DNA from: Candidatus Tayloriibacteriota bacterium
GTDB lineage: Bacteria > Patescibacteriota > Minisyncoccia > Phycocordibacterales > CAIRYW01
Assembly: GCA_028286725.1 (NCBI GenBank)
Contig: JAQBQZ010000004.1
Span: 1 to 50,056, forward strand
DNA length: 50,056 bases
Direction of reading: 5' to 3'
The position numbers and the translations under genes are program-made. Below the pieces are notes generated by a model. It did not search any database, was not told the origin of the DNA, and saw nothing but the letters and a program-made list of their open reading frames with translations. Below are positions 1 to 50,056 of this stretch, one piece after another (position 1 is the stretch's first letter; the number at the start of each line of letters is the position of its first letter).

Positions 1-35
1 ATCGTCGCACCCTAGGGTGCGACGATTTTTGTTTT
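1..35 (+). terminator. perfect 26-bp palindrome followed by T-rich tract; intrinsic terminator
   Basis: ATCGTCGCACCCTAGGGTGCGACGAT then TTTTTGTTTT. Confidence 0.7.
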
Positions 36-38
36 AGG

Positions 39-311
39 TTATTTTACGTTTACTATCTTTCTTACTGTCTTTGTTCCGTCAAAGTTTACCTTTCTCTTTG
101 TTCCGAATTCTACAGTTCCTGGCTTGAGTGCGAATAGTGTGTGGTCCTTTCCAACTCCAACATTCTTTCCTGCCATAACTGCTGTGCCTCTTTGTCGAAC
201 GATGATATCACCGATCTTTGCTTTCTCTCCATCCGACAGCTTCACTCCGAGGAACTTTGGATTTGAATCTGTCAGGTTTTTGGCGGTACCGCCGGCCTTT
301 TTGGTTGCCAT
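39..311 (-). CDS. rpmA: 50S ribosomal protein bL27
   Basis: [62 protein letters not shown] is classic bL27. Confidence 0.97.
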
Positions 312-400
312 ATGATTTAAATATAATTATCTTAAAATTGCTTTCTCGTTTATAATAGATACACCATAAAAGTAACCTTATAGATATCTAACTTAACTTA

Positions 401-811
401 ATGAGTATAATAACCCGTTTTTTATACAAAATCAAGCTAAATATACTGGCTCATCTTGAGGAGGTGGGAGTATGCCTTATTATTCTTTTTGTGGGGATTT
501 CCTCATATGAGCTCGGTAAATACTCAGTTTTAGAGCAAAGTCCACAAGATGGAGTAACTTTTGAAAATGGTGGGCTGCCTGAACCGGTTTCTAAAGTGGC
601 TACTTCAACGCCTGTAAATACGGCAAAAGTAGGGGACAAAGATAACGGAAGCGCTACTCAGGTGGTAGCCTCAAAGACCGGCAAAAGGTATTATCTTCCA
701 TGGTGTGGTGCAGCACAGAGGATTTCTGACAAGAACAAGGTCTACTTCGCAAGTGCTCTTGATGCGGAAAAGGCTGGATTAACTAAAGCGAGTAACTGTA
801 AAGGGTTATGA
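401..811 (+). CDS. single-TM protein with C-terminal Ada-like metal-binding-type motif (SKTGKRYYLPWCGAAQRI...AGLTKASNC)
   Basis: N-terminal hydrophobic segment; C-terminal motif resembling one recalled from CPR membrane proteins. Confidence 0.6.
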   Translation: MSIITRFLYKIKLNILAHLEEVGVCLIILFVGISSYELGKYSVLEQSPQDGVTFENGGLPEPVSKVATSTPVNTAKVGDKDNGSATQVVASKTGKRYYLPWCGAAQRISDKNKVYFASALDAEKAGLTKASNCKGL

Positions 812-823
812 TATTATTGTAAT

Positions 824-1276
824 ATGAAAAAGATATTTTATTTTCTCGGAATCTTAGTATTCCTGTTTGTTATTTACTCATTCTTTTATTTACCAAAGGA
901 TACTTATAGAATTTCAAGTAATGATTTTGATTTTACAATAAATAGAAAAACCATTAGCCAATCTGAAGGTGGTAGAAATGGAGAAGGTATAATAATAGTA
1001 AGTGCTAATCGCAAAAGTAGTAGGAATGCGAGAATAGATGTTATATGTTCTGATAATAATTACTTAGCATTTGCAGATATATGTAATAAATCATTTCCTA
1101 TTACTAGCAATGTAACAAAAATCGACTATATAATTACTGATGATTCAGTCATATCAAGAAATCTAAAATTTAATATTTTAATCGGGGATTTTAGCAACCC
1201 TGCAAATGCTATTGCTGATTATATATTGGAACAAGAAATTATAATCCCTGGCAAAGATCGTTTTCAGTCTATTTAA
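824..1276 (+). CDS. hypothetical protein with N-terminal TM anchor
   Basis: Long ORF, hydrophobic N-terminus; TATTAT box 6 nt before ATG. Confidence 0.6.
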   Translation: MKKIFYFLGILVFLFVIYSFFYLPKDTYRISSNDFDFTINRKTISQSEGGRNGEGIIIVSANRKSSRNARIDVICSDNNYLAFADICNKSFPITSNVTKIDYIITDDSVISRNLKFNILIGDFSNPANAIADYILEQEIIIPGKDRFQSI

Positions 1277-1294
1277 TATTTAAAATATTTATTT

Positions 1295-1708
1295 ATGAAT
1301 ATATACTTTGCGGGTTCAATTAGAGGTGGAAGAAACGATCAGGAGCTTTATGCCTCAATCATTTCTGAATTGCAGAAATATGGAACTGTCTTAACTGAAC
1401 ATATCGGACACAAGAGTCTCGGTATTGATGGAGAAATGAAATACACAGATAAAGAAATTTATGAAAAAGATGTAAAGCTCATCGCAGAAGCGGATCTTGT
1501 TGTGGCCGAAGTCACCAATGTTAGTCTTGGTGTCGGGTATGAACTCGGACATTCTGAATCTCTCAAAAAACCTGTTGTATGTTTGTTTAGAGAAATTGAT
1601 GGTAAAAAGCTATCCGCAATGATAAATGGTAATTCCTACTTTAAAGTTTTGGTCTACACAGATCTCGAAGATGCTTCAAATAAACTAAAAGAATTTTTCA
1701 ATAAATAA
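1295..1708 (+). CDS. nucleoside 2-deoxyribosyltransferase-like protein
   Basis: YFAGSIRGG...; AEADLVVAEVTNVSLGVGYELGHSESLKKPVVCLFR. Confidence 0.75.
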   Translation: MNIYFAGSIRGGRNDQELYASIISELQKYGTVLTEHIGHKSLGIDGEMKYTDKEIYEKDVKLIAEADLVVAEVTNVSLGVGYELGHSESLKKPVVCLFREIDGKKLSAMINGNSYFKVLVYTDLEDASNKLKEFFNK

Positions 1709-1735
1709 ACCACGCTCGGACATCGAGCGTGGTTT
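1707..1735 (+). terminator. hairpin terminator-like (12-bp stem)
   Basis: AAACCACGCTCG gacat CGAGCGTGGTTT directly after the stop of the preceding ORF. Confidence 0.6.
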
Positions 1736-1738
1736 ATG

Positions 1739-1859
1739 GAGGTGTAAGCAGTATTGTAAGGTAGTGTCGGAGGACACAAGTGCTGAACAGGCTGAGGTCA
1801 ACCCAGAATACCATGAAAAACCACAGTGACAGTCATCCTTACAATACTGCTTACACCTC
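1739..1859. repeat. 121-bp palindromic element with 23-bp perfect terminal inverted repeats
   Basis: GAGGTGTAAGCAGTATTGTAAGG (1739-1761) and exact reverse complement (1837-1859). Confidence 0.85.
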
Positions 1860-1904
1860 AAAGAATTGCTACCTATAATTATATCTCTGCGATATAATAG
1901 GTCA

Positions 1905-2495
1905 ATGATTGTAGTTGATGTAGAAACCTCAGGAACTGACCCAAGATACCATTCTTTGGTATCGATCGGGGCTATTGATTTTGATAATCCTTCAGATGTC
2001 TTTTTTAAAGAATGCAGAGTTTTTGACGGTGCAAAGATAGAAGATTCGGCACTTGCTATAAATGGTATGACGCGAGAGCAAGTTGCTAATCCTGCGAAAC
2101 CAACTGATGGTGAGATCGTGGCTGATTTTATTCTATGGATGAAGAACAAAAAAGATCACACGGTCGGAGGTCAGAATCCTTCGTTTGATGTCTCATTTAT
2201 CCTCGCGGGAGCAGAGCGAAACGGACTCAATATCTCACTTGCTCACCGTGTCATTGATCTGCATTCGATCACTTATTTTCATATGTCAAAACGAGGAATT
2301 GTTCCACCTCTCAAAAACAACAGAACCGATCTCAATTCAGATGTGATTATGAAGTATGTAGGCATTGAACCAGAACCAAAACCTCACATAGCAATAAATG
2401 GTGCCAAGTGGGAAGCAGAAGCGTTCTCGAGACTTTTTAATGATAAAGCCCTGTTTCCTGAATTTAATCAATATTCAATACCGTGGAAAAATTAA
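1905..2495 (+). CDS. DnaQ-like 3'-5' exonuclease
   Basis: MIVVDVETSGTDPRYHSLVSIGAIDF...; TATAAT 6 nt upstream of ATG 1905 favours this start over 1866. Confidence 0.82.
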   Translation: MIVVDVETSGTDPRYHSLVSIGAIDFDNPSDVFFKECRVFDGAKIEDSALAINGMTREQVANPAKPTDGEIVADFILWMKNKKDHTVGGQNPSFDVSFILAGAERNGLNISLAHRVIDLHSITYFHMSKRGIVPPLKNNRTDLNSDVIMKYVGIEPEPKPHIAINGAKWEAEAFSRLFNDKALFPEFNQYSIPWKN

Positions 2496-3286
2496 TTGAA
2501 GAACAAAAGGTATTAGACACAGAAACTGGAACTGGTCTTGAGGAGATTCCAGAAGAAATATGGATGCAAGAGGAGAAAGATCAAATTGCAAAAGAACCTT
2601 ACTATAGGGTAACAAAGCGTTTTGATTTGCTTGATTCAGGACAAGATGAAAAATTGGCTGCACAAATAGTAGAATCAAGAGGTGTACTCAGAATCTTTGT
2701 TCACCCTTTTCATAGATCAGATGCACAGGCAAAATATGGAGACAAAGAAGCTCCTTTTGATTACACTGAGTATATGCCATCGAAAATTCTTTATAGCACA
2801 ATGAATTCTCCTGATATGATTCCAGCCCTTATCCTTGAAGATGAGGCTGAGCTGGAGAAGACGAGACTCAGTCTGGAGATGGGTGAGAGTAGATATCCTA
2901 AAAGAACAAAGGATCGGTTGTATATTTTGCCTACTATCAAAAATGCTTCATTTATTAAACTTAGAAATTTTAAAGAGCCGATAAGATATTTTGAAGATAG
3001 AAGAAATCCAAATTTTGATGAATATGGAAGACAGGGCATGTACGCTCTTTTAAAATCATTAGATAAATTAAAAGTTGAAAAAATCTTACTCGCAGGCTCT
3101 GAGCTTGAGGTAGATGAAAACGGCCTCCAACGCTGCGTCGGGACTTTTATTAATGATTTTAAAGCAATCGATTCGTATATGAAAAATAGTAAGGGTTATA
3201 AACCTATTTCACTTCAAGTTTCTGTTGGAACAAGTTCTGACGGTCGAAATGAGTTGAGAAGCGCTGGTTATTTGGATTTATTATAA
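2483..3286 (+). CDS. hypothetical protein
   Basis: Long ORF overlapping the end of the exonuclease gene; no recognised domain. Confidence 0.7.
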   Translation: MEKLIEEQKVLDTETGTGLEEIPEEIWMQEEKDQIAKEPYYRVTKRFDLLDSGQDEKLAAQIVESRGVLRIFVHPFHRSDAQAKYGDKEAPFDYTEYMPSKILYSTMNSPDMIPALILEDEAELEKTRLSLEMGESRYPKRTKDRLYILPTIKNASFIKLRNFKEPIRYFEDRRNPNFDEYGRQGMYALLKSLDKLKVEKILLAGSELEVDENGLQRCVGTFINDFKAIDSYMKNSKGYKPISLQVSVGTSSDGRNELRSAGYLDLL

Positions 3287-3300
3287 AAAACTATTTAGAT

Positions 3301-3858
3301 ATGGAAAACCGAGAAATCGAAGTGAGATTTTTGGAGATAGATAAAGAAGCGCTCATAAACAAAGCTCTATCTCTGGGAGCAAAAGACCTGGGCGAGGTAA
3401 TGCTCGAGGAGATTATTTTTTATAATACAAAAGAGGATTGGCGAACAGAACACAAACTGGTAAAAATTAGAAATAATAGAGATAAGATCACCGTCACATA
3501 TAAGCATTTTCAATCAGAGACTATTGATGGTACAGAAGAGATCGAGTTTGAAATAAATAACAAGAATAGTGCAAAACTCTTTTTAGAGAGGTTGGGGCTC
3601 ACTGCATACAGAGAACAGCAGAAACTTAGGCACACTTTAGAGCTCGATGGAGTGACTCTCGATATTGATACATGGCCTCGAATACCGACATATATTGAGC
3701 TTGAAAGTAATAATGAGCAGTCAATACGTGATGTTGCTCTCAAATTAGGTTTGGATTGGAAAGACGTGTTGTTCGAGAAGCCTGGTAAAGTTATCGAAGA
3801 AAGATATAATATACCTGTAACAACAATGCGCTATTTTACTTTCGACAGATTTGAATAA
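3301..3858 (+). CDS. CYTH domain protein (class IV adenylate cyclase / thiamine triphosphatase-like)
   Basis: ENREIEVRFLEIDKEALINKALSLGAK ... LDIDTWPRIPTYIELESNNEQSI. Confidence 0.85.
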   Translation: MENREIEVRFLEIDKEALINKALSLGAKDLGEVMLEEIIFYNTKEDWRTEHKLVKIRNNRDKITVTYKHFQSETIDGTEEIEFEINNKNSAKLFLERLGLTAYREQQKLRHTLELDGVTLDIDTWPRIPTYIELESNNEQSIRDVALKLGLDWKDVLFEKPGKVIEERYNIPVTTMRYFTFDRFE

Positions 3859-3875
3859 ATCTGCAACTTTAATAC

Positions 3876-5135
3876 ATGCTCAAAAAAATAAAAAATATCT
3901 GGCAGATGCTAGGACCTGGGGTAACAACAGGAGCCGCTGATGACGATCCGTCTGGTATTGCAACCTACTCGCAGACAGGGGCTCAGTTCGGCTTTAAGTT
4001 CTTGTGGCTTGCGCCATACTCGCTTGTGCTTATGGGAGTTGTACAAGAGATGTGCGCTCGAATCGCACTTGTGACAGGACGTGGACTTGCAGAAAACATT
4101 CGCATTCATTTCTCAAAAAAGTGGCTCTACTTTTGTGGGACTTTTGTGATCTTGGCAAACACACTAAATATTGGTGCAGATCTTGGAGCGATGGCAGATG
4201 TGATTCAGATGTTCTGGACCTCTGTTCCATTTTGGATCCCGCTTGTCCTCATTGCAGCCATTACTCTTTTGCTCGAGGTATTCGTCTCATATGATGAATA
4301 TGCAAAATATCTCAAATGGCTCGCAATGACACTTCTTGCGTATATATTTACAGGAATCATTCTTCATTTTGATCTAAAGACCATTCTTCATGATACATTC
4401 GTCCCATCATTTGGATTTACTCAAGGCGATATTCTGATTGTGGCTGCGATCTTGGGTACGACTATTTCTCCATATCTATTCTTCTGGCAGACTTCTCAAG
4501 AAATCGAGGATGAGATCAACAAAGGCAAGGTGAGTGTTGAGCTTCGAGTAGCAGAAGGTCCAAAAGCGATCAAGCAGATGCAATACGATGTCTGGGGAGG
4601 AATGTTTCTCTCAAACATTGTGATGTTCTTTATCATCGCTGTGTGCGCTTCAACGCTCTACAAATCTGGAATCCATGATATTACGAGCGCTCGGCAGGCA
4701 GCTGAAGCTCTTCGGCCTCTTGCAGGTGATCTATCGTACTTTTTGTTTACATTAGGTATTTTGGGTACTGGTTTTCTTGCGATCCCTGTCTTGGCCGCAT
4801 CATCGGCGTATATCTTCTCTGAGACTTTTGATTACAAAGAAGGGCTTTATCGAAAGGCGAAGGACGCAAAAGCCTTTTATCTCGTCATCGTACTCTCAGT
4901 ACTCTTTGGACTTCTCTTTAATTTCTTTGGAATTAATCCAATTAAGGCTCTTGTGTATACATCTGTGGCGAATGCACTCGTAGCACCTATCGGATTGGTC
5001 TTTATACTCCTACTTGCGGGCAATAAGCGCATAATGGGGGAGCATCGGAATGGCAAACTGGGAGGTTTTATCGGGTGGCTCACCACAATTCTCATGATCG
5101 TCGTAGCGGCCGTCACATTGTGGCAAATATTTTAA
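3876..5135 (+). CDS. Nramp-family divalent metal transporter
   Basis: LGPGVTTGAADDDPSGIATYSQTGAQFGF; ISPYLFFWQTSQEIEDE; multiple TM segments. Confidence 0.9.
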   Translation: MLKKIKNIWQMLGPGVTTGAADDDPSGIATYSQTGAQFGFKFLWLAPYSLVLMGVVQEMCARIALVTGRGLAENIRIHFSKKWLYFCGTFVILANTLNIGADLGAMADVIQMFWTSVPFWIPLVLIAAITLLLEVFVSYDEYAKYLKWLAMTLLAYIFTGIILHFDLKTILHDTFVPSFGFTQGDILIVAAILGTTISPYLFFWQTSQEIEDEINKGKVSVELRVAEGPKAIKQMQYDVWGGMFLSNIVMFFIIAVCASTLYKSGIHDITSARQAAEALRPLAGDLSYFLFTLGILGTGFLAIPVLAASSAYIFSETFDYKEGLYRKAKDAKAFYLVIVLSVLFGLLFNFFGINPIKALVYTSVANALVAPIGLVFILLLAGNKRIMGEHRNGKLGGFIGWLTTILMIVVAAVTLWQIF

Positions 5136-5231
5136 AATAATAGTGACATTCTGTCAAACCTGTTGTCCCAAAATAGCCCTATTTAGCAACATATTTTCTT
5201 GTTTGACATACCTAAAAAATGTTGTGAAGCA

Positions 5232-5260
5232 TTGACTTTAGGGTCAGAGTGTGCTAGTAT
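5232..5260 (+). promoter_or_regulatory. sigma70-type promoter
   Basis: TTGACT - 17 nt - TAGTAT. Confidence 0.65.
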
Positions 5261-5269
5261 ATTAGACAT

Positions 5270-5299
5270 AAACCAATAGTCCATTGGTTTTTTGTTTTT
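5270..5299 (+). terminator. intrinsic terminator starting about 10 nt after the promoter -10 box
   Basis: AAACCAAT agtcc ATTGGTTT then TTTTGTTTTT. Confidence 0.65.
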
Positions 5300-5384
5300 A
5301 TACCGACGGCCCTTAAGGTCTGAATTCCAGAATTAAAATTAACACAATTCGCTTATCGTTAGTCTATTAGCTGGTGTTGGGCTT

Positions 5385-5822
5385 ATGGCATCTGCAATCA
5401 TGATGCCAAACCTCAATACTATCGATGCAACTGCATCAACTACAAATCTATACGGAGTCGCGACGACAACAGAAGTTGTAGTAGCAGAAGCCCCGAAGAC
5501 AGTAGGAGAACAGGTACAAGAGTATTTTAAAGATAGTCCGATCATGATCAAGGTTGCGTGGTGTGAATCGCGAAACCGACAGTTCGAGAAAGATGGAGTT
5601 ACTCCATTTACCGGACGGATCAACCAAAGTGATGTAGGGGTAATGCAGATTAACAAGTATTATCACCTTGATACAGCCAAGAAGATGGGTCTCGATCTCA
5701 ATACAATAGACGGTAACATGGCTTATGCCAAATACCTCTATGGGAAAGAAGGCACAACTCCATGGAATTCATCATCACCTTGTTGGGCAAAAGGAGGAAA
5801 TCCTGTTGTCGCAGCAAACTAA
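5385..5822 (+). CDS. secreted lysozyme-like / transglycosylase protein; signal peptide probably begins upstream of 5385
   Basis: IMIKVAWCESRNRQFEKDG...INQSDVGVMQINKYYH...MAYAKYLYGKEGTTPW; upstream in-frame SLIVSLLAGVGLMASA. Confidence 0.7.
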   Translation: MASAIMMPNLNTIDATASTTNLYGVATTTEVVVAEAPKTVGEQVQEYFKDSPIMIKVAWCESRNRQFEKDGVTPFTGRINQSDVGVMQINKYYHLDTAKKMGLDLNTIDGNMAYAKYLYGKEGTTPWNSSSPCWAKGGNPVVAAN

Positions 5823-5840
5823 AGAGAATCTAACTTATCA

Positions 5841-5882
5841 AAAGATCGCCACTGGCCCATTAGGGTTTGTGGCGATTTTTTG
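5841..5882 (+). terminator. intrinsic terminator
   Basis: ATCGCCAC ... GTGGCGATTTTTTT. Confidence 0.75.
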
Positions 5883-5950
5883 ATGTACTTTTATACCTTT
5901 GACTTTAGCACCCTCTCGGGTATCAACTCACTGTTGTAACTTGTGACTAC

Positions 5951-7039
5951 TTAGAGTAGTTTTCTAAGCGGCCAGACCAATATCTCCAAAAGTCTCCTTA
6001 AATAGCTTCTTTTGCTCCATTCTTCTAATGTTAGTTCTTTTGCATTCTTGAGATCGTTCAAAAAATGCCTTTCGAGTTCAAAGGCGAATTCTTTGTTGAT
6101 AGATACGATATTGCCCTCAAAATTGTATCGAAGCGAAAGGTTGTCGAGGTTGAGACTTCCAATAGTGGACCATTTACCATCGATGATACCGGTTTTTGCA
6201 TGAATAAGCGGTCCCTTAAATCTAAATATATGAATACCTGCCTCTAACATGTCTTTGAAAAAGGTACCAGCTCCGATATTAACGAGTTTGCTATTAGTGT
6301 TCTCTGGAACAAGAAGTCTCACTTCGAGACCCCTTTTGCACGCTTTTTTGAGATTGCGCAAAAGTCGAGAGTCGGGGAGAAGGTAAGGGGTAGTGAGATA
6401 TATGTAATGCTTTGCGCTTTTGATTGCTCGAATCAGTTCTTTATACATATATCTTTTTCCTGGGAGGGGTGCGTTTGTTATGTATTCAAAATTAGGTGTT
6501 TCTGGATCGATTCCTTTCTTTTTTCTTTTGAAATAATATTTGAATAAGTGGTATGACTTGTTCCACATTACCTCGAATGCTTCGGTCATTTGTGATACGA
6601 CAGGACCCACGATCCGAACAGAGCTTTCACGCCAGTCACGCATTGCATCGCCAAGACATATCCCTCCCGTGAATCCTATCTTTTTATCTATAACGAGCAG
6701 TTTTCGATGATCTCGAAAGAACCAGAGAGATTCTTTATTTGGATTCCAAGGGATTACTGAGTTGAAGAATTTGATCTGGATTCCAGTTGCTTCAAGCTCA
6801 TGTACGATGTTTGCTCTATATAATGAAAAGCTGCCGACTTCGTCGCAAAAGATCCGAACCTTAAGACCTGCTCGAGCGCGCTCTTTGAGTGCTTCAAGAA
6901 ATCTAATGCCAATTGAATCGTAGGAGAGTATGAATTGTTCGAGGTCTACAGACTCTGTGGCAGACGCGATTGAGGCGAGCATGGCTTCCCAGGCCTCAAC
7001 AGTGCTTGTATAGAATTGCCAAGTGGTTTGGTCGTTCAT
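5951..7039 (-). CDS. cardiolipin synthase-like phospholipase D family protein
   Basis: Two HKD motifs: HRKLLVIDKKIGFTGG and HAKTGIIDGKWSTIGSLNLDNLS. Confidence 0.9.
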   Translation of the reverse strand: MNDQTTWQFYTSTVEAWEAMLASIASATESVDLEQFILSYDSIGIRFLEALKERARAGLKVRIFCDEVGSFSLYRANIVHELEATGIQIKFFNSVIPWNPNKESLWFFRDHRKLLVIDKKIGFTGGICLGDAMRDWRESSVRIVGPVVSQMTEAFEVMWNKSYHLFKYYFKRKKKGIDPETPNFEYITNAPLPGKRYMYKELIRAIKSAKHYIYLTTPYLLPDSRLLRNLKKACKRGLEVRLLVPENTNSKLVNIGAGTFFKDMLEAGIHIFRFKGPLIHAKTGIIDGKWSTIGSLNLDNLSLRYNFEGNIVSINKEFAFELERHFLNDLKNAKELTLEEWSKRSYLRRLLEILVWPLRKLL

Positions 7040-7363
7040 TTATCCTGGAAAATTTTGTCTGTTAAAAAGTTGGACATAAACATAGTATATCTCAAATTAC
7101 TTGTCTAGGCACGAGATGTGTGGTCATATCACAGCATATTCTGTTAACCAACTTTTCTTGTTATGCAATTAAGAAGGTATATGTCTACCATTGCATAAAT
7201 ATAGCAAAATTAAACAAATGTTAACCAGGAAGTACGTTTGCCATTGCATAACGACAGACAAAACTTTAGAGGATGAAAAGTATAGCAAATTAAGAATTTG
7301 AGAATAGGGTGTAGTAATTTGTGGAAAAACAAAAATGCACCGCAGCGTAGATTCGGTGCATTT

Positions 7364-7720
7364 TTATTCTAAAAGTCTAAGAATAAATATATACAGATCT
7401 CTCGTCTCTTCTCTTTGTGATGCCATTTCTAATGCGTCCCCAAGAGAATTCAAGCCCTCTTCTCTATATCTTGTTGTATTTAAATATATTTGAGCTACTT
7501 TTATTGCGCATACTATGTTGGCGCGATTGGATACTTCGGCATTATCTGGATTAGTCATTGCTTTATCGTTCGCTTCTTGCTCATATTTGGAAACTAGCTT
7601 GAGTAGTGCTTCTTTTGCATCTGGATTATCAATACCTTTATCATCGAGCAAGAGTCTAACCAAATCTTCTTCGGTAGAATGTATTATTTCAGATGGTTTT
7701 GACTCGAGCGGGTTAGACAT
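7364..7720 (-). CDS. hypothetical protein
   Basis: 118-aa ORF ending next to hairpin AAAAATGCACCG...CGGTGCATTTTT. Confidence 0.55.
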   Translation of the reverse strand: MSNPLESKPSEIIHSTEEDLVRLLLDDKGIDNPDAKEALLKLVSKYEQEANDKAMTNPDNAEVSNRANIVCAIKVAQIYLNTTRYREEGLNSLGDALEMASQREETRDLYIFILRLLE

Positions 7721-7781
7721 TGGGTTAGTATAACAAATTAAAATTTTAAATATCTTGTGAATATTTGATATACTTAGGATT

Positions 7782-8321
7782 ATGAAAGAAATAGGATCTG
7801 ATTTAGAAAAAAATATAAGAGAATATCTATCAACTCTTCCAAAGCCTCATTTTTCACCATCTGTAAAATTATCTCAAAGCAAGATCGCGGGAATTGGTCT
7901 TACCGCAAAGAAAGATATTAAAGAAGGGGAAGTCTTGGTAGTAGAGCTTGGTCCTATTGTTAATAGAAAATTCATTGAAGTTGTAGAATCTTTGACTGGA
8001 TATGAGTGTAATCTTTGTATAGGGTGGGATAGCTATATTCTACATGCACCGCTCCATGAAGATCATCAGGGTGGATACATCAATCATAGTTGTGAACCAA
8101 ATGTTGGGCTACTTGCTAATGGAATATGGTGTGCAATTCGAGATATCAAAAAAGGCGAAGAGATTGTCTGTGATTATGGAACTTTCGAAACATGGCCTGG
8201 ATGGAGTATGAAATGTGGATGCGGATCTAAAGATTGTCGCAAACTAATCACATCTAAGGATTATAAGAATAAAAAACTTCGGGAAAAATTAGGAGAATGG
8301 TTTGCTCCGTATTTGAGATAA
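7782..8321 (+). CDS. SET domain-containing protein (putative lysine methyltransferase)
   Basis: AGIGLTAKKDIKEGEVLVVELG ... GGYINHSCEPNVGLLANG ... RDIKKGEEIVCDYGTFE ... CGCGSKDCR. Confidence 0.9.
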   Translation: MKEIGSDLEKNIREYLSTLPKPHFSPSVKLSQSKIAGIGLTAKKDIKEGEVLVVELGPIVNRKFIEVVESLTGYECNLCIGWDSYILHAPLHEDHQGGYINHSCEPNVGLLANGIWCAIRDIKKGEEIVCDYGTFETWPGWSMKCGCGSKDCRKLITSKDYKNKKLREKLGEWFAPYLR

Positions 8322-8353
8322 ATCAAATAATACGTTAATTATTTGATTGGTTT

Positions 8354-9259
8354 TTATGTTTTTAACGTAATTAAGATTGTTCCGATTGCGATCAGTATAA
8401 GTAAGAAAATCTTTTTTCCAGTATTTTCTTTTAAATTTTCTTTAAAAAGGAAGGGTAATTTTCTTGCAAACAAAAAAGCGAACATGAATACAAAAATGGA
8501 CTGAATACTTGTAATACCTTTAACAATAGATACTGGGATAAGAGCTAAGGCTAGGGTATTTGCAGCTTCGCCACCCCAAGATAAAAACTGATTAAAAAAG
8601 AAAAGCCATCCTATTTTCTTTGCTTTAAGACTAGATTCTTTGAAGTCTCGGAGGTTTTTTGGCAAAAAAACAAAAAGACCTGATATAAAAAAAGCTAAAA
8701 CAGTTGTCCATGTCATTGCACTGCCCCAGCTTACTCCAGCATCAAAGATGTATTTATAAAGCACAGCTTGAATAACAAGAAGTATGGAAACTATGAGCAT
8801 AAGAAGAAAAGCTTTGTTCAATCGGAACTTGTTAGGATCAAATGTGAGACAAACGCTTGAAATAATTATAAGAAAAAACCCAATATATTGAATTATTCCC
8901 AAATGTTCTCCAACTATAAAAAAGGCAAGAAGGGGTGAAAATATTTTACCTATTGAGAAAAGGGAGACAATGATTGAAGTGTCCATTCTTTGTAATGACC
9001 AGTAGTAAGGGTAGCTATAAAAAACTTCGATGAGCGATATTATAATTAGTGCACCCCATAGATGAACCGGAATGCTTTTGGGAAAATCTGTAACCAAAAC
9101 CACTGGCAAGAAAATAAGATTGACAAATGCAGAAAAGAATATGAGATTTGCTAGACGTTTAAAGATCTTGTCAGAGAAATAGTTGTCAACAATATTTGTC
9201 CAGCCATGTGCTATGGCTCCAAGAAGTGCTGCAGCAATACCAATAAAATAGAGTGACAT
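8354..9259 (-). CDS. EamA/DMT-family membrane transporter
   Basis: Ten-TM-like pattern; IISLIEVFYSYPYYWSLQRMDTSIIVSLFSIGKIFSPLLAFFIVGE. Confidence 0.8.
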   Translation of the reverse strand: MSLYFIGIAAALLGAIAHGWTNIVDNYFSDKIFKRLANLIFFSAFVNLIFLPVVLVTDFPKSIPVHLWGALIIISLIEVFYSYPYYWSLQRMDTSIIVSLFSIGKIFSPLLAFFIVGEHLGIIQYIGFFLIIISSVCLTFDPNKFRLNKAFLLMLIVSILLVIQAVLYKYIFDAGVSWGSAMTWTTVLAFFISGLFVFLPKNLRDFKESSLKAKKIGWLFFFNQFLSWGGEAANTLALALIPVSIVKGITSIQSIFVFMFAFLFARKLPFLFKENLKENTGKKIFLLILIAIGTILITLKT

Positions 9260-9280
9260 ATAAAGTGAAAATAAATATAT

Positions 9281-9652
9281 TTAGTGTACTGGCGTCCAAA
9301 TGCCTGAGATCAAAATTATTGCCAAAAAACCAACACCTATGCCAATCCACTGGGAGACGCTTATTGGTTCGTGAAAAAATAAAAATCCAAGCGCTACACT
9401 GATCGCTAAAGTAATCAAAAGTATGATTGATGTCGTTATTGCAAGACCGCCAAGTCGAATAGAGTACATATAAAAGAACATGGTGAGAACGTTTACTCCG
9501 AGACCTGTATAGAGCCAAATCTGATTATTTGTAATACCCCAAAATTTTGCCATTATATCTGATATTGTTGAGAAAGTAAGATTTAATGTAATAACACCAA
9601 TCAATAGCCAATTTATATTCATAAGATTAAGTATACCAAAATCAAATCTCAA
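9281..9652 (-). CDS. small EamA/SMR-like transporter
   Basis: Four TM segments; IRLGGLAITTSIILLITLAISVALGFLFFHEPISVSQWIGIGVGFLAIILI. Confidence 0.8.
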   Translation of the reverse strand: MRFDFGILNLMNINWLLIGVITLNLTFSTISDIMAKFWGITNNQIWLYTGLGVNVLTMFFYMYSIRLGGLAITTSIILLITLAISVALGFLFFHEPISVSQWIGIGVGFLAIILISGIWTPVH

Positions 9653-9704
9653 GTATACGGATAGTCAGTTGCAATTATTTACAAAATATGTAAAAATAGC
9701 GCCT

Positions 9705-10352
9705 ATGACTTCAATAGAAATAAAATCAAGAGATAGCAAGGAAAATGTTGCAGAACTACGAGCTAAAGGCTTTACTCCTGCAGTATTCTATGGTGCAAAA
9801 GAGACAACAACCTCTATTACTGTATCAACAAAAGAACTCGAAAAGGCTTGGAAAACAGTTGGTGAATCAAGCATCATCACTCTTAAATCAGAGAACGGAG
9901 ATCACGATGCGCTCATCCACGCTGTGGATATCGACGGGGTAACAGGCAAGATCAAGCATGCTGACTTCTATGTTATCGAAAAAGGCAAGAAGGTTACTGT
10001 TCATGTGCCAGTTGAATTTGAAGGTATTGCTCCAGCAGTTAAAGATCTTGGCGGGGTACTCGTTAAGGTTCTTCATGAACTTGAAATCGAGGCTATGCCT
10101 AAGGATCTTCCACATAACCTTATTGCAGACATCTCTATCATTACTGACTTTGATGTTCACCTTTATGCAAATCAGATCAAGCTTCCTGCGGGCGTAACTC
10201 TTCTTACTCATGGAGAAGAAGCTGTTGCCAAGGTTGCTCGGCCAAAAGAAGAGAAAGAAGAAGATTCAGCTCCAATTGACCTCTCAGCTATCGAAGTTGA
10301 AAAGAAAGGAAAGAAGGATGAGGAAGGAGAGGGTGCTGCAGAAGAGAAATAA
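9705..10352 (+). CDS. rplY: 50S ribosomal protein bL25 (Ctc form)
   Basis: SIEIKSRDSKENVAELRAKGFTPAVFYGAKE...; KHADFYVIEKGKKVTVHVPVEFEG; acidic/basic C-terminal tail. Confidence 0.93.
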   Translation: MTSIEIKSRDSKENVAELRAKGFTPAVFYGAKETTTSITVSTKELEKAWKTVGESSIITLKSENGDHDALIHAVDIDGVTGKIKHADFYVIEKGKKVTVHVPVEFEGIAPAVKDLGGVLVKVLHELEIEAMPKDLPHNLIADISIITDFDVHLYANQIKLPAGVTLLTHGEEAVAKVARPKEEKEEDSAPIDLSAIEVEKKGKKDEEGEGAAEEK

Positions 10353-10362
10353 TATACAATTT

Positions 10363-10402
10363 AAAGAAAAAGCTGCGCCCTTCGGGCGCGGCTTTTTCTT
10401 TT
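10363..10402 (+). terminator. intrinsic terminator
   Basis: AAAGAAAAAGCTGCGCCC ttcg GGGCGCGGCTTTTTCTTT. Confidence 0.85.
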
Positions 10403-10478
10403 GGCATCTTTCGCTCAAAGTGATATAATTATGTCTACTCAGATACGATAGTCACGATCGAGTTCCAAACCTTCAATT

Positions 10479-11852
10479 ATGTTTTCAAAATCAAATCTCA
10501 GCACCTTATTTGTAGTTAGTGTTTTAATTTTGGGTATTTTACTCCCATTACATTCTTTTACTTATGCCGATACTTACAAGTGTGATACACCTGACGAAAA
10601 AGCAAAGTGTCAGCAGCTTCTGAGTCAGACTCAAGCAGAGATAGATGGTCTCTCGACACAGCTTGATGGTATCAAACAAACAGGAAGCTCACTTGAAAAA
10701 GATAAGCAGATTCTCGCGATCCAGATCAAGCAGGCACAGCTTCAGATCAAGGCGCACGAGCTTACTATTGCAAACCTTGGTAAAGACATCGTAAAGAAAA
10801 CTCAAGTTATACAGCAGCTTGATACAAAAATAAATACGGGCCAAGAATCATTAAGTCAGATTATTCGTAAGACCAATCAGGTGGATGACTATTCACTTCC
10901 AGAAGTAATTTTGGGAGCCGATGATCTTTCGACTGCTTTCGCGGATCTTGATGCATTTGATTCCATCAAACTTTCTCTTGCTGGAGTGTTCACTGAGCTT
11001 CGAGATAACAAGAAACAAACTGAAGATGCGAAAATAAGTTTAGACAAACAGAAAAGTCAGGAGCTTGATACAAAGGTTTCAATTGAATCAGAAAAGAAAA
11101 AAGTAGAAGCTGCGTCAGCAGAAAAGCAGAGACTTTTGAATATCAACAAAAACACGCAGTCAGATTATCAAAAGCAGATCGCGGACAAGGCGGCGCAGGT
11201 TTCAAAGATCAAATCTGCTCTTTTCGGTCTTAGAGATAGTGCTGCGATTCCGTTTGAAGATGCGTATAAATATGCAAAGAATGCAAGCAAAGTAACAGGG
11301 GTTCGTGCTGCATTCGTGCTTGCAATCATTACTCAAGAAAGTAACCTTGGTGCAAATGTGGGATCTTGTTATGTTACAAATTTGAATACGGGAGATGGAA
11401 AAGGAAAGAATACGGGTACATTATTTGAACAAGTAATGAAAGCACCTCGAGATACGGTGCCTTTCACAAGTCTCACGAGTGCGCTCGGAAGAGATTGGTC
11501 TACAACACCCGTATCATGTCCTATTGGAAGCACTTCATATTATGTTGGGCGAGGATACGGTGGTGGAATGGGTCCTGCGCAATTTATTCCTTCTACTTGG
11601 ATTCTTATGGAAAAGAGACTTGAAGGCGCTTTGGGTGTATCTGCTACTGATCCTTGGAATCCAGAACACGCTATCATGGCATCTTCAATGTATCTTCAAG
11701 ATAGAGGTGCTGTAGCAGGAAGCTATTCAAGCGAAATCAAAGCGGCATGTAAATATTATGGTTCTGGAGGTGCAACATGTAGTTATGGGACACAAGTAAT
11801 GGCTCGAGTGGCAACGTTGCAAAGTAATATTGATTTGATTGAAGAAAATTAG
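10479..11852 (+). CDS. secreted coiled-coil protein with C-terminal lytic transglycosylase domain
   Basis: Signal peptide, long coiled coil, VTGVRAAFVLAIITQESNLGANVGSCY...GGGMGPAQFIPSTW; promoter TTGGCA-17-TATAAT upstream. Confidence 0.85.
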   Translation: MFSKSNLSTLFVVSVLILGILLPLHSFTYADTYKCDTPDEKAKCQQLLSQTQAEIDGLSTQLDGIKQTGSSLEKDKQILAIQIKQAQLQIKAHELTIANLGKDIVKKTQVIQQLDTKINTGQESLSQIIRKTNQVDDYSLPEVILGADDLSTAFADLDAFDSIKLSLAGVFTELRDNKKQTEDAKISLDKQKSQELDTKVSIESEKKKVEAASAEKQRLLNINKNTQSDYQKQIADKAAQVSKIKSALFGLRDSAAIPFEDAYKYAKNASKVTGVRAAFVLAIITQESNLGANVGSCYVTNLNTGDGKGKNTGTLFEQVMKAPRDTVPFTSLTSALGRDWSTTPVSCPIGSTSYYVGRGYGGGMGPAQFIPSTWILMEKRLEGALGVSATDPWNPEHAIMASSMYLQDRGAVAGSYSSEIKAACKYYGSGGATCSYGTQVMARVATLQSNIDLIEEN

Positions 11853-11876
11853 GTTTGAAATTTTACTCTAAAGATA

Positions 11877-11909
11877 AAATGCACCAAGGCAAAGCCTTGG
11901 TGCATTTTT
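11877..11909 (+). terminator. intrinsic terminator
   Basis: AAATGCACCAAGGC aaa GCCTTGGTGCATTTTT. Confidence 0.85.
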
Positions 11910-11959
11910 GAATATTATTTATGTTATAATATATTCGTTAATACTTAATCATATATTTC

Positions 11960-12520
11960 ATGACTCCAATCACAATACTGCTTATAGTTCTCGCAATTAT
12001 CGTTCTGTGTGCAATCCTTTCTTATAACGGATTCGTTCGACTTACAAACCAAGCTAAAGAAGCATGGTCAGATATCGAAGTGCAGCTTAAACGACGCTAT
12101 GATCTTATCCCAAATCTCATAAACACAGTTAAAGGCTATGCTACTCACGAATCTACAGCTTTCGAAAAAGTAACAGAAGCACGAAGCAAAGCAATGGCAG
12201 GAGGTGGTGCAAACGCAGATCATGCACAAGCGGAAAATATGCTTACAGGTGCTCTCAAATCAGTATTTGCGATTGCAGAAGCGTATCCAGACTTGAAGGC
12301 CAATCAGAATTTCCTTTCACTCCAACAAGAACTGTCTGATACTGAAAACAAGATTCAGGCTGCACGAAGGTTCTATAATGGGACTGTTCGAGATTTGAAC
12401 ATTGGTGTTGAATCATTCCCGGGCAATATTATGGCAGGTGTAGGAGGATTCAAAAAAATGGATCTTTTTGATCTTCCTGATAATGCAGTTGAGCAGAATC
12501 CTGTAGAAGTTAAATTCTAA
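11960..12520 (+). CDS. lemA: LemA family protein
   Basis: NGFVRLTNQAKEAWSDIEVQLKRRYDLIPNLINTVKGYATHE. Confidence 0.93.
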   Translation: MTPITILLIVLAIIVLCAILSYNGFVRLTNQAKEAWSDIEVQLKRRYDLIPNLINTVKGYATHESTAFEKVTEARSKAMAGGGANADHAQAENMLTGALKSVFAIAEAYPDLKANQNFLSLQQELSDTENKIQAARRFYNGTVRDLNIGVESFPGNIMAGVGGFKKMDLFDLPDNAVEQNPVEVKF

Positions 12521-12523
12521 ATT

Positions 12524-13009
12524 ATGGCAGTATCACCTCGAGAACTTCATCGAGTTGTACCAACAGTCCTCATCTATAATGAAGAAGGGAAGTTTCTTCT
12601 TATTAAAAGAAGTCCGGATCTAAAAATATTTCCAAGCAAATGGCATGGACCAGGAGGCGGTCTTTCAATGGATGATTATGAGCATCTACCATCTGCTAGT
12701 GCAGTACAGAGGCAGTGGTACAATGTTGTTGAGAATGCTTTGAGGCGAGAAGTGAGAGAAGAGGCCGGATTTGAGATCGGGACTCCTGAATACATGTCAG
12801 ACGTTGTATTTATTAGACCTGACGGCGTTCCTGTCGTAGTTTTAAGATATTTTGCACCACTGGCGGGCGGAGAATTCGTAATTAGTGAAGAGGCGGTTGA
12901 GCATGCCTGGGTAACGTTTGAAGAAGCAAAAGGATACGATCTTATAGATGGAATAATAAATGAGATTGAAATGGTAGATAAAATTTTGAAAAAAAGAAAA
13001 AATAAATAG
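12524..13009 (+). CDS. NUDIX hydrolase
   Basis: VLIYNEEGKFLLIKRSP...WHGPGGGL...ENALRREVREEAGFEIG. Confidence 0.85.
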   Translation: MAVSPRELHRVVPTVLIYNEEGKFLLIKRSPDLKIFPSKWHGPGGGLSMDDYEHLPSASAVQRQWYNVVENALRREVREEAGFEIGTPEYMSDVVFIRPDGVPVVVLRYFAPLAGGEFVISEEAVEHAWVTFEEAKGYDLIDGIINEIEMVDKILKKRKNK

Positions 13010-13017
13010 AAAAAATT

Positions 13018-13938
13018 ATGACATTATATACTCATCAACGCGAAAATATTACAAAGACCTGGGTTTTGATGCTCGTGTTTTTTGCGTTTATTACATTCCT
13101 TGGATACTTCGCGAGCTATTACTACAACAATCCTGGAATATTTATATTTGCAGTAATCCTCAGTGTTGTAATGAACATCGGAAGCTACTGGTTCTCTGAC
13201 AAAATTGCGCTTTCGGTTTCTGGCGCGCACCAGATTGAAATGAAAGACAATCCAGAGCTCTGGCGAATAGCGGAGAATATTTCTATCACTGCAGGACTTC
13301 CGATGCCAAAACTTTATATTATTAATGATGCGTCTCCCAATGCATTTGCAACAGGGCGCAACAAGAATCATTCTGCAATTGCGGTGACGACAGGGCTTCT
13401 CGAGAGACTTGATAAATCTGAGCTAGAAGGGGTGATCGCTCACGAATTTGCACATATAGGGAACCGGGACATACTTCTCCAGAGTGTCATTGTAGTGCTC
13501 GTAGGACTCATTCAAATCTTTGCTGACTGGATGATCCGTATTTCATTTTATGGAGGAGGCTCTCGAGATCGGGAGAATAATAATCCAGTGATGGCGATTG
13601 CTGGATTTGTATTACTTATTTTATCACCTATAATCGCGATCATCATTCAGCTTGCAATTTCTCGGCGTCGAGAATTCTTGGCTGATACTACTGGAGCGCT
13701 CATTACTCGATACCCAGAAGGGCTTGCAAGCGCGCTTAGAAAGATCTCTGACTACAATCACCCAATGGTACGAGCCAATAAAGCGACAGCACACATGTTT
13801 ATCTCAACTCCACTTGGAGGAGATGCAGATGGTGATGGAATTCCAGATAAAGAACAAAAGGTTTCTTGGGTCTCAAAATTATTTAATACACATCCACCGA
13901 TTCAGGAGAGAATTGATGCGTTGTTAGGAAAGAAATAA
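13018..13938 (+). CDS. htpX: M48 family metalloprotease HtpX
   Basis: GVIAHEFAHIGNRDILLQ; RRREFLADTTGALITRYPEGLASALRKI; FNTHPPIQERIDAL. Confidence 0.93.
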   Translation: MTLYTHQRENITKTWVLMLVFFAFITFLGYFASYYYNNPGIFIFAVILSVVMNIGSYWFSDKIALSVSGAHQIEMKDNPELWRIAENISITAGLPMPKLYIINDASPNAFATGRNKNHSAIAVTTGLLERLDKSELEGVIAHEFAHIGNRDILLQSVIVVLVGLIQIFADWMIRISFYGGGSRDRENNNPVMAIAGFVLLILSPIIAIIIQLAISRRREFLADTTGALITRYPEGLASALRKISDYNHPMVRANKATAHMFISTPLGGDADGDGIPDKEQKVSWVSKLFNTHPPIQERIDALLGKK

Positions 13939-13939
13939 T

Positions 13940-14713
13940 ATGGAAGATAGACATTTTTACGGACAGCCGCAGCCGCCTCATGATTCTGAAGGAGAAGAAG
14001 TTCAAGAAAATTATGAAATGATGGAAGCGTTAGATAGGGTTGCAAATTATCGAGAAAATTGGAGCAATCTTTTTCAGCAAAGACTTCTTAGTGAAGAAAC
14101 CGTAAATAAATACATGGCAAATTTGACCGCAAAACATCTCTATCTTGCAGACGAAAAAAGAAAAGAAGAGTTAAAGCAAAGTTATCGTGAAAGAGTGATG
14201 AAAGTATTTAGTCATACTGAGATTGGAAAAGCTGAAACCTACAAACACCAAGCAACTCTGTCACCTTATAATTCTAGAGGTGGTGGAATTGGCTCCTTCG
14301 AGTCTACTCCAATAGTATTTGCTGATGCAGAACAGTCAAATGGTAGACCTATGGATCATTTCCATAAAAGTATAACTGAAGCACATGAACAAGCTCATGG
14401 CGTTTTGGATGACATGTATGTTGCTGACAATATAAGACAAGAACTCACCAGCTTTTTCTATGCAAATTACATATTAAAATTTAAAGATCCTCTCAGTGCT
14501 GTGTTTGAAACTGTTGCTCGGATCACTCAATTGAAGAATTATTTTGGAATGAAGGGAGGTGAACCATTCACTAAATATCACTTAGAGTATGCCAAAAAGT
14601 ATTATGTAAGAGATGTTGGGTTTGGAATAGATAATATAACTTATATGTTTCAAGGGTTAAAGCCAGAAAAAGAACAAGAATTTGTTGACCTTATAAATCG
14701 GATTGCTTGCTAG
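13940..14713 (+). CDS. hypothetical protein with HEXXH-type motif (HEQAH)
   Basis: HKSITEAHEQAHGVLDDMY; directly downstream of htpX. Confidence 0.65.
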   Translation: MEDRHFYGQPQPPHDSEGEEVQENYEMMEALDRVANYRENWSNLFQQRLLSEETVNKYMANLTAKHLYLADEKRKEELKQSYRERVMKVFSHTEIGKAETYKHQATLSPYNSRGGGIGSFESTPIVFADAEQSNGRPMDHFHKSITEAHEQAHGVLDDMYVADNIRQELTSFFYANYILKFKDPLSAVFETVARITQLKNYFGMKGGEPFTKYHLEYAKKYYVRDVGFGIDNITYMFQGLKPEKEQEFVDLINRIAC

Positions 14714-14753
14714 TTTTGATTCTAAATATTAGATAGGGTATTGTATCCTTATT

Positions 14754-14843
14754 GGAAGATTCGCATAGCGGTCTAGTGCGCCACCTTGGAAAGGTGGTAA
14801 GGGAGAAATCCCTTCGAGGGTTCAAATCCCTCATCTTCCGCCA
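14754..14843 (+). tRNA. tRNA-Ser (anticodon GGA), CCA encoded
   Basis: Acceptor GGAAGAT/ATCTTCC, anticodon stem CCACC-TTGGAAA-GGTGG, long variable arm, T-arm GAGGGTTCAAATCCCTC. Confidence 0.95.
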
Positions 14844-14848
14844 AAGAA

Positions 14849-15397
14849 ATGTTCAAAAATACACAGATAATCGCAGAAGTAAAAACAGAATCTCCGTTTG
14901 GATTCAAATCTGAAAAAAGCTGGGACGACTTATTTCTTGTTGCAAATGAAATAGGGGATATTATTTCTATTCATACCGACCCTCGATGGGGCGGTTCATT
15001 TGATCTTTTGAAAAAAGCGAGAAGTCTCACTTCAAAACCAATTCTTGCAAAAGGAATTCATGCAACGGATGAAGAAATACAAAGAGCAATTGAGTGCGGT
15101 GCTGATTATGTACTTGTTGTAGGAAGAATTTTTAATATTCATTTAGATAAATGCTTGATAGAGCCCCTTACACTTGCTGAACTCAAAACAATTCCAGATC
15201 ACCTAAAAGTAGTTTGGAACAGTAGAGATCTCAAAAATGGCGGAATAAAAAGTGAAACATTTGAACAAGCAAGACAAATATTTAGAGGCTGGCTCTGTCA
15301 GGCGAGCAATATAAAAAATGTTTCGGATATTAAAGATGGTGCAGATGCAGTATTGGTTGGAGCGAATCTTTTTGAGTTTGCAGAGTCTTTAAAATAA
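14849..15397 (+). CDS. indole-3-glycerol-phosphate synthase-like TIM-barrel protein (short)
   Basis: IIAEVKTESPFG; WGGSFDLLKKARSLTSKPILAKGIHATDEEIQRAIECGADYVLVV; GADAVLVGANLFE. Confidence 0.65.
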   Translation: MFKNTQIIAEVKTESPFGFKSEKSWDDLFLVANEIGDIISIHTDPRWGGSFDLLKKARSLTSKPILAKGIHATDEEIQRAIECGADYVLVVGRIFNIHLDKCLIEPLTLAELKTIPDHLKVVWNSRDLKNGGIKSETFEQARQIFRGWLCQASNIKNVSDIKDGADAVLVGANLFEFAESLK

Positions 15398-15403
15398 AAA
15401 AAA

Positions 15404-15426
15404 CGGACTTTCCTTTCAGAAGTCCG
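15404..15426 (-). terminator. intrinsic terminator reading on the minus strand
   Basis: CGGACTT...AAGTCCG with A-run on its left, so a U-run on minus-strand transcripts. Confidence 0.65.
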
Positions 15427-15450
15427 CCGAGTCATGAGGTTGAGGAGTGC

Positions 15451-15675
15451 TTAGAGAAGCGAATCGTCGGGGTCCGGTCCGTTCTGGTTTGCTGAGATTT
15501 TCGCGAATGCCTTCTTCTTGTCAAAGAAGACCCAAAATGACAGGGTGTGGAGAAGGGTCACTGCTTTGTGACACCATCTGGCGACGTGAATGGGATAAAT
15601 CCCAACTTTCCTCAGTAATTTCCAAAAGAACGAGTTCGTGTAGGTTTTCATTGGTGAGTGTATATTTATTGCCAT
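15451..15675 (-). CDS. putative small protein (74 aa)
   Basis: ORF followed 25 nt later by a minus-strand terminator; no homology recognised. Confidence 0.4.
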   Translation of the reverse strand: MAINIHSPMKTYTNSFFWKLLRKVGIYPIHVARWCHKAVTLLHTLSFWVFFDKKKAFAKISANQNGPDPDDSLL

Positions 15676-15779
15676 ACTTAGAATACCATATTATTTCTTA
15701 GAGTCTAGGCTCAGTGTTTATGCACATTGTTTGTTATATTATGTATAATGAATAGAAATTAGGATTAAATTAAATATAT

Positions 15780-16232
15780 ATGCCAATCAAAACTGAGGGT
15801 ACTTCCAACATCGACTCGGACGCTGCGTTCGAGAGTACTCGTCCACGCGCTCCTCGCTCGTTGGAAATAAACGAGATCGCATTTGTAAGCTATTCAGTGA
15901 CAGATGTTCCAAAAGCCAAACATTTTTATGAAGATATATTAGGACTCAAACCAACATCTATTTTCGGTGACGGAGTAGATTTTGCATTCATTGAATACGA
16001 GATCGGTACGCATACTCTTGCAATAGGCAAGGGTGCGACAGATTTTGTTCCTGGAAAGGCTGGCGCGGTCGCAGCGTTTGAGGTAGAGGATTTTGACGAA
16101 GCGGTCAAAGTTCTCAAAGAAAATAGTATTCTATTTGTAAATGAGCCTGCGGATTATCCAACGTGCAACATGGTGACAATTGAAGATCCTGACGGAAATA
16201 GGGTAATGATACATAGACGGAAAAATAAGTAG
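15780..16232 (+). CDS. VOC family (glyoxalase/bleomycin resistance-like) protein with repeat-derived N-terminal extension
   Basis: INEIAFVSYSVTDVPKAKHFYEDILGLKP ... TCNMVTIEDPDGNRVMIHRRK. Confidence 0.85.
   Translation: MPIKTEGTSNIDSDAAFESTRPRAPRSLEINEIAFVSYSVTDVPKAKHFYEDILGLKPTSIFGDGVDFAFIEYEIGTHTLAIGKGATDFVPGKAGAVAAFEVEDFDEAVKVLKENSILFVNEPADYPTCNMVTIEDPDGNRVMIHRRKNK
15803..15866. repeat. palindromic element copy A, 64 bp, inside a CDS
   Basis: TTCCAAC...GTTGGAA terminal inverted repeats; 36-nt right end and 14-nt internal block shared with 19834-20010. Confidence 0.8.
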
Positions 16233-16250
16233 TCAAGATAGTTTTGAAAA

Positions 16251-16285
16251 AAATCCTCATAAACCTAAAGGTTTATGAGGATTTT
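16251..16285 (+). terminator. intrinsic terminator
   Basis: AAATCCTCATAAACC taaa GGTTTATGAGGATTTT. Confidence 0.8.
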
Positions 16286-16310
16286 GATTGGTGCGCAATT
16301 TTGACCACTA

Positions 16311-16339
16311 TTGACTTTTAACATAAAGTATGCTATCAT
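16311..16339 (+). promoter_or_regulatory. sigma70-type promoter, leaderless arrangement
   Basis: TTGACT - 17 nt - TATCAT, then 6 nt to ATG 16346. Confidence 0.7.
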
Positions 16340-16345
16340 ACACAA

Positions 16346-18892
16346 ATGAATATTAAATCAAAAATCGTAGGTATTAGCGCATTTTTCTTATTTATTACAC
16401 CATTATTCGCATTTGCTGGAACTTCTCAAGCACAGTCGGATTGTACTGTTATTTCAACATATCTTAAGGTTGGTTCGACAGACATTCTTACTTCTGGTGG
16501 AGTGAGTATGCTCCAGAATTTTCTAAAAAATAAAAGTTATTTTTCTCTAACCAGCACGGGATATTTTGGTAATATTACCTTTACATCTGTAAAGAAATTC
16601 CAATTAAATAATGGAATACCTGCAACTGGATTCGTGGGACCTCTGACAATTGCAAAGATAAAATCTATCTCTTGTGTGCCTGGGGTATCAGCTTCTGCAA
16701 TTGCAACTAGTACTCCAACGCAAGCGGCGCTCAGTTCAGGAAATTTTATTGCAACTGATAATGCGGTTTCACAAATACATTATGGAGGCGGTGGAGGTTC
16801 GTCATCTAATTCTGCTCCTATGGTACCTACAAATAATACTGCAACCTCAACAGAGGAAGTATCTACAACTACTTCTGTGACAATTACATCTCCTAATGGT
16901 GGTGAGACATTTACTGCTGGGGATACTATAGTAATAAATTGGAGTGCAAAGAATGTGCCTAATAATTCTTTCTCGTCTTTAAGCCTTATTGATTCAAATA
17001 ATAATCCAGTTAACTACTACATAACTGGTCAAAAATATTTATCAACAACTACAAATTCTTATACTTGGAAAATCCCAACAAATATCATTGCTGGAAAATA
17101 TAAATTAAGAGTTTATTGCGGCATTTACAATCAAGAACCTGGTTGTGGAGGTCAAGAGATGGATGATAGTGATTCAGATTTTACAATCAATGCAACTACA
17201 ACAGAGAATCACACTCCACTAATTACAGCATTCAGTTCTTCTCCAGATGGAGGAGGAGTTACAGATCCTATTACATTTCGTTGGGAAATGTCTGATGAAG
17301 ATGGGGATGCTTTGGGGTGGAAATTTGAAACTTCAGAAGGATCAACAGGAAATCCTTGCCCTAATCCATATCCTAGTGATTCTGTAGTCACTCACACTGA
17401 AAACTTTTTAAACCCAGGAGATCACAATGTGCTCCTTACTGTTGATGACTGTCGAGGTGGAATTGCAACAACTTCAGCTGTTGTTAATGTTTCGACTAAA
17501 AATAACCATGAATTGAGTATACTTAACCCGGTCGGGGGTGAGAATCTTACTCGTGGCAGAACATATTCTATAACTTGGCTTACACAAAATTACAGTAACG
17601 ATGCTCTTGTTGATATTTATCTCGAAAATGCAAACTGGAATGAAAAGACCGTTCTTGCTAACAATATTAAAAATACTGGTATAGCAAACGTGGTTATACC
17701 GCAAAATACACCTATAAATGATCTTTATGGATTTGAGGTGGATGTTAAAGAGGGTGGATTTGTAAGCGGTGATAAAACTGATAATTATATTTCAATCACA
17801 GATGCATCAACAACTCCTTATGTCACAGTCTTATCTCCAAATGGGAATGAGAGCTATAAAGTTGGCGATACTGTGAATATAACTTGGGACACTGATCTTG
17901 CATCAACAACTCAAATGTTTTTGCAGCTTGAAGATACAAGATTTGAAGGTGATATTGCTTCGCATTATTCTCCGATAGCCGGATATTCAACTTCGATTCC
18001 AAATACAGGTTCATATAGTTGGACTATTCCGGAGTCTTTGGGTAATGGATATATGAAACTTAATGGAGGGAATGTATACAATCTTACAATAGCTAATTAT
18101 GGAGATGGCGAGGTATATGATTCAAGTAATAATCTATTCAGCATCGCTACTTCAACAGATGAAGTAATAGATGCAGATTTGACTTCAACGTGCCCTTCAA
18201 TTCGTTTTGATCGAGATTTAACCATTGGTTCAACTGGTAACGATGTTGCAGCACTACAAAACTTCCTCAAAGCTAAAGGGTATTATGCTGCTACTACTGG
18301 TTTTTATGGATCAAATACAGCATCAGCACTTATGGCTTACAAAGTATCTAGAGGTATTACCCCAGTTAATAATTATTTCGGAGTGTTAACTCGCGCTGCG
18401 ATAAATGCAGATTGCGCTACCGTTACGATTGTTACGGATACAAATGCAATTACTGTGGACTCACCTAATGGCAATGAAGAAATCAATCTCGGAGGTGATG
18501 GTTCATTCAGTATTCCTATTTCTTGGACTGCGAATTACTCTACAATATATCCACATGTTTATCTTCTTAACTCATTAGTTCCCAATACCCCTGCTATTGC
18601 ATCAAAGGAGTTGCCTCATGATATAGCAAGTTGGGACGGTGTGATTGATCAAAGCTCTCTTATTGATTCAAATATCATTACTCCAGGAAATTATTATGTC
18701 GAGGTTTGCGACCAGGGGACAGACATAATTAGTCCAGTATGCGATATTAGTGATAGTTATTTTACTCTCGTAACTATTCAACCGACTTCAGATGTGGCTC
18801 CTATGACAAACGATTCAACAACAGAAAGTATTACTTTGTCAGATTCAGAAAATGAATCGACTACTACGGCTGAAACAATTGTAACTGAATAA
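16346..18892 (+). CDS. large secreted protein with two peptidoglycan-binding domains and repeated Kre9/Knh1-like Ig-type domains
   Basis: VSMLQNFLKNKSYFSLTSTGYFGNITFTSVKKFQ and VAALQNFLKAKGYYAATTGFYGSNTASALMAYK; repeats SPNGGETFTAGDTIVINW, NPVGGENLTRGRTYSITW, SPNGNESYKVGDTVNITW. Confidence 0.85.
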   Translation: MNIKSKIVGISAFFLFITPLFAFAGTSQAQSDCTVISTYLKVGSTDILTSGGVSMLQNFLKNKSYFSLTSTGYFGNITFTSVKKFQLNNGIPATGFVGPLTIAKIKSISCVPGVSASAIATSTPTQAALSSGNFIATDNAVSQIHYGGGGGSSSNSAPMVPTNNTATSTEEVSTTTSVTITSPNGGETFTAGDTIVINWSAKNVPNNSFSSLSLIDSNNNPVNYYITGQKYLSTTTNSYTWKIPTNIIAGKYKLRVYCGIYNQEPGCGGQEMDDSDSDFTINATTTENHTPLITAFSSSPDGGGVTDPITFRWEMSDEDGDALGWKFETSEGSTGNPCPNPYPSDSVVTHTENFLNPGDHNVLLTVDDCRGGIATTSAVVNVSTKNNHELSILNPVGGENLTRGRTYSITWLTQNYSNDALVDIYLENANWNEKTVLANNIKNTGIANVVIPQNTPINDLYGFEVDVKEGGFVSGDKTDNYISITDASTTPYVTVLSPNGNESYKVGDTVNITWDTDLASTTQMFLQLEDTRFEGDIASHYSPIAGYSTSIPNTGSYSWTIPESLGNGYMKLNGGNVYNLTIANYGDGEVYDSSNNLFSIATSTDEVIDADLTSTCPSIRFDRDLTIGSTGNDVAALQNFLKAKGYYAATTGFYGSNTASALMAYKVSRGITPVNNYFGVLTRAAINADCATVTIVTDTNAITVDSPNGNEEINLGGDGSFSIPISWTANYSTIYPHVYLLNSLVPNTPAIASKELPHDIASWDGVIDQSSLIDSNIITPGNYYVEVCDQGTDIISPVCDISDSYFTLVTIQPTSDVAPMTNDSTTESITLSDSENESTTTAETIVTE

Positions 18893-18902
18893 TACAGCTA
18901 AT

Positions 18903-18939
18903 AAAAACAGCACCGAGGCTACGCCTCGGTGCTGTTTTT
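18903..18939 (+). terminator. intrinsic terminator (bidirectional)
   Basis: AAAAACAGCACCGAGGC tac GCCTCGGTGCTGTTTTT. Confidence 0.85.
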
Positions 18940-19174
18940 AATTTTTATTACTCAAATATTCCTCAACCGCTTTCGCATCTGTGTCTGCGAGTATGAATCC
19001 ATCGATGTCGAGAGTTGGACATTTTGATTGTCCAGATTTATCGATGCATTCTTTCATAAATTCCGGATGAGAAATCATTTCTCGTTCTTCGAATGGGATA
19101 TTTTTTGTTGTAAGTAAGTCTCGTACTTCATCTCCCCAAGGACAACCCGTCTTCGAATAAAAAATTATAGTCAT
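18938..19174 (-). CDS. glutaredoxin family protein
   Basis: MTIIFYSKTGCPWGDEVRDLLTTKNIPFEEREM...KCPTLDIDGFILADTDAKAVEEYL. Confidence 0.82.
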   Translation of the reverse strand: MTIIFYSKTGCPWGDEVRDLLTTKNIPFEEREMISHPEFMKECIDKSGQSKCPTLDIDGFILADTDAKAVEEYLSNKN

Positions 19175-19212
19175 TGTGATTTTAATTAGCTTTTAGGATA
19201 TAATTATATCAA

Positions 19213-19746
19213 ATGACAAAACAAACAATAGTGCTCGGTGGAGGATGCTTCTGGTGCACAGAGGCAGTGTTTAAGATGCTTAAAGGAATAACTTCGGTTC
19301 TTCCAGGGTATGCAGGAGGCACAACTCCAAACCCGACTTATGAATCTGTCTGTGGCGGTAATACGGGTCATGCAGAGGTTGTAGAAGTGGAGTATGATGC
19401 TGACATGATCAAGCTCGAAGGTATTCTTACCGTCTTCTTTGGTAGTCATGATCCGACAACGGTGAATAGACAAGGGAATGATGTTGGGACGCAATATAGA
19501 TCCGTCATCTTTTATACAACAGAACTACAGAAGGAGATTTGTGAAAAATTCATTAGCGACATCAATAGTTCAAATGAAATGGGTAAGCCTGTAGCTACTG
19601 AAGTTCAGCCGCTTCAAAAGTTTTTTGTGGCAGAGGATTATCACAAAGACTATTTCGCCAATAATCCAGGGAATCCATACTGTGAAGTTGTCATAAATCC
19701 AAAGCTTGAAAAGGTGGTCGCGAAGTATGCTGAACTACTAAAATAA
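19213..19746 (+). CDS. msrA: peptide methionine sulfoxide reductase MsrA
   Basis: VLGGGCFWCTEAVFKMLKGITSVLPGYAGGTTPNPTYESVCGGNTGHAEVVEVEYD. Confidence 0.97.
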   Translation: MTKQTIVLGGGCFWCTEAVFKMLKGITSVLPGYAGGTTPNPTYESVCGGNTGHAEVVEVEYDADMIKLEGILTVFFGSHDPTTVNRQGNDVGTQYRSVIFYTTELQKEICEKFISDINSSNEMGKPVATEVQPLQKFFVAEDYHKDYFANNPGNPYCEVVINPKLEKVVAKYAELLK

Positions 19747-19833
19747 AGGATCTAGGTAGAGTTCGCTAGGTATTAAATGCAACACTCTCAATGCTCAGGT
19801 TTTTTGCAGGTGTTGTGGAAACATGATCCTATA

Positions 19834-20010
19834 TTCCAACTCGACATTGTTTTCTTATGAGCAAAGCGAATTAGAAAACAAGAAGTACTCCTGTAGTGCG
19901 ACTCGGACGCTGTGTACGACTTTATCTTCTTACGAACGAAGTGGGTTAGAAGATAAGAAGTGCTCTTGTGGCGCGTGAGTACTCATCCACGCGCTCCTTG
20001 CTTGTTGAAA
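19834..20010. repeat. palindromic element copy B, 177 bp, with two internal 54-nt hairpin units (19847-19900, 19922-19975)
   Basis: TTCCAAC...GTTGAAA ends shared with copy A; units 40/54 identical with all 14 differences being transitions. Confidence 0.8.
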
Positions 20011-20087
20011 ATAGCCATACAGGTGCTTGTAATATAGTCGGTTTGGGACCGTCATCTAGTTTGATTAATCCACAATTAACAAATTTT

Positions 20088-20411
20088 ATGATCATTTTTA
20101 TAATTATCGGTATATTACTAGGTGCAGTGGCGGTGATATTTGCTCTCCAAAACACAGTCGCAATTACGGTGACGTTTCTTTTTTGGCAAATACATTCATC
20201 TCTCGCGATCATTCTCATGGTAGCTATTATTTCAGGAATGATAGTTAATCTCTTACTATCGCTTCCCGAGATTGTTAGTGACTATTTTAGCTTTAAGAGT
20301 ATGATTAAGGAAAGAAACAGATTAGAGGCTGAGGTCAAATCAAATCATGCAACGATCGCAGAACTCAATCAAAAAGTTGAAAGTATGGCTCGAGATCTTT
20401 ATAAGCTTTAA
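20088..20411 (+). CDS. LapA-like (DUF1049-type) membrane protein
   Basis: IIGILLGAVAVIFALQNTVAITVTFLFWQIHSSLAIILMVAIISGMIV, then coiled coil; the longer ORF start (19968) lies in repeat B. Confidence 0.8.
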   Translation: MIIFIIIGILLGAVAVIFALQNTVAITVTFLFWQIHSSLAIILMVAIISGMIVNLLLSLPEIVSDYFSFKSMIKERNRLEAEVKSNHATIAELNQKVESMARDLYKL

Positions 20412-20431
20412 AATAATTCAAATAAAATAAT

Positions 20432-20761
20432 ATGAATCTCACACATTGGATCGTTGGAACAATAGCTATCATTATAAGCGCGTATTTGATTCCTGGAGTA
20501 CAAGTAACATTACTTGGTGCATTCGTTCTCGCTGTGGTTTTGGCGCTTATCAATATATTTATTCGACCACTTATATTTATCCTTACACTTCCAATCAATA
20601 TTCTGACTTTGGGACTTTTCTCATTTGTCATTAATGCATTTCTTATTATGCTTGCATCGGGCATTGTTCCTGGATTCTATGTTGCTTCATTTTGGTCTGC
20701 GTTCTGGTTCTCTATCATACTATCGCTTATCACGACTCTCTTTGGACGAGCTTCCAGATAA
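20432..20761 (+). CDS. phage holin family 4 / PF04020-type membrane protein
   Basis: ALINIFIRPLIFILTLPINILTLGLFSFVINAFLIMLASGIVPGF. Confidence 0.88.
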   Translation: MNLTHWIVGTIAIIISAYLIPGVQVTLLGAFVLAVVLALINIFIRPLIFILTLPINILTLGLFSFVINAFLIMLASGIVPGFYVASFWSAFWFSIILSLITTLFGRASR

Positions 20762-20787
20762 TCAGTATTTGAGATATTATTAGGTGA

Positions 20788-21900
20788 ATGTTTTTAGACC
20801 GAATAAAAAACCTCCTTCACCCTAAATCAATTGAGACTTGGTACGAAAAGTATGAGGGGCGGATTTCTGCTTTGGCTCTCGTGCTCGGATTCATCTTTGA
20901 TAATATTTTCTTGGGAAGGGTGGATAGTTTGAACGATATGCTCGTTCTCACGACCTATATTGCGATCTCTGGGCTTTGTATAGTCCTCATACATATGAAT
21001 GAGGCAAAGAGACATAACCTCGATAATACTCGAATGCACTTCTGGCTCGCTTTTTGTCTTCAATTCTGTCTTGGGGGAATCTTCAGCGCCTATGTCGTCT
21101 TTTATGTTCGAAGTGCAACACTTGAATCGAGCTGGCCATTTCTTGTACTTCTTGGGATGTATTTTCTTGGTAATGAATATTTTAAGAAATATTATCTGAG
21201 CTTAAGCTTTAGTCTTGGTGTTTATTTCTTCGCGTTACTTTCATATTTTATTCTTGTTGTTCCTACTGTCTTAAAGAGCATCAGTTCTTGGATATTTGTC
21301 TTAAGTACTGTGATAGCAGTCTTTGTATTTGGATTGTTTGTTTGGATCATTAGTCTGTATAAAAAAGAACATATCAAGATCAATAGAAATAGGCGGATCG
21401 CGTATTACATGACCATGCTTGCGCTCATTAACATCTTTTATTTTTTCAATGTTATTCCGCCGCTGCCTCTCATACTCAAAGATGCTGGAGTGTATCATAA
21501 TCTCGTAAGACTTACTGATGGTAGCTATACATTGCAGGCTGAAAATGAGGGTTCTTGGTATAATTTCTTTGATTCAAAACAAGTATTTCATAGAGCGGGG
21601 AATGAGCCGGTATTTGTCTTTTCTTCGGTTTATTCTCCGGTAGACCTTAATCTAAATGTCATACATAATTGGCAAAAATATGACTCTAAGACAGGGAAAT
21701 GGGTGACCGAAAGCAATGTGACCGTTGCAATAAAAGGTGGCAGACAGGGAGGCTACAGACTTTATTCTTTCAAACAGTATATAGATGATGGAATTTGGCG
21801 AGTTAATATTTTAACAGAAAGTAAGAGGCTTATTGGAAGAACTAATTTTGAAGTAGTGACTGTGAGTGATTCTGCAACAACGACAGAAGTCAAAAAATAA
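20788..21900 (+). CDS. polytopic membrane protein with C-terminal DUF2914-like domain
   Basis: Multiple TMs; NEPVFVFSSVYSPVDLNLNVIHNWQKYDSKTGKWVTESNVTVAIKGGRQGGYRLYSFKQYIDDGIWRVNI. Confidence 0.8.
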   Translation: MFLDRIKNLLHPKSIETWYEKYEGRISALALVLGFIFDNIFLGRVDSLNDMLVLTTYIAISGLCIVLIHMNEAKRHNLDNTRMHFWLAFCLQFCLGGIFSAYVVFYVRSATLESSWPFLVLLGMYFLGNEYFKKYYLSLSFSLGVYFFALLSYFILVVPTVLKSISSWIFVLSTVIAVFVFGLFVWIISLYKKEHIKINRNRRIAYYMTMLALINIFYFFNVIPPLPLILKDAGVYHNLVRLTDGSYTLQAENEGSWYNFFDSKQVFHRAGNEPVFVFSSVYSPVDLNLNVIHNWQKYDSKTGKWVTESNVTVAIKGGRQGGYRLYSFKQYIDDGIWRVNILTESKRLIGRTNFEVVTVSDSATTTEVKK

Positions 21901-21907
21901 TAATGAA

Positions 21908-21949
21908 TAAAAAAATAGCTGAAGCCTACAGGCTTCAGCTATTTTTTTA
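21908..21949 (+). terminator. intrinsic terminator (bidirectional)
   Basis: AAAAAAATAGCTGAAGCC taca GGCTTCAGCTATTTTTTT. Confidence 0.85.
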
Positions 21950-21954
21950 TGTTT

Positions 21955-22359
21955 TTACTGTTGTTTATTTCTCTCTTGAATCTCTGACGCTACGACACTT
22001 CCATCTGGATTTGTTTTGCCCGAGATCATAACACTATCTCCAGCTTTAAGGTCAGTTATTAATCCTGGGGCACTCTTTGTTACTGGGGTACTAGTACCGA
22101 TCAAAACTACTTTTGAACTTCCGTCACGAGTCTTGAGTGTAATACTGCCCTCACTTATATCAACAATGTCTCCAGCAGTCATTCCGCCCATTCCACCAGC
22201 GAAGCTTGTACGTCCTCCAGACATTCTTGCACCTGCTTGGAAATTACCAGACCCACCTTTTACATTCGTACTTTCGCCATATTTCATGCCCCCGTAAAAG
22301 AGTATGATTGCGACAACTATTGCGGAAATAATATAAACTGTTTTTTTGTTTTTATTCAT
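21955..22359 (-). CDS. membrane-anchored DUF5666-like (OB-type) protein
   Basis: TM anchor; GDIVDISEGSITLKTRDGSSKVVLIGTSTPVTK...LKAGDSVMISGKTNPDGSVVASEIQ. Confidence 0.7.
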   Translation of the reverse strand: MNKNKKTVYIISAIVVAIILFYGGMKYGESTNVKGGSGNFQAGARMSGGRTSFAGGMGGMTAGDIVDISEGSITLKTRDGSSKVVLIGTSTPVTKSAPGLITDLKAGDSVMISGKTNPDGSVVASEIQERNKQQ

Positions 22360-22386
22360 TTATTTATAAATTAATTAATAACTTTA

Positions 22387-22525
22387 TCCGCACACTAAGT
22401 TTTGTATTGTTTTTTGATTGCTATTTTGTAGCTGGTGACTAATTTTAACAAATCAAATTAATTTTTTTCATTAAACTTTATTTATTAAAAAACATAAAGC
22501 AATGATACAAAACTTAGTGTGCGGA
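22387..22525. repeat. 139-bp inverted-repeat element with 21-bp perfect arms
   Basis: TCCGCACACTAAGTTTTGTAT (22387-22407) and exact reverse complement (22505-22525). Confidence 0.85.
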
Positions 22526-22526
22526 C

Positions 22527-23750
22527 TTACTCGTATCTCAAAGCTTCAATAGGATTAAGCTCTGATGCTCTTCGGGCAGGATAGTATCCAAATACTATTC
22601 CAATGCCAGCAGATACTCCGAATGCTAAAAGTATTGAAGGATAAGATATTGTGGTTTGAAGGATCCCAAAGTAGGATACAAAAAACGAGATGCTCCAACC
22701 GAGTATGACCCCCAGAAGACCGCCGATAAATGTAAGTGCAATCGCCTCAATCAAAAACTGAGTATTAATATCTTTCTTTTTTGCACCGATCGCTTTTCTA
22801 AGCCCGATCTCACGAGTTCTTTCTGTTACTGTGGTGAGCATCATGTTCATGATACCGATTCCTCCCACAAGAAGAGAGATACTCGCTACAGCCCCGAGAA
22901 GAATCGTAAATGTTCCTGTTACAGATGACGCTGTTGCAACGATATCTGCTTGGTTTAGTGTACTAAAGTCGGCGAGAGTAGGATCTTTAATCTTGTGGCG
23001 TGTGAGAAGGAGGTCGGTGATCTGGTTTTGAATATCTGTCATTGAATTTGAATCAGGCGCCTGTACGCTGATCGTTGTTACATAATTGTCTCCCGCGAGA
23101 AATTTTTGTGCACTTGAAAGGGGAATAAAGATCGTATCATCTTGGCTGCCAAATCCACTTCCTCCTTTTGCTTTTGTAACGCCGACAACTTTAAATTCAA
23201 TCCCTTTTATTTTGATCGATTGACCAATCGGATCCGCACCTGTTCCAAAGAGGTCGTCTCTTGTAGTAGGGCCGAGTACTGCAACTTTTGATAAAGATTT
23301 GTTATTTCCATCAGTGATAAAAGTTCCTGTATCGATCTCTAAATTTCTGACTCCTGGATATGATGCGGTTGTACCTACAACAGATGTGTTTGTATTCTTG
23401 CCTTTGCTCGTGACTTGATATCTTGAAGAGAGTTCTGGTGCAACAGCTTTTGCGAGAGTGATGGTTCCAAGTATCGCATCAGCATCTTCTTGAGTCAGGG
23501 TCTTTGCTGAGCCTCTTCCTGTACTTACTTGGAATCCTTGGCCTCTTTGGGCTCCTGGTGTCACCTGGACGAGGTTGGCGCCGATCGCTTGAATACTTGA
23601 TTGGATCGAACTTTGCGCACCTTGGCCGATTGAGATCATTGCGATTACAGAGCTAATGCCAATCACAATTCCAAGCATTGTAAGTCCTGAACGAACTTTG
23701 TTCGCTGAAAGGGCAGAATATGTTTCGTGCAATATATCGTTTGTAGTCAT
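22527..23750 (-). CDS. MacB/FtsX-like ABC transporter permease
   Basis: NKVRSGLTMLGIVIGISSVIAMISIGQGAQSSI; VGGIGIMNMMLTTVTERTREIGLRKAIGAKKKDI. Confidence 0.93.
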   Translation of the reverse strand: MTTNDILHETYSALSANKVRSGLTMLGIVIGISSVIAMISIGQGAQSSIQSSIQAIGANLVQVTPGAQRGQGFQVSTGRGSAKTLTQEDADAILGTITLAKAVAPELSSRYQVTSKGKNTNTSVVGTTASYPGVRNLEIDTGTFITDGNNKSLSKVAVLGPTTRDDLFGTGADPIGQSIKIKGIEFKVVGVTKAKGGSGFGSQDDTIFIPLSSAQKFLAGDNYVTTISVQAPDSNSMTDIQNQITDLLLTRHKIKDPTLADFSTLNQADIVATASSVTGTFTILLGAVASISLLVGGIGIMNMMLTTVTERTREIGLRKAIGAKKKDINTQFLIEAIALTFIGGLLGVILGWSISFFVSYFGILQTTISYPSILLAFGVSAGIGIVFGYYPARRASELNPIEALRYE

Positions 23751-23755
23751 GATTT

Positions 23756-24469
23756 TTATGCGGCGTGTTTAATAATTCTTTTATTTGGATTCGGCAAATC
23801 CGAAAGAATAAGTCCGTCTTTGATAAAGATAATTCTATCTGCATGTTCGGCAACATCTTGTTCGTGAGTAATGAGAACGATCGTTCTTCCATGATCCTCA
23901 TTAAGCTTTTGAAATGTTCCGAGTACAATCTCGCCAGTCTTTGAGTCGAGATTTCCTGTCGGTTCATCTGCAAGGATCATCTTCGGGTCATTTACAAGCG
24001 CGCGTGCAATAGCTACTCGCTGGATCTGTCCTCCAGAAAGCTGATTTGAGAGATGATAAAAATGGGATTCATGAAATCCAGAAGAGAGAAGTGCCTCCCG
24101 GGCTTTTTTTATTCGCACCTCTTCGCTCACTTCTTTATAAATAAGTGGAAGCATTACATTTCGCATTACTGTTGTTCGAGGAAGAAGGTTAAATGATTGA
24201 AACACGAATCCGATCTTGTCTCGCCTGATTTCTGCAAGTCTATCGTCGGAAAGGGAAGACACATCCTCACCATCGAGATGATACGAGCCGCTTGTTGGTG
24301 TATCAAGAGCTCCCAATAGGTGCATAAGAGTTGACTTTCCTGATCCTGATGGACCCATGATCGCAACAAACTCTCCAGTTTTGATCGTGAAGCTCACACC
24401 TTTCAAAGCCTGAAAAGCATTTTCGCCACCACTTGAATATGTCTTTGTGATATTTTTTATTTCAATCAT
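23756..24469 (-). CDS. MacB/LolD-type ABC transporter ATP-binding protein
   Basis: [56 protein letters not shown]. Confidence 0.95.
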
Positions 24470-24478
24470 AAGATATAT

Positions 24479-26182
24479 TTATCGGCCAAATCCTCCTCCG
24501 CCTGTTGTTCGTGTGGCTCCTCCTGCGGCTCGTCCACCAATTCCACTCAAAAGACTTGGTGCAGCTGTTGTGGTTTTGGTCGCAGTGCCGGTTGTTGTTT
24601 TGGTAATGATTTGATCGCCTTCATTTAGGCCTTCCGTAACTTCTGTCATCGTGTCGTCAGAGACTCCTATTGTAACTGGAATCTGTGTAAGTGTTCCTGT
24701 TGAAGCTACTTCCGTACCAAGTTCACTGTCGCTTAAATTTTTGCCGAGAGTTTCAACATAGCTTGCATTGCCAGAAGTTTTGATTGCGCTTGATGGAACT
24801 GCAATAATATTTTGCTGAACATCAGTAATAATTGAAGCATCAGCGCTCATTCCTGATTTTACTCGATCGTCATCAGTATCAAGTCCGATTTTTACATTGT
24901 ATGTTACAACTCCTTGAGATACGGTACCTACGAGATCAACTTCAAGAACTTGTCCTGCAATAGTGAGACCGTCAATCGCATCAAATGTAAGCGTTGCCTT
25001 CTGTCCAGTTTTTATTTTTGCAATATCTACTTCGTTCAAAGAAATGTTTACGATTTTTTGTTTTGTAATAAACGTTCCTAAACTTCCACCTGAACTAATA
25101 TCGTTTGTAGGCTGTACTGTTATGTTTGCAACAACTCCATCAAACGGGGCTCGGATAAAACAGTCTTCATACGCATACTGCTTTTGGGCAAGGTTTAATT
25201 CTGCAGACTGTATATCGAGCGGAACACTAGTATTCTCAGTATCGTTAAGTGATGCAGCCTTTTCAGAAGCGCTTCTGTCGGCGCTGTTTATTGCATTTTG
25301 ACTTGATGTTATAGAATCGAGGCTGCTGTTTATCTTTGTTGACCAGCCTGTTACGTCAGTTACGGCAGTTGTGTTGCTTGTATCGTTATTTGTGCCTTTG
25401 GCAGCTTTAATAAGATCAATCGTATTTCGAGTTTCTGTAAGAGCTTTCGTAAGTAATTTGATCGTTGCTGATGTGTCAGAAAGCGCGCCTGCTATGAGGC
25501 TATTGTCGCTTGATCTTGTAAGTGTTTTGAATTCGAGATATGACTTGTCATAACTATCTTTTGCTTTCCAATAATCTTCGAGCGCAGCTGATCTTGCCAC
25601 AGTGATATTTTGACCGATTGAGAAAGTGTTTTGATCACTTAGATATCCTGATCTATAATTCAACATTTCATCAAGTCCGCTGAACGCGTCGCTCATGCTT
25701 GCGTATGTATCAGACATTGTACTGTATGCGTCACTATATGCTTTTGCGCTGCTTTCGTTTGCATCATTGACTCCATTTTGAGCCTGAAGAATTGTGATGT
25801 TGTTTGATTGGCTCTTAAGTTTTGTAAGAGATATCTGCGCATCCTGAAGCGCAATTGCGGCATCACGAGTATCTACTTTTGCAATGAGCGTACCTGCTTT
25901 AATGGAATCTCCCGGTTTCGCATCAATCTCGATAATCTTTCCTGAAGTCTTTGCTTTCAGATCCACTTGATTTGATGCAGATACAGAGCCGCTTCCTGTC
26001 ACAGTTGAAATGATAGTGGTTTTTGATACCTTTTCTACAGTATATTTTGTTTCAGTTGTACTTGCGGCAAATAATTTTGCATATGAATAATAGAGAACAA
26101 TAATCACAAGAATAAAAATAATTGCAGACTTGATCTTGTGAAGGGCTACATAGTTTTTAGTTTTTGAAAAAAAGTTGCTCAT
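24479..26182 (-). CDS. MacA/HlyD-like periplasmic adaptor (RND/MFP-type) subunit
   Basis: VSKTTIISTVTGSGSVSASNQVDLKAKTSGKIIEIDAKPGDSIKAGTLIAKVDTRD; IRAPFDGVVANITVQPTNDISSG. Confidence 0.92.
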   Translation of the reverse strand: MSNFFSKTKNYVALHKIKSAIIFILVIIVLYYSYAKLFAASTTETKYTVEKVSKTTIISTVTGSGSVSASNQVDLKAKTSGKIIEIDAKPGDSIKAGTLIAKVDTRDAAIALQDAQISLTKLKSQSNNITILQAQNGVNDANESSAKAYSDAYSTMSDTYASMSDAFSGLDEMLNYRSGYLSDQNTFSIGQNITVARSAALEDYWKAKDSYDKSYLEFKTLTRSSDNSLIAGALSDTSATIKLLTKALTETRNTIDLIKAAKGTNNDTSNTTAVTDVTGWSTKINSSLDSITSSQNAINSADRSASEKAASLNDTENTSVPLDIQSAELNLAQKQYAYEDCFIRAPFDGVVANITVQPTNDISSGGSLGTFITKQKIVNISLNEVDIAKIKTGQKATLTFDAIDGLTIAGQVLEVDLVGTVSQGVVTYNVKIGLDTDDDRVKSGMSADASIITDVQQNIIAVPSSAIKTSGNASYVETLGKNLSDSELGTEVASTGTLTQIPVTIGVSDDTMTEVTEGLNEGDQIITKTTTGTATKTTTAAPSLLSGIGGRAAGGATRTTGGGGFGR

Positions 26183-26193
26183 ATGAATTTAAA

Positions 26194-26688
26194 TTATTGA
26201 TTATTGTTATTATCTTCTTCTGGAAGCGGGGGAAGGATTCTAATAAGTTTAGCTTCAATCTTTGCGTCACCATTAGGATTGCCGATTGTTACTACATAAT
26301 CTCCGATAGAAATTGAGTTTGCTTCTGCGGGTCCTTCAAGTTTTTTGATGATTGTTGAACTTCCAACAATAATTGTTTTTTCAGCCCCGTCCTTGTCTTC
26401 AATAAGAATTTCCGGTAATGACACTTGAAGTACCTTACCTATTGCTCCATGGCTGCGAGGAAGGTCGTTGTCGTTTAATCCCATAGGCATTGGCTTTGGA
26501 CCTCGGAGGTTCTTGTAATAGTTGTCTCCCGATTTAAAGAAGTAAGAAGCCTTCTGATATCCAACAATCATACCAAGCTGTAATATGAGTCCTGTCCATA
26601 CAACAAGCGCCACGGCAATAAGTGCAAGGTTAAAATATTTTGACCGGCTCACTTCTTTCATTTTTTCTTTGATTGTTTTTAGTTCCAT
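26194..26688 (-). CDS. membrane-anchored DUF5666-like protein
   Basis: TM anchor; GAIGKVLQVSLPEILIEDKDGAEKTIIVGSSTIIKKLEGPAEANSISIGDYVVTIGNPN. Confidence 0.65.
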   Translation of the reverse strand: MELKTIKEKMKEVSRSKYFNLALIAVALVVWTGLILQLGMIVGYQKASYFFKSGDNYYKNLRGPKPMPMGLNDNDLPRSHGAIGKVLQVSLPEILIEDKDGAEKTIIVGSSTIIKKLEGPAEANSISIGDYVVTIGNPNGDAKIEAKLIRILPPLPEEDNNNNQ

Positions 26689-26696
26689 ATATTTAT

Positions 26697-27095
26697 TTAT
26701 GCAATTATTAATTTAGATTCGATATTTTCTACTGTTTTGAAACTGCTTATGATAAATGCGAGTGCAAGCACTAGAAAAAGAGAGAGGGTAATAAGTGGGA
26801 CAGATTCGATTATTGAAAAAGATATTTCTTTCCAGAATGTCGTTGCGTCGCTTGGATTTGAAACGAGAAGCGAGATGTATTCATAAGTGCCTGATGATGC
26901 AAGATTTGTCCAGAGTGCTTTGAATGACATAACAAGACCTGCAAAAGAGACAATAGAAAAAAGTCCAAAGAATGATGCTCTCTGGCGTGATCTTTTTTGT
27001 TCAAGAATTTGAATTCTTGAAACGATTGATTTGTTGAGGCCTGCCGGAGTAGGACAGGTATCAATATTTTTTATAACTGATTCTATATCTTTCAT
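26697..27095 (-). CDS. small two-TM protein, possible anti-sigma factor
   Basis: Between ECF sigma and exporter genes; two hydrophobic segments. Confidence 0.55.
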   Translation of the reverse strand: MKDIESVIKNIDTCPTPAGLNKSIVSRIQILEQKRSRQRASFFGLFSIVSFAGLVMSFKALWTNLASSGTYEYISLLVSNPSDATTFWKEISFSIIESVPLITLSLFLVLALAFIISSFKTVENIESKLIIA

Positions 27096-27113
27096 ACTTG
27101 GTTCTTTATACGA

Positions 27114-27689
27114 TTAATCTATTAAATTTGGTGCGTTTACTATGTTTTTTCGAAGTTTCTCTATACCTCGGCGATAATGGCTTTTAATTGTATTGAGAGG
27201 TTTTTTTAGCACTTTTGATATTTCGTCAAAGGTCATATCTTCTGAAATATGAAGCAATATAACGGTTTTCTGGTCAGGATGTAATACTATAAGAAGTTTT
27301 TCTAGGTTTGTTTTGAGTTCCTTTTGGGTGAAAATTGCCTCAGGAAGCGGTTCGCTGTCGATAAGTTTGTCCCCGAAGCTTTCGTCGTCATCAGGGCTTT
27401 CGAGGTCCGAGAAAGTATAGACTTTTTTCTTTCTCATCCAGTCTACTGTAGTGTTTCGGGCAATAGTAAAAAGCCATGTTTTGAAGTTTTGGTTTGGATT
27501 ATATTTACGAATATTTTTCCATACTTTAATAAATACCTCTTGGGTAATGTCTGTAGCGTCAGACTCATTGTTATACAGTCTTTTTACGAAATTGTAGATA
27601 TGTGAGAGGTATTTGTTTACGAGAATATTCAAGGATTCTTTGTTGCCCTCAATATATGACTCGATTATTTCTTGATCTGTCAGTTCCAT
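27114..27689 (-). CDS. ECF-type RNA polymerase sigma factor
   Basis: YNNESDATDITQEVFIKVWKNIRKYNPNQNFKTWLFTIARNTTVDWMRKKK; MTFDEISKVLKKPLNTIKSHYRRGIEKLR. Confidence 0.95.
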   Translation of the reverse strand: MELTDQEIIESYIEGNKESLNILVNKYLSHIYNFVKRLYNNESDATDITQEVFIKVWKNIRKYNPNQNFKTWLFTIARNTTVDWMRKKKVYTFSDLESPDDDESFGDKLIDSEPLPEAIFTQKELKTNLEKLLIVLHPDQKTVILLHISEDMTFDEISKVLKKPLNTIKSHYRRGIEKLRKNIVNAPNLID

Positions 27690-27776
27690 GTTTAATTAGA
27701 TTAGCACAGAAAAAATAATATAAAAATATATTACAAGCATGATAAAATATGAGAATGTCTAAAATAAAGCAAATAT

Positions 27777-28166
27777 ATGAGTAAAAAAACAAGAAGATTT
27801 CTAAAATATTCAATTATTGGAGTATCTACTTTTATTATAGATCTCTCGCTGCTGTGGTTTTTGACTGATGTTATTCACATATACTATCTGGTCTCAACAT
27901 TTATTGCGTTTATGGTTGGTGTAACAATTAATTATTTTGTATCAAGGCGAATGGTTTTTAATGAAACAGCAAGAAACCTGAAGACAGGCTATCTGTATTT
28001 CTTGATCGTTGTATCATTTGGGATCGTCTTCACTTTAGGTATAATGTATATTCTTGTTAACTATGCGCACCTAAGTATTATTGGATCGCGTATTGTAACA
28101 TCAGGATTTATTGGAGTATTTAATTTTCTAATAAATGATACATTTAATTTTAAAATAAAACCATAA
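27777..28166 (+). CDS. GtrA family membrane protein
   Basis: RRFLKYSIIGVSTFIIDLSLLWFLTDV...FIAFMVGVTINYFVSRRMVFNE. Confidence 0.88.
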   Translation: MSKKTRRFLKYSIIGVSTFIIDLSLLWFLTDVIHIYYLVSTFIAFMVGVTINYFVSRRMVFNETARNLKTGYLYFLIVVSFGIVFTLGIMYILVNYAHLSIIGSRIVTSGFIGVFNFLINDTFNFKIKP

Positions 28167-28169
28167 TTT

Positions 28170-29405
28170 ATGATAAACGATCCATTCGAAAGCTCAGTAA
28201 TACAAATTAAAAACGCAGGCGCGAAGCTCGGACTCAGTGTGAGTGAATTAGACAGAATTCTTGAACCACAAAGAGTGGTGAAAGTTTCTTTTCCGGTCAA
28301 AATGGATAATGGAATGATAAATACATTTACAGGATTCAGGTCTCAACATAATAATGCTCGAGGGCCATACAAAGGAGGTCTTCGATTTAGTCCCGATGTA
28401 AACGAATCGGAAGTCAAAGCACTTTCAAGCTGGATGACATGGAAATGCGCCGTTGCAGATGTCCCGTTTGGAGGAGGAAAAGGCGGGGTGATTGTTGATA
28501 CAAAGACACTTTCAAAGACTGAACTCGAAAATCTTTCTCGATCATTTGTACGTGCCATTAGCGATGTGATCGGTCCTACAAAAGATGTGCCAGCTCCAGA
28601 TATGTATACAACAGGAGAAATAATGGATTGGATGGTAGATGAGTATTCAAAAATTGTTGGATCTAAACAGCTTGCAACATTTACAGGTAAAACTTTGGGT
28701 AATGGAGGAAGTGAAGGGCGAACAGAAGCGACAGGGTTTGGAGGGGTAGTGGTGCTTGAAAAACTTTCAGAAGTTAAACAGCTTAATCCAAAAGAAACAA
28801 CAGTTGCAATTCAGGGTATTGGCAATGTGGGACAATATTTCGCTATCTTTGCAAAACAAAAAGGATTTAAGGTTGTGGCTCTAAGTGATTCAAAGACTGC
28901 TGTTTATAATGAAAATGGAATTGATGTCGAGAGGATAATAAAATTTAAAGAACAGAACAAGACTCTTGTTGGAATGCCAGATGTGACATTCATTTCTAAT
29001 GAAGCTTTGCTTGAACTTCCTGTTACGGTACTTGTACCGAGCGCACTTGAAAATGTGATTACAAAAGACAACGCAGAAAAAATAAAAGCGCGATATATTA
29101 TCGAAATGGCGAACGGACCCTTAACTCCTGAAGCAGATGAGATACTACATAAGAAGGGGATATTGTTTATACCTGATATTCTTTCAAATAGTGCAGGGGT
29201 GACGGGCTCATATTTTGAATGGTATCAAAATATGCACAATGAAAAATGGACCAAAGATGATGTGCTCCATAAACTGGAAGATAAGATCGGAAGTGCATTC
29301 GATGCGGGCTACAAAATGATGATGGATAATAATACGGATATGCGAACTGCATGCTACATGATCGCGATCAAGAGGGTGAATGATGCAATGAAAGATAAAT
29401 TTTAA
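28170..29405 (+). CDS. gdhA: Glu/Leu/Phe/Val dehydrogenase (glutamate dehydrogenase)
   Basis: GFRSQHNNARGPYKGGLRFSPDVNESEVKALSSWMTWKCAVADVPFGGGKGGV. Confidence 0.95.
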   Translation: MINDPFESSVIQIKNAGAKLGLSVSELDRILEPQRVVKVSFPVKMDNGMINTFTGFRSQHNNARGPYKGGLRFSPDVNESEVKALSSWMTWKCAVADVPFGGGKGGVIVDTKTLSKTELENLSRSFVRAISDVIGPTKDVPAPDMYTTGEIMDWMVDEYSKIVGSKQLATFTGKTLGNGGSEGRTEATGFGGVVVLEKLSEVKQLNPKETTVAIQGIGNVGQYFAIFAKQKGFKVVALSDSKTAVYNENGIDVERIIKFKEQNKTLVGMPDVTFISNEALLELPVTVLVPSALENVITKDNAEKIKARYIIEMANGPLTPEADEILHKKGILFIPDILSNSAGVTGSYFEWYQNMHNEKWTKDDVLHKLEDKIGSAFDAGYKMMMDNNTDMRTACYMIAIKRVNDAMKDKF

Positions 29406-29465
29406 ATTATAACAGTAGTGTATACCCGTGAGGGTGCAAATCAAAGATCAAAAATAAATTATAAG

Positions 29466-30221
29466 ATGCAAATACTAAGAACAAAATTTAAAGGGGAGAT
29501 AGTTGCAGAATTTGTCATGCCAAAAAAGATGACAAACAAAGTAATGATTATTTGCGGAGGAATGCCTACGTACCCAGCAAAGGAAAAATATTCAGAGTTA
29601 TTTGAATTTTATACTTCAAAAGGTTTTTCTGTTTTTGTTCCAAGATATCGCGGGAGTTGGGAGAGCGGAGGACAAATGTTTGCGAAGTCTCCGCACTTAG
29701 ATATTAAAGACATTATAGATGAATTACCAAATGGATTTAAAGATTTGTGGAATGGTACATCGTTTAAAATAGAAGACCCGGAAATCTACATTATTGGATC
29801 AAGTTTTGGTGGACCTGCAGGTCTTTTAAATTCAAAGGATCCTCGAGTTAAGAAAGTGATTTGTTTTTGCCCAGTTCTAGATTGGCGAACAATGGATGAT
29901 ACTGTTGAGCCGATCTCACTCGTGTCGGAATTAATAAAAGATGCATTTGGAAATGGCTATCGGATTGCAAAAAATGGATGGAGCAAGATTGAAAAAGGGG
30001 ATTTCTATAATCCAGCTTCAGAAACAGACAAAATTAATGGATCAAAATGTCTTATTATTCAAGCCAAAGATGACAATATTGTATCAGTCAAAGCTGTACC
30101 AGCTTTTATTGAGAAAACTCATTCCAAACTCTGGCTCGTCGCTAAAGGAGGACATCTCGGTATGTCACTCATGAAAAAAAGATTTGCTAAGAAATGTTTT
30201 GAGTTTTTGAGGTCTAAATAA
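29466..30221 (+). CDS. alpha/beta hydrolase family protein
   Basis: VFVPRYRGSWESGG; IIGSSFGGPAGLLNSKDPRVKKVICFCPVLDW; LIIQAKDDNIVSVKAVPAF. Confidence 0.8.
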   Translation: MQILRTKFKGEIVAEFVMPKKMTNKVMIICGGMPTYPAKEKYSELFEFYTSKGFSVFVPRYRGSWESGGQMFAKSPHLDIKDIIDELPNGFKDLWNGTSFKIEDPEIYIIGSSFGGPAGLLNSKDPRVKKVICFCPVLDWRTMDDTVEPISLVSELIKDAFGNGYRIAKNGWSKIEKGDFYNPASETDKINGSKCLIIQAKDDNIVSVKAVPAFIEKTHSKLWLVAKGGHLGMSLMKKRFAKKCFEFLRSK

Positions 30222-30222
30222 T

Positions 30223-31590
30223 TTAGACTAGACGACTGTGTTCCAGATGAAATTCCTCCTCTTTTTCAGCAATACTTCTTTCTGCAACAATGATTGAGAT
30301 GATCGCACCGATCCAGTTGATAACAAGGATTGAGATCCAAATACCCATAAGTCCAAAGTTGGTGTGGTATGCAACAAGAGAGAATATGATGAGTGGTAGA
30401 ACAATCTGACGGAGAATTCCAACCCATAATGCTCTGTTTGGATATTTGATGCCTTGAAGCGCTCCACCAGAAATGAATGAGATCACATAGGCCACAAAGA
30501 TAAAGAGTGAGACGTAAAGATAAGTCATTGCAATTGATGAGATATTTCCGTTTGGAGTAAAGAACGCGATAATATATTTACCTAAGACAACAATAACAAA
30601 TGCTGAAAGAAGAAGCGCATAAAATCCTAATCCTATAGATTTTCTGATTGTTTCTTGAATACGCCCAAACTTCTTTGCTCCATTGTTTTGACCAATGATT
30701 GAAAGCGCAGCGATATTGAGTCCTATGGTTGGGATAAGTGCGATCTGCTCGATTCGTATTGCAACTCCGTATGCTGCAATTGCATCGGCTCCAAATTTTG
30801 CAATAAAGAAACTGATAATAAAGGCACCAACTGCAACACTCATCATATTGAAGCTCGAAGGAATTGCTTGAATGAATATTTTTTTACAAATACCCCAGTT
30901 TGCTTTGAAATTAAAGATGCTGCCAACAAGCACTTTCTTTCTTCGGAGATAATAAATGAGAAATGAAGACTCGATTATCTGGACTAGGACTGTTGCAAAC
31001 GCGACGCCGCTAATTCCCATTGCAGGAAGACCAAACCAGCCATACATAAAGAGCGGATTAAAAAAGATATTTAAAAAGAAAGAACTGATAAGAAGATTTC
31101 GATACAGCTTTGTATTACCGATCGCGTTTAGATACGAGTTCAAGATTCCTACGAGAATAAAGAACGTGGTACCAAGAAAAGTGGTGTTGAGATAATCGAG
31201 AGCAAAGCCGATAACACCTTCTGGCAGATTCATGAGTTCAAGGAGCGGGCGACTAAGGAGAAGGCCAATAATACTCAATACTATTCCACATACAACCCCA
31301 AGAAAGATTCCTTGCGTATAATAGGCTTTTGCGGTCTCCTCATCTTTCTTGCCGTGATAGTTGGCAATGAGTGCTGTTGTTGCTGTGGCGATTCCAAACG
31401 ACGCGGCGAGAATGATAAAGAAAGCCGGAAATGATGCAGAGAGTCCTGCGAGCGCGTCGTCACCGAGCTTGCCACCAAAGTAAGTATCAACAACATTAAA
31501 CATGGTGTTAAAAAAGTAGCCAACCGATGCGGGTAGGGCAATCATTCTGATGTGCTTGGTAATATCTCCTTGTGTTAAATCTGATTTCAT
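30223..31590 (-). CDS. MATE family efflux transporter
   Basis: MIALPASVGYFFNTMFNVVDTYFGGKLGDDALAGLSASFP; polytopic. Confidence 0.93.
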   Translation of the reverse strand: MKSDLTQGDITKHIRMIALPASVGYFFNTMFNVVDTYFGGKLGDDALAGLSASFPAFFIILAASFGIATATTALIANYHGKKDEETAKAYYTQGIFLGVVCGIVLSIIGLLLSRPLLELMNLPEGVIGFALDYLNTTFLGTTFFILVGILNSYLNAIGNTKLYRNLLISSFFLNIFFNPLFMYGWFGLPAMGISGVAFATVLVQIIESSFLIYYLRRKKVLVGSIFNFKANWGICKKIFIQAIPSSFNMMSVAVGAFIISFFIAKFGADAIAAYGVAIRIEQIALIPTIGLNIAALSIIGQNNGAKKFGRIQETIRKSIGLGFYALLLSAFVIVVLGKYIIAFFTPNGNISSIAMTYLYVSLFIFVAYVISFISGGALQGIKYPNRALWVGILRQIVLPLIIFSLVAYHTNFGLMGIWISILVINWIGAIISIIVAERSIAEKEEEFHLEHSRLV

Positions 31591-31668
31591 TTATTTGGTT
31601 TTAAAGTGGTTAATTTTGAGTTAGGTTCTGGGTGGATAGTTTAACATATTTTTGCTACAATGTTCGAT

Positions 31669-32136
31669 ATGTCAAAACAACATCACGCGTACAATATTAT
31701 GGGAATCATAGCTTCTATTGTTGTAGTAGCTATTGTTATTGGAATTATTATTTATACATTTAGTTTTGCTGGACAAGCTAAAAAAGATATCACTATGCAC
31801 GATCTAAAAATAGAAGTATTAAAAGAAGGAACAGGAAATCCTGCGGTTATAGGAGACACTGTTGTGGTGAACTATGCGGGAACACTTGAAAATGGAAAAG
31901 AATTCGACAACTCATACAAACGCGGTCAGCCATTTCCTGTAACTATTGGTGCAGGTCAGGTGATAAAGGGTTGGGAAAAAGGGCTTCAGGGTATCAAGGT
32001 AGGTGAAAAGAGAAGACTCACAATTCCACCATCAATGGCTTATGGAGATAATGAAGTTGCTGGCGGACTTATTCCAGCAAATAGTACTCTTATCTTTGAT
32101 ATTGAAGCAGTCGAAATCCATCCAGCACACAAGTAA
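31669..32136 (+). CDS. FKBP-type peptidyl-prolyl isomerase, membrane-anchored
   Basis: GDTVVVNYAGTLENGKEFDNSYKRGQPFPVTIGAGQVIKGWEKGLQGIKVGEKRRLTIPPSMAYG; TACAAT box 7 nt before ATG 31669. Confidence 0.92.
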   Translation: MSKQHHAYNIMGIIASIVVVAIVIGIIIYTFSFAGQAKKDITMHDLKIEVLKEGTGNPAVIGDTVVVNYAGTLENGKEFDNSYKRGQPFPVTIGAGQVIKGWEKGLQGIKVGEKRRLTIPPSMAYGDNEVAGGLIPANSTLIFDIEAVEIHPAHK

Positions 32137-32149
32137 TATCAATCAAAAC

Positions 32150-32242
32150 TTATTATTTCGTTGTATTTCCTCGGCACGGATTCTCCATCGTACAAGGCAG
32201 TACGACTACGAATCCTACCTCAAAACAACGATGAAATAATAA
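32150..32242. repeat. 93-bp imperfect palindromic element
   Basis: TTATTATTTC...GAAATAATAA outer arms; inner GGATTC/GAATCC and CGTAC/GTACG. Confidence 0.7.
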
Positions 32243-32259
32243 ATTTATGAAGTGATATT

Positions 32260-33471
32260 ATGAAAATATATAGCATGAAAAATCCGATCACATTTGAAAT
32301 CTTAAAAGAATCCACCGATTCTCTCGCAAGAGTCGGTGTTATTCATACTCCTCACGGTGACATTCAGACACCGTCTTTTGCAGTGGTTGGGACAAAGGCG
32401 ACGGTGAAGGCTCTCACAAGCAAGCAATTAAATGATATCAATCCAGAAGTTCTACTTGCAAATACATATCATCTCTATTTGAAACCTGGAAGCGAAATTT
32501 TGAAAATGGCAGGTGGACTCAATAAATTTGCGAACTGGTCAAAGCCAACAATGACGGACTCTGGAGGCTTCCAGGTGTTTTCACTTGGAAAAGCTTTCGG
32601 CAAAAATATTTCAAAATTTACAGATGAAGGAGGAGAGAATGAAGAAAATAAAAGAATGGAAAAAGCGCCTTTTGCAACGATTGGTGAAGATGGTGTTGCA
32701 TTCAGGTCTCACATCGATGGGAGCGATCACTTTTTGACTCCAGAGAAATCAATCGAGATCCAGCACAATATTGGTGCAGATATTATTATCGCATTCGATG
32801 AGCCGACGAGTCCTAATGATCCTATCGAATACCAAAAAGAAGCGCTCGAGCGAACTCACAGGTGGGCAAAGCGATGTGTTGAATATCACAAGTCAAAACC
32901 GAATTCTGAATTTCAAGGACTTTATGGAGTGGTGCAAGGAGGAAAATTTCCAGATCTTCGAAAGGAGAGTGCTGAATATATTTCGAGTCTTGATTTTGAT
33001 GGATTCGCGATCGGCGGATCTTATAACAAAAATGATATTGGGGCAGTGGTGAATATTGTGAATAATATTTTACCAAAGGATAAGCCAAGACATCTCTTAG
33101 GTATCGGAGAACCGCTCGATCTTTTTGATGGGGTAGAAGCGGGATGCGATACATTTGACTGTGTGATGCCGACTCGAAATGCTCGAAATGGAAGTATTCT
33201 CACAAAGAATGGAAAAATAAATATTACCAATACAAAGTACCGAGAAGACTTCGGACCGCTTGAAGAGGATTGCGAATGTGAGACTTGTACTACATATACG
33301 AGAGCTTACATAGCGCATCTATTTCACAGTGATGAATTGCTTTCAAATACATTAACATCAATTCATAATGTGCATTTCCTAGTAAACCTAGTTCGGAATA
33401 TTCGTAATTCAATATTGGAAGGAAGTTACGATAGTTTTAAAAAGAGTTTTATTTCCGAATACTCAAAATAA
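32260..33471 (+). CDS. tgt: queuine/preQ1 tRNA-ribosyltransferase
   Basis: MTDSGGFQVFSLGK; FDCVMPTRNARNGSILTKNGKINITNTKYREDFGPLEEDCECETCTTYTRAYIAHLF. Confidence 0.95.
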   Translation: MKIYSMKNPITFEILKESTDSLARVGVIHTPHGDIQTPSFAVVGTKATVKALTSKQLNDINPEVLLANTYHLYLKPGSEILKMAGGLNKFANWSKPTMTDSGGFQVFSLGKAFGKNISKFTDEGGENEENKRMEKAPFATIGEDGVAFRSHIDGSDHFLTPEKSIEIQHNIGADIIIAFDEPTSPNDPIEYQKEALERTHRWAKRCVEYHKSKPNSEFQGLYGVVQGGKFPDLRKESAEYISSLDFDGFAIGGSYNKNDIGAVVNIVNNILPKDKPRHLLGIGEPLDLFDGVEAGCDTFDCVMPTRNARNGSILTKNGKINITNTKYREDFGPLEEDCECETCTTYTRAYIAHLFHSDELLSNTLTSIHNVHFLVNLVRNIRNSILEGSYDSFKKSFISEYSK

Positions 33472-33662
33472 TTTTCCTGGCATACAAATTTGATTACAAA
33501 TTTCTACGCACAGGCAAGCCCCTTGATTTTTATTTTTTATATTAGTAAGATAATACTAATGATATTCGTATCAACAACAATTAAGTCCCTCGTCACTAAG
33601 GCCGATGCTACATCGAGCTTGAGGGTTTTATCTTGTTGTTAATCTCTACTGAAATTTACACC

Positions 33663-33705
33663 AAAATCGAGTCCTGAAGCATAAAGCTTCGGGCTCGATT
33701 TTTTT
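33663..33705 (+). terminator. intrinsic terminator
   Basis: AAAATCGAGTCCTGAAGC ataaa GCTTCGGGCTCGATTTTTTT. Confidence 0.8.
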
Positions 33706-33786
33706 ATGAACAGCAACGGAACCACGGTCAACTGGCGCCTGCAAAGGCAAATTAAAAATAACGCAAAAATTCAACCAAAAAAATAG

Positions 33787-34080
33787 ATGTCTCCTCGAGC
33801 ATGTCGCGAGGTCTCTACGGGAACAAGTGACACGTTCTTTGCCCCTCAAGACCTGCGGAATAGATTAAGATTACGAGAATGCATTTCCAATACACGTTGT
33901 GAACGCTTTGAAGAAAGTGAAGGGAATACTGGTGCTGTCGTGGCCTGGTTTCGTTTTAAGCATCTTCTGGATTCACAAGTGAGTAGAATTGAAAAAAACT
34001 ACTCTAGTCACGGTATCAGTTTTTCTCTTACTCAAGAGTCAGACGGTATCCTGAAACTTCGTGTATGGAAGGCGTTCTGA
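33787..34080 (+). CDS. hypothetical small protein (97 aa)
   Basis: ORF with coding-like composition; abuts a 26-aa ORF (33706-33786, TAG|ATG). Confidence 0.5.
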   Translation: MSPRACREVSTGTSDTFFAPQDLRNRLRLRECISNTRCERFEESEGNTGAVVAWFRFKHLLDSQVSRIEKNYSSHGISFSLTQESDGILKLRVWKAF

Positions 34081-34309
34081 ACTAATTGTTCTTTCAACTA
34101 ACCATGGTGCGAGATGAAATACTTTCGCACCAATTTTAAAAAAACTTCCAGACAAGAATTTGTTACAAATGAATCATTACAATTACACAATTAAAAAGCA
34201 AACCAAAAGATATTCAAGCTTGAATGTTGGTTTTTGTAATTATTTAACTATTTTAAATTAATGATTATGGACACGAGCACTCAAGTGGGGCGCTCGAAAC
34301 TTAATCATT

Positions 34310-34468
34310 ATGAAATCAATCTCGATATATTTTGTCGACAAAGTGAAAACTATGGCGGAACTAATGGATAGGATTAATCTGGAATTTCCAGGTGTTCCTC
34401 TCTCTGAAATTAAAATCACATTCGGGTATGTGTGCATCCATCTTGAGTACAATCCAACACAAAACTAA
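34310..34468 (+). CDS. putative small protein (52 aa), below ORF-track cutoff
   Basis: MKSISIYFVDKVKTMAELMDRINLEFPGVPLSEIKITFGYVCIHLEYNPTQN; alternating hydrophobic pattern. Confidence 0.4.
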   Translation: MKSISIYFVDKVKTMAELMDRINLEFPGVPLSEIKITFGYVCIHLEYNPTQN

Positions 34469-34472
34469 AAAC

Positions 34473-34709
34473 ATGAATCGATACATCCTAGAAGAATCAC
34501 GTATGCCAGATGGTACACTTGCCCCAGTCCGCATTATCTATGTTGGTGAGACTTTAAACGGACTCACCTTCGCAGAGATTGTCGAAGATCGTCGAAAGGT
34601 CTTTGGAGAGAGGTGGGCAAACTGTTTATCTTCGGGTAATACAGAAATGCTTGTTTTCACACTTTTCAGACCTGCGTTCAAACGCTATTTTAAAGGTGAT
34701 CTCAAATAA
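34473..34709 (+). CDS. hypothetical small protein (78 aa)
   Basis: MNRYILEESRMPDGTLAPVRIIYVGETLNGLTFAEIVEDRRKVFG; followed by a terminator. Confidence 0.55.
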   Translation: MNRYILEESRMPDGTLAPVRIIYVGETLNGLTFAEIVEDRRKVFGERWANCLSSGNTEMLVFTLFRPAFKRYFKGDLK

Positions 34710-34724
34710 AATTGTTCTTTCCAG

Positions 34725-34773
34725 GCACCTTGGCTCCATCATTCAATTGGTGTGTAGGCAAGGTGCTTTTTTT
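34725..34773 (+). terminator. intrinsic terminator
   Basis: GCACCTTG ... CAAGGTGC then TTTTTTT. Confidence 0.8.
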
Positions 34774-34801
34774 GTTGTATTATTAAATATCCCCTTAAAT
34801 T

Positions 34802-36865
34802 ATGTCTACAAACCCATTCAAAATTCATAGCAAATATCCTCCGGCAGGCGATCAACCAAATGCCATAAAATCCCTCACAGACGGGATCAAAAAGGGTTTC
34901 AAGCATCAGACACTCTTTGGTGTTACAGGCTCCGGTAAGACCTATACAGCGGCTAATATCATCCAAAATGTTGGTAAGCCAACCCTTGTTATTGCTCACA
35001 ACAAAACCCTCGCAGCCCAGCTTGCACAGGAGTATCGCGAATTCTTCCCAGAGAATGCGGTGCACTATTTCGTCTCATACTACGACTACTATCAGCCAGA
35101 AGCATATATGAGCGCATCTGACACATATATCGAAAAGGAAGCTCAGATCAACGAAGAGATTGAACGGCTTCGGCATGCGACAACGCAGGCGCTCCTCACT
35201 CGAAAAGATGTGATCATTGTCTCATCAGTGTCTTGTATCTATGGTCTCGGTTCTCCAAAAGAATATGAAAAGGTAAATGTGAAAGTGGCTGTCGGTCAAA
35301 AGATCAGTCGAAATGATCTGGTGCGAAAATTTGTTGATGTTCATTTTGAAAGAACTCCAGCAGACCTAACACCTGGACAATTCCGAGCGCTTGGAAATAC
35401 AGTTGAGATAATGCCGGTTAGTGAACGAGTGATATTCAAGATCGATTTTAAAGGCGATGAAATATTTCGAATATTCAAAGTTGATGCAGTGACACGAGGG
35501 ATCATCGAAGAACTCGATGTCTTCTTTCTTTTTCCAGCAAAGCATTTTATTACTGATGAGGCGGGACAAAAAAGAGCGGTAGAAAGTATCAAGGCGGAAC
35601 TCGATTGGAGGCTCGAAGAACTCAAAAAAGAAGGCAAGAATCTCGAAGCTGAAAGACTAAAAAGACGAACACAATATGATCTCGCACTCATTCGTGAAGT
35701 TGGATATTGTAATGGTATTGAGAACTACTCAAGACACTTTTCTGGCAAAGCGGCAGGTGAGGCTCCAGAAACTTTGCTTTCATATTTTCCACACAAGACT
35801 GATGGCTCTCCAGACTTTCTCACGATCATCGATGAGTCACATGTGACGGTCTCTCAGATCGGCGGAATGTATGGAGGTGATGCATCGCGAAAGAAAAATC
35901 TTATTGATTTCGGATTTCGACTTCCTTCTGCAGCGGATAACAGACCGCTTAAATTTGATGAGTTTGAAGCACGGGTGGGGCAGACGATCTACACAACAGC
36001 GACTCCAGGCAAGTTTGAAAAAGAACATAGCGAAAATATTGCAGAGCAGGTCATTCGACCAACAGGACTTATCGATCCAGTGATCGTAGTCAAGCCAGTG
36101 ACAGAAAACGGAGCATACAAAGGCCAGATCCGAGACTTTATCGAAGAAGCAGAAAAGACCATCAAGAATGGATGGAGAGTGATCGCAACAACACTTACAA
36201 AGAAAATGGCAGAAGATCTCTCGGAATTCTTGAAAGAAAAAAAGATCAAAGCAGAATATCTCCACAGTGACATTATGACCTTGGATCGAATTCAGATCCT
36301 GACAGAATTTCGAAAAGGAAAATTTGATGTGCTCGTAGGGGTGAACCTTCTTCGAGAAGGATTGGATCTTCCGGAAGTGGCAATGATCGGTATACTCGAT
36401 GCCGACAAAGAAGGATTTCTTCGTTCAGAAACATCACTCATTCAGATCATTGGGCGTGCTGCTCGAAACATTGAAGGACGAGTAATACTCTATGCTGACC
36501 ATATGACAAAGTCGCTTGATTACGCGATCAGCGAGACTGCACGAAGACGAAACATTCAGATGGAATACAATACAAAACATGGCATCACCCCAAAGACGAT
36601 TCTAAAAAGCATCAAAGATATTACAGAAACAATTCAGTCAGAACGAAAGAAAACAATTAGTGATCTTTTACTTCTTGATAACAAAATGTTTGAAAAGGAT
36701 CCAAAGAAATTTATAAAGGAAAAAGAAAAGCAGATGGATGAAGCGGTCAGAGAATTAGATTTTGAAACCGCAGCACTCCTTCGAGATGAGATAAAAGAAC
36801 TTATAGAAAAAAGTGGAATTGAAATTGAGGGATTTAAACCAAAAGCTAAAAAGAAGAAAAAATAA
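34802..36865 (+). CDS. uvrB: excinuclease ABC subunit B
   Basis: LFGVTGSGKTYTAANIIQNVGKPTLVIAHNKTLAAQLAQEYREFFPENAVHYFVSYYDYYQPEAY; C-terminal UVR motif. Confidence 0.98.
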   Translation: MSTNPFKIHSKYPPAGDQPNAIKSLTDGIKKGFKHQTLFGVTGSGKTYTAANIIQNVGKPTLVIAHNKTLAAQLAQEYREFFPENAVHYFVSYYDYYQPEAYMSASDTYIEKEAQINEEIERLRHATTQALLTRKDVIIVSSVSCIYGLGSPKEYEKVNVKVAVGQKISRNDLVRKFVDVHFERTPADLTPGQFRALGNTVEIMPVSERVIFKIDFKGDEIFRIFKVDAVTRGIIEELDVFFLFPAKHFITDEAGQKRAVESIKAELDWRLEELKKEGKNLEAERLKRRTQYDLALIREVGYCNGIENYSRHFSGKAAGEAPETLLSYFPHKTDGSPDFLTIIDESHVTVSQIGGMYGGDASRKKNLIDFGFRLPSAADNRPLKFDEFEARVGQTIYTTATPGKFEKEHSENIAEQVIRPTGLIDPVIVVKPVTENGAYKGQIRDFIEEAEKTIKNGWRVIATTLTKKMAEDLSEFLKEKKIKAEYLHSDIMTLDRIQILTEFRKGKFDVLVGVNLLREGLDLPEVAMIGILDADKEGFLRSETSLIQIIGRAARNIEGRVILYADHMTKSLDYAISETARRRNIQMEYNTKHGITPKTILKSIKDITETIQSERKKTISDLLLLDNKMFEKDPKKFIKEKEKQMDEAVRELDFETAALLRDEIKELIEKSGIEIEGFKPKAKKKKK

Positions 36866-36907
36866 AAATGCCCGACACACAATGTGGTCGGGCTATCTGT
36901 TCAAATC

Positions 36908-37264
36908 TCAGAGGACTTCATAGATTGAAGTGTGACCAATCCTGCCTTTGACTCGAACTTTCTTCTTGCTACCTCCGAGCGCCAAAAGTACAGCCTGAAG
37001 CGGATTTTGTGCCTGGATGGTGAATGATTTGTCATTTTCGGAACTGCTTTTGATTGCTCCGGGGAAGACTGTGGACAAATCGAGTTCGCAGGGTTCCATG
37101 GTATTGGTGAATAGGCCAATATGGACCTGGACCAATCCGTCTTCGGTGATGACTAAGAAGTAGCCTGAGGGGATGTTGCCAAGTTGGAGACAAGGTGTCG
37201 TGTTCATGAGTGTGGTATGTGCGGGTGCAGACTCTATAAAACCAATATATTTAAATTTTGTCAA
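36908..37264 (-). CDS. hypothetical protein
   Basis: 118-aa ORF in the small-protein cluster between uvrB and uvrA. Confidence 0.5.
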   Translation of the reverse strand: MTKFKYIGFIESAPAHTTLMNTTPCLQLGNIPSGYFLVITEDGLVQVHIGLFTNTMEPCELDLSTVFPGAIKSSSENDKSFTIQAQNPLQAVLLALGGSKKKVRVKGRIGHTSIYEVL

Positions 37265-37310
37265 ATAAATTCAGATAAAATAAAGTCCCCAGATTTGCAT
37301 CTGAAGACGA

Positions 37311-37556
37311 TTAGGTTATTGCACCCTGATTTTTCTTCCAACCTTCTCCTTTGACTAATCGCCATCTTACGCCACAGTGTCTGCACTCGGCTTCGTCTTG
37401 ATTGTCTTCAAACGAATGAGTAACTTCAATTCTGCGTCTGCAAGTGTTGCAATGTGACCAGCGCTTTCTTTTGGAACGAAAATGAAAGTGGAGGGCTAAA
37501 ACTAGCAAAGGGGAAAAGGGAAGAATCCATTTAACGAAAAAAATGAACTGGTCCAT
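37311..37556 (-). CDS. small membrane-anchored zinc-ribbon protein
   Basis: N-terminal TM; HCNTCRRRIEVTHSFEDNQDEAECRHCGVRW (CxxC...CxxC). Confidence 0.6.
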   Translation of the reverse strand: MDQFIFFVKWILPFSPLLVLALHFHFRSKRKRWSHCNTCRRRIEVTHSFEDNQDEAECRHCGVRWRLVKGEGWKKNQGAIT

Positions 37557-37599
37557 ATGTTTGGTGTTTTTATTAGTATAAAACCAATATTTAAATTGT

Positions 37600-37628
37600 T
37601 TGTCAATGGACCAGAATCTTGCTATAAT
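37600..37628 (+). promoter_or_regulatory. sigma70-type promoter of uvrA
   Basis: TTGTCA - 17 nt - TATAAT, ATG at 37645. Confidence 0.75.
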
Positions 37629-37644
37629 AAGACGTTAATCAAAT

Positions 37645-40242
37645 ATGCATAAACACATCAAAAAACTAGATAAAGGTGAGGAAAAGATCGTTGTTAAAGG
37701 TGCTCGAACGCATAATCTCAAGAACATCACTGTTGAAATGCCTCGAAACAAAATGATTGCGGTCACAGGGCTTTCTGGATCTGGTAAGTCTTCTTTTGCA
37801 TTCGACACGGTCTTTGCTGAAGGTCAGAGACGATATGTTGAATCTCTTTCTTCGTATGCGAGACAATTCCTCCGACAGATGCAGAAGCCTGATGTTGATG
37901 AGATCACTGGACTTTCTCCAGCTATTTCTATCGACCAGAAATCTCGATCAAACAACCCTCGATCAACTGTGGCGACAATTACAGAAATCTACGACTATCT
38001 TCGAATTCTCTTTGCTCGAATCGGCAAGCCTCATTGTCTTGAATGTGGACGAGAGATCAAAAAACTTTCTAAGGAAGAAATTTTTGAAACTATTTTAAAT
38101 ACAGTGAATCATATTGATGATTCAAAAAACGCTAAAAATGTAATGGGTGTTGAAGTGGGAACACAGACATTCCAGATCTATTCTCCAATCGTAGTTGGAC
38201 GAAAAGGGGAGTACTACCAGATGCTTTATGATCTCCTTGGAAAGGGATTTGAGAAGGTGATGATCGATGGGGTAGAGAAGAGCCTTCGAGAAAGAATAGA
38301 ACTTTCAAAAACAAAAAAACACGATATTGATGTGCTTGTTGATGAATTTTATTTTTCAGAATTAAAGGAGGGGACAGCGAGCTTCAAAGAAAGACTTTCG
38401 GAAGCGATCGAACGAGCACTTACAGAATCTGAGGGCCTCCTTCGTATCAAAACTCCGACAGACTCGCATCTCATTTCTTCAAAGTTTATGTGTCCATACG
38501 ATGGATTTTCATATCCAGAGATCGAGCCACGACTTTTTTCTTTCAACTCTCCATACGGCGCATGTCCTGAATGTAATGGGCTTGGTACAAGAGAATTCTT
38601 CACAAGTGAAGCTTGCAAGGTGTGTAATGGAGATCGACTTCGACCAGAAGCGCTCAATGTTTTTATTGGAGAGAATAAATTAAATATCGTTAAAACTGTT
38701 GGAATGTCTATCAAGATCGCAACAGAATTTTTTGACGATCTAAAACTCACAGAAAAAGAACAAGAAATTTCTAAAGTAATAATCAAAGAGATCCAGGCGC
38801 GACTTAAATTTATGGTGAATGTTGGAATTGAATACCTTACACTCGATCGACGAGCAAATACGCTTTCAGGAGGGGAGGCACAGCGAATCAGGCTCGCTTC
38901 CCAGCTTGGGTCGGGCCTTGTAGGAGCTCTCTATGTACTCGATGAGCCTACTATTGGTCTTCATCAACGGGATAACGACAGACTCATTAAAACCCTTCTT
39001 CATCTTCGAGATTTGGGAAATACTATTCTAGTAGTAGAGCACGATGAGGACACAATGTTCGCTTCTGACTTTATTGTTGATATTGGTCCTGGTGCTGGAG
39101 TACATGGAGGTAATGTTGTGGTCTCAGGATATTTAGATGATCTTATCACTGCAAAGAAAAATGATGCAGACTCTCTGACACTTTCATATCTTCGAGGAGA
39201 ATCAAAAGTTGAAATTCCAGATGAACGAAGAACACAAGACAAAGGTGCTATCAAGATCGCAGGAGGTAAAATCTTTAACATCAAAAATTTGAATGTTGAA
39301 ATTCCCTTAGGGCGACTTGTGACTGTCACGGGTGTATCTGGTTCTGGTAAATCATCTTTTGTATACGAAATAATTCACAAGAATCTCCAAGCAAGACTTG
39401 AACGAAAACACAGAACAGCAACTACATATAACTGTGCGTCATTCACTGGTACTGAATACGTAGGACGAACGATCCTTATTGATCAATCACCAATCGGACG
39501 AACGCCGAGATCTAACCCTGCGACATACACGGGCTCTTGGACTCATATTCGAGATCTTTTTGCTGCGACATCAGAAGCGCGAGTACGTGGATGGGGAGCA
39601 GGAAGATTCTCTTTTAACAGAAAAGGTGGACGATGTGAGACTTGTGAAGGTAACGGAATGATCGAAGTTGAAATGCATTTCTTGCCAACGGTCTATGTGA
39701 CTTGTGATGTCTGCAACGGAAAGCGATTTATGAAAGAGACTTTGGAAATAAAATACAAAAAGAAAAATATTTTTGATGTACTCGAGATGACTATTGAAGA
39801 AGCTCTCGAATTCTTTAATGATATTCCTGCGGTCTACGACAGGCTTTATACATTGAATGATGTAGGACTCGGATATATCAAACTCGGACAGAGTGCAACA
39901 ACTCTTTCTGGTGGTGAAGCTCAGCGTGTGAAGATCTCTTCAGAGCTTTATCGAACTCATACCCAAAAGACGATTTATCTCCTCGATGAGCCTACTGTAG
40001 GATTACACTACGAGGATGTAAAGAAGCTCATCGAGATACTTCAGACTTTGGTCAACAAAGGTAATACGGTGGTAGTGATTGAACACAATATGGACTTAAT
40101 AAAATGTTCTGACTATATTATAGACATTGGTCCTGATGGAGGCGATGGGGGCGGGCAATTGGTAGCCAAAGGGACTCCTGAAGAAGTGGCAAATAATAAA
40201 AAATCTTACACGGGGCAGTATCTAAAGAAAGTTTTGAAATAA
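37645..40242 (+). CDS. uvrA: excinuclease ABC subunit A (compact)
   Basis: [74 protein letters not shown]-terminal CETC...CDVC zinc finger. Confidence 0.98.
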
Positions 40243-40260
40243 TTTTGAAAATAAAAAAAA

Positions 40261-40285
40261 GGTGTCGAGTTTGTGGCTCGACACC
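40261..40285 (-). terminator. intrinsic terminator reading on the minus strand
   Basis: GGTGTCGAG tttgtgg CTCGACACC with A-run on its left. Confidence 0.75.
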
Positions 40286-40292
40286 TCTAAAA

Positions 40293-40529
40293 TTATTTGA
40301 CATGGAAGAACGCGCCGCAACAGGCACAGTACAGAGACACAAGTCCTTTCGGTGGAGAGTCGCTACCACATGAATGACCGTGTTCACCACATAGTTTTTG
40401 GAGAGTTCTGAGTTTATCATTGGCTTGATCTTTCTCCTTACTCATCTTAGCGATGAAGTGATCCATGGTTCCAATGGACCCTTGAAGGGAAATAACCCGT
40501 GCGTGAATTTCTTGTTGTTCAGTTTTCAT
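40293..40529 (-). CDS. small Cys/His (zinc-ribbon-like) protein
   Basis: LCGEHGHSCGSDSPPKGLVSLYCACCGAFFHVK; own terminator. Confidence 0.6.
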   Translation of the reverse strand: MKTEQQEIHARVISLQGSIGTMDHFIAKMSKEKDQANDKLRTLQKLCGEHGHSCGSDSPPKGLVSLYCACCGAFFHVK

Positions 40530-40619
40530 AATCTATCTATACTATAACACGAATTGTTATGTAGAACAATAGAGAGAATATTTTTTATATTTTTTTCTGA
40601 TTCTTTTTATTAAATAAAA

Positions 40620-40645
40620 AACTTAAACCACGGTTGGTTTAAGTT
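40620..40645 (-). terminator. hairpin terminator
   Basis: AACTTAAACCA cggt TGGTTTAAGTT with A-run on its left. Confidence 0.7.
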
Positions 40646-40992
40646 TAGGATTGAAGGGGAAGTAAGACTCCACAAAATTTGCAATAGACCTGCGGTAGTC
40701 CTCCTGTTCCAGATTTATCTTCTGGATTAGGTGGTATAGGATCTCCCGGCTCATGACCGAGTTTTTCGCAGGCCAATTGATTAGCCCTTTCGTCCTTCCT
40801 GAGCACATCATCAGACTTGCCGTATCTTAGCTTGTGACCCAAGATGCTTTTTAGTTGCCCTTGAATGATATGTCTCCTAATGACGACTAAAGCTCGTGCG
40901 AACTCAGGATCTTGTTCAACTTCCGGGGCAACGAACCAGTGATATTCTCGGGGTTTGGATTCTTGTGGCATAGGTACATAAAGTTTGTTCAC
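40645..40992 (-). CDS. small Cys/His (zinc-ribbon-like) protein, paralogous C-terminal motif to 40293-40529
   Basis: LACEKLGHEPGDPIPPNPEDKSGTGGLPQVYCKFCGVLLPLQS. Confidence 0.6.
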   Translation of the reverse strand: MNKLYVPMPQESKPREYHWFVAPEVEQDPEFARALVVIRRHIIQGQLKSILGHKLRYGKSDDVLRKDERANQLACEKLGHEPGDPIPPNPEDKSGTGGLPQVYCKFCGVLLPLQS

Positions 40993-41128
40993 TTCGATTA
41001 TTATACACTTTTTATATTTGGACGGAAGAATGTTTTTTTAAATAAATATAAATATTGTAATCCGGCGTGTAGTTTAAATACTATGCGCCGGATTCTTTAT
41101 AGTCTTATTTCATAAGGGGAGAAGATAG

Positions 41129-41203
41129 ATACATGTCGCACCACAAGAGTACTAATGTATACCTAAGCTGCCTTGAAGGGCATCTAAGGTATACATGTCG
41201 CAC
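41129..41203. repeat. 13-nt direct repeats flanking a 42-bp palindrome
   Basis: ATACATGTCGCAC at 41129-41141 and 41191-41203; ATGTATACCT...AGGTATACAT 41155-41196. Confidence 0.6.
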
Positions 41204-41412
41204 AATATATCTTTTGGGTAATAATATATAGGCAAACCACTTCCCCTAATACATTTAAAAAAATCCAGGGTCTGAAGGTCTTGGATTGGTTCAGCTCGTA
41301 TAAATGGATCGGCTCCTGTGGCATTCTAGGCCTTGTGATTGTATATACCCTACGGCCTACATTTAACTCAATTTTGACCTAAGATCAGGCCTTGAAAATT
41401 TACCCTAAAAAT

Positions 41413-41436
41413 AGGGAACTCGCTTCCCTCTTTTTT
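41413..41436 (+). terminator. intrinsic terminator with no obvious upstream + strand CDS
   Basis: AGGGAA ctcgc TTCCCT then CTTTTTT. Confidence 0.6.
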
Positions 41437-41463
41437 GCTAAAAAATAAATTAAATAAAAAAAA

Positions 41464-41481
41464 CAGCTAACCGAAGTTAGC
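41464..41481 (-). terminator. intrinsic terminator reading on the minus strand
   Basis: CAGCTAA ccga AGTTAGCTG with A-run on its left. Confidence 0.65.
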
Positions 41482-41510
41482 TGCGAAGTTTGGGTCATTT
41501 CTACTGCTGG

Positions 41511-41789
41511 TTAAAGCAGGACCTCCACCACCGTGGCCGTAACCTGTGGCTTGAACTCGCCTTCTCGAATGTGTGCACAATTTTGAGGCCAGAACTTGTC
41601 TTCATATTCACGAATCAGTCCAGGCACAGCATGTGCCTGGGTGTCAAAGAAGACTTGCAGGCGAGTTTCGTCATCGAGTGTCAGGGTGTGAACTTCGATA
41701 CCTTGTCCTTTGTACTGTTCCTTGATCCAGTTGATCAGGAGGTCTGCGAAGGTGGAGTTTAGCGGCAACAAAAAGAAGATCCGTCTCAT
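41511..41789 (-). CDS. hypothetical small protein (92 aa)
   Basis: ORF followed by a minus-strand terminator. Confidence 0.55.
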   Translation of the reverse strand: MRRIFFLLPLNSTFADLLINWIKEQYKGQGIEVHTLTLDDETRLQVFFDTQAHAVPGLIREYEDKFWPQNCAHIREGEFKPQVTATVVEVLL

Positions 41790-41864
41790 TATTTTGATGG
41801 TGGTTGATGAACACCTAAAAGAAGTCTACTTATAATAAGTTGTCTGTCAAACTGACCGCTCAGT

Positions 41865-42617
41865 TTATTTAATTATTTTAGGAGTAAGAAGATCTCGAAG
41901 CTTGTCCTGCATAGCAAAGAATTCTGGCGTTCGGCCATTTCTTGGTCGAGGTATTTCGTTTGTTACTATTTCTTTTATTTCTCCTGGGTTGGCGGACATG
42001 ATGATGATTCGGTCTGCGAGTTCGATTGCCTCATCGATATTATGGCTTACCATGACAACTGTTGCTTCATGTTCTTTCCAGAGTCGGAGAAGTTCTTGCT
42101 GTAGATCTGCTGCCGTAAAGAAATCGAGTTCAGAAAATGGTTCGTCGAGAAAGATAAGTTTTGGTTCTGTGACGAATGCTCGAGCGAGACCTGCTCGTTG
42201 CTTCATTCCACCAGAAAGTTCTCGAGGTTGTGAATGTGCAAAGTTGTGGAGTCCAAATTCTGTAAGCTCATCTAATACCATTTTGTTTCTTTTTGTCGCG
42301 TCTATGTTACGACCAATAAGTCCGAGTTCAACATTTTTGCTCACGGTAAGCCATGGCAACACAGCGCTTTGTTGGAATACAAATTGCATATCTTTTTTGT
42401 CTATTATTTCATCCTGGATCACTTTACCTGATGACGGTGTGTCGAGCTCGCTTAGGATTCGAAGGATCGTTGATTTGCCAGATCCTGATGGTCCAAGGAG
42501 AATGAGGAATTCCTTCTCGTGAACAGAAAAGGAAATATCCCTAAGGGCAGTGAATTCCCTTCTCCCCTCCTCTTTGTATATTTTATAAACTTTGTCGAGT
42601 GATATTATTTTTTTCAT
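41865..42617 (-). CDS. ABC transporter ATP-binding protein (NitT/TauT/SsuB-like)
   Basis: [59 protein letters not shown]. Confidence 0.93.
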   Translation of the reverse strand: MKKIISLDKVYKIYKEEGRREFTALRDISFSVHEKEFLILLGPSGSGKSTILRILSELDTPSSGKVIQDEIIDKKDMQFVFQQSAVLPWLTVSKNVELGLIGRNIDATKRNKMVLDELTEFGLHNFAHSQPRELSGGMKQRAGLARAFVTEPKLIFLDEPFSELDFFTAADLQQELLRLWKEHEATVVMVSHNIDEAIELADRIIIMSANPGEIKEIVTNEIPRPRNGRTPEFFAMQDKLRDLLTPKIIK

Positions 42618-43349
42618 TTATTCTTCCATTATTTTATGACTCCGCTCAAGAAGTGGTAGCCAGATACTTTTGTTTATCGCGAAGATAACACTCAAAAGAC
42701 AGACAATTCCTAAGACTGTGGCCGTTGGATTGGCTGATACTGTACTAAAAAAATTACCAAGTCCTATATGAACATGGACGATGATCTCTGTGGCAACAAG
42801 AGCCTCCCAACCATCTCCAAGTCCAATGATTGTACCTGTAATGAGCCCTGGAATACTGACAGGGACAAGGAAATATCGGAGATAATCAAATCCTTTAATC
42901 CTTGAAACTTCAACCGCCTCAACCCAGTCATGACGAATGAGTTTGAGTGAAGAAATGATAGAGAAAAATATTGGCCAAATGATCGCAAAGATAAGTGAGA
43001 CAATAACGACAAAGTTACTCGCTCCAAAATAAATAACAGCTACAGGAAGCGCGGCAGATGTTGGCAAGCTTTGAAGAACATCAAATATAGGGAGAGCAAT
43101 TCGTGCCCGTCTTCCGTGATAAAACAAAACTGCAAAAAGCCAGCCGAGTACTATGGAGATAATAGTGGCCCAAAACATTCGAGCCAAAGAAATACCAAGA
43201 TCGTTTATGAGTACTATAAAGTTCATCTTTGTGAACGCAGAGAAACCACCAAGGAGTATAAGTGGCAAAACCAAAATACCCGCTAGTGCGAGCAGGTGTT
43301 GTCGTGATCTAGAAGTAGAAAAAGGGTGATAGAAACGAACGGATCTCAT
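42618..43349 (-). CDS. ABC transporter permease (NitT/TauT/SsuC-like)
   Basis: Polytopic; VEVSRIKGFDYLRYFLVPVSIPGLITGTIIGLGDGWEALVATEII. Confidence 0.9.
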   Translation of the reverse strand: MRSVRFYHPFSTSRSRQHLLALAGILVLPLILLGGFSAFTKMNFIVLINDLGISLARMFWATIISIVLGWLFAVLFYHGRRARIALPIFDVLQSLPTSAALPVAVIYFGASNFVVIVSLIFAIIWPIFFSIISSLKLIRHDWVEAVEVSRIKGFDYLRYFLVPVSIPGLITGTIIGLGDGWEALVATEIIVHVHIGLGNFFSTVSANPTATVLGIVCLLSVIFAINKSIWLPLLERSHKIMEE

Positions 43350-43367
43350 AAATATTATTGTAACATT

Positions 43368-44420
43368 TTATTCTAATTCTGAATCCTGATCAGGGAATAA
43401 TATATCCTTTACTTCCCTTGCGCATTCGCTATAAACAAATCTAATTTCCTTTTGAATGTCAGGTCGATCCCAAAGTATTTTAATCAACTCTTTGTAATCT
43501 GAGTTAAGTGTATATAATTCATCTTCGGGTAGCTTGTATCGGGCTATGATTTCTGCAAATTCACTGTTCAGTTTTTGCCAGCAATTTATTAATTTCTCAT
43601 CAATTTTATCGGTGGTAATACTTTTAATATACTCAAAATAGCATACAGAAACTAGTTGAATATTGCTCATTGCTCTGTATGCAGTACCGTCATTTAGTTC
43701 GTGGGTTCTAAGTTCTAGTCTAAATTTATTTTTTCTACCAACGCTTTCAACCGAAGAATCATTCACTATGTAAGTATTTATTGATTTTCTGTTTATGAGT
43801 CTGTCTGCTGTTACAAAAGCTAGCGTTGAAGTATTAATAAAAGTAGCAGTGCTACTGGTTTCATATATATGACTATCTTTTTCCTCATTAATTTCTTTTG
43901 GAATACCTAAATTGATATGCATAGATAGGTGCTCATCATCTTTAATTAGGTTACATTGTTTGAGTTCTTCAAAAATTTTTGATTGTGTAGAAGCATTAAA
44001 AGTTGGTGATGTTCTGACTTCCCATAATTCGATATAGTGATTTGATTCGGGGCCGTTATTAACACCCATTTTATTTAACTCTGAATAATCAATGCTCGAT
44101 TTATCTAACCAATCAGATGGGAATTCAACCTCAACTCCGATGGGAGGTATTTTCTTATTTTTCTTAAATTCATCTTCTTTAATGCTCAGTGATGAGAGCT
44201 TTTTAATTTCTATATTTAGTAGTTCGTTGTATCTTTCTGCTTGTTCATCTGGGTTTGCAATAAAGAAATTGTAGAGCGACAATCTTATTGCGGGCAGTGC
44301 TGTTTCTGGAGCAGTAATGGTGTGTAAAGTATTCTCAACATCTTGGAGTGCTTTTTCTTGGGCAGTTGATACTCTGTCTAAATGTTGATCAAGTGCTTGT
44401 TGTCCTAATGTTTCTGACAT
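43368..44420 (-). CDS. divergent GCS-superfamily / amidoligase-like protein
   Basis: IPPIGVEVEFP; HYIELWEVRTSPTF; LSMHINLGIP; KFRLELRTHELNDGTAYRAMSNIQLV. Confidence 0.5.
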   Translation of the reverse strand: MSETLGQQALDQHLDRVSTAQEKALQDVENTLHTITAPETALPAIRLSLYNFFIANPDEQAERYNELLNIEIKKLSSLSIKEDEFKKNKKIPPIGVEVEFPSDWLDKSSIDYSELNKMGVNNGPESNHYIELWEVRTSPTFNASTQSKIFEELKQCNLIKDDEHLSMHINLGIPKEINEEKDSHIYETSSTATFINTSTLAFVTADRLINRKSINTYIVNDSSVESVGRKNKFRLELRTHELNDGTAYRAMSNIQLVSVCYFEYIKSITTDKIDEKLINCWQKLNSEFAEIIARYKLPEDELYTLNSDYKELIKILWDRPDIQKEIRFVYSECAREVKDILFPDQDSELE

Positions 44421-44436
44421 GTCCTAATTATAATGT

Positions 44437-45900
44437 CTATTTCTCCAAATCCAAAATTTCGTTAATTTTGATTTTTGATACGAATTCGGGTACGTGAGAT
44501 ACCATGATCATTGCTCCTTCAAATTTGCTCAACGCTTCTGCGATGATTGGAAGGTGTCGGAAGTTAATGTGGTTTGTAGGCTCATCGAGGATTAGAAGTC
44601 CTGGTCGTTCAAGACAAAGTCGAGCAAATGCTACAAGTCCTTTTTGACCTTCTGACAAATTCCCTACATATGTTTTCATTATTTCACCTGTGAGCAGGAA
44701 TCCTGCCGCAACTCCTCGCATTATTTGTTCATCTTTTTTACCCATTGCAGACATTAAGCAATCATAGACAGTAGCCTTAAAATCAAGCATAGAAAAATCC
44801 TGCTTGTAATACCCTATTCGAGTCCCTGATTTGATAACAACTCCCGCTGCTTTGTTTTGAGCGATAGATTCGAGAAGTGTGCTCTTGCCGATACCATTTG
44901 GTCCTTTGAGAAGGAGATGGTGACCTTTTCGAAGTGTGATACTTGCCCGCTTTTGTACAGGCTTGTGATTTTTGCCTAAGACAGTAAATCCTGTGATCGC
45001 TACGATGTCGCCAGAGAGATCATTTTCTGCAGGGATTATAAATGGTCGAATAGTTTTATCTTCTTTTCTTACATCCACTTTTTCTTCTTCGAGTTCTTCG
45101 GCTTTGTCACGCATTCTTTTAGCTACGAGTCTCATCTGACCTCCTTTGTTGGCGAAGAAATTGGCTTTGTCTTTGTTGTCTTGGATCTCTTTTGCAAGCT
45201 GAGCGTTCTTTCGGTTCTCTCTTTCCATTCGAGCTTCGATATCTCGGAGTACGACAAAATAGTTACCAGGATATTGTTCTACCTTTCGAGTATAGATATC
45301 GAGGTACAACACTCCGTCAGTAAATGCGTTTAGGAAATCCGCATCGTGAGAAATAACGATCACTGTTTTTTTGTAATCGATCAAAAATTTTGTAAGGTGT
45401 TCAATACCTGCTTTGTCGAGGTTGTTCGTCGGCTCATCAAGAAGAAGTAGATCTGGGTTTTGAATGAGTGCTGATGCAAGCAGGATTCGCGCTTGTTGAC
45501 CTCCAGAGAAAGATCCTATGATTCGATCGTGAACCTTGTCGTGTCCTTTGAGGTTGACCGCTTCGAGCACTTCGTCGATTCTCGGATCAATATCATATTT
45601 TTTTTCTTTGAAACTTTTCTCAAAAAAAGCTCGAACAGTGAGATCGAGCTCGTCTCGTGGAATAACCTGTCTTGAGATCGCAATCGTCATCCGTTCTGAA
45701 ATGTTGATTTTGCCACTGTCAGGGGTGTGAACTTTTGTGATGAGTCCAAATATCGTACTTTTGCCAGCACCGTTTTGACCCATGATAGTTGTCTTTGTGC
45801 CACGTCGAATAGTGAAATCCACTGATTCGAGGATTGGCTTGTTGACTCCGTATTCAAACGAAGCTTTTTCAAAAGATACGATACTGTCTGCTTTTGCCAT
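44437..45900 (-). CDS. ABC-F family ATPase
   Basis: Two ABC cassettes: GQNGAGKSTIFGLI...SFSGGQQARILLASALIQNPDLLLLDEPTNNLD and GPNGIGKSTLLESI...LSEGQKGLVAFARLCLERPGLLILDEPTNHIN. Confidence 0.95.
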   Translation of the reverse strand: MAKADSIVSFEKASFEYGVNKPILESVDFTIRRGTKTTIMGQNGAGKSTIFGLITKVHTPDSGKINISERMTIAISRQVIPRDELDLTVRAFFEKSFKEKKYDIDPRIDEVLEAVNLKGHDKVHDRIIGSFSGGQQARILLASALIQNPDLLLLDEPTNNLDKAGIEHLTKFLIDYKKTVIVISHDADFLNAFTDGVLYLDIYTRKVEQYPGNYFVVLRDIEARMERENRKNAQLAKEIQDNKDKANFFANKGGQMRLVAKRMRDKAEELEEEKVDVRKEDKTIRPFIIPAENDLSGDIVAITGFTVLGKNHKPVQKRASITLRKGHHLLLKGPNGIGKSTLLESIAQNKAAGVVIKSGTRIGYYKQDFSMLDFKATVYDCLMSAMGKKDEQIMRGVAAGFLLTGEIMKTYVGNLSEGQKGLVAFARLCLERPGLLILDEPTNHINFRHLPIIAEALSKFEGAMIMVSHVPEFVSKIKINEILDLEK

Positions 45901-46018
45901 AAGTCGCTACTATAACATTAAAATGTTGATTTAGATAGGGTTTTGCTTGATTTTATATTGTTTATGACTATACTCTAGACCATTGTTCCTGTTTGAAACC
46001 CATATACCCCGAGATAAA

Positions 46019-46240
46019 ATGAGTACGATGCTGAAGAAAAAGAAACCAGCGACTGGGTCAATGACGATCCTGGAGCTCATTGAGGGCTTGAAAAAGTGCC
46101 TTAGAAATGGACTCGCCTCGAGAGTTGTTTCGAGAACCTGTTACGCCCGTACACTTGCGGTGCGCCGGCGGGATACGTTCTCGGAGCTCAAAAAACTTCT
46201 CGATGGTATGAAAACAAAGAAAAGTGCTGATTTTATGTAG
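46019..46240 (+). CDS. putative small basic protein (73 aa)
   Basis: MSTMLKKKKPATGSMTILELIEGLKKCLRNGLASRVVSRTCYARTLAVRRRDTFSELKKLLDGMK. Confidence 0.45.
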   Translation: MSTMLKKKKPATGSMTILELIEGLKKCLRNGLASRVVSRTCYARTLAVRRRDTFSELKKLLDGMKTKKSADFM

Positions 46241-46393
46241 AGGATAAACCACTTTTCGTGGTCCTGTGCAGCATCATTCGCCGCTCTCTTGAAAGGAGGC
46301 CTGTGGTCAAAATCGGTGAAATGCCGGAGTATGATTCTCAAAATCACCAAGGGTCTATTGAACCCTGGATCGAGCTCTGCATTGCACATTCCT

Positions 46394-46422
46394 AATCCTC
46401 ATCTTACATGATGAGGATTTTT
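46394..46422 (+). terminator. intrinsic terminator
   Basis: AATCCTCAT cttac ATGATGAGGATTTTT. Confidence 0.75.
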
Positions 46423-46667
46423 ATTTTTTGAAATAATTTTAACTTTTCTTCTCTGGAAAATTTCTTGATCGTCGCTTCCCTCTTTAATGCATTACCTTTT
46501 GTTCCGCAGTCTTCAAAGTATTTAAGCGTTACTGGTCGTCGCCCTCTAGTGTATTTGGCACCTGTCTTTGAGGTGTTATGAGATAGAATTCTCTTTTCGA
46601 GATCATTGGTTGTGCCTGTATAAAGCGTTTTGTCAGCACACTCGAGAATATAAACAAAATAATTCAT
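46404..46667 (-). CDS. GIY-YIG nuclease family protein (UPF0213-like)
   Basis: MNYFVYILECADKTLYTGTTNDLEKRILSHN...GAKYTRGRRPVTLKYFE. Confidence 0.95.
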   Translation of the reverse strand: MNYFVYILECADKTLYTGTTNDLEKRILSHNTSKTGAKYTRGRRPVTLKYFEDCGTKGNALKREATIKKFSREEKLKLFQKIKILIM

Positions 46668-46679
46668 ATATAAAGTATA

Positions 46680-47264
46680 TCAAAAATCTCCAACTCTTAA
46701 TTTTTTACTGAGGATTTTATAGTCAGAGATCTTTTCTCCAACAAGATCCCAGAATGCTTTTGAATGATTGAATTCTTTAAGATGACAGAGCTCGTGGACT
46801 ACAAGATAGTCCTGAAGATGTGGTGGAAGTAGGATCATTTTGTAATTAAAATTAAGATTCTTTGAGCTTGAGCAGCTGCCCCATTTGGTCTTTTGATTTT
46901 TGATGAAGACTTTTTTGTATTCGAGATTGTAGTGCTGGTTAAAATATTCGAGACGAGATTTGACGAATCCGAGAGACTCAGCAGAATACTTTTTGATCTC
47001 TGATTTTGAATGTTTTATGCGGAGTATTGGATTTATATTTTGAAGCTTTGCTACTTTTTCTTCGATCCAGTCCTTTTTTGACTCAAGGAATTTCATTATG
47101 AATCCTTCGGTTGCAAATCTGCTATGTGTGACCACAACACTTGCGTCATCCGCACGAATACTGATCCTGACTCCTCTTGAGCCCTTGCGGACCTTTATTG
47201 TTACAGGAATTTTATTCTCTCCAAACTCGATTCTCTTTGGTTCTTTCTTTCCAAAAAACAGCAT
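46680..47264 (-). CDS. YgjP-like (DUF45) metallopeptidase
   Basis: KTKWGSCSSSKNLNFNYKMILLPPHLQDYLVVHELCHLKEFNHSKAFWDLV. Confidence 0.93.
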   Translation of the reverse strand: MLFFGKKEPKRIEFGENKIPVTIKVRKGSRGVRISIRADDASVVVTHSRFATEGFIMKFLESKKDWIEEKVAKLQNINPILRIKHSKSEIKKYSAESLGFVKSRLEYFNQHYNLEYKKVFIKNQKTKWGSCSSSKNLNFNYKMILLPPHLQDYLVVHELCHLKEFNHSKAFWDLVGEKISDYKILSKKLRVGDF

Positions 47265-47305
47265 AATTATCTTTTCTTTCTATTCATAATAGTGGTCATT
47301 ATATC

Positions 47306-47331
47306 AAAAGCTCCGCGAAAGCGGAGCTTTT
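47306..47331. terminator. bidirectional intrinsic terminator
   Basis: AAAAGCTCCGC gaaa GCGGAGCTTTT. Confidence 0.75.
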
Positions 47332-47383
47332 GTACGAATTGAATTTATATTCAACTTTTAAGACTTACAATTTCTAACTATTA

Positions 47384-47956
47384 TTATCTTCTCCCTAAAA
47401 TTTCATTCGATAGCTCCCCTATTCCCTCTTTTGATTTTGATGAATATGGAATGACCTTATGTCCCACTATCTGCTCTCTGATTTTTTTGAGCTGATTTAA
47501 ATATTGTGATGGTTTGATCTTGTCTACTTTGTTTGCGACCACAATAATATGTCGTCCGTGCTCTTCAAGGAATTTGAGCATCCCGAGATCATCTGGTGTA
47601 GGACCGAGATTTGAATCAATAATCAGTACTACTTTTGGATCGTGCTTTGATTGAAATAAGTACCAGTAGATAAGCTTATTGAGTTTTGTCCAAGCTGCAA
47701 ATGTGGTCTTTGCAAATCCGTATCCTGGAAGGTCAATAAAGTAGTGAGAATGGTTGATTTTGAATATGTTCAACTCTTGAGTTCGTCCTGGCGTGGCGCT
47801 TGTACGGGCAAGGTCTTTGACACCTGTGAAAGAGTTAATGAGAGATGATTTACCTGCGTTAGAACGCCCTATAAAGGCCACCTGAGGCACTCCATCATCA
47901 AGCATGGGATTATCTCCCTTTACCCCTCTCATAAAGACTGCAGATGTGATTTTCAT
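47384..47956 (-). CDS. ysxC: ribosome biogenesis GTP-binding protein YsxC/EngB
   Basis: VAFIGRSNAGKSSLINSFTGVKDLARTSATPGRTQELNIFKIN...FIDLPGYGFAK. Confidence 0.96.
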   Translation of the reverse strand: MKITSAVFMRGVKGDNPMLDDGVPQVAFIGRSNAGKSSLINSFTGVKDLARTSATPGRTQELNIFKINHSHYFIDLPGYGFAKTTFAAWTKLNKLIYWYLFQSKHDPKVVLIIDSNLGPTPDDLGMLKFLEEHGRHIIVVANKVDKIKPSQYLNQLKKIREQIVGHKVIPYSSKSKEGIGELSNEILGRR

Positions 47957-47968
47957 ATATTAGTAACA

Positions 47969-50056
47969 CTAATATAGACCAGAGCTGTACATATTACCAG
48001 TAAGCTTGCCTGCTCCTAGTGGATTTGATCCAGAGAGTAATTCATCTTTATCTCCATGGCCGTCCTTGTCAGTATCTGCTTTTAATTTATTTGTACCGAT
48101 ATAATCTTCTAGAACATCTGGTAATCCGTCTTTGTCTGAATCAATAAGCGACTGTTTGTCAGCTTCTTCTGATACAGCTGTTGCATTTGCGGTGTTATTA
48201 CCATCTAAAACGATCATGACTATTCTTGTGCCGCCTTTGGTTTCATATTTGTAAGTATATATTCCTGAGGGTACTGTGCCTGATACATATTTTGGTAGGG
48301 CCACTTGGTAAGAGAGTGCATAGTTAGTGCCTTTGTTGGCGTATATATATTGTGCTCCAGAATTTACATCCACGGGAATATTCTCAAGTACTTTTTGCTC
48401 ATCAGTACCAGATGGGACATAAATATTCGGTTCTATTTTCGGCGTACCAAACTTCTTTTTGAGATCACCTCGTGTAGCCATAAGATCTGCAAGTGTGTTT
48501 GGATATGTGCCGGTAAGCGCTTTGTAAGTTCCAATCGCACTCTGTAGAGTTCTGATATTTGTAAGTTGTTTGCTGAATCTGTACTGCTCTTTTGTGATAC
48601 CACTTAATGCGATCGTTGCGTCTTCAACAGACATCGCATCTTTTGGTTCATCAATATTTATCGCAGAATTAATATCATTAAGCTTTAGTGTTGCAGTAAA
48701 TTTGATCTGGTTGGTACTTGGTGTAGATGTTTTTGATTCTGGTACAACACGGACACTGTACCGTACTTGTATTGGAGTACCGTTTGCATCTGCCCAGATA
48801 CTGAATGTTGTATTTTTTCTAAAATAGTCAAAAGCTTTATCAAACTCAGGACTCTTCAAATATTCCAATGCACTTTTTTCAGATTGGATAGTTTCTGGAG
48901 TTGTCGATGCATCGTTTAATGCTGTGGTCATATCAGAATAAAAACTCACAAGCGTATCTTTGTTGAACTCAAGATCGTATCGATATGCTTTGGTGCCGTT
49001 AATATCTTCAGATACTGGTTCGTTTGCACTTATGAGTGCCTGGTTTTTGTCTGCTGCGATCAATATTTTGTTTATATTCTCTTTGAACTTTTCTTTTGTT
49101 TCTGCATCGGATTTTGAATTAACGTCTGAAAATGATTTAAACGTTGCTCCTATGCCTGAGCTTAGATCGGTTGGAGTGATCTTGACCCACTGATTTTTAA
49201 GTTTAGTTATATCAATAAAGAATGATGGGAGCTTGGTAACATAAACAAAGAAATTGTCAGCAATTTTTTTGATCTCAACATCAACTGCAACATTGATATC
49301 TCCAAGATCTGTGTTTGCTGTGACGTGTGTATCAGTATTTAGACTCCCTGTATCATTCACAGCTGACTTACCATCAATTGTTGCATTAAGTTTAAATGCC
49401 ACTGGTATATAGCTCAAGTAGCTACCCATATTTAACGCGCTCGCAAGTTGAGGCTGAGGCAAAGTATCAGGAATCGAAATATAGGTCCCTGAATCTTTGT
49501 TCAAGAAAATTGAATTGTCACCTCCTGCAAAAAAACCAGTTACTGATTTTTTTGCCGCCTCTCTCGCTTCAACTGTTTCAAAGTTTGCTCCTAGATCAAA
49601 ATCTTTTCCTCCTGGAACGAGTGAATAAGTGATTTTAGGGTTATTAATTGGTTGTGGAGTTTCGAGTTTTGCTAATGATGTGGGATATGGTGCCTGCAGA
49701 TACATTAAAATACTTTGCAGATCTCTTACAGTATCCAAATCTTTGTTGTATGCATCAATCTTTACTTGATCTGTAGGTAATTCTACTTTGAATGGTTCTG
49801 CATCCGCATCTTTTGGCTCAGATACAACATCGATATTCAAAGTATAGTTTGAAGTTTTGATATTACCGACACCAGCAAAAATGCTCGATGCAAGTTTTGA
49901 GGTGTTGTATAGAGCTCGTTTAAAAAACCAAAGTTTATTGGAATATCCGTATGCCAAAGTTGCTATCGCTCCCAAGATAATGACTACAACAAGTATTTTT
50001 AAAAGCTTCGAACCTCTTTTTGGTTGAGGATTTATTTTTGTAAATACCGGCGGCTG
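47969..50056 (-). CDS. large single-TM secreted protein with C-terminal thrombospondin type 3-like calcium-binding repeats; 5' end beyond the window
   Basis: DSDKDGLPDVLEDYIGTNKLKADTDKDGHGDKDELLSGSNPL; frame open to window edge (QPPVFTKINPQPKRGSKLLKILVVVIILGAIATLAYGY), so the TTG start at 49975 is probably false. Confidence 0.8.
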   Translation of the reverse strand, partial: QPPVFTKINPQPKRGSKLLKILVVVIILGAIATLAYGYSNKLWFFKRALYNTSKLASSIFAGVGNIKTSNYTLNIDVVSEPKDADAEPFKVELPTDQVKIDAYNKDLDTVRDLQSILMYLQAPYPTSLAKLETPQPINNPKITYSLVPGGKDFDLGANFETVEAREAAKKSVTGFFAGGDNSIFLNKDSGTYISIPDTLPQPQLASALNMGSYLSYIPVAFKLNATIDGKSAVNDTGSLNTDTHVTANTDLGDINVAVDVEIKKIADNFFVYVTKLPSFFIDITKLKNQWVKITPTDLSSGIGATFKSFSDVNSKSDAETKEKFKENINKILIAADKNQALISANEPVSEDINGTKAYRYDLEFNKDTLVSFYSDMTTALNDASTTPETIQSEKSALEYLKSPEFDKAFDYFRKNTTFSIWADANGTPIQVRYSVRVVPESKTSTPSTNQIKFTATLKLNDINSAINIDEPKDAMSVEDATIALSGITKEQYRFSKQLTNIRTLQSAIGTYKALTGTYPNTLADLMATRGDLKKKFGTPKIEPNIYVPSGTDEQKVLENIPVDVNSGAQYIYANKGTNYALSYQVALPKYVSGTVPSGIYTYKYETKGGTRIVMIVLDGNNTANATAVSEEADKQSLIDSDKDGLPDVLEDYIGTNKLKADTDKDGHGDKDELLSGSNPLGAGKLTGNMYSSGLY

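Follow-up and report, generated by a model that had tools for sequence, protein, structure and literature searches.

A repeat copy in a Parcubacteria genome as a probable composite of two hairpin repeat families inserting into one another

The repeat copy at positions 19834-20010 (copy B) is a 66-nt hairpin repeat, termed the core, that is broken by two copies of a 55-nt hairpin repeat, termed H. It is located in a window of 50,056 nucleotides, the whole stretch of DNA analyzed, from a Candidatus Tayloriibacteriota bacterium (host genome 906 kb, 14 contigs, estimated completeness 100%). Copy B is probably a composite of two new families of mobile DNA repeats in Parcubacteria, which are non-autonomous, form hairpins, and insert into one another. 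H would insert at CG, usually within GCGA, and have CG on either side afterwards. In copy B the left flank of the core hairpin would have received one H, the unit H1, and the apex a second, H2. The hairpins would be moved at the DNA level by an enzyme supplied in trans, which probably acts on a folded single strand. We propose that palindromic repeats are safe landing sites, so that elements accumulate inside one another.

The uninterrupted core in the window, copy A, is located at 15803-15868 on the forward strand (66 nt; R1, 77.8 bits). Alignment to copy A divides copy B, on the same strand, into three core pieces and two insertions. The left piece of the core (TTCCAACTCG, 19834-19843) ends in the CG where H1 sits. 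H1 (55 nt, 19844-19898) scored 85.6 bits with the H model R2 over 19841-19905 and is followed by a repeated CG (19899-19900). The middle piece (ACTCGGACGCTGTGTACG, 19901-19918), which aligned to copy A after excision, is followed by H2 (55 nt, 19919-19973; R2, 76.5 bits over 19916-19980), also with CG repeated on its right (19974-19975). The right piece (19976-20010) matches copy A at 88% over 40 nt. Excision of H1 and H2 restores the core: when both were removed in silico with one CG each, 64 nt remained, which matched copy A in 58 of 67 alignment columns. Each H unit was excised together with one CG and the next base, a length-neutral choice. The alignment score was 101, compared to a mean of 10.7 and a maximum of 41 in composition shuffles, so that the similarity of the two copies holds under statistical testing, and random excisions of equal lengths reached this score in 1 of 2000 cases. 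The sequence-only reading had claimed that removal of two hairpin blocks leaves a sequence close to copy A. This was borne out, whereas its block limits (19847-19900 and 19922-19975) were a few bases off and were refined to 19844-19898 and 19919-19973, each plus CG. The ends that it had described as common to both copies were found again as the repeat families D5 and D6, and the 21-mer GAGTACTCNTCCACGCGCTCC has just two occurrences, at 15833 and 19977, where shuffles gave an expectation of 0.00.

The composite of copy B reaches further left, to the stop codon of msrA, by way of a predicted partner hairpin. Its left arm (AATAAAGGATC, 19742-19752, forward strand) overlaps the stop codon and pairs, with one mismatch, with the right arm (GATCCTATATT, 19825-19835, forward strand). 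In other genomes the same partner hairpin, AATAAAGG...CCTTTGTT, precedes a subset of the core copies, and many copies have no clear partner.

Template switching or slippage could also have copied neighbouring hairpins into copy B, with no insertion of defined units. Stems were seen to change as a block yet stay complementary, which such a process can produce, but H1 and H2 have the defined 55-nt ends of the whole family and agree in sequence with H copies at other places, and defined ends with CG repeats were found across 40 H copies. We consider this explanation extremely unlikely.

Copy B is flanked by msrA and by a LapA-domain gene, after which comes a holin-like membrane gene; the sequence-only reading had placed it upstream of a LapA-like/holin/DUF2914 membrane cluster. 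The open reading frame at 19968 was correctly described as having a false N-terminal extension, as it starts inside the repeat and its LapA domain (LapA_dom) begins at residue 61 only, which places the extension outside the domain. Copy A forms an in-frame part of the N-terminus of a VOC/glyoxalase ORF (15780-16232). The Glyoxalase domain of this ORF begins at residue 34, and copy A lies upstream of it, within the predicted N-terminal extension. The 66 nt of copy A read in frame as a 22-residue insert near the N-terminus of this predicted glyoxalase-family ORF, which is also what Rickettsia palindromic elements do within ORFs; in contrast to the Rickettsia elements, most copies here are intergenic. 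Three similar palindromes are located at 7332-7365, 11876-11909, and 18905-18938 of the window, two of them with T-runs (AAAATGCACC...GGTGCATTTTT), and are likely terminators of one type.

The core is one long irregular hairpin of about 66 nt and is mostly intergenic. A covariance model found it at 12 places in the genome, both window copies included, and a thirteenth copy (C12:27470) was truncated and interrupted. Among the covariance-model matches the majority of core copies are without H. The consensus from 38 copies in many genomes is TTTCGACTTCGCTCGGACGCTGTGTACGAGAGTACTCGTCCACGCGCTCCTCGCTnGTCGAAATAAA. By BLAST the core was present in 25 of 147 relatives, which belong to many families of the order, and exact matches of the repeat were found in the named genomes of Candidatus Yonathbacteria, Taylorbacteria, and another Parcubacterium, on which basis the host was treated as a Parcubacterium. 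Across the phylum, in a sample of 382 genomes searched with stricter filters that lead to an undercount, the core model matched 11 genomes. Eight belong to the same order, including the genome studied here, and three, one of them a strong match, are from outside it. In two genomes (G057 and G125, loci L043 and L128) the core adjoins the 5' half of a tRNA-like sequence, which in L043 ends at TTAT of the anticodon loop.

The H repeat, of about 55 nt, was found in 55 of the 147 relatives. It consists of a hairpin and a tail ending in GTGGTG. In the alignment of the family (A2), GCGACA is located 5' of the hairpin, GT[AG]G is present in the 3' tail only, and the ends are not inverted repeats. The tail also forms a small second hairpin, in which most variation consists of G-U changes. 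H was found without the core at C12:42590 and C1:7255, and a third H of the window (41132-41201, reverse strand; R2, 43 bits, E 1.4e-10) stands alone, far from any core. The hairpin unit does therefore occur separately from the core. The unit at 41132-41201 has another stem (GTATACCTTAGATGCC...GGCAGCTTAGGTATAC) with the same tail, AGTACTCTTGTGGTGCGA, and the same GCGA ends, which suggests that conservation of H lies in the ends and the tail and not in the stem sequence.

The ends of the core, TTCCAAC and GTTGGAA, pair and covary as the foot of its hairpin. Between genomes the foot and the apical stem change as blocks (TTCCAAC/GTTGGAA, TTTCGTC/GCCGAAA, TTGCAAT/GTTGCAA), and the middle, GCTCGGACGC...GCGCTCCTCGC, is constant. 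An integron attC site, which has ends resembling TTCCAAC/GTTGGAA, was rejected as an identity for the core, since other species have TTTCGTC/GCCGAAA in this place and the copies are scattered and not in arrays. Standard pairs made up 93.2% of the pair cells in the core hairpin and 97.8% in the H hairpin, percentages that are biased upward because the structures were drawn from the same sequences. The double changes are independent of this bias. In the core, 14 of 23 pairs had changed on both sides, with 97 double-change cells compared to 22.7 in shuffles and at most 32 in slid versions, and in H it was 8 of 13 pairs, with 34 double changes compared to 7.9 in shuffles. These compensatory changes support that both hairpins are real.

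H inside the core was found in several genomes and in both orientations, on one strand in the genome studied here and on the other in Yonathbacteria, and at one core position H is present in either orientation. Core copies with zero, one, and two H were found. A triple nest was found in genome G027, where the core contains a variant H' with H in its loop; each stepwise removal restores the host hairpin. The spacer between rpoC and dnaG reads GGAGCGACAGAG in G027 and GGAGAGCGA-H-CGA-H-CGACAGAG in its congener G105, in which the two H form a tandem pair, separated by a single CG, that lies some 10 bases ahead of dnaG. This orthologous empty site, the only one resolved to the base, indicates that H is mobile. 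A second comparison of the two congeners (G027 C7 and G105) showed the core present in one and absent from the other, in a spacer too diverged for a junction at base level. The proposal of a modular element that twice received a second palindromic unit is supported by the cores with zero, one, or two H, the lone H copies, the two orientations, and the empty site.

Selection on structured RNA or cis-regulatory elements, as opposed to mobile DNA, would account for the strong base-pair covariation in the core and H, and the position of the copies, close to gene ends and starts, would fit a regulatory role. Against this, there was no Rfam match to the repeats, as only tRNA and rRNA reached gathering scores in the element loci, and the nested and tandem copies and the orthologous empty site between congeners also speak against it. 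The copies are also found in both orientations relative to their neighbours, and for this reason we claim no cis-regulatory role. We hold this alternative to be very unlikely.

At a second locus, C12:41098, the same H1 sits at the core base where copy B has it (92% over 86 nt), with another repeat, K, elsewhere in the locus. H1 was therefore probably present before the core with H1 was copied, and the insertions of H1 and H2 probably took place separately and at different times. The core and H1 probably spread together as one composite, with H2 and K arriving later. Repeat K is longer (consensus TTCCTTACAGGAACNGTACACCTTTTGGA...CTCACC), has three hairpins, and is present in 69 of the 147 relatives (L002, L015, L083-L112). 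Several K copies lie in loci that share genes of the nusG/rplK region (L070, L102, L104, L105), which may reflect a conserved placement.

The duplicated target was deduced from one genus, in which the native core reads CCGAG-CGCAGTTG and the filled core CCGAGCGA-H-CGCAGTTG. Around H, CG alone is repeated, so the A is part of H, the C is part of H or of the native flank, and the repeated target is CG and not the CGAC that had been proposed next to each insertion. Duplication of CGA or CGAC was first suspected because H is almost always preceded by CGA, and was dropped after this comparison; for the same reason, a shuffle test of left and right 3-mers was uninformative. In a set of 40 H copies, chosen with no regard to their flanking bases, CG was found on the left in 35 and on the right in 16, there at one offset only (background 0.059; p=3e-10, which is optimistic as copies within one genome are not fully independent). 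CG was present on both sides in 15 of the 40 copies and at the orthologous empty site. Ten of the 24 copies that lack CG on the right have TG or CA, which could be due to CpG decay. The enrichment at the right end points to a 2-bp duplication at CG and not at CGAC. For the core, a single case (L131 in G027) suggests duplication of TA or ATAA: the core splits a terminator-like palindrome, CCGTTA-TAACGG, which is perfect at its centre once the core is removed. A general preference of H for hairpin apices was not supported, since none of 45 joined flanks had an arm of at least 5 bp (shuffled pairing 0.9).

The hairpins could be classical REP sequences moved by a RAYT (TnpA-REP, Y1 HUH) that was lost from this genome, in which no Y1_Tnp was found. 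Y1_Tnp genes were present in 89 of the 147 relatives, many of RAYT size (approximately 220-260 aa), and one lies approximately 0.7 kb from a core copy (G021). The presence of H leans toward that of Y1 (p=0.056), and the presence of K does so more clearly (p=0.0002). However, H was near 0 of 40 RAYT loci and the core near 1 of 40, RAYTs of the relatives mostly have other palindromes, short and simple, at their flanks, and genome G045 has near-identical tandem H copies and no Y1. Insertions of the IS200/IS605 type are not known to duplicate a dinucleotide. H does end with the REP tag GT[AG]G, but 3' of the main hairpin and not 5' as in canonical REPs (PMC6006769). Simple RAYT mobilization is not supported by the distribution of Y1_Tnp and the RAYT flanks, and we find the REP explanation unlikely. 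Most of the RAYT-sized Y1 transposase loci that were read (within L161-L200) are flanked by short simple palindromes, e.g., TTGAGGTTAAACCTCAA. The Y1 loci with palindromes of their own are apparent REPtrons of Parcubacteria.

A double-strand transposase or a dinucleotide-core recombinase (IS630-, IS607-, or IS110-like) acting in trans, with H on a CG core and the core on a TA core, is possible, if on the unlikely side. The two-base repeats fit such an enzyme, CG for H and, for the core, the TA that restores the perfect palindrome in L131, and two H in tandem with one CG between them are expected from a circular intermediate. H does, on the other hand, lack the terminal inverted repeats that IS630-like ends need. 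It is doubtful whether H and the core form a class of very small transposable elements, not yet described, that lack terminal inverted repeats, insert at a two-base core (CG for H, TA for the core), nest in each other's palindromes, and depend on an enzyme other than a RAYT whose gene is not adjacent to them. Among the genes beside the elements, no transposase-like family recurred in a conspicuous way, and no exact match to the core, H, or K pattern was found in IMG/VR as a sign of viral origin.

As mobile repeats that insert into one another, the core and H resemble several known systems. BOX elements of Streptococcus pneumoniae (PMC3049150) are likewise small composite interspersed repeats with fixed end modules, a variable number of inner modules, hairpins, and low mobility, and the fixed outer core with 0, 1, or 2 inner H has this layout. 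The boxB modules form tandem arrays at one place (PMC3049150), whereas H is an independent mobile family that is also found alone, at several positions and in both orientations, and is itself host to insertions. The REP/RAYT REPtrons (PMC3733652, PMC6006769, PMC8266576) share short, mostly intergenic, non-coding hairpin repeats and a proposed mobilization in trans, and REPs tagged with CGTC are also without a known dedicated transposase (PMC3733652). In contrast to REPs, H has no GTAG or CGTC tag 5' of its hairpin and the core has neither tag. The units of 55 and 66 nt, the lack of Y1 in the genome, and the different palindromes of the relatives' RAYTs also set the repeats apart from REPtrons. 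The MITEs RUP, Correia, and ERIC (PMC10969869, PMC3049150) are similarly non-autonomous, intergenic, and structured, with a short target repeat. Target-site duplication, a trait of MITEs, was found for H (CG) and for the core only as TA/ATAA in one case; unlike MITEs, H is without terminal inverted repeats, and no parent IS was identified from the genes beside the elements. The literature searched, which covered few subscription papers, did not describe repeats of this kind in Parcubacteria or in any other bacteria of the CPR, and this absence is weak evidence for their novelty.

Parcubacteria genomes are small and streamlined, and parasitic hairpin repeats that nest mutually throughout an order would be an unexpected load. 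Nesting hairpin repeats would also be a ready source of variable gene ends. The enzyme, if found, would name a new route for moving 55-nt pieces of DNA, and the nested copies provide ready-made filled and empty sites with which to test it.
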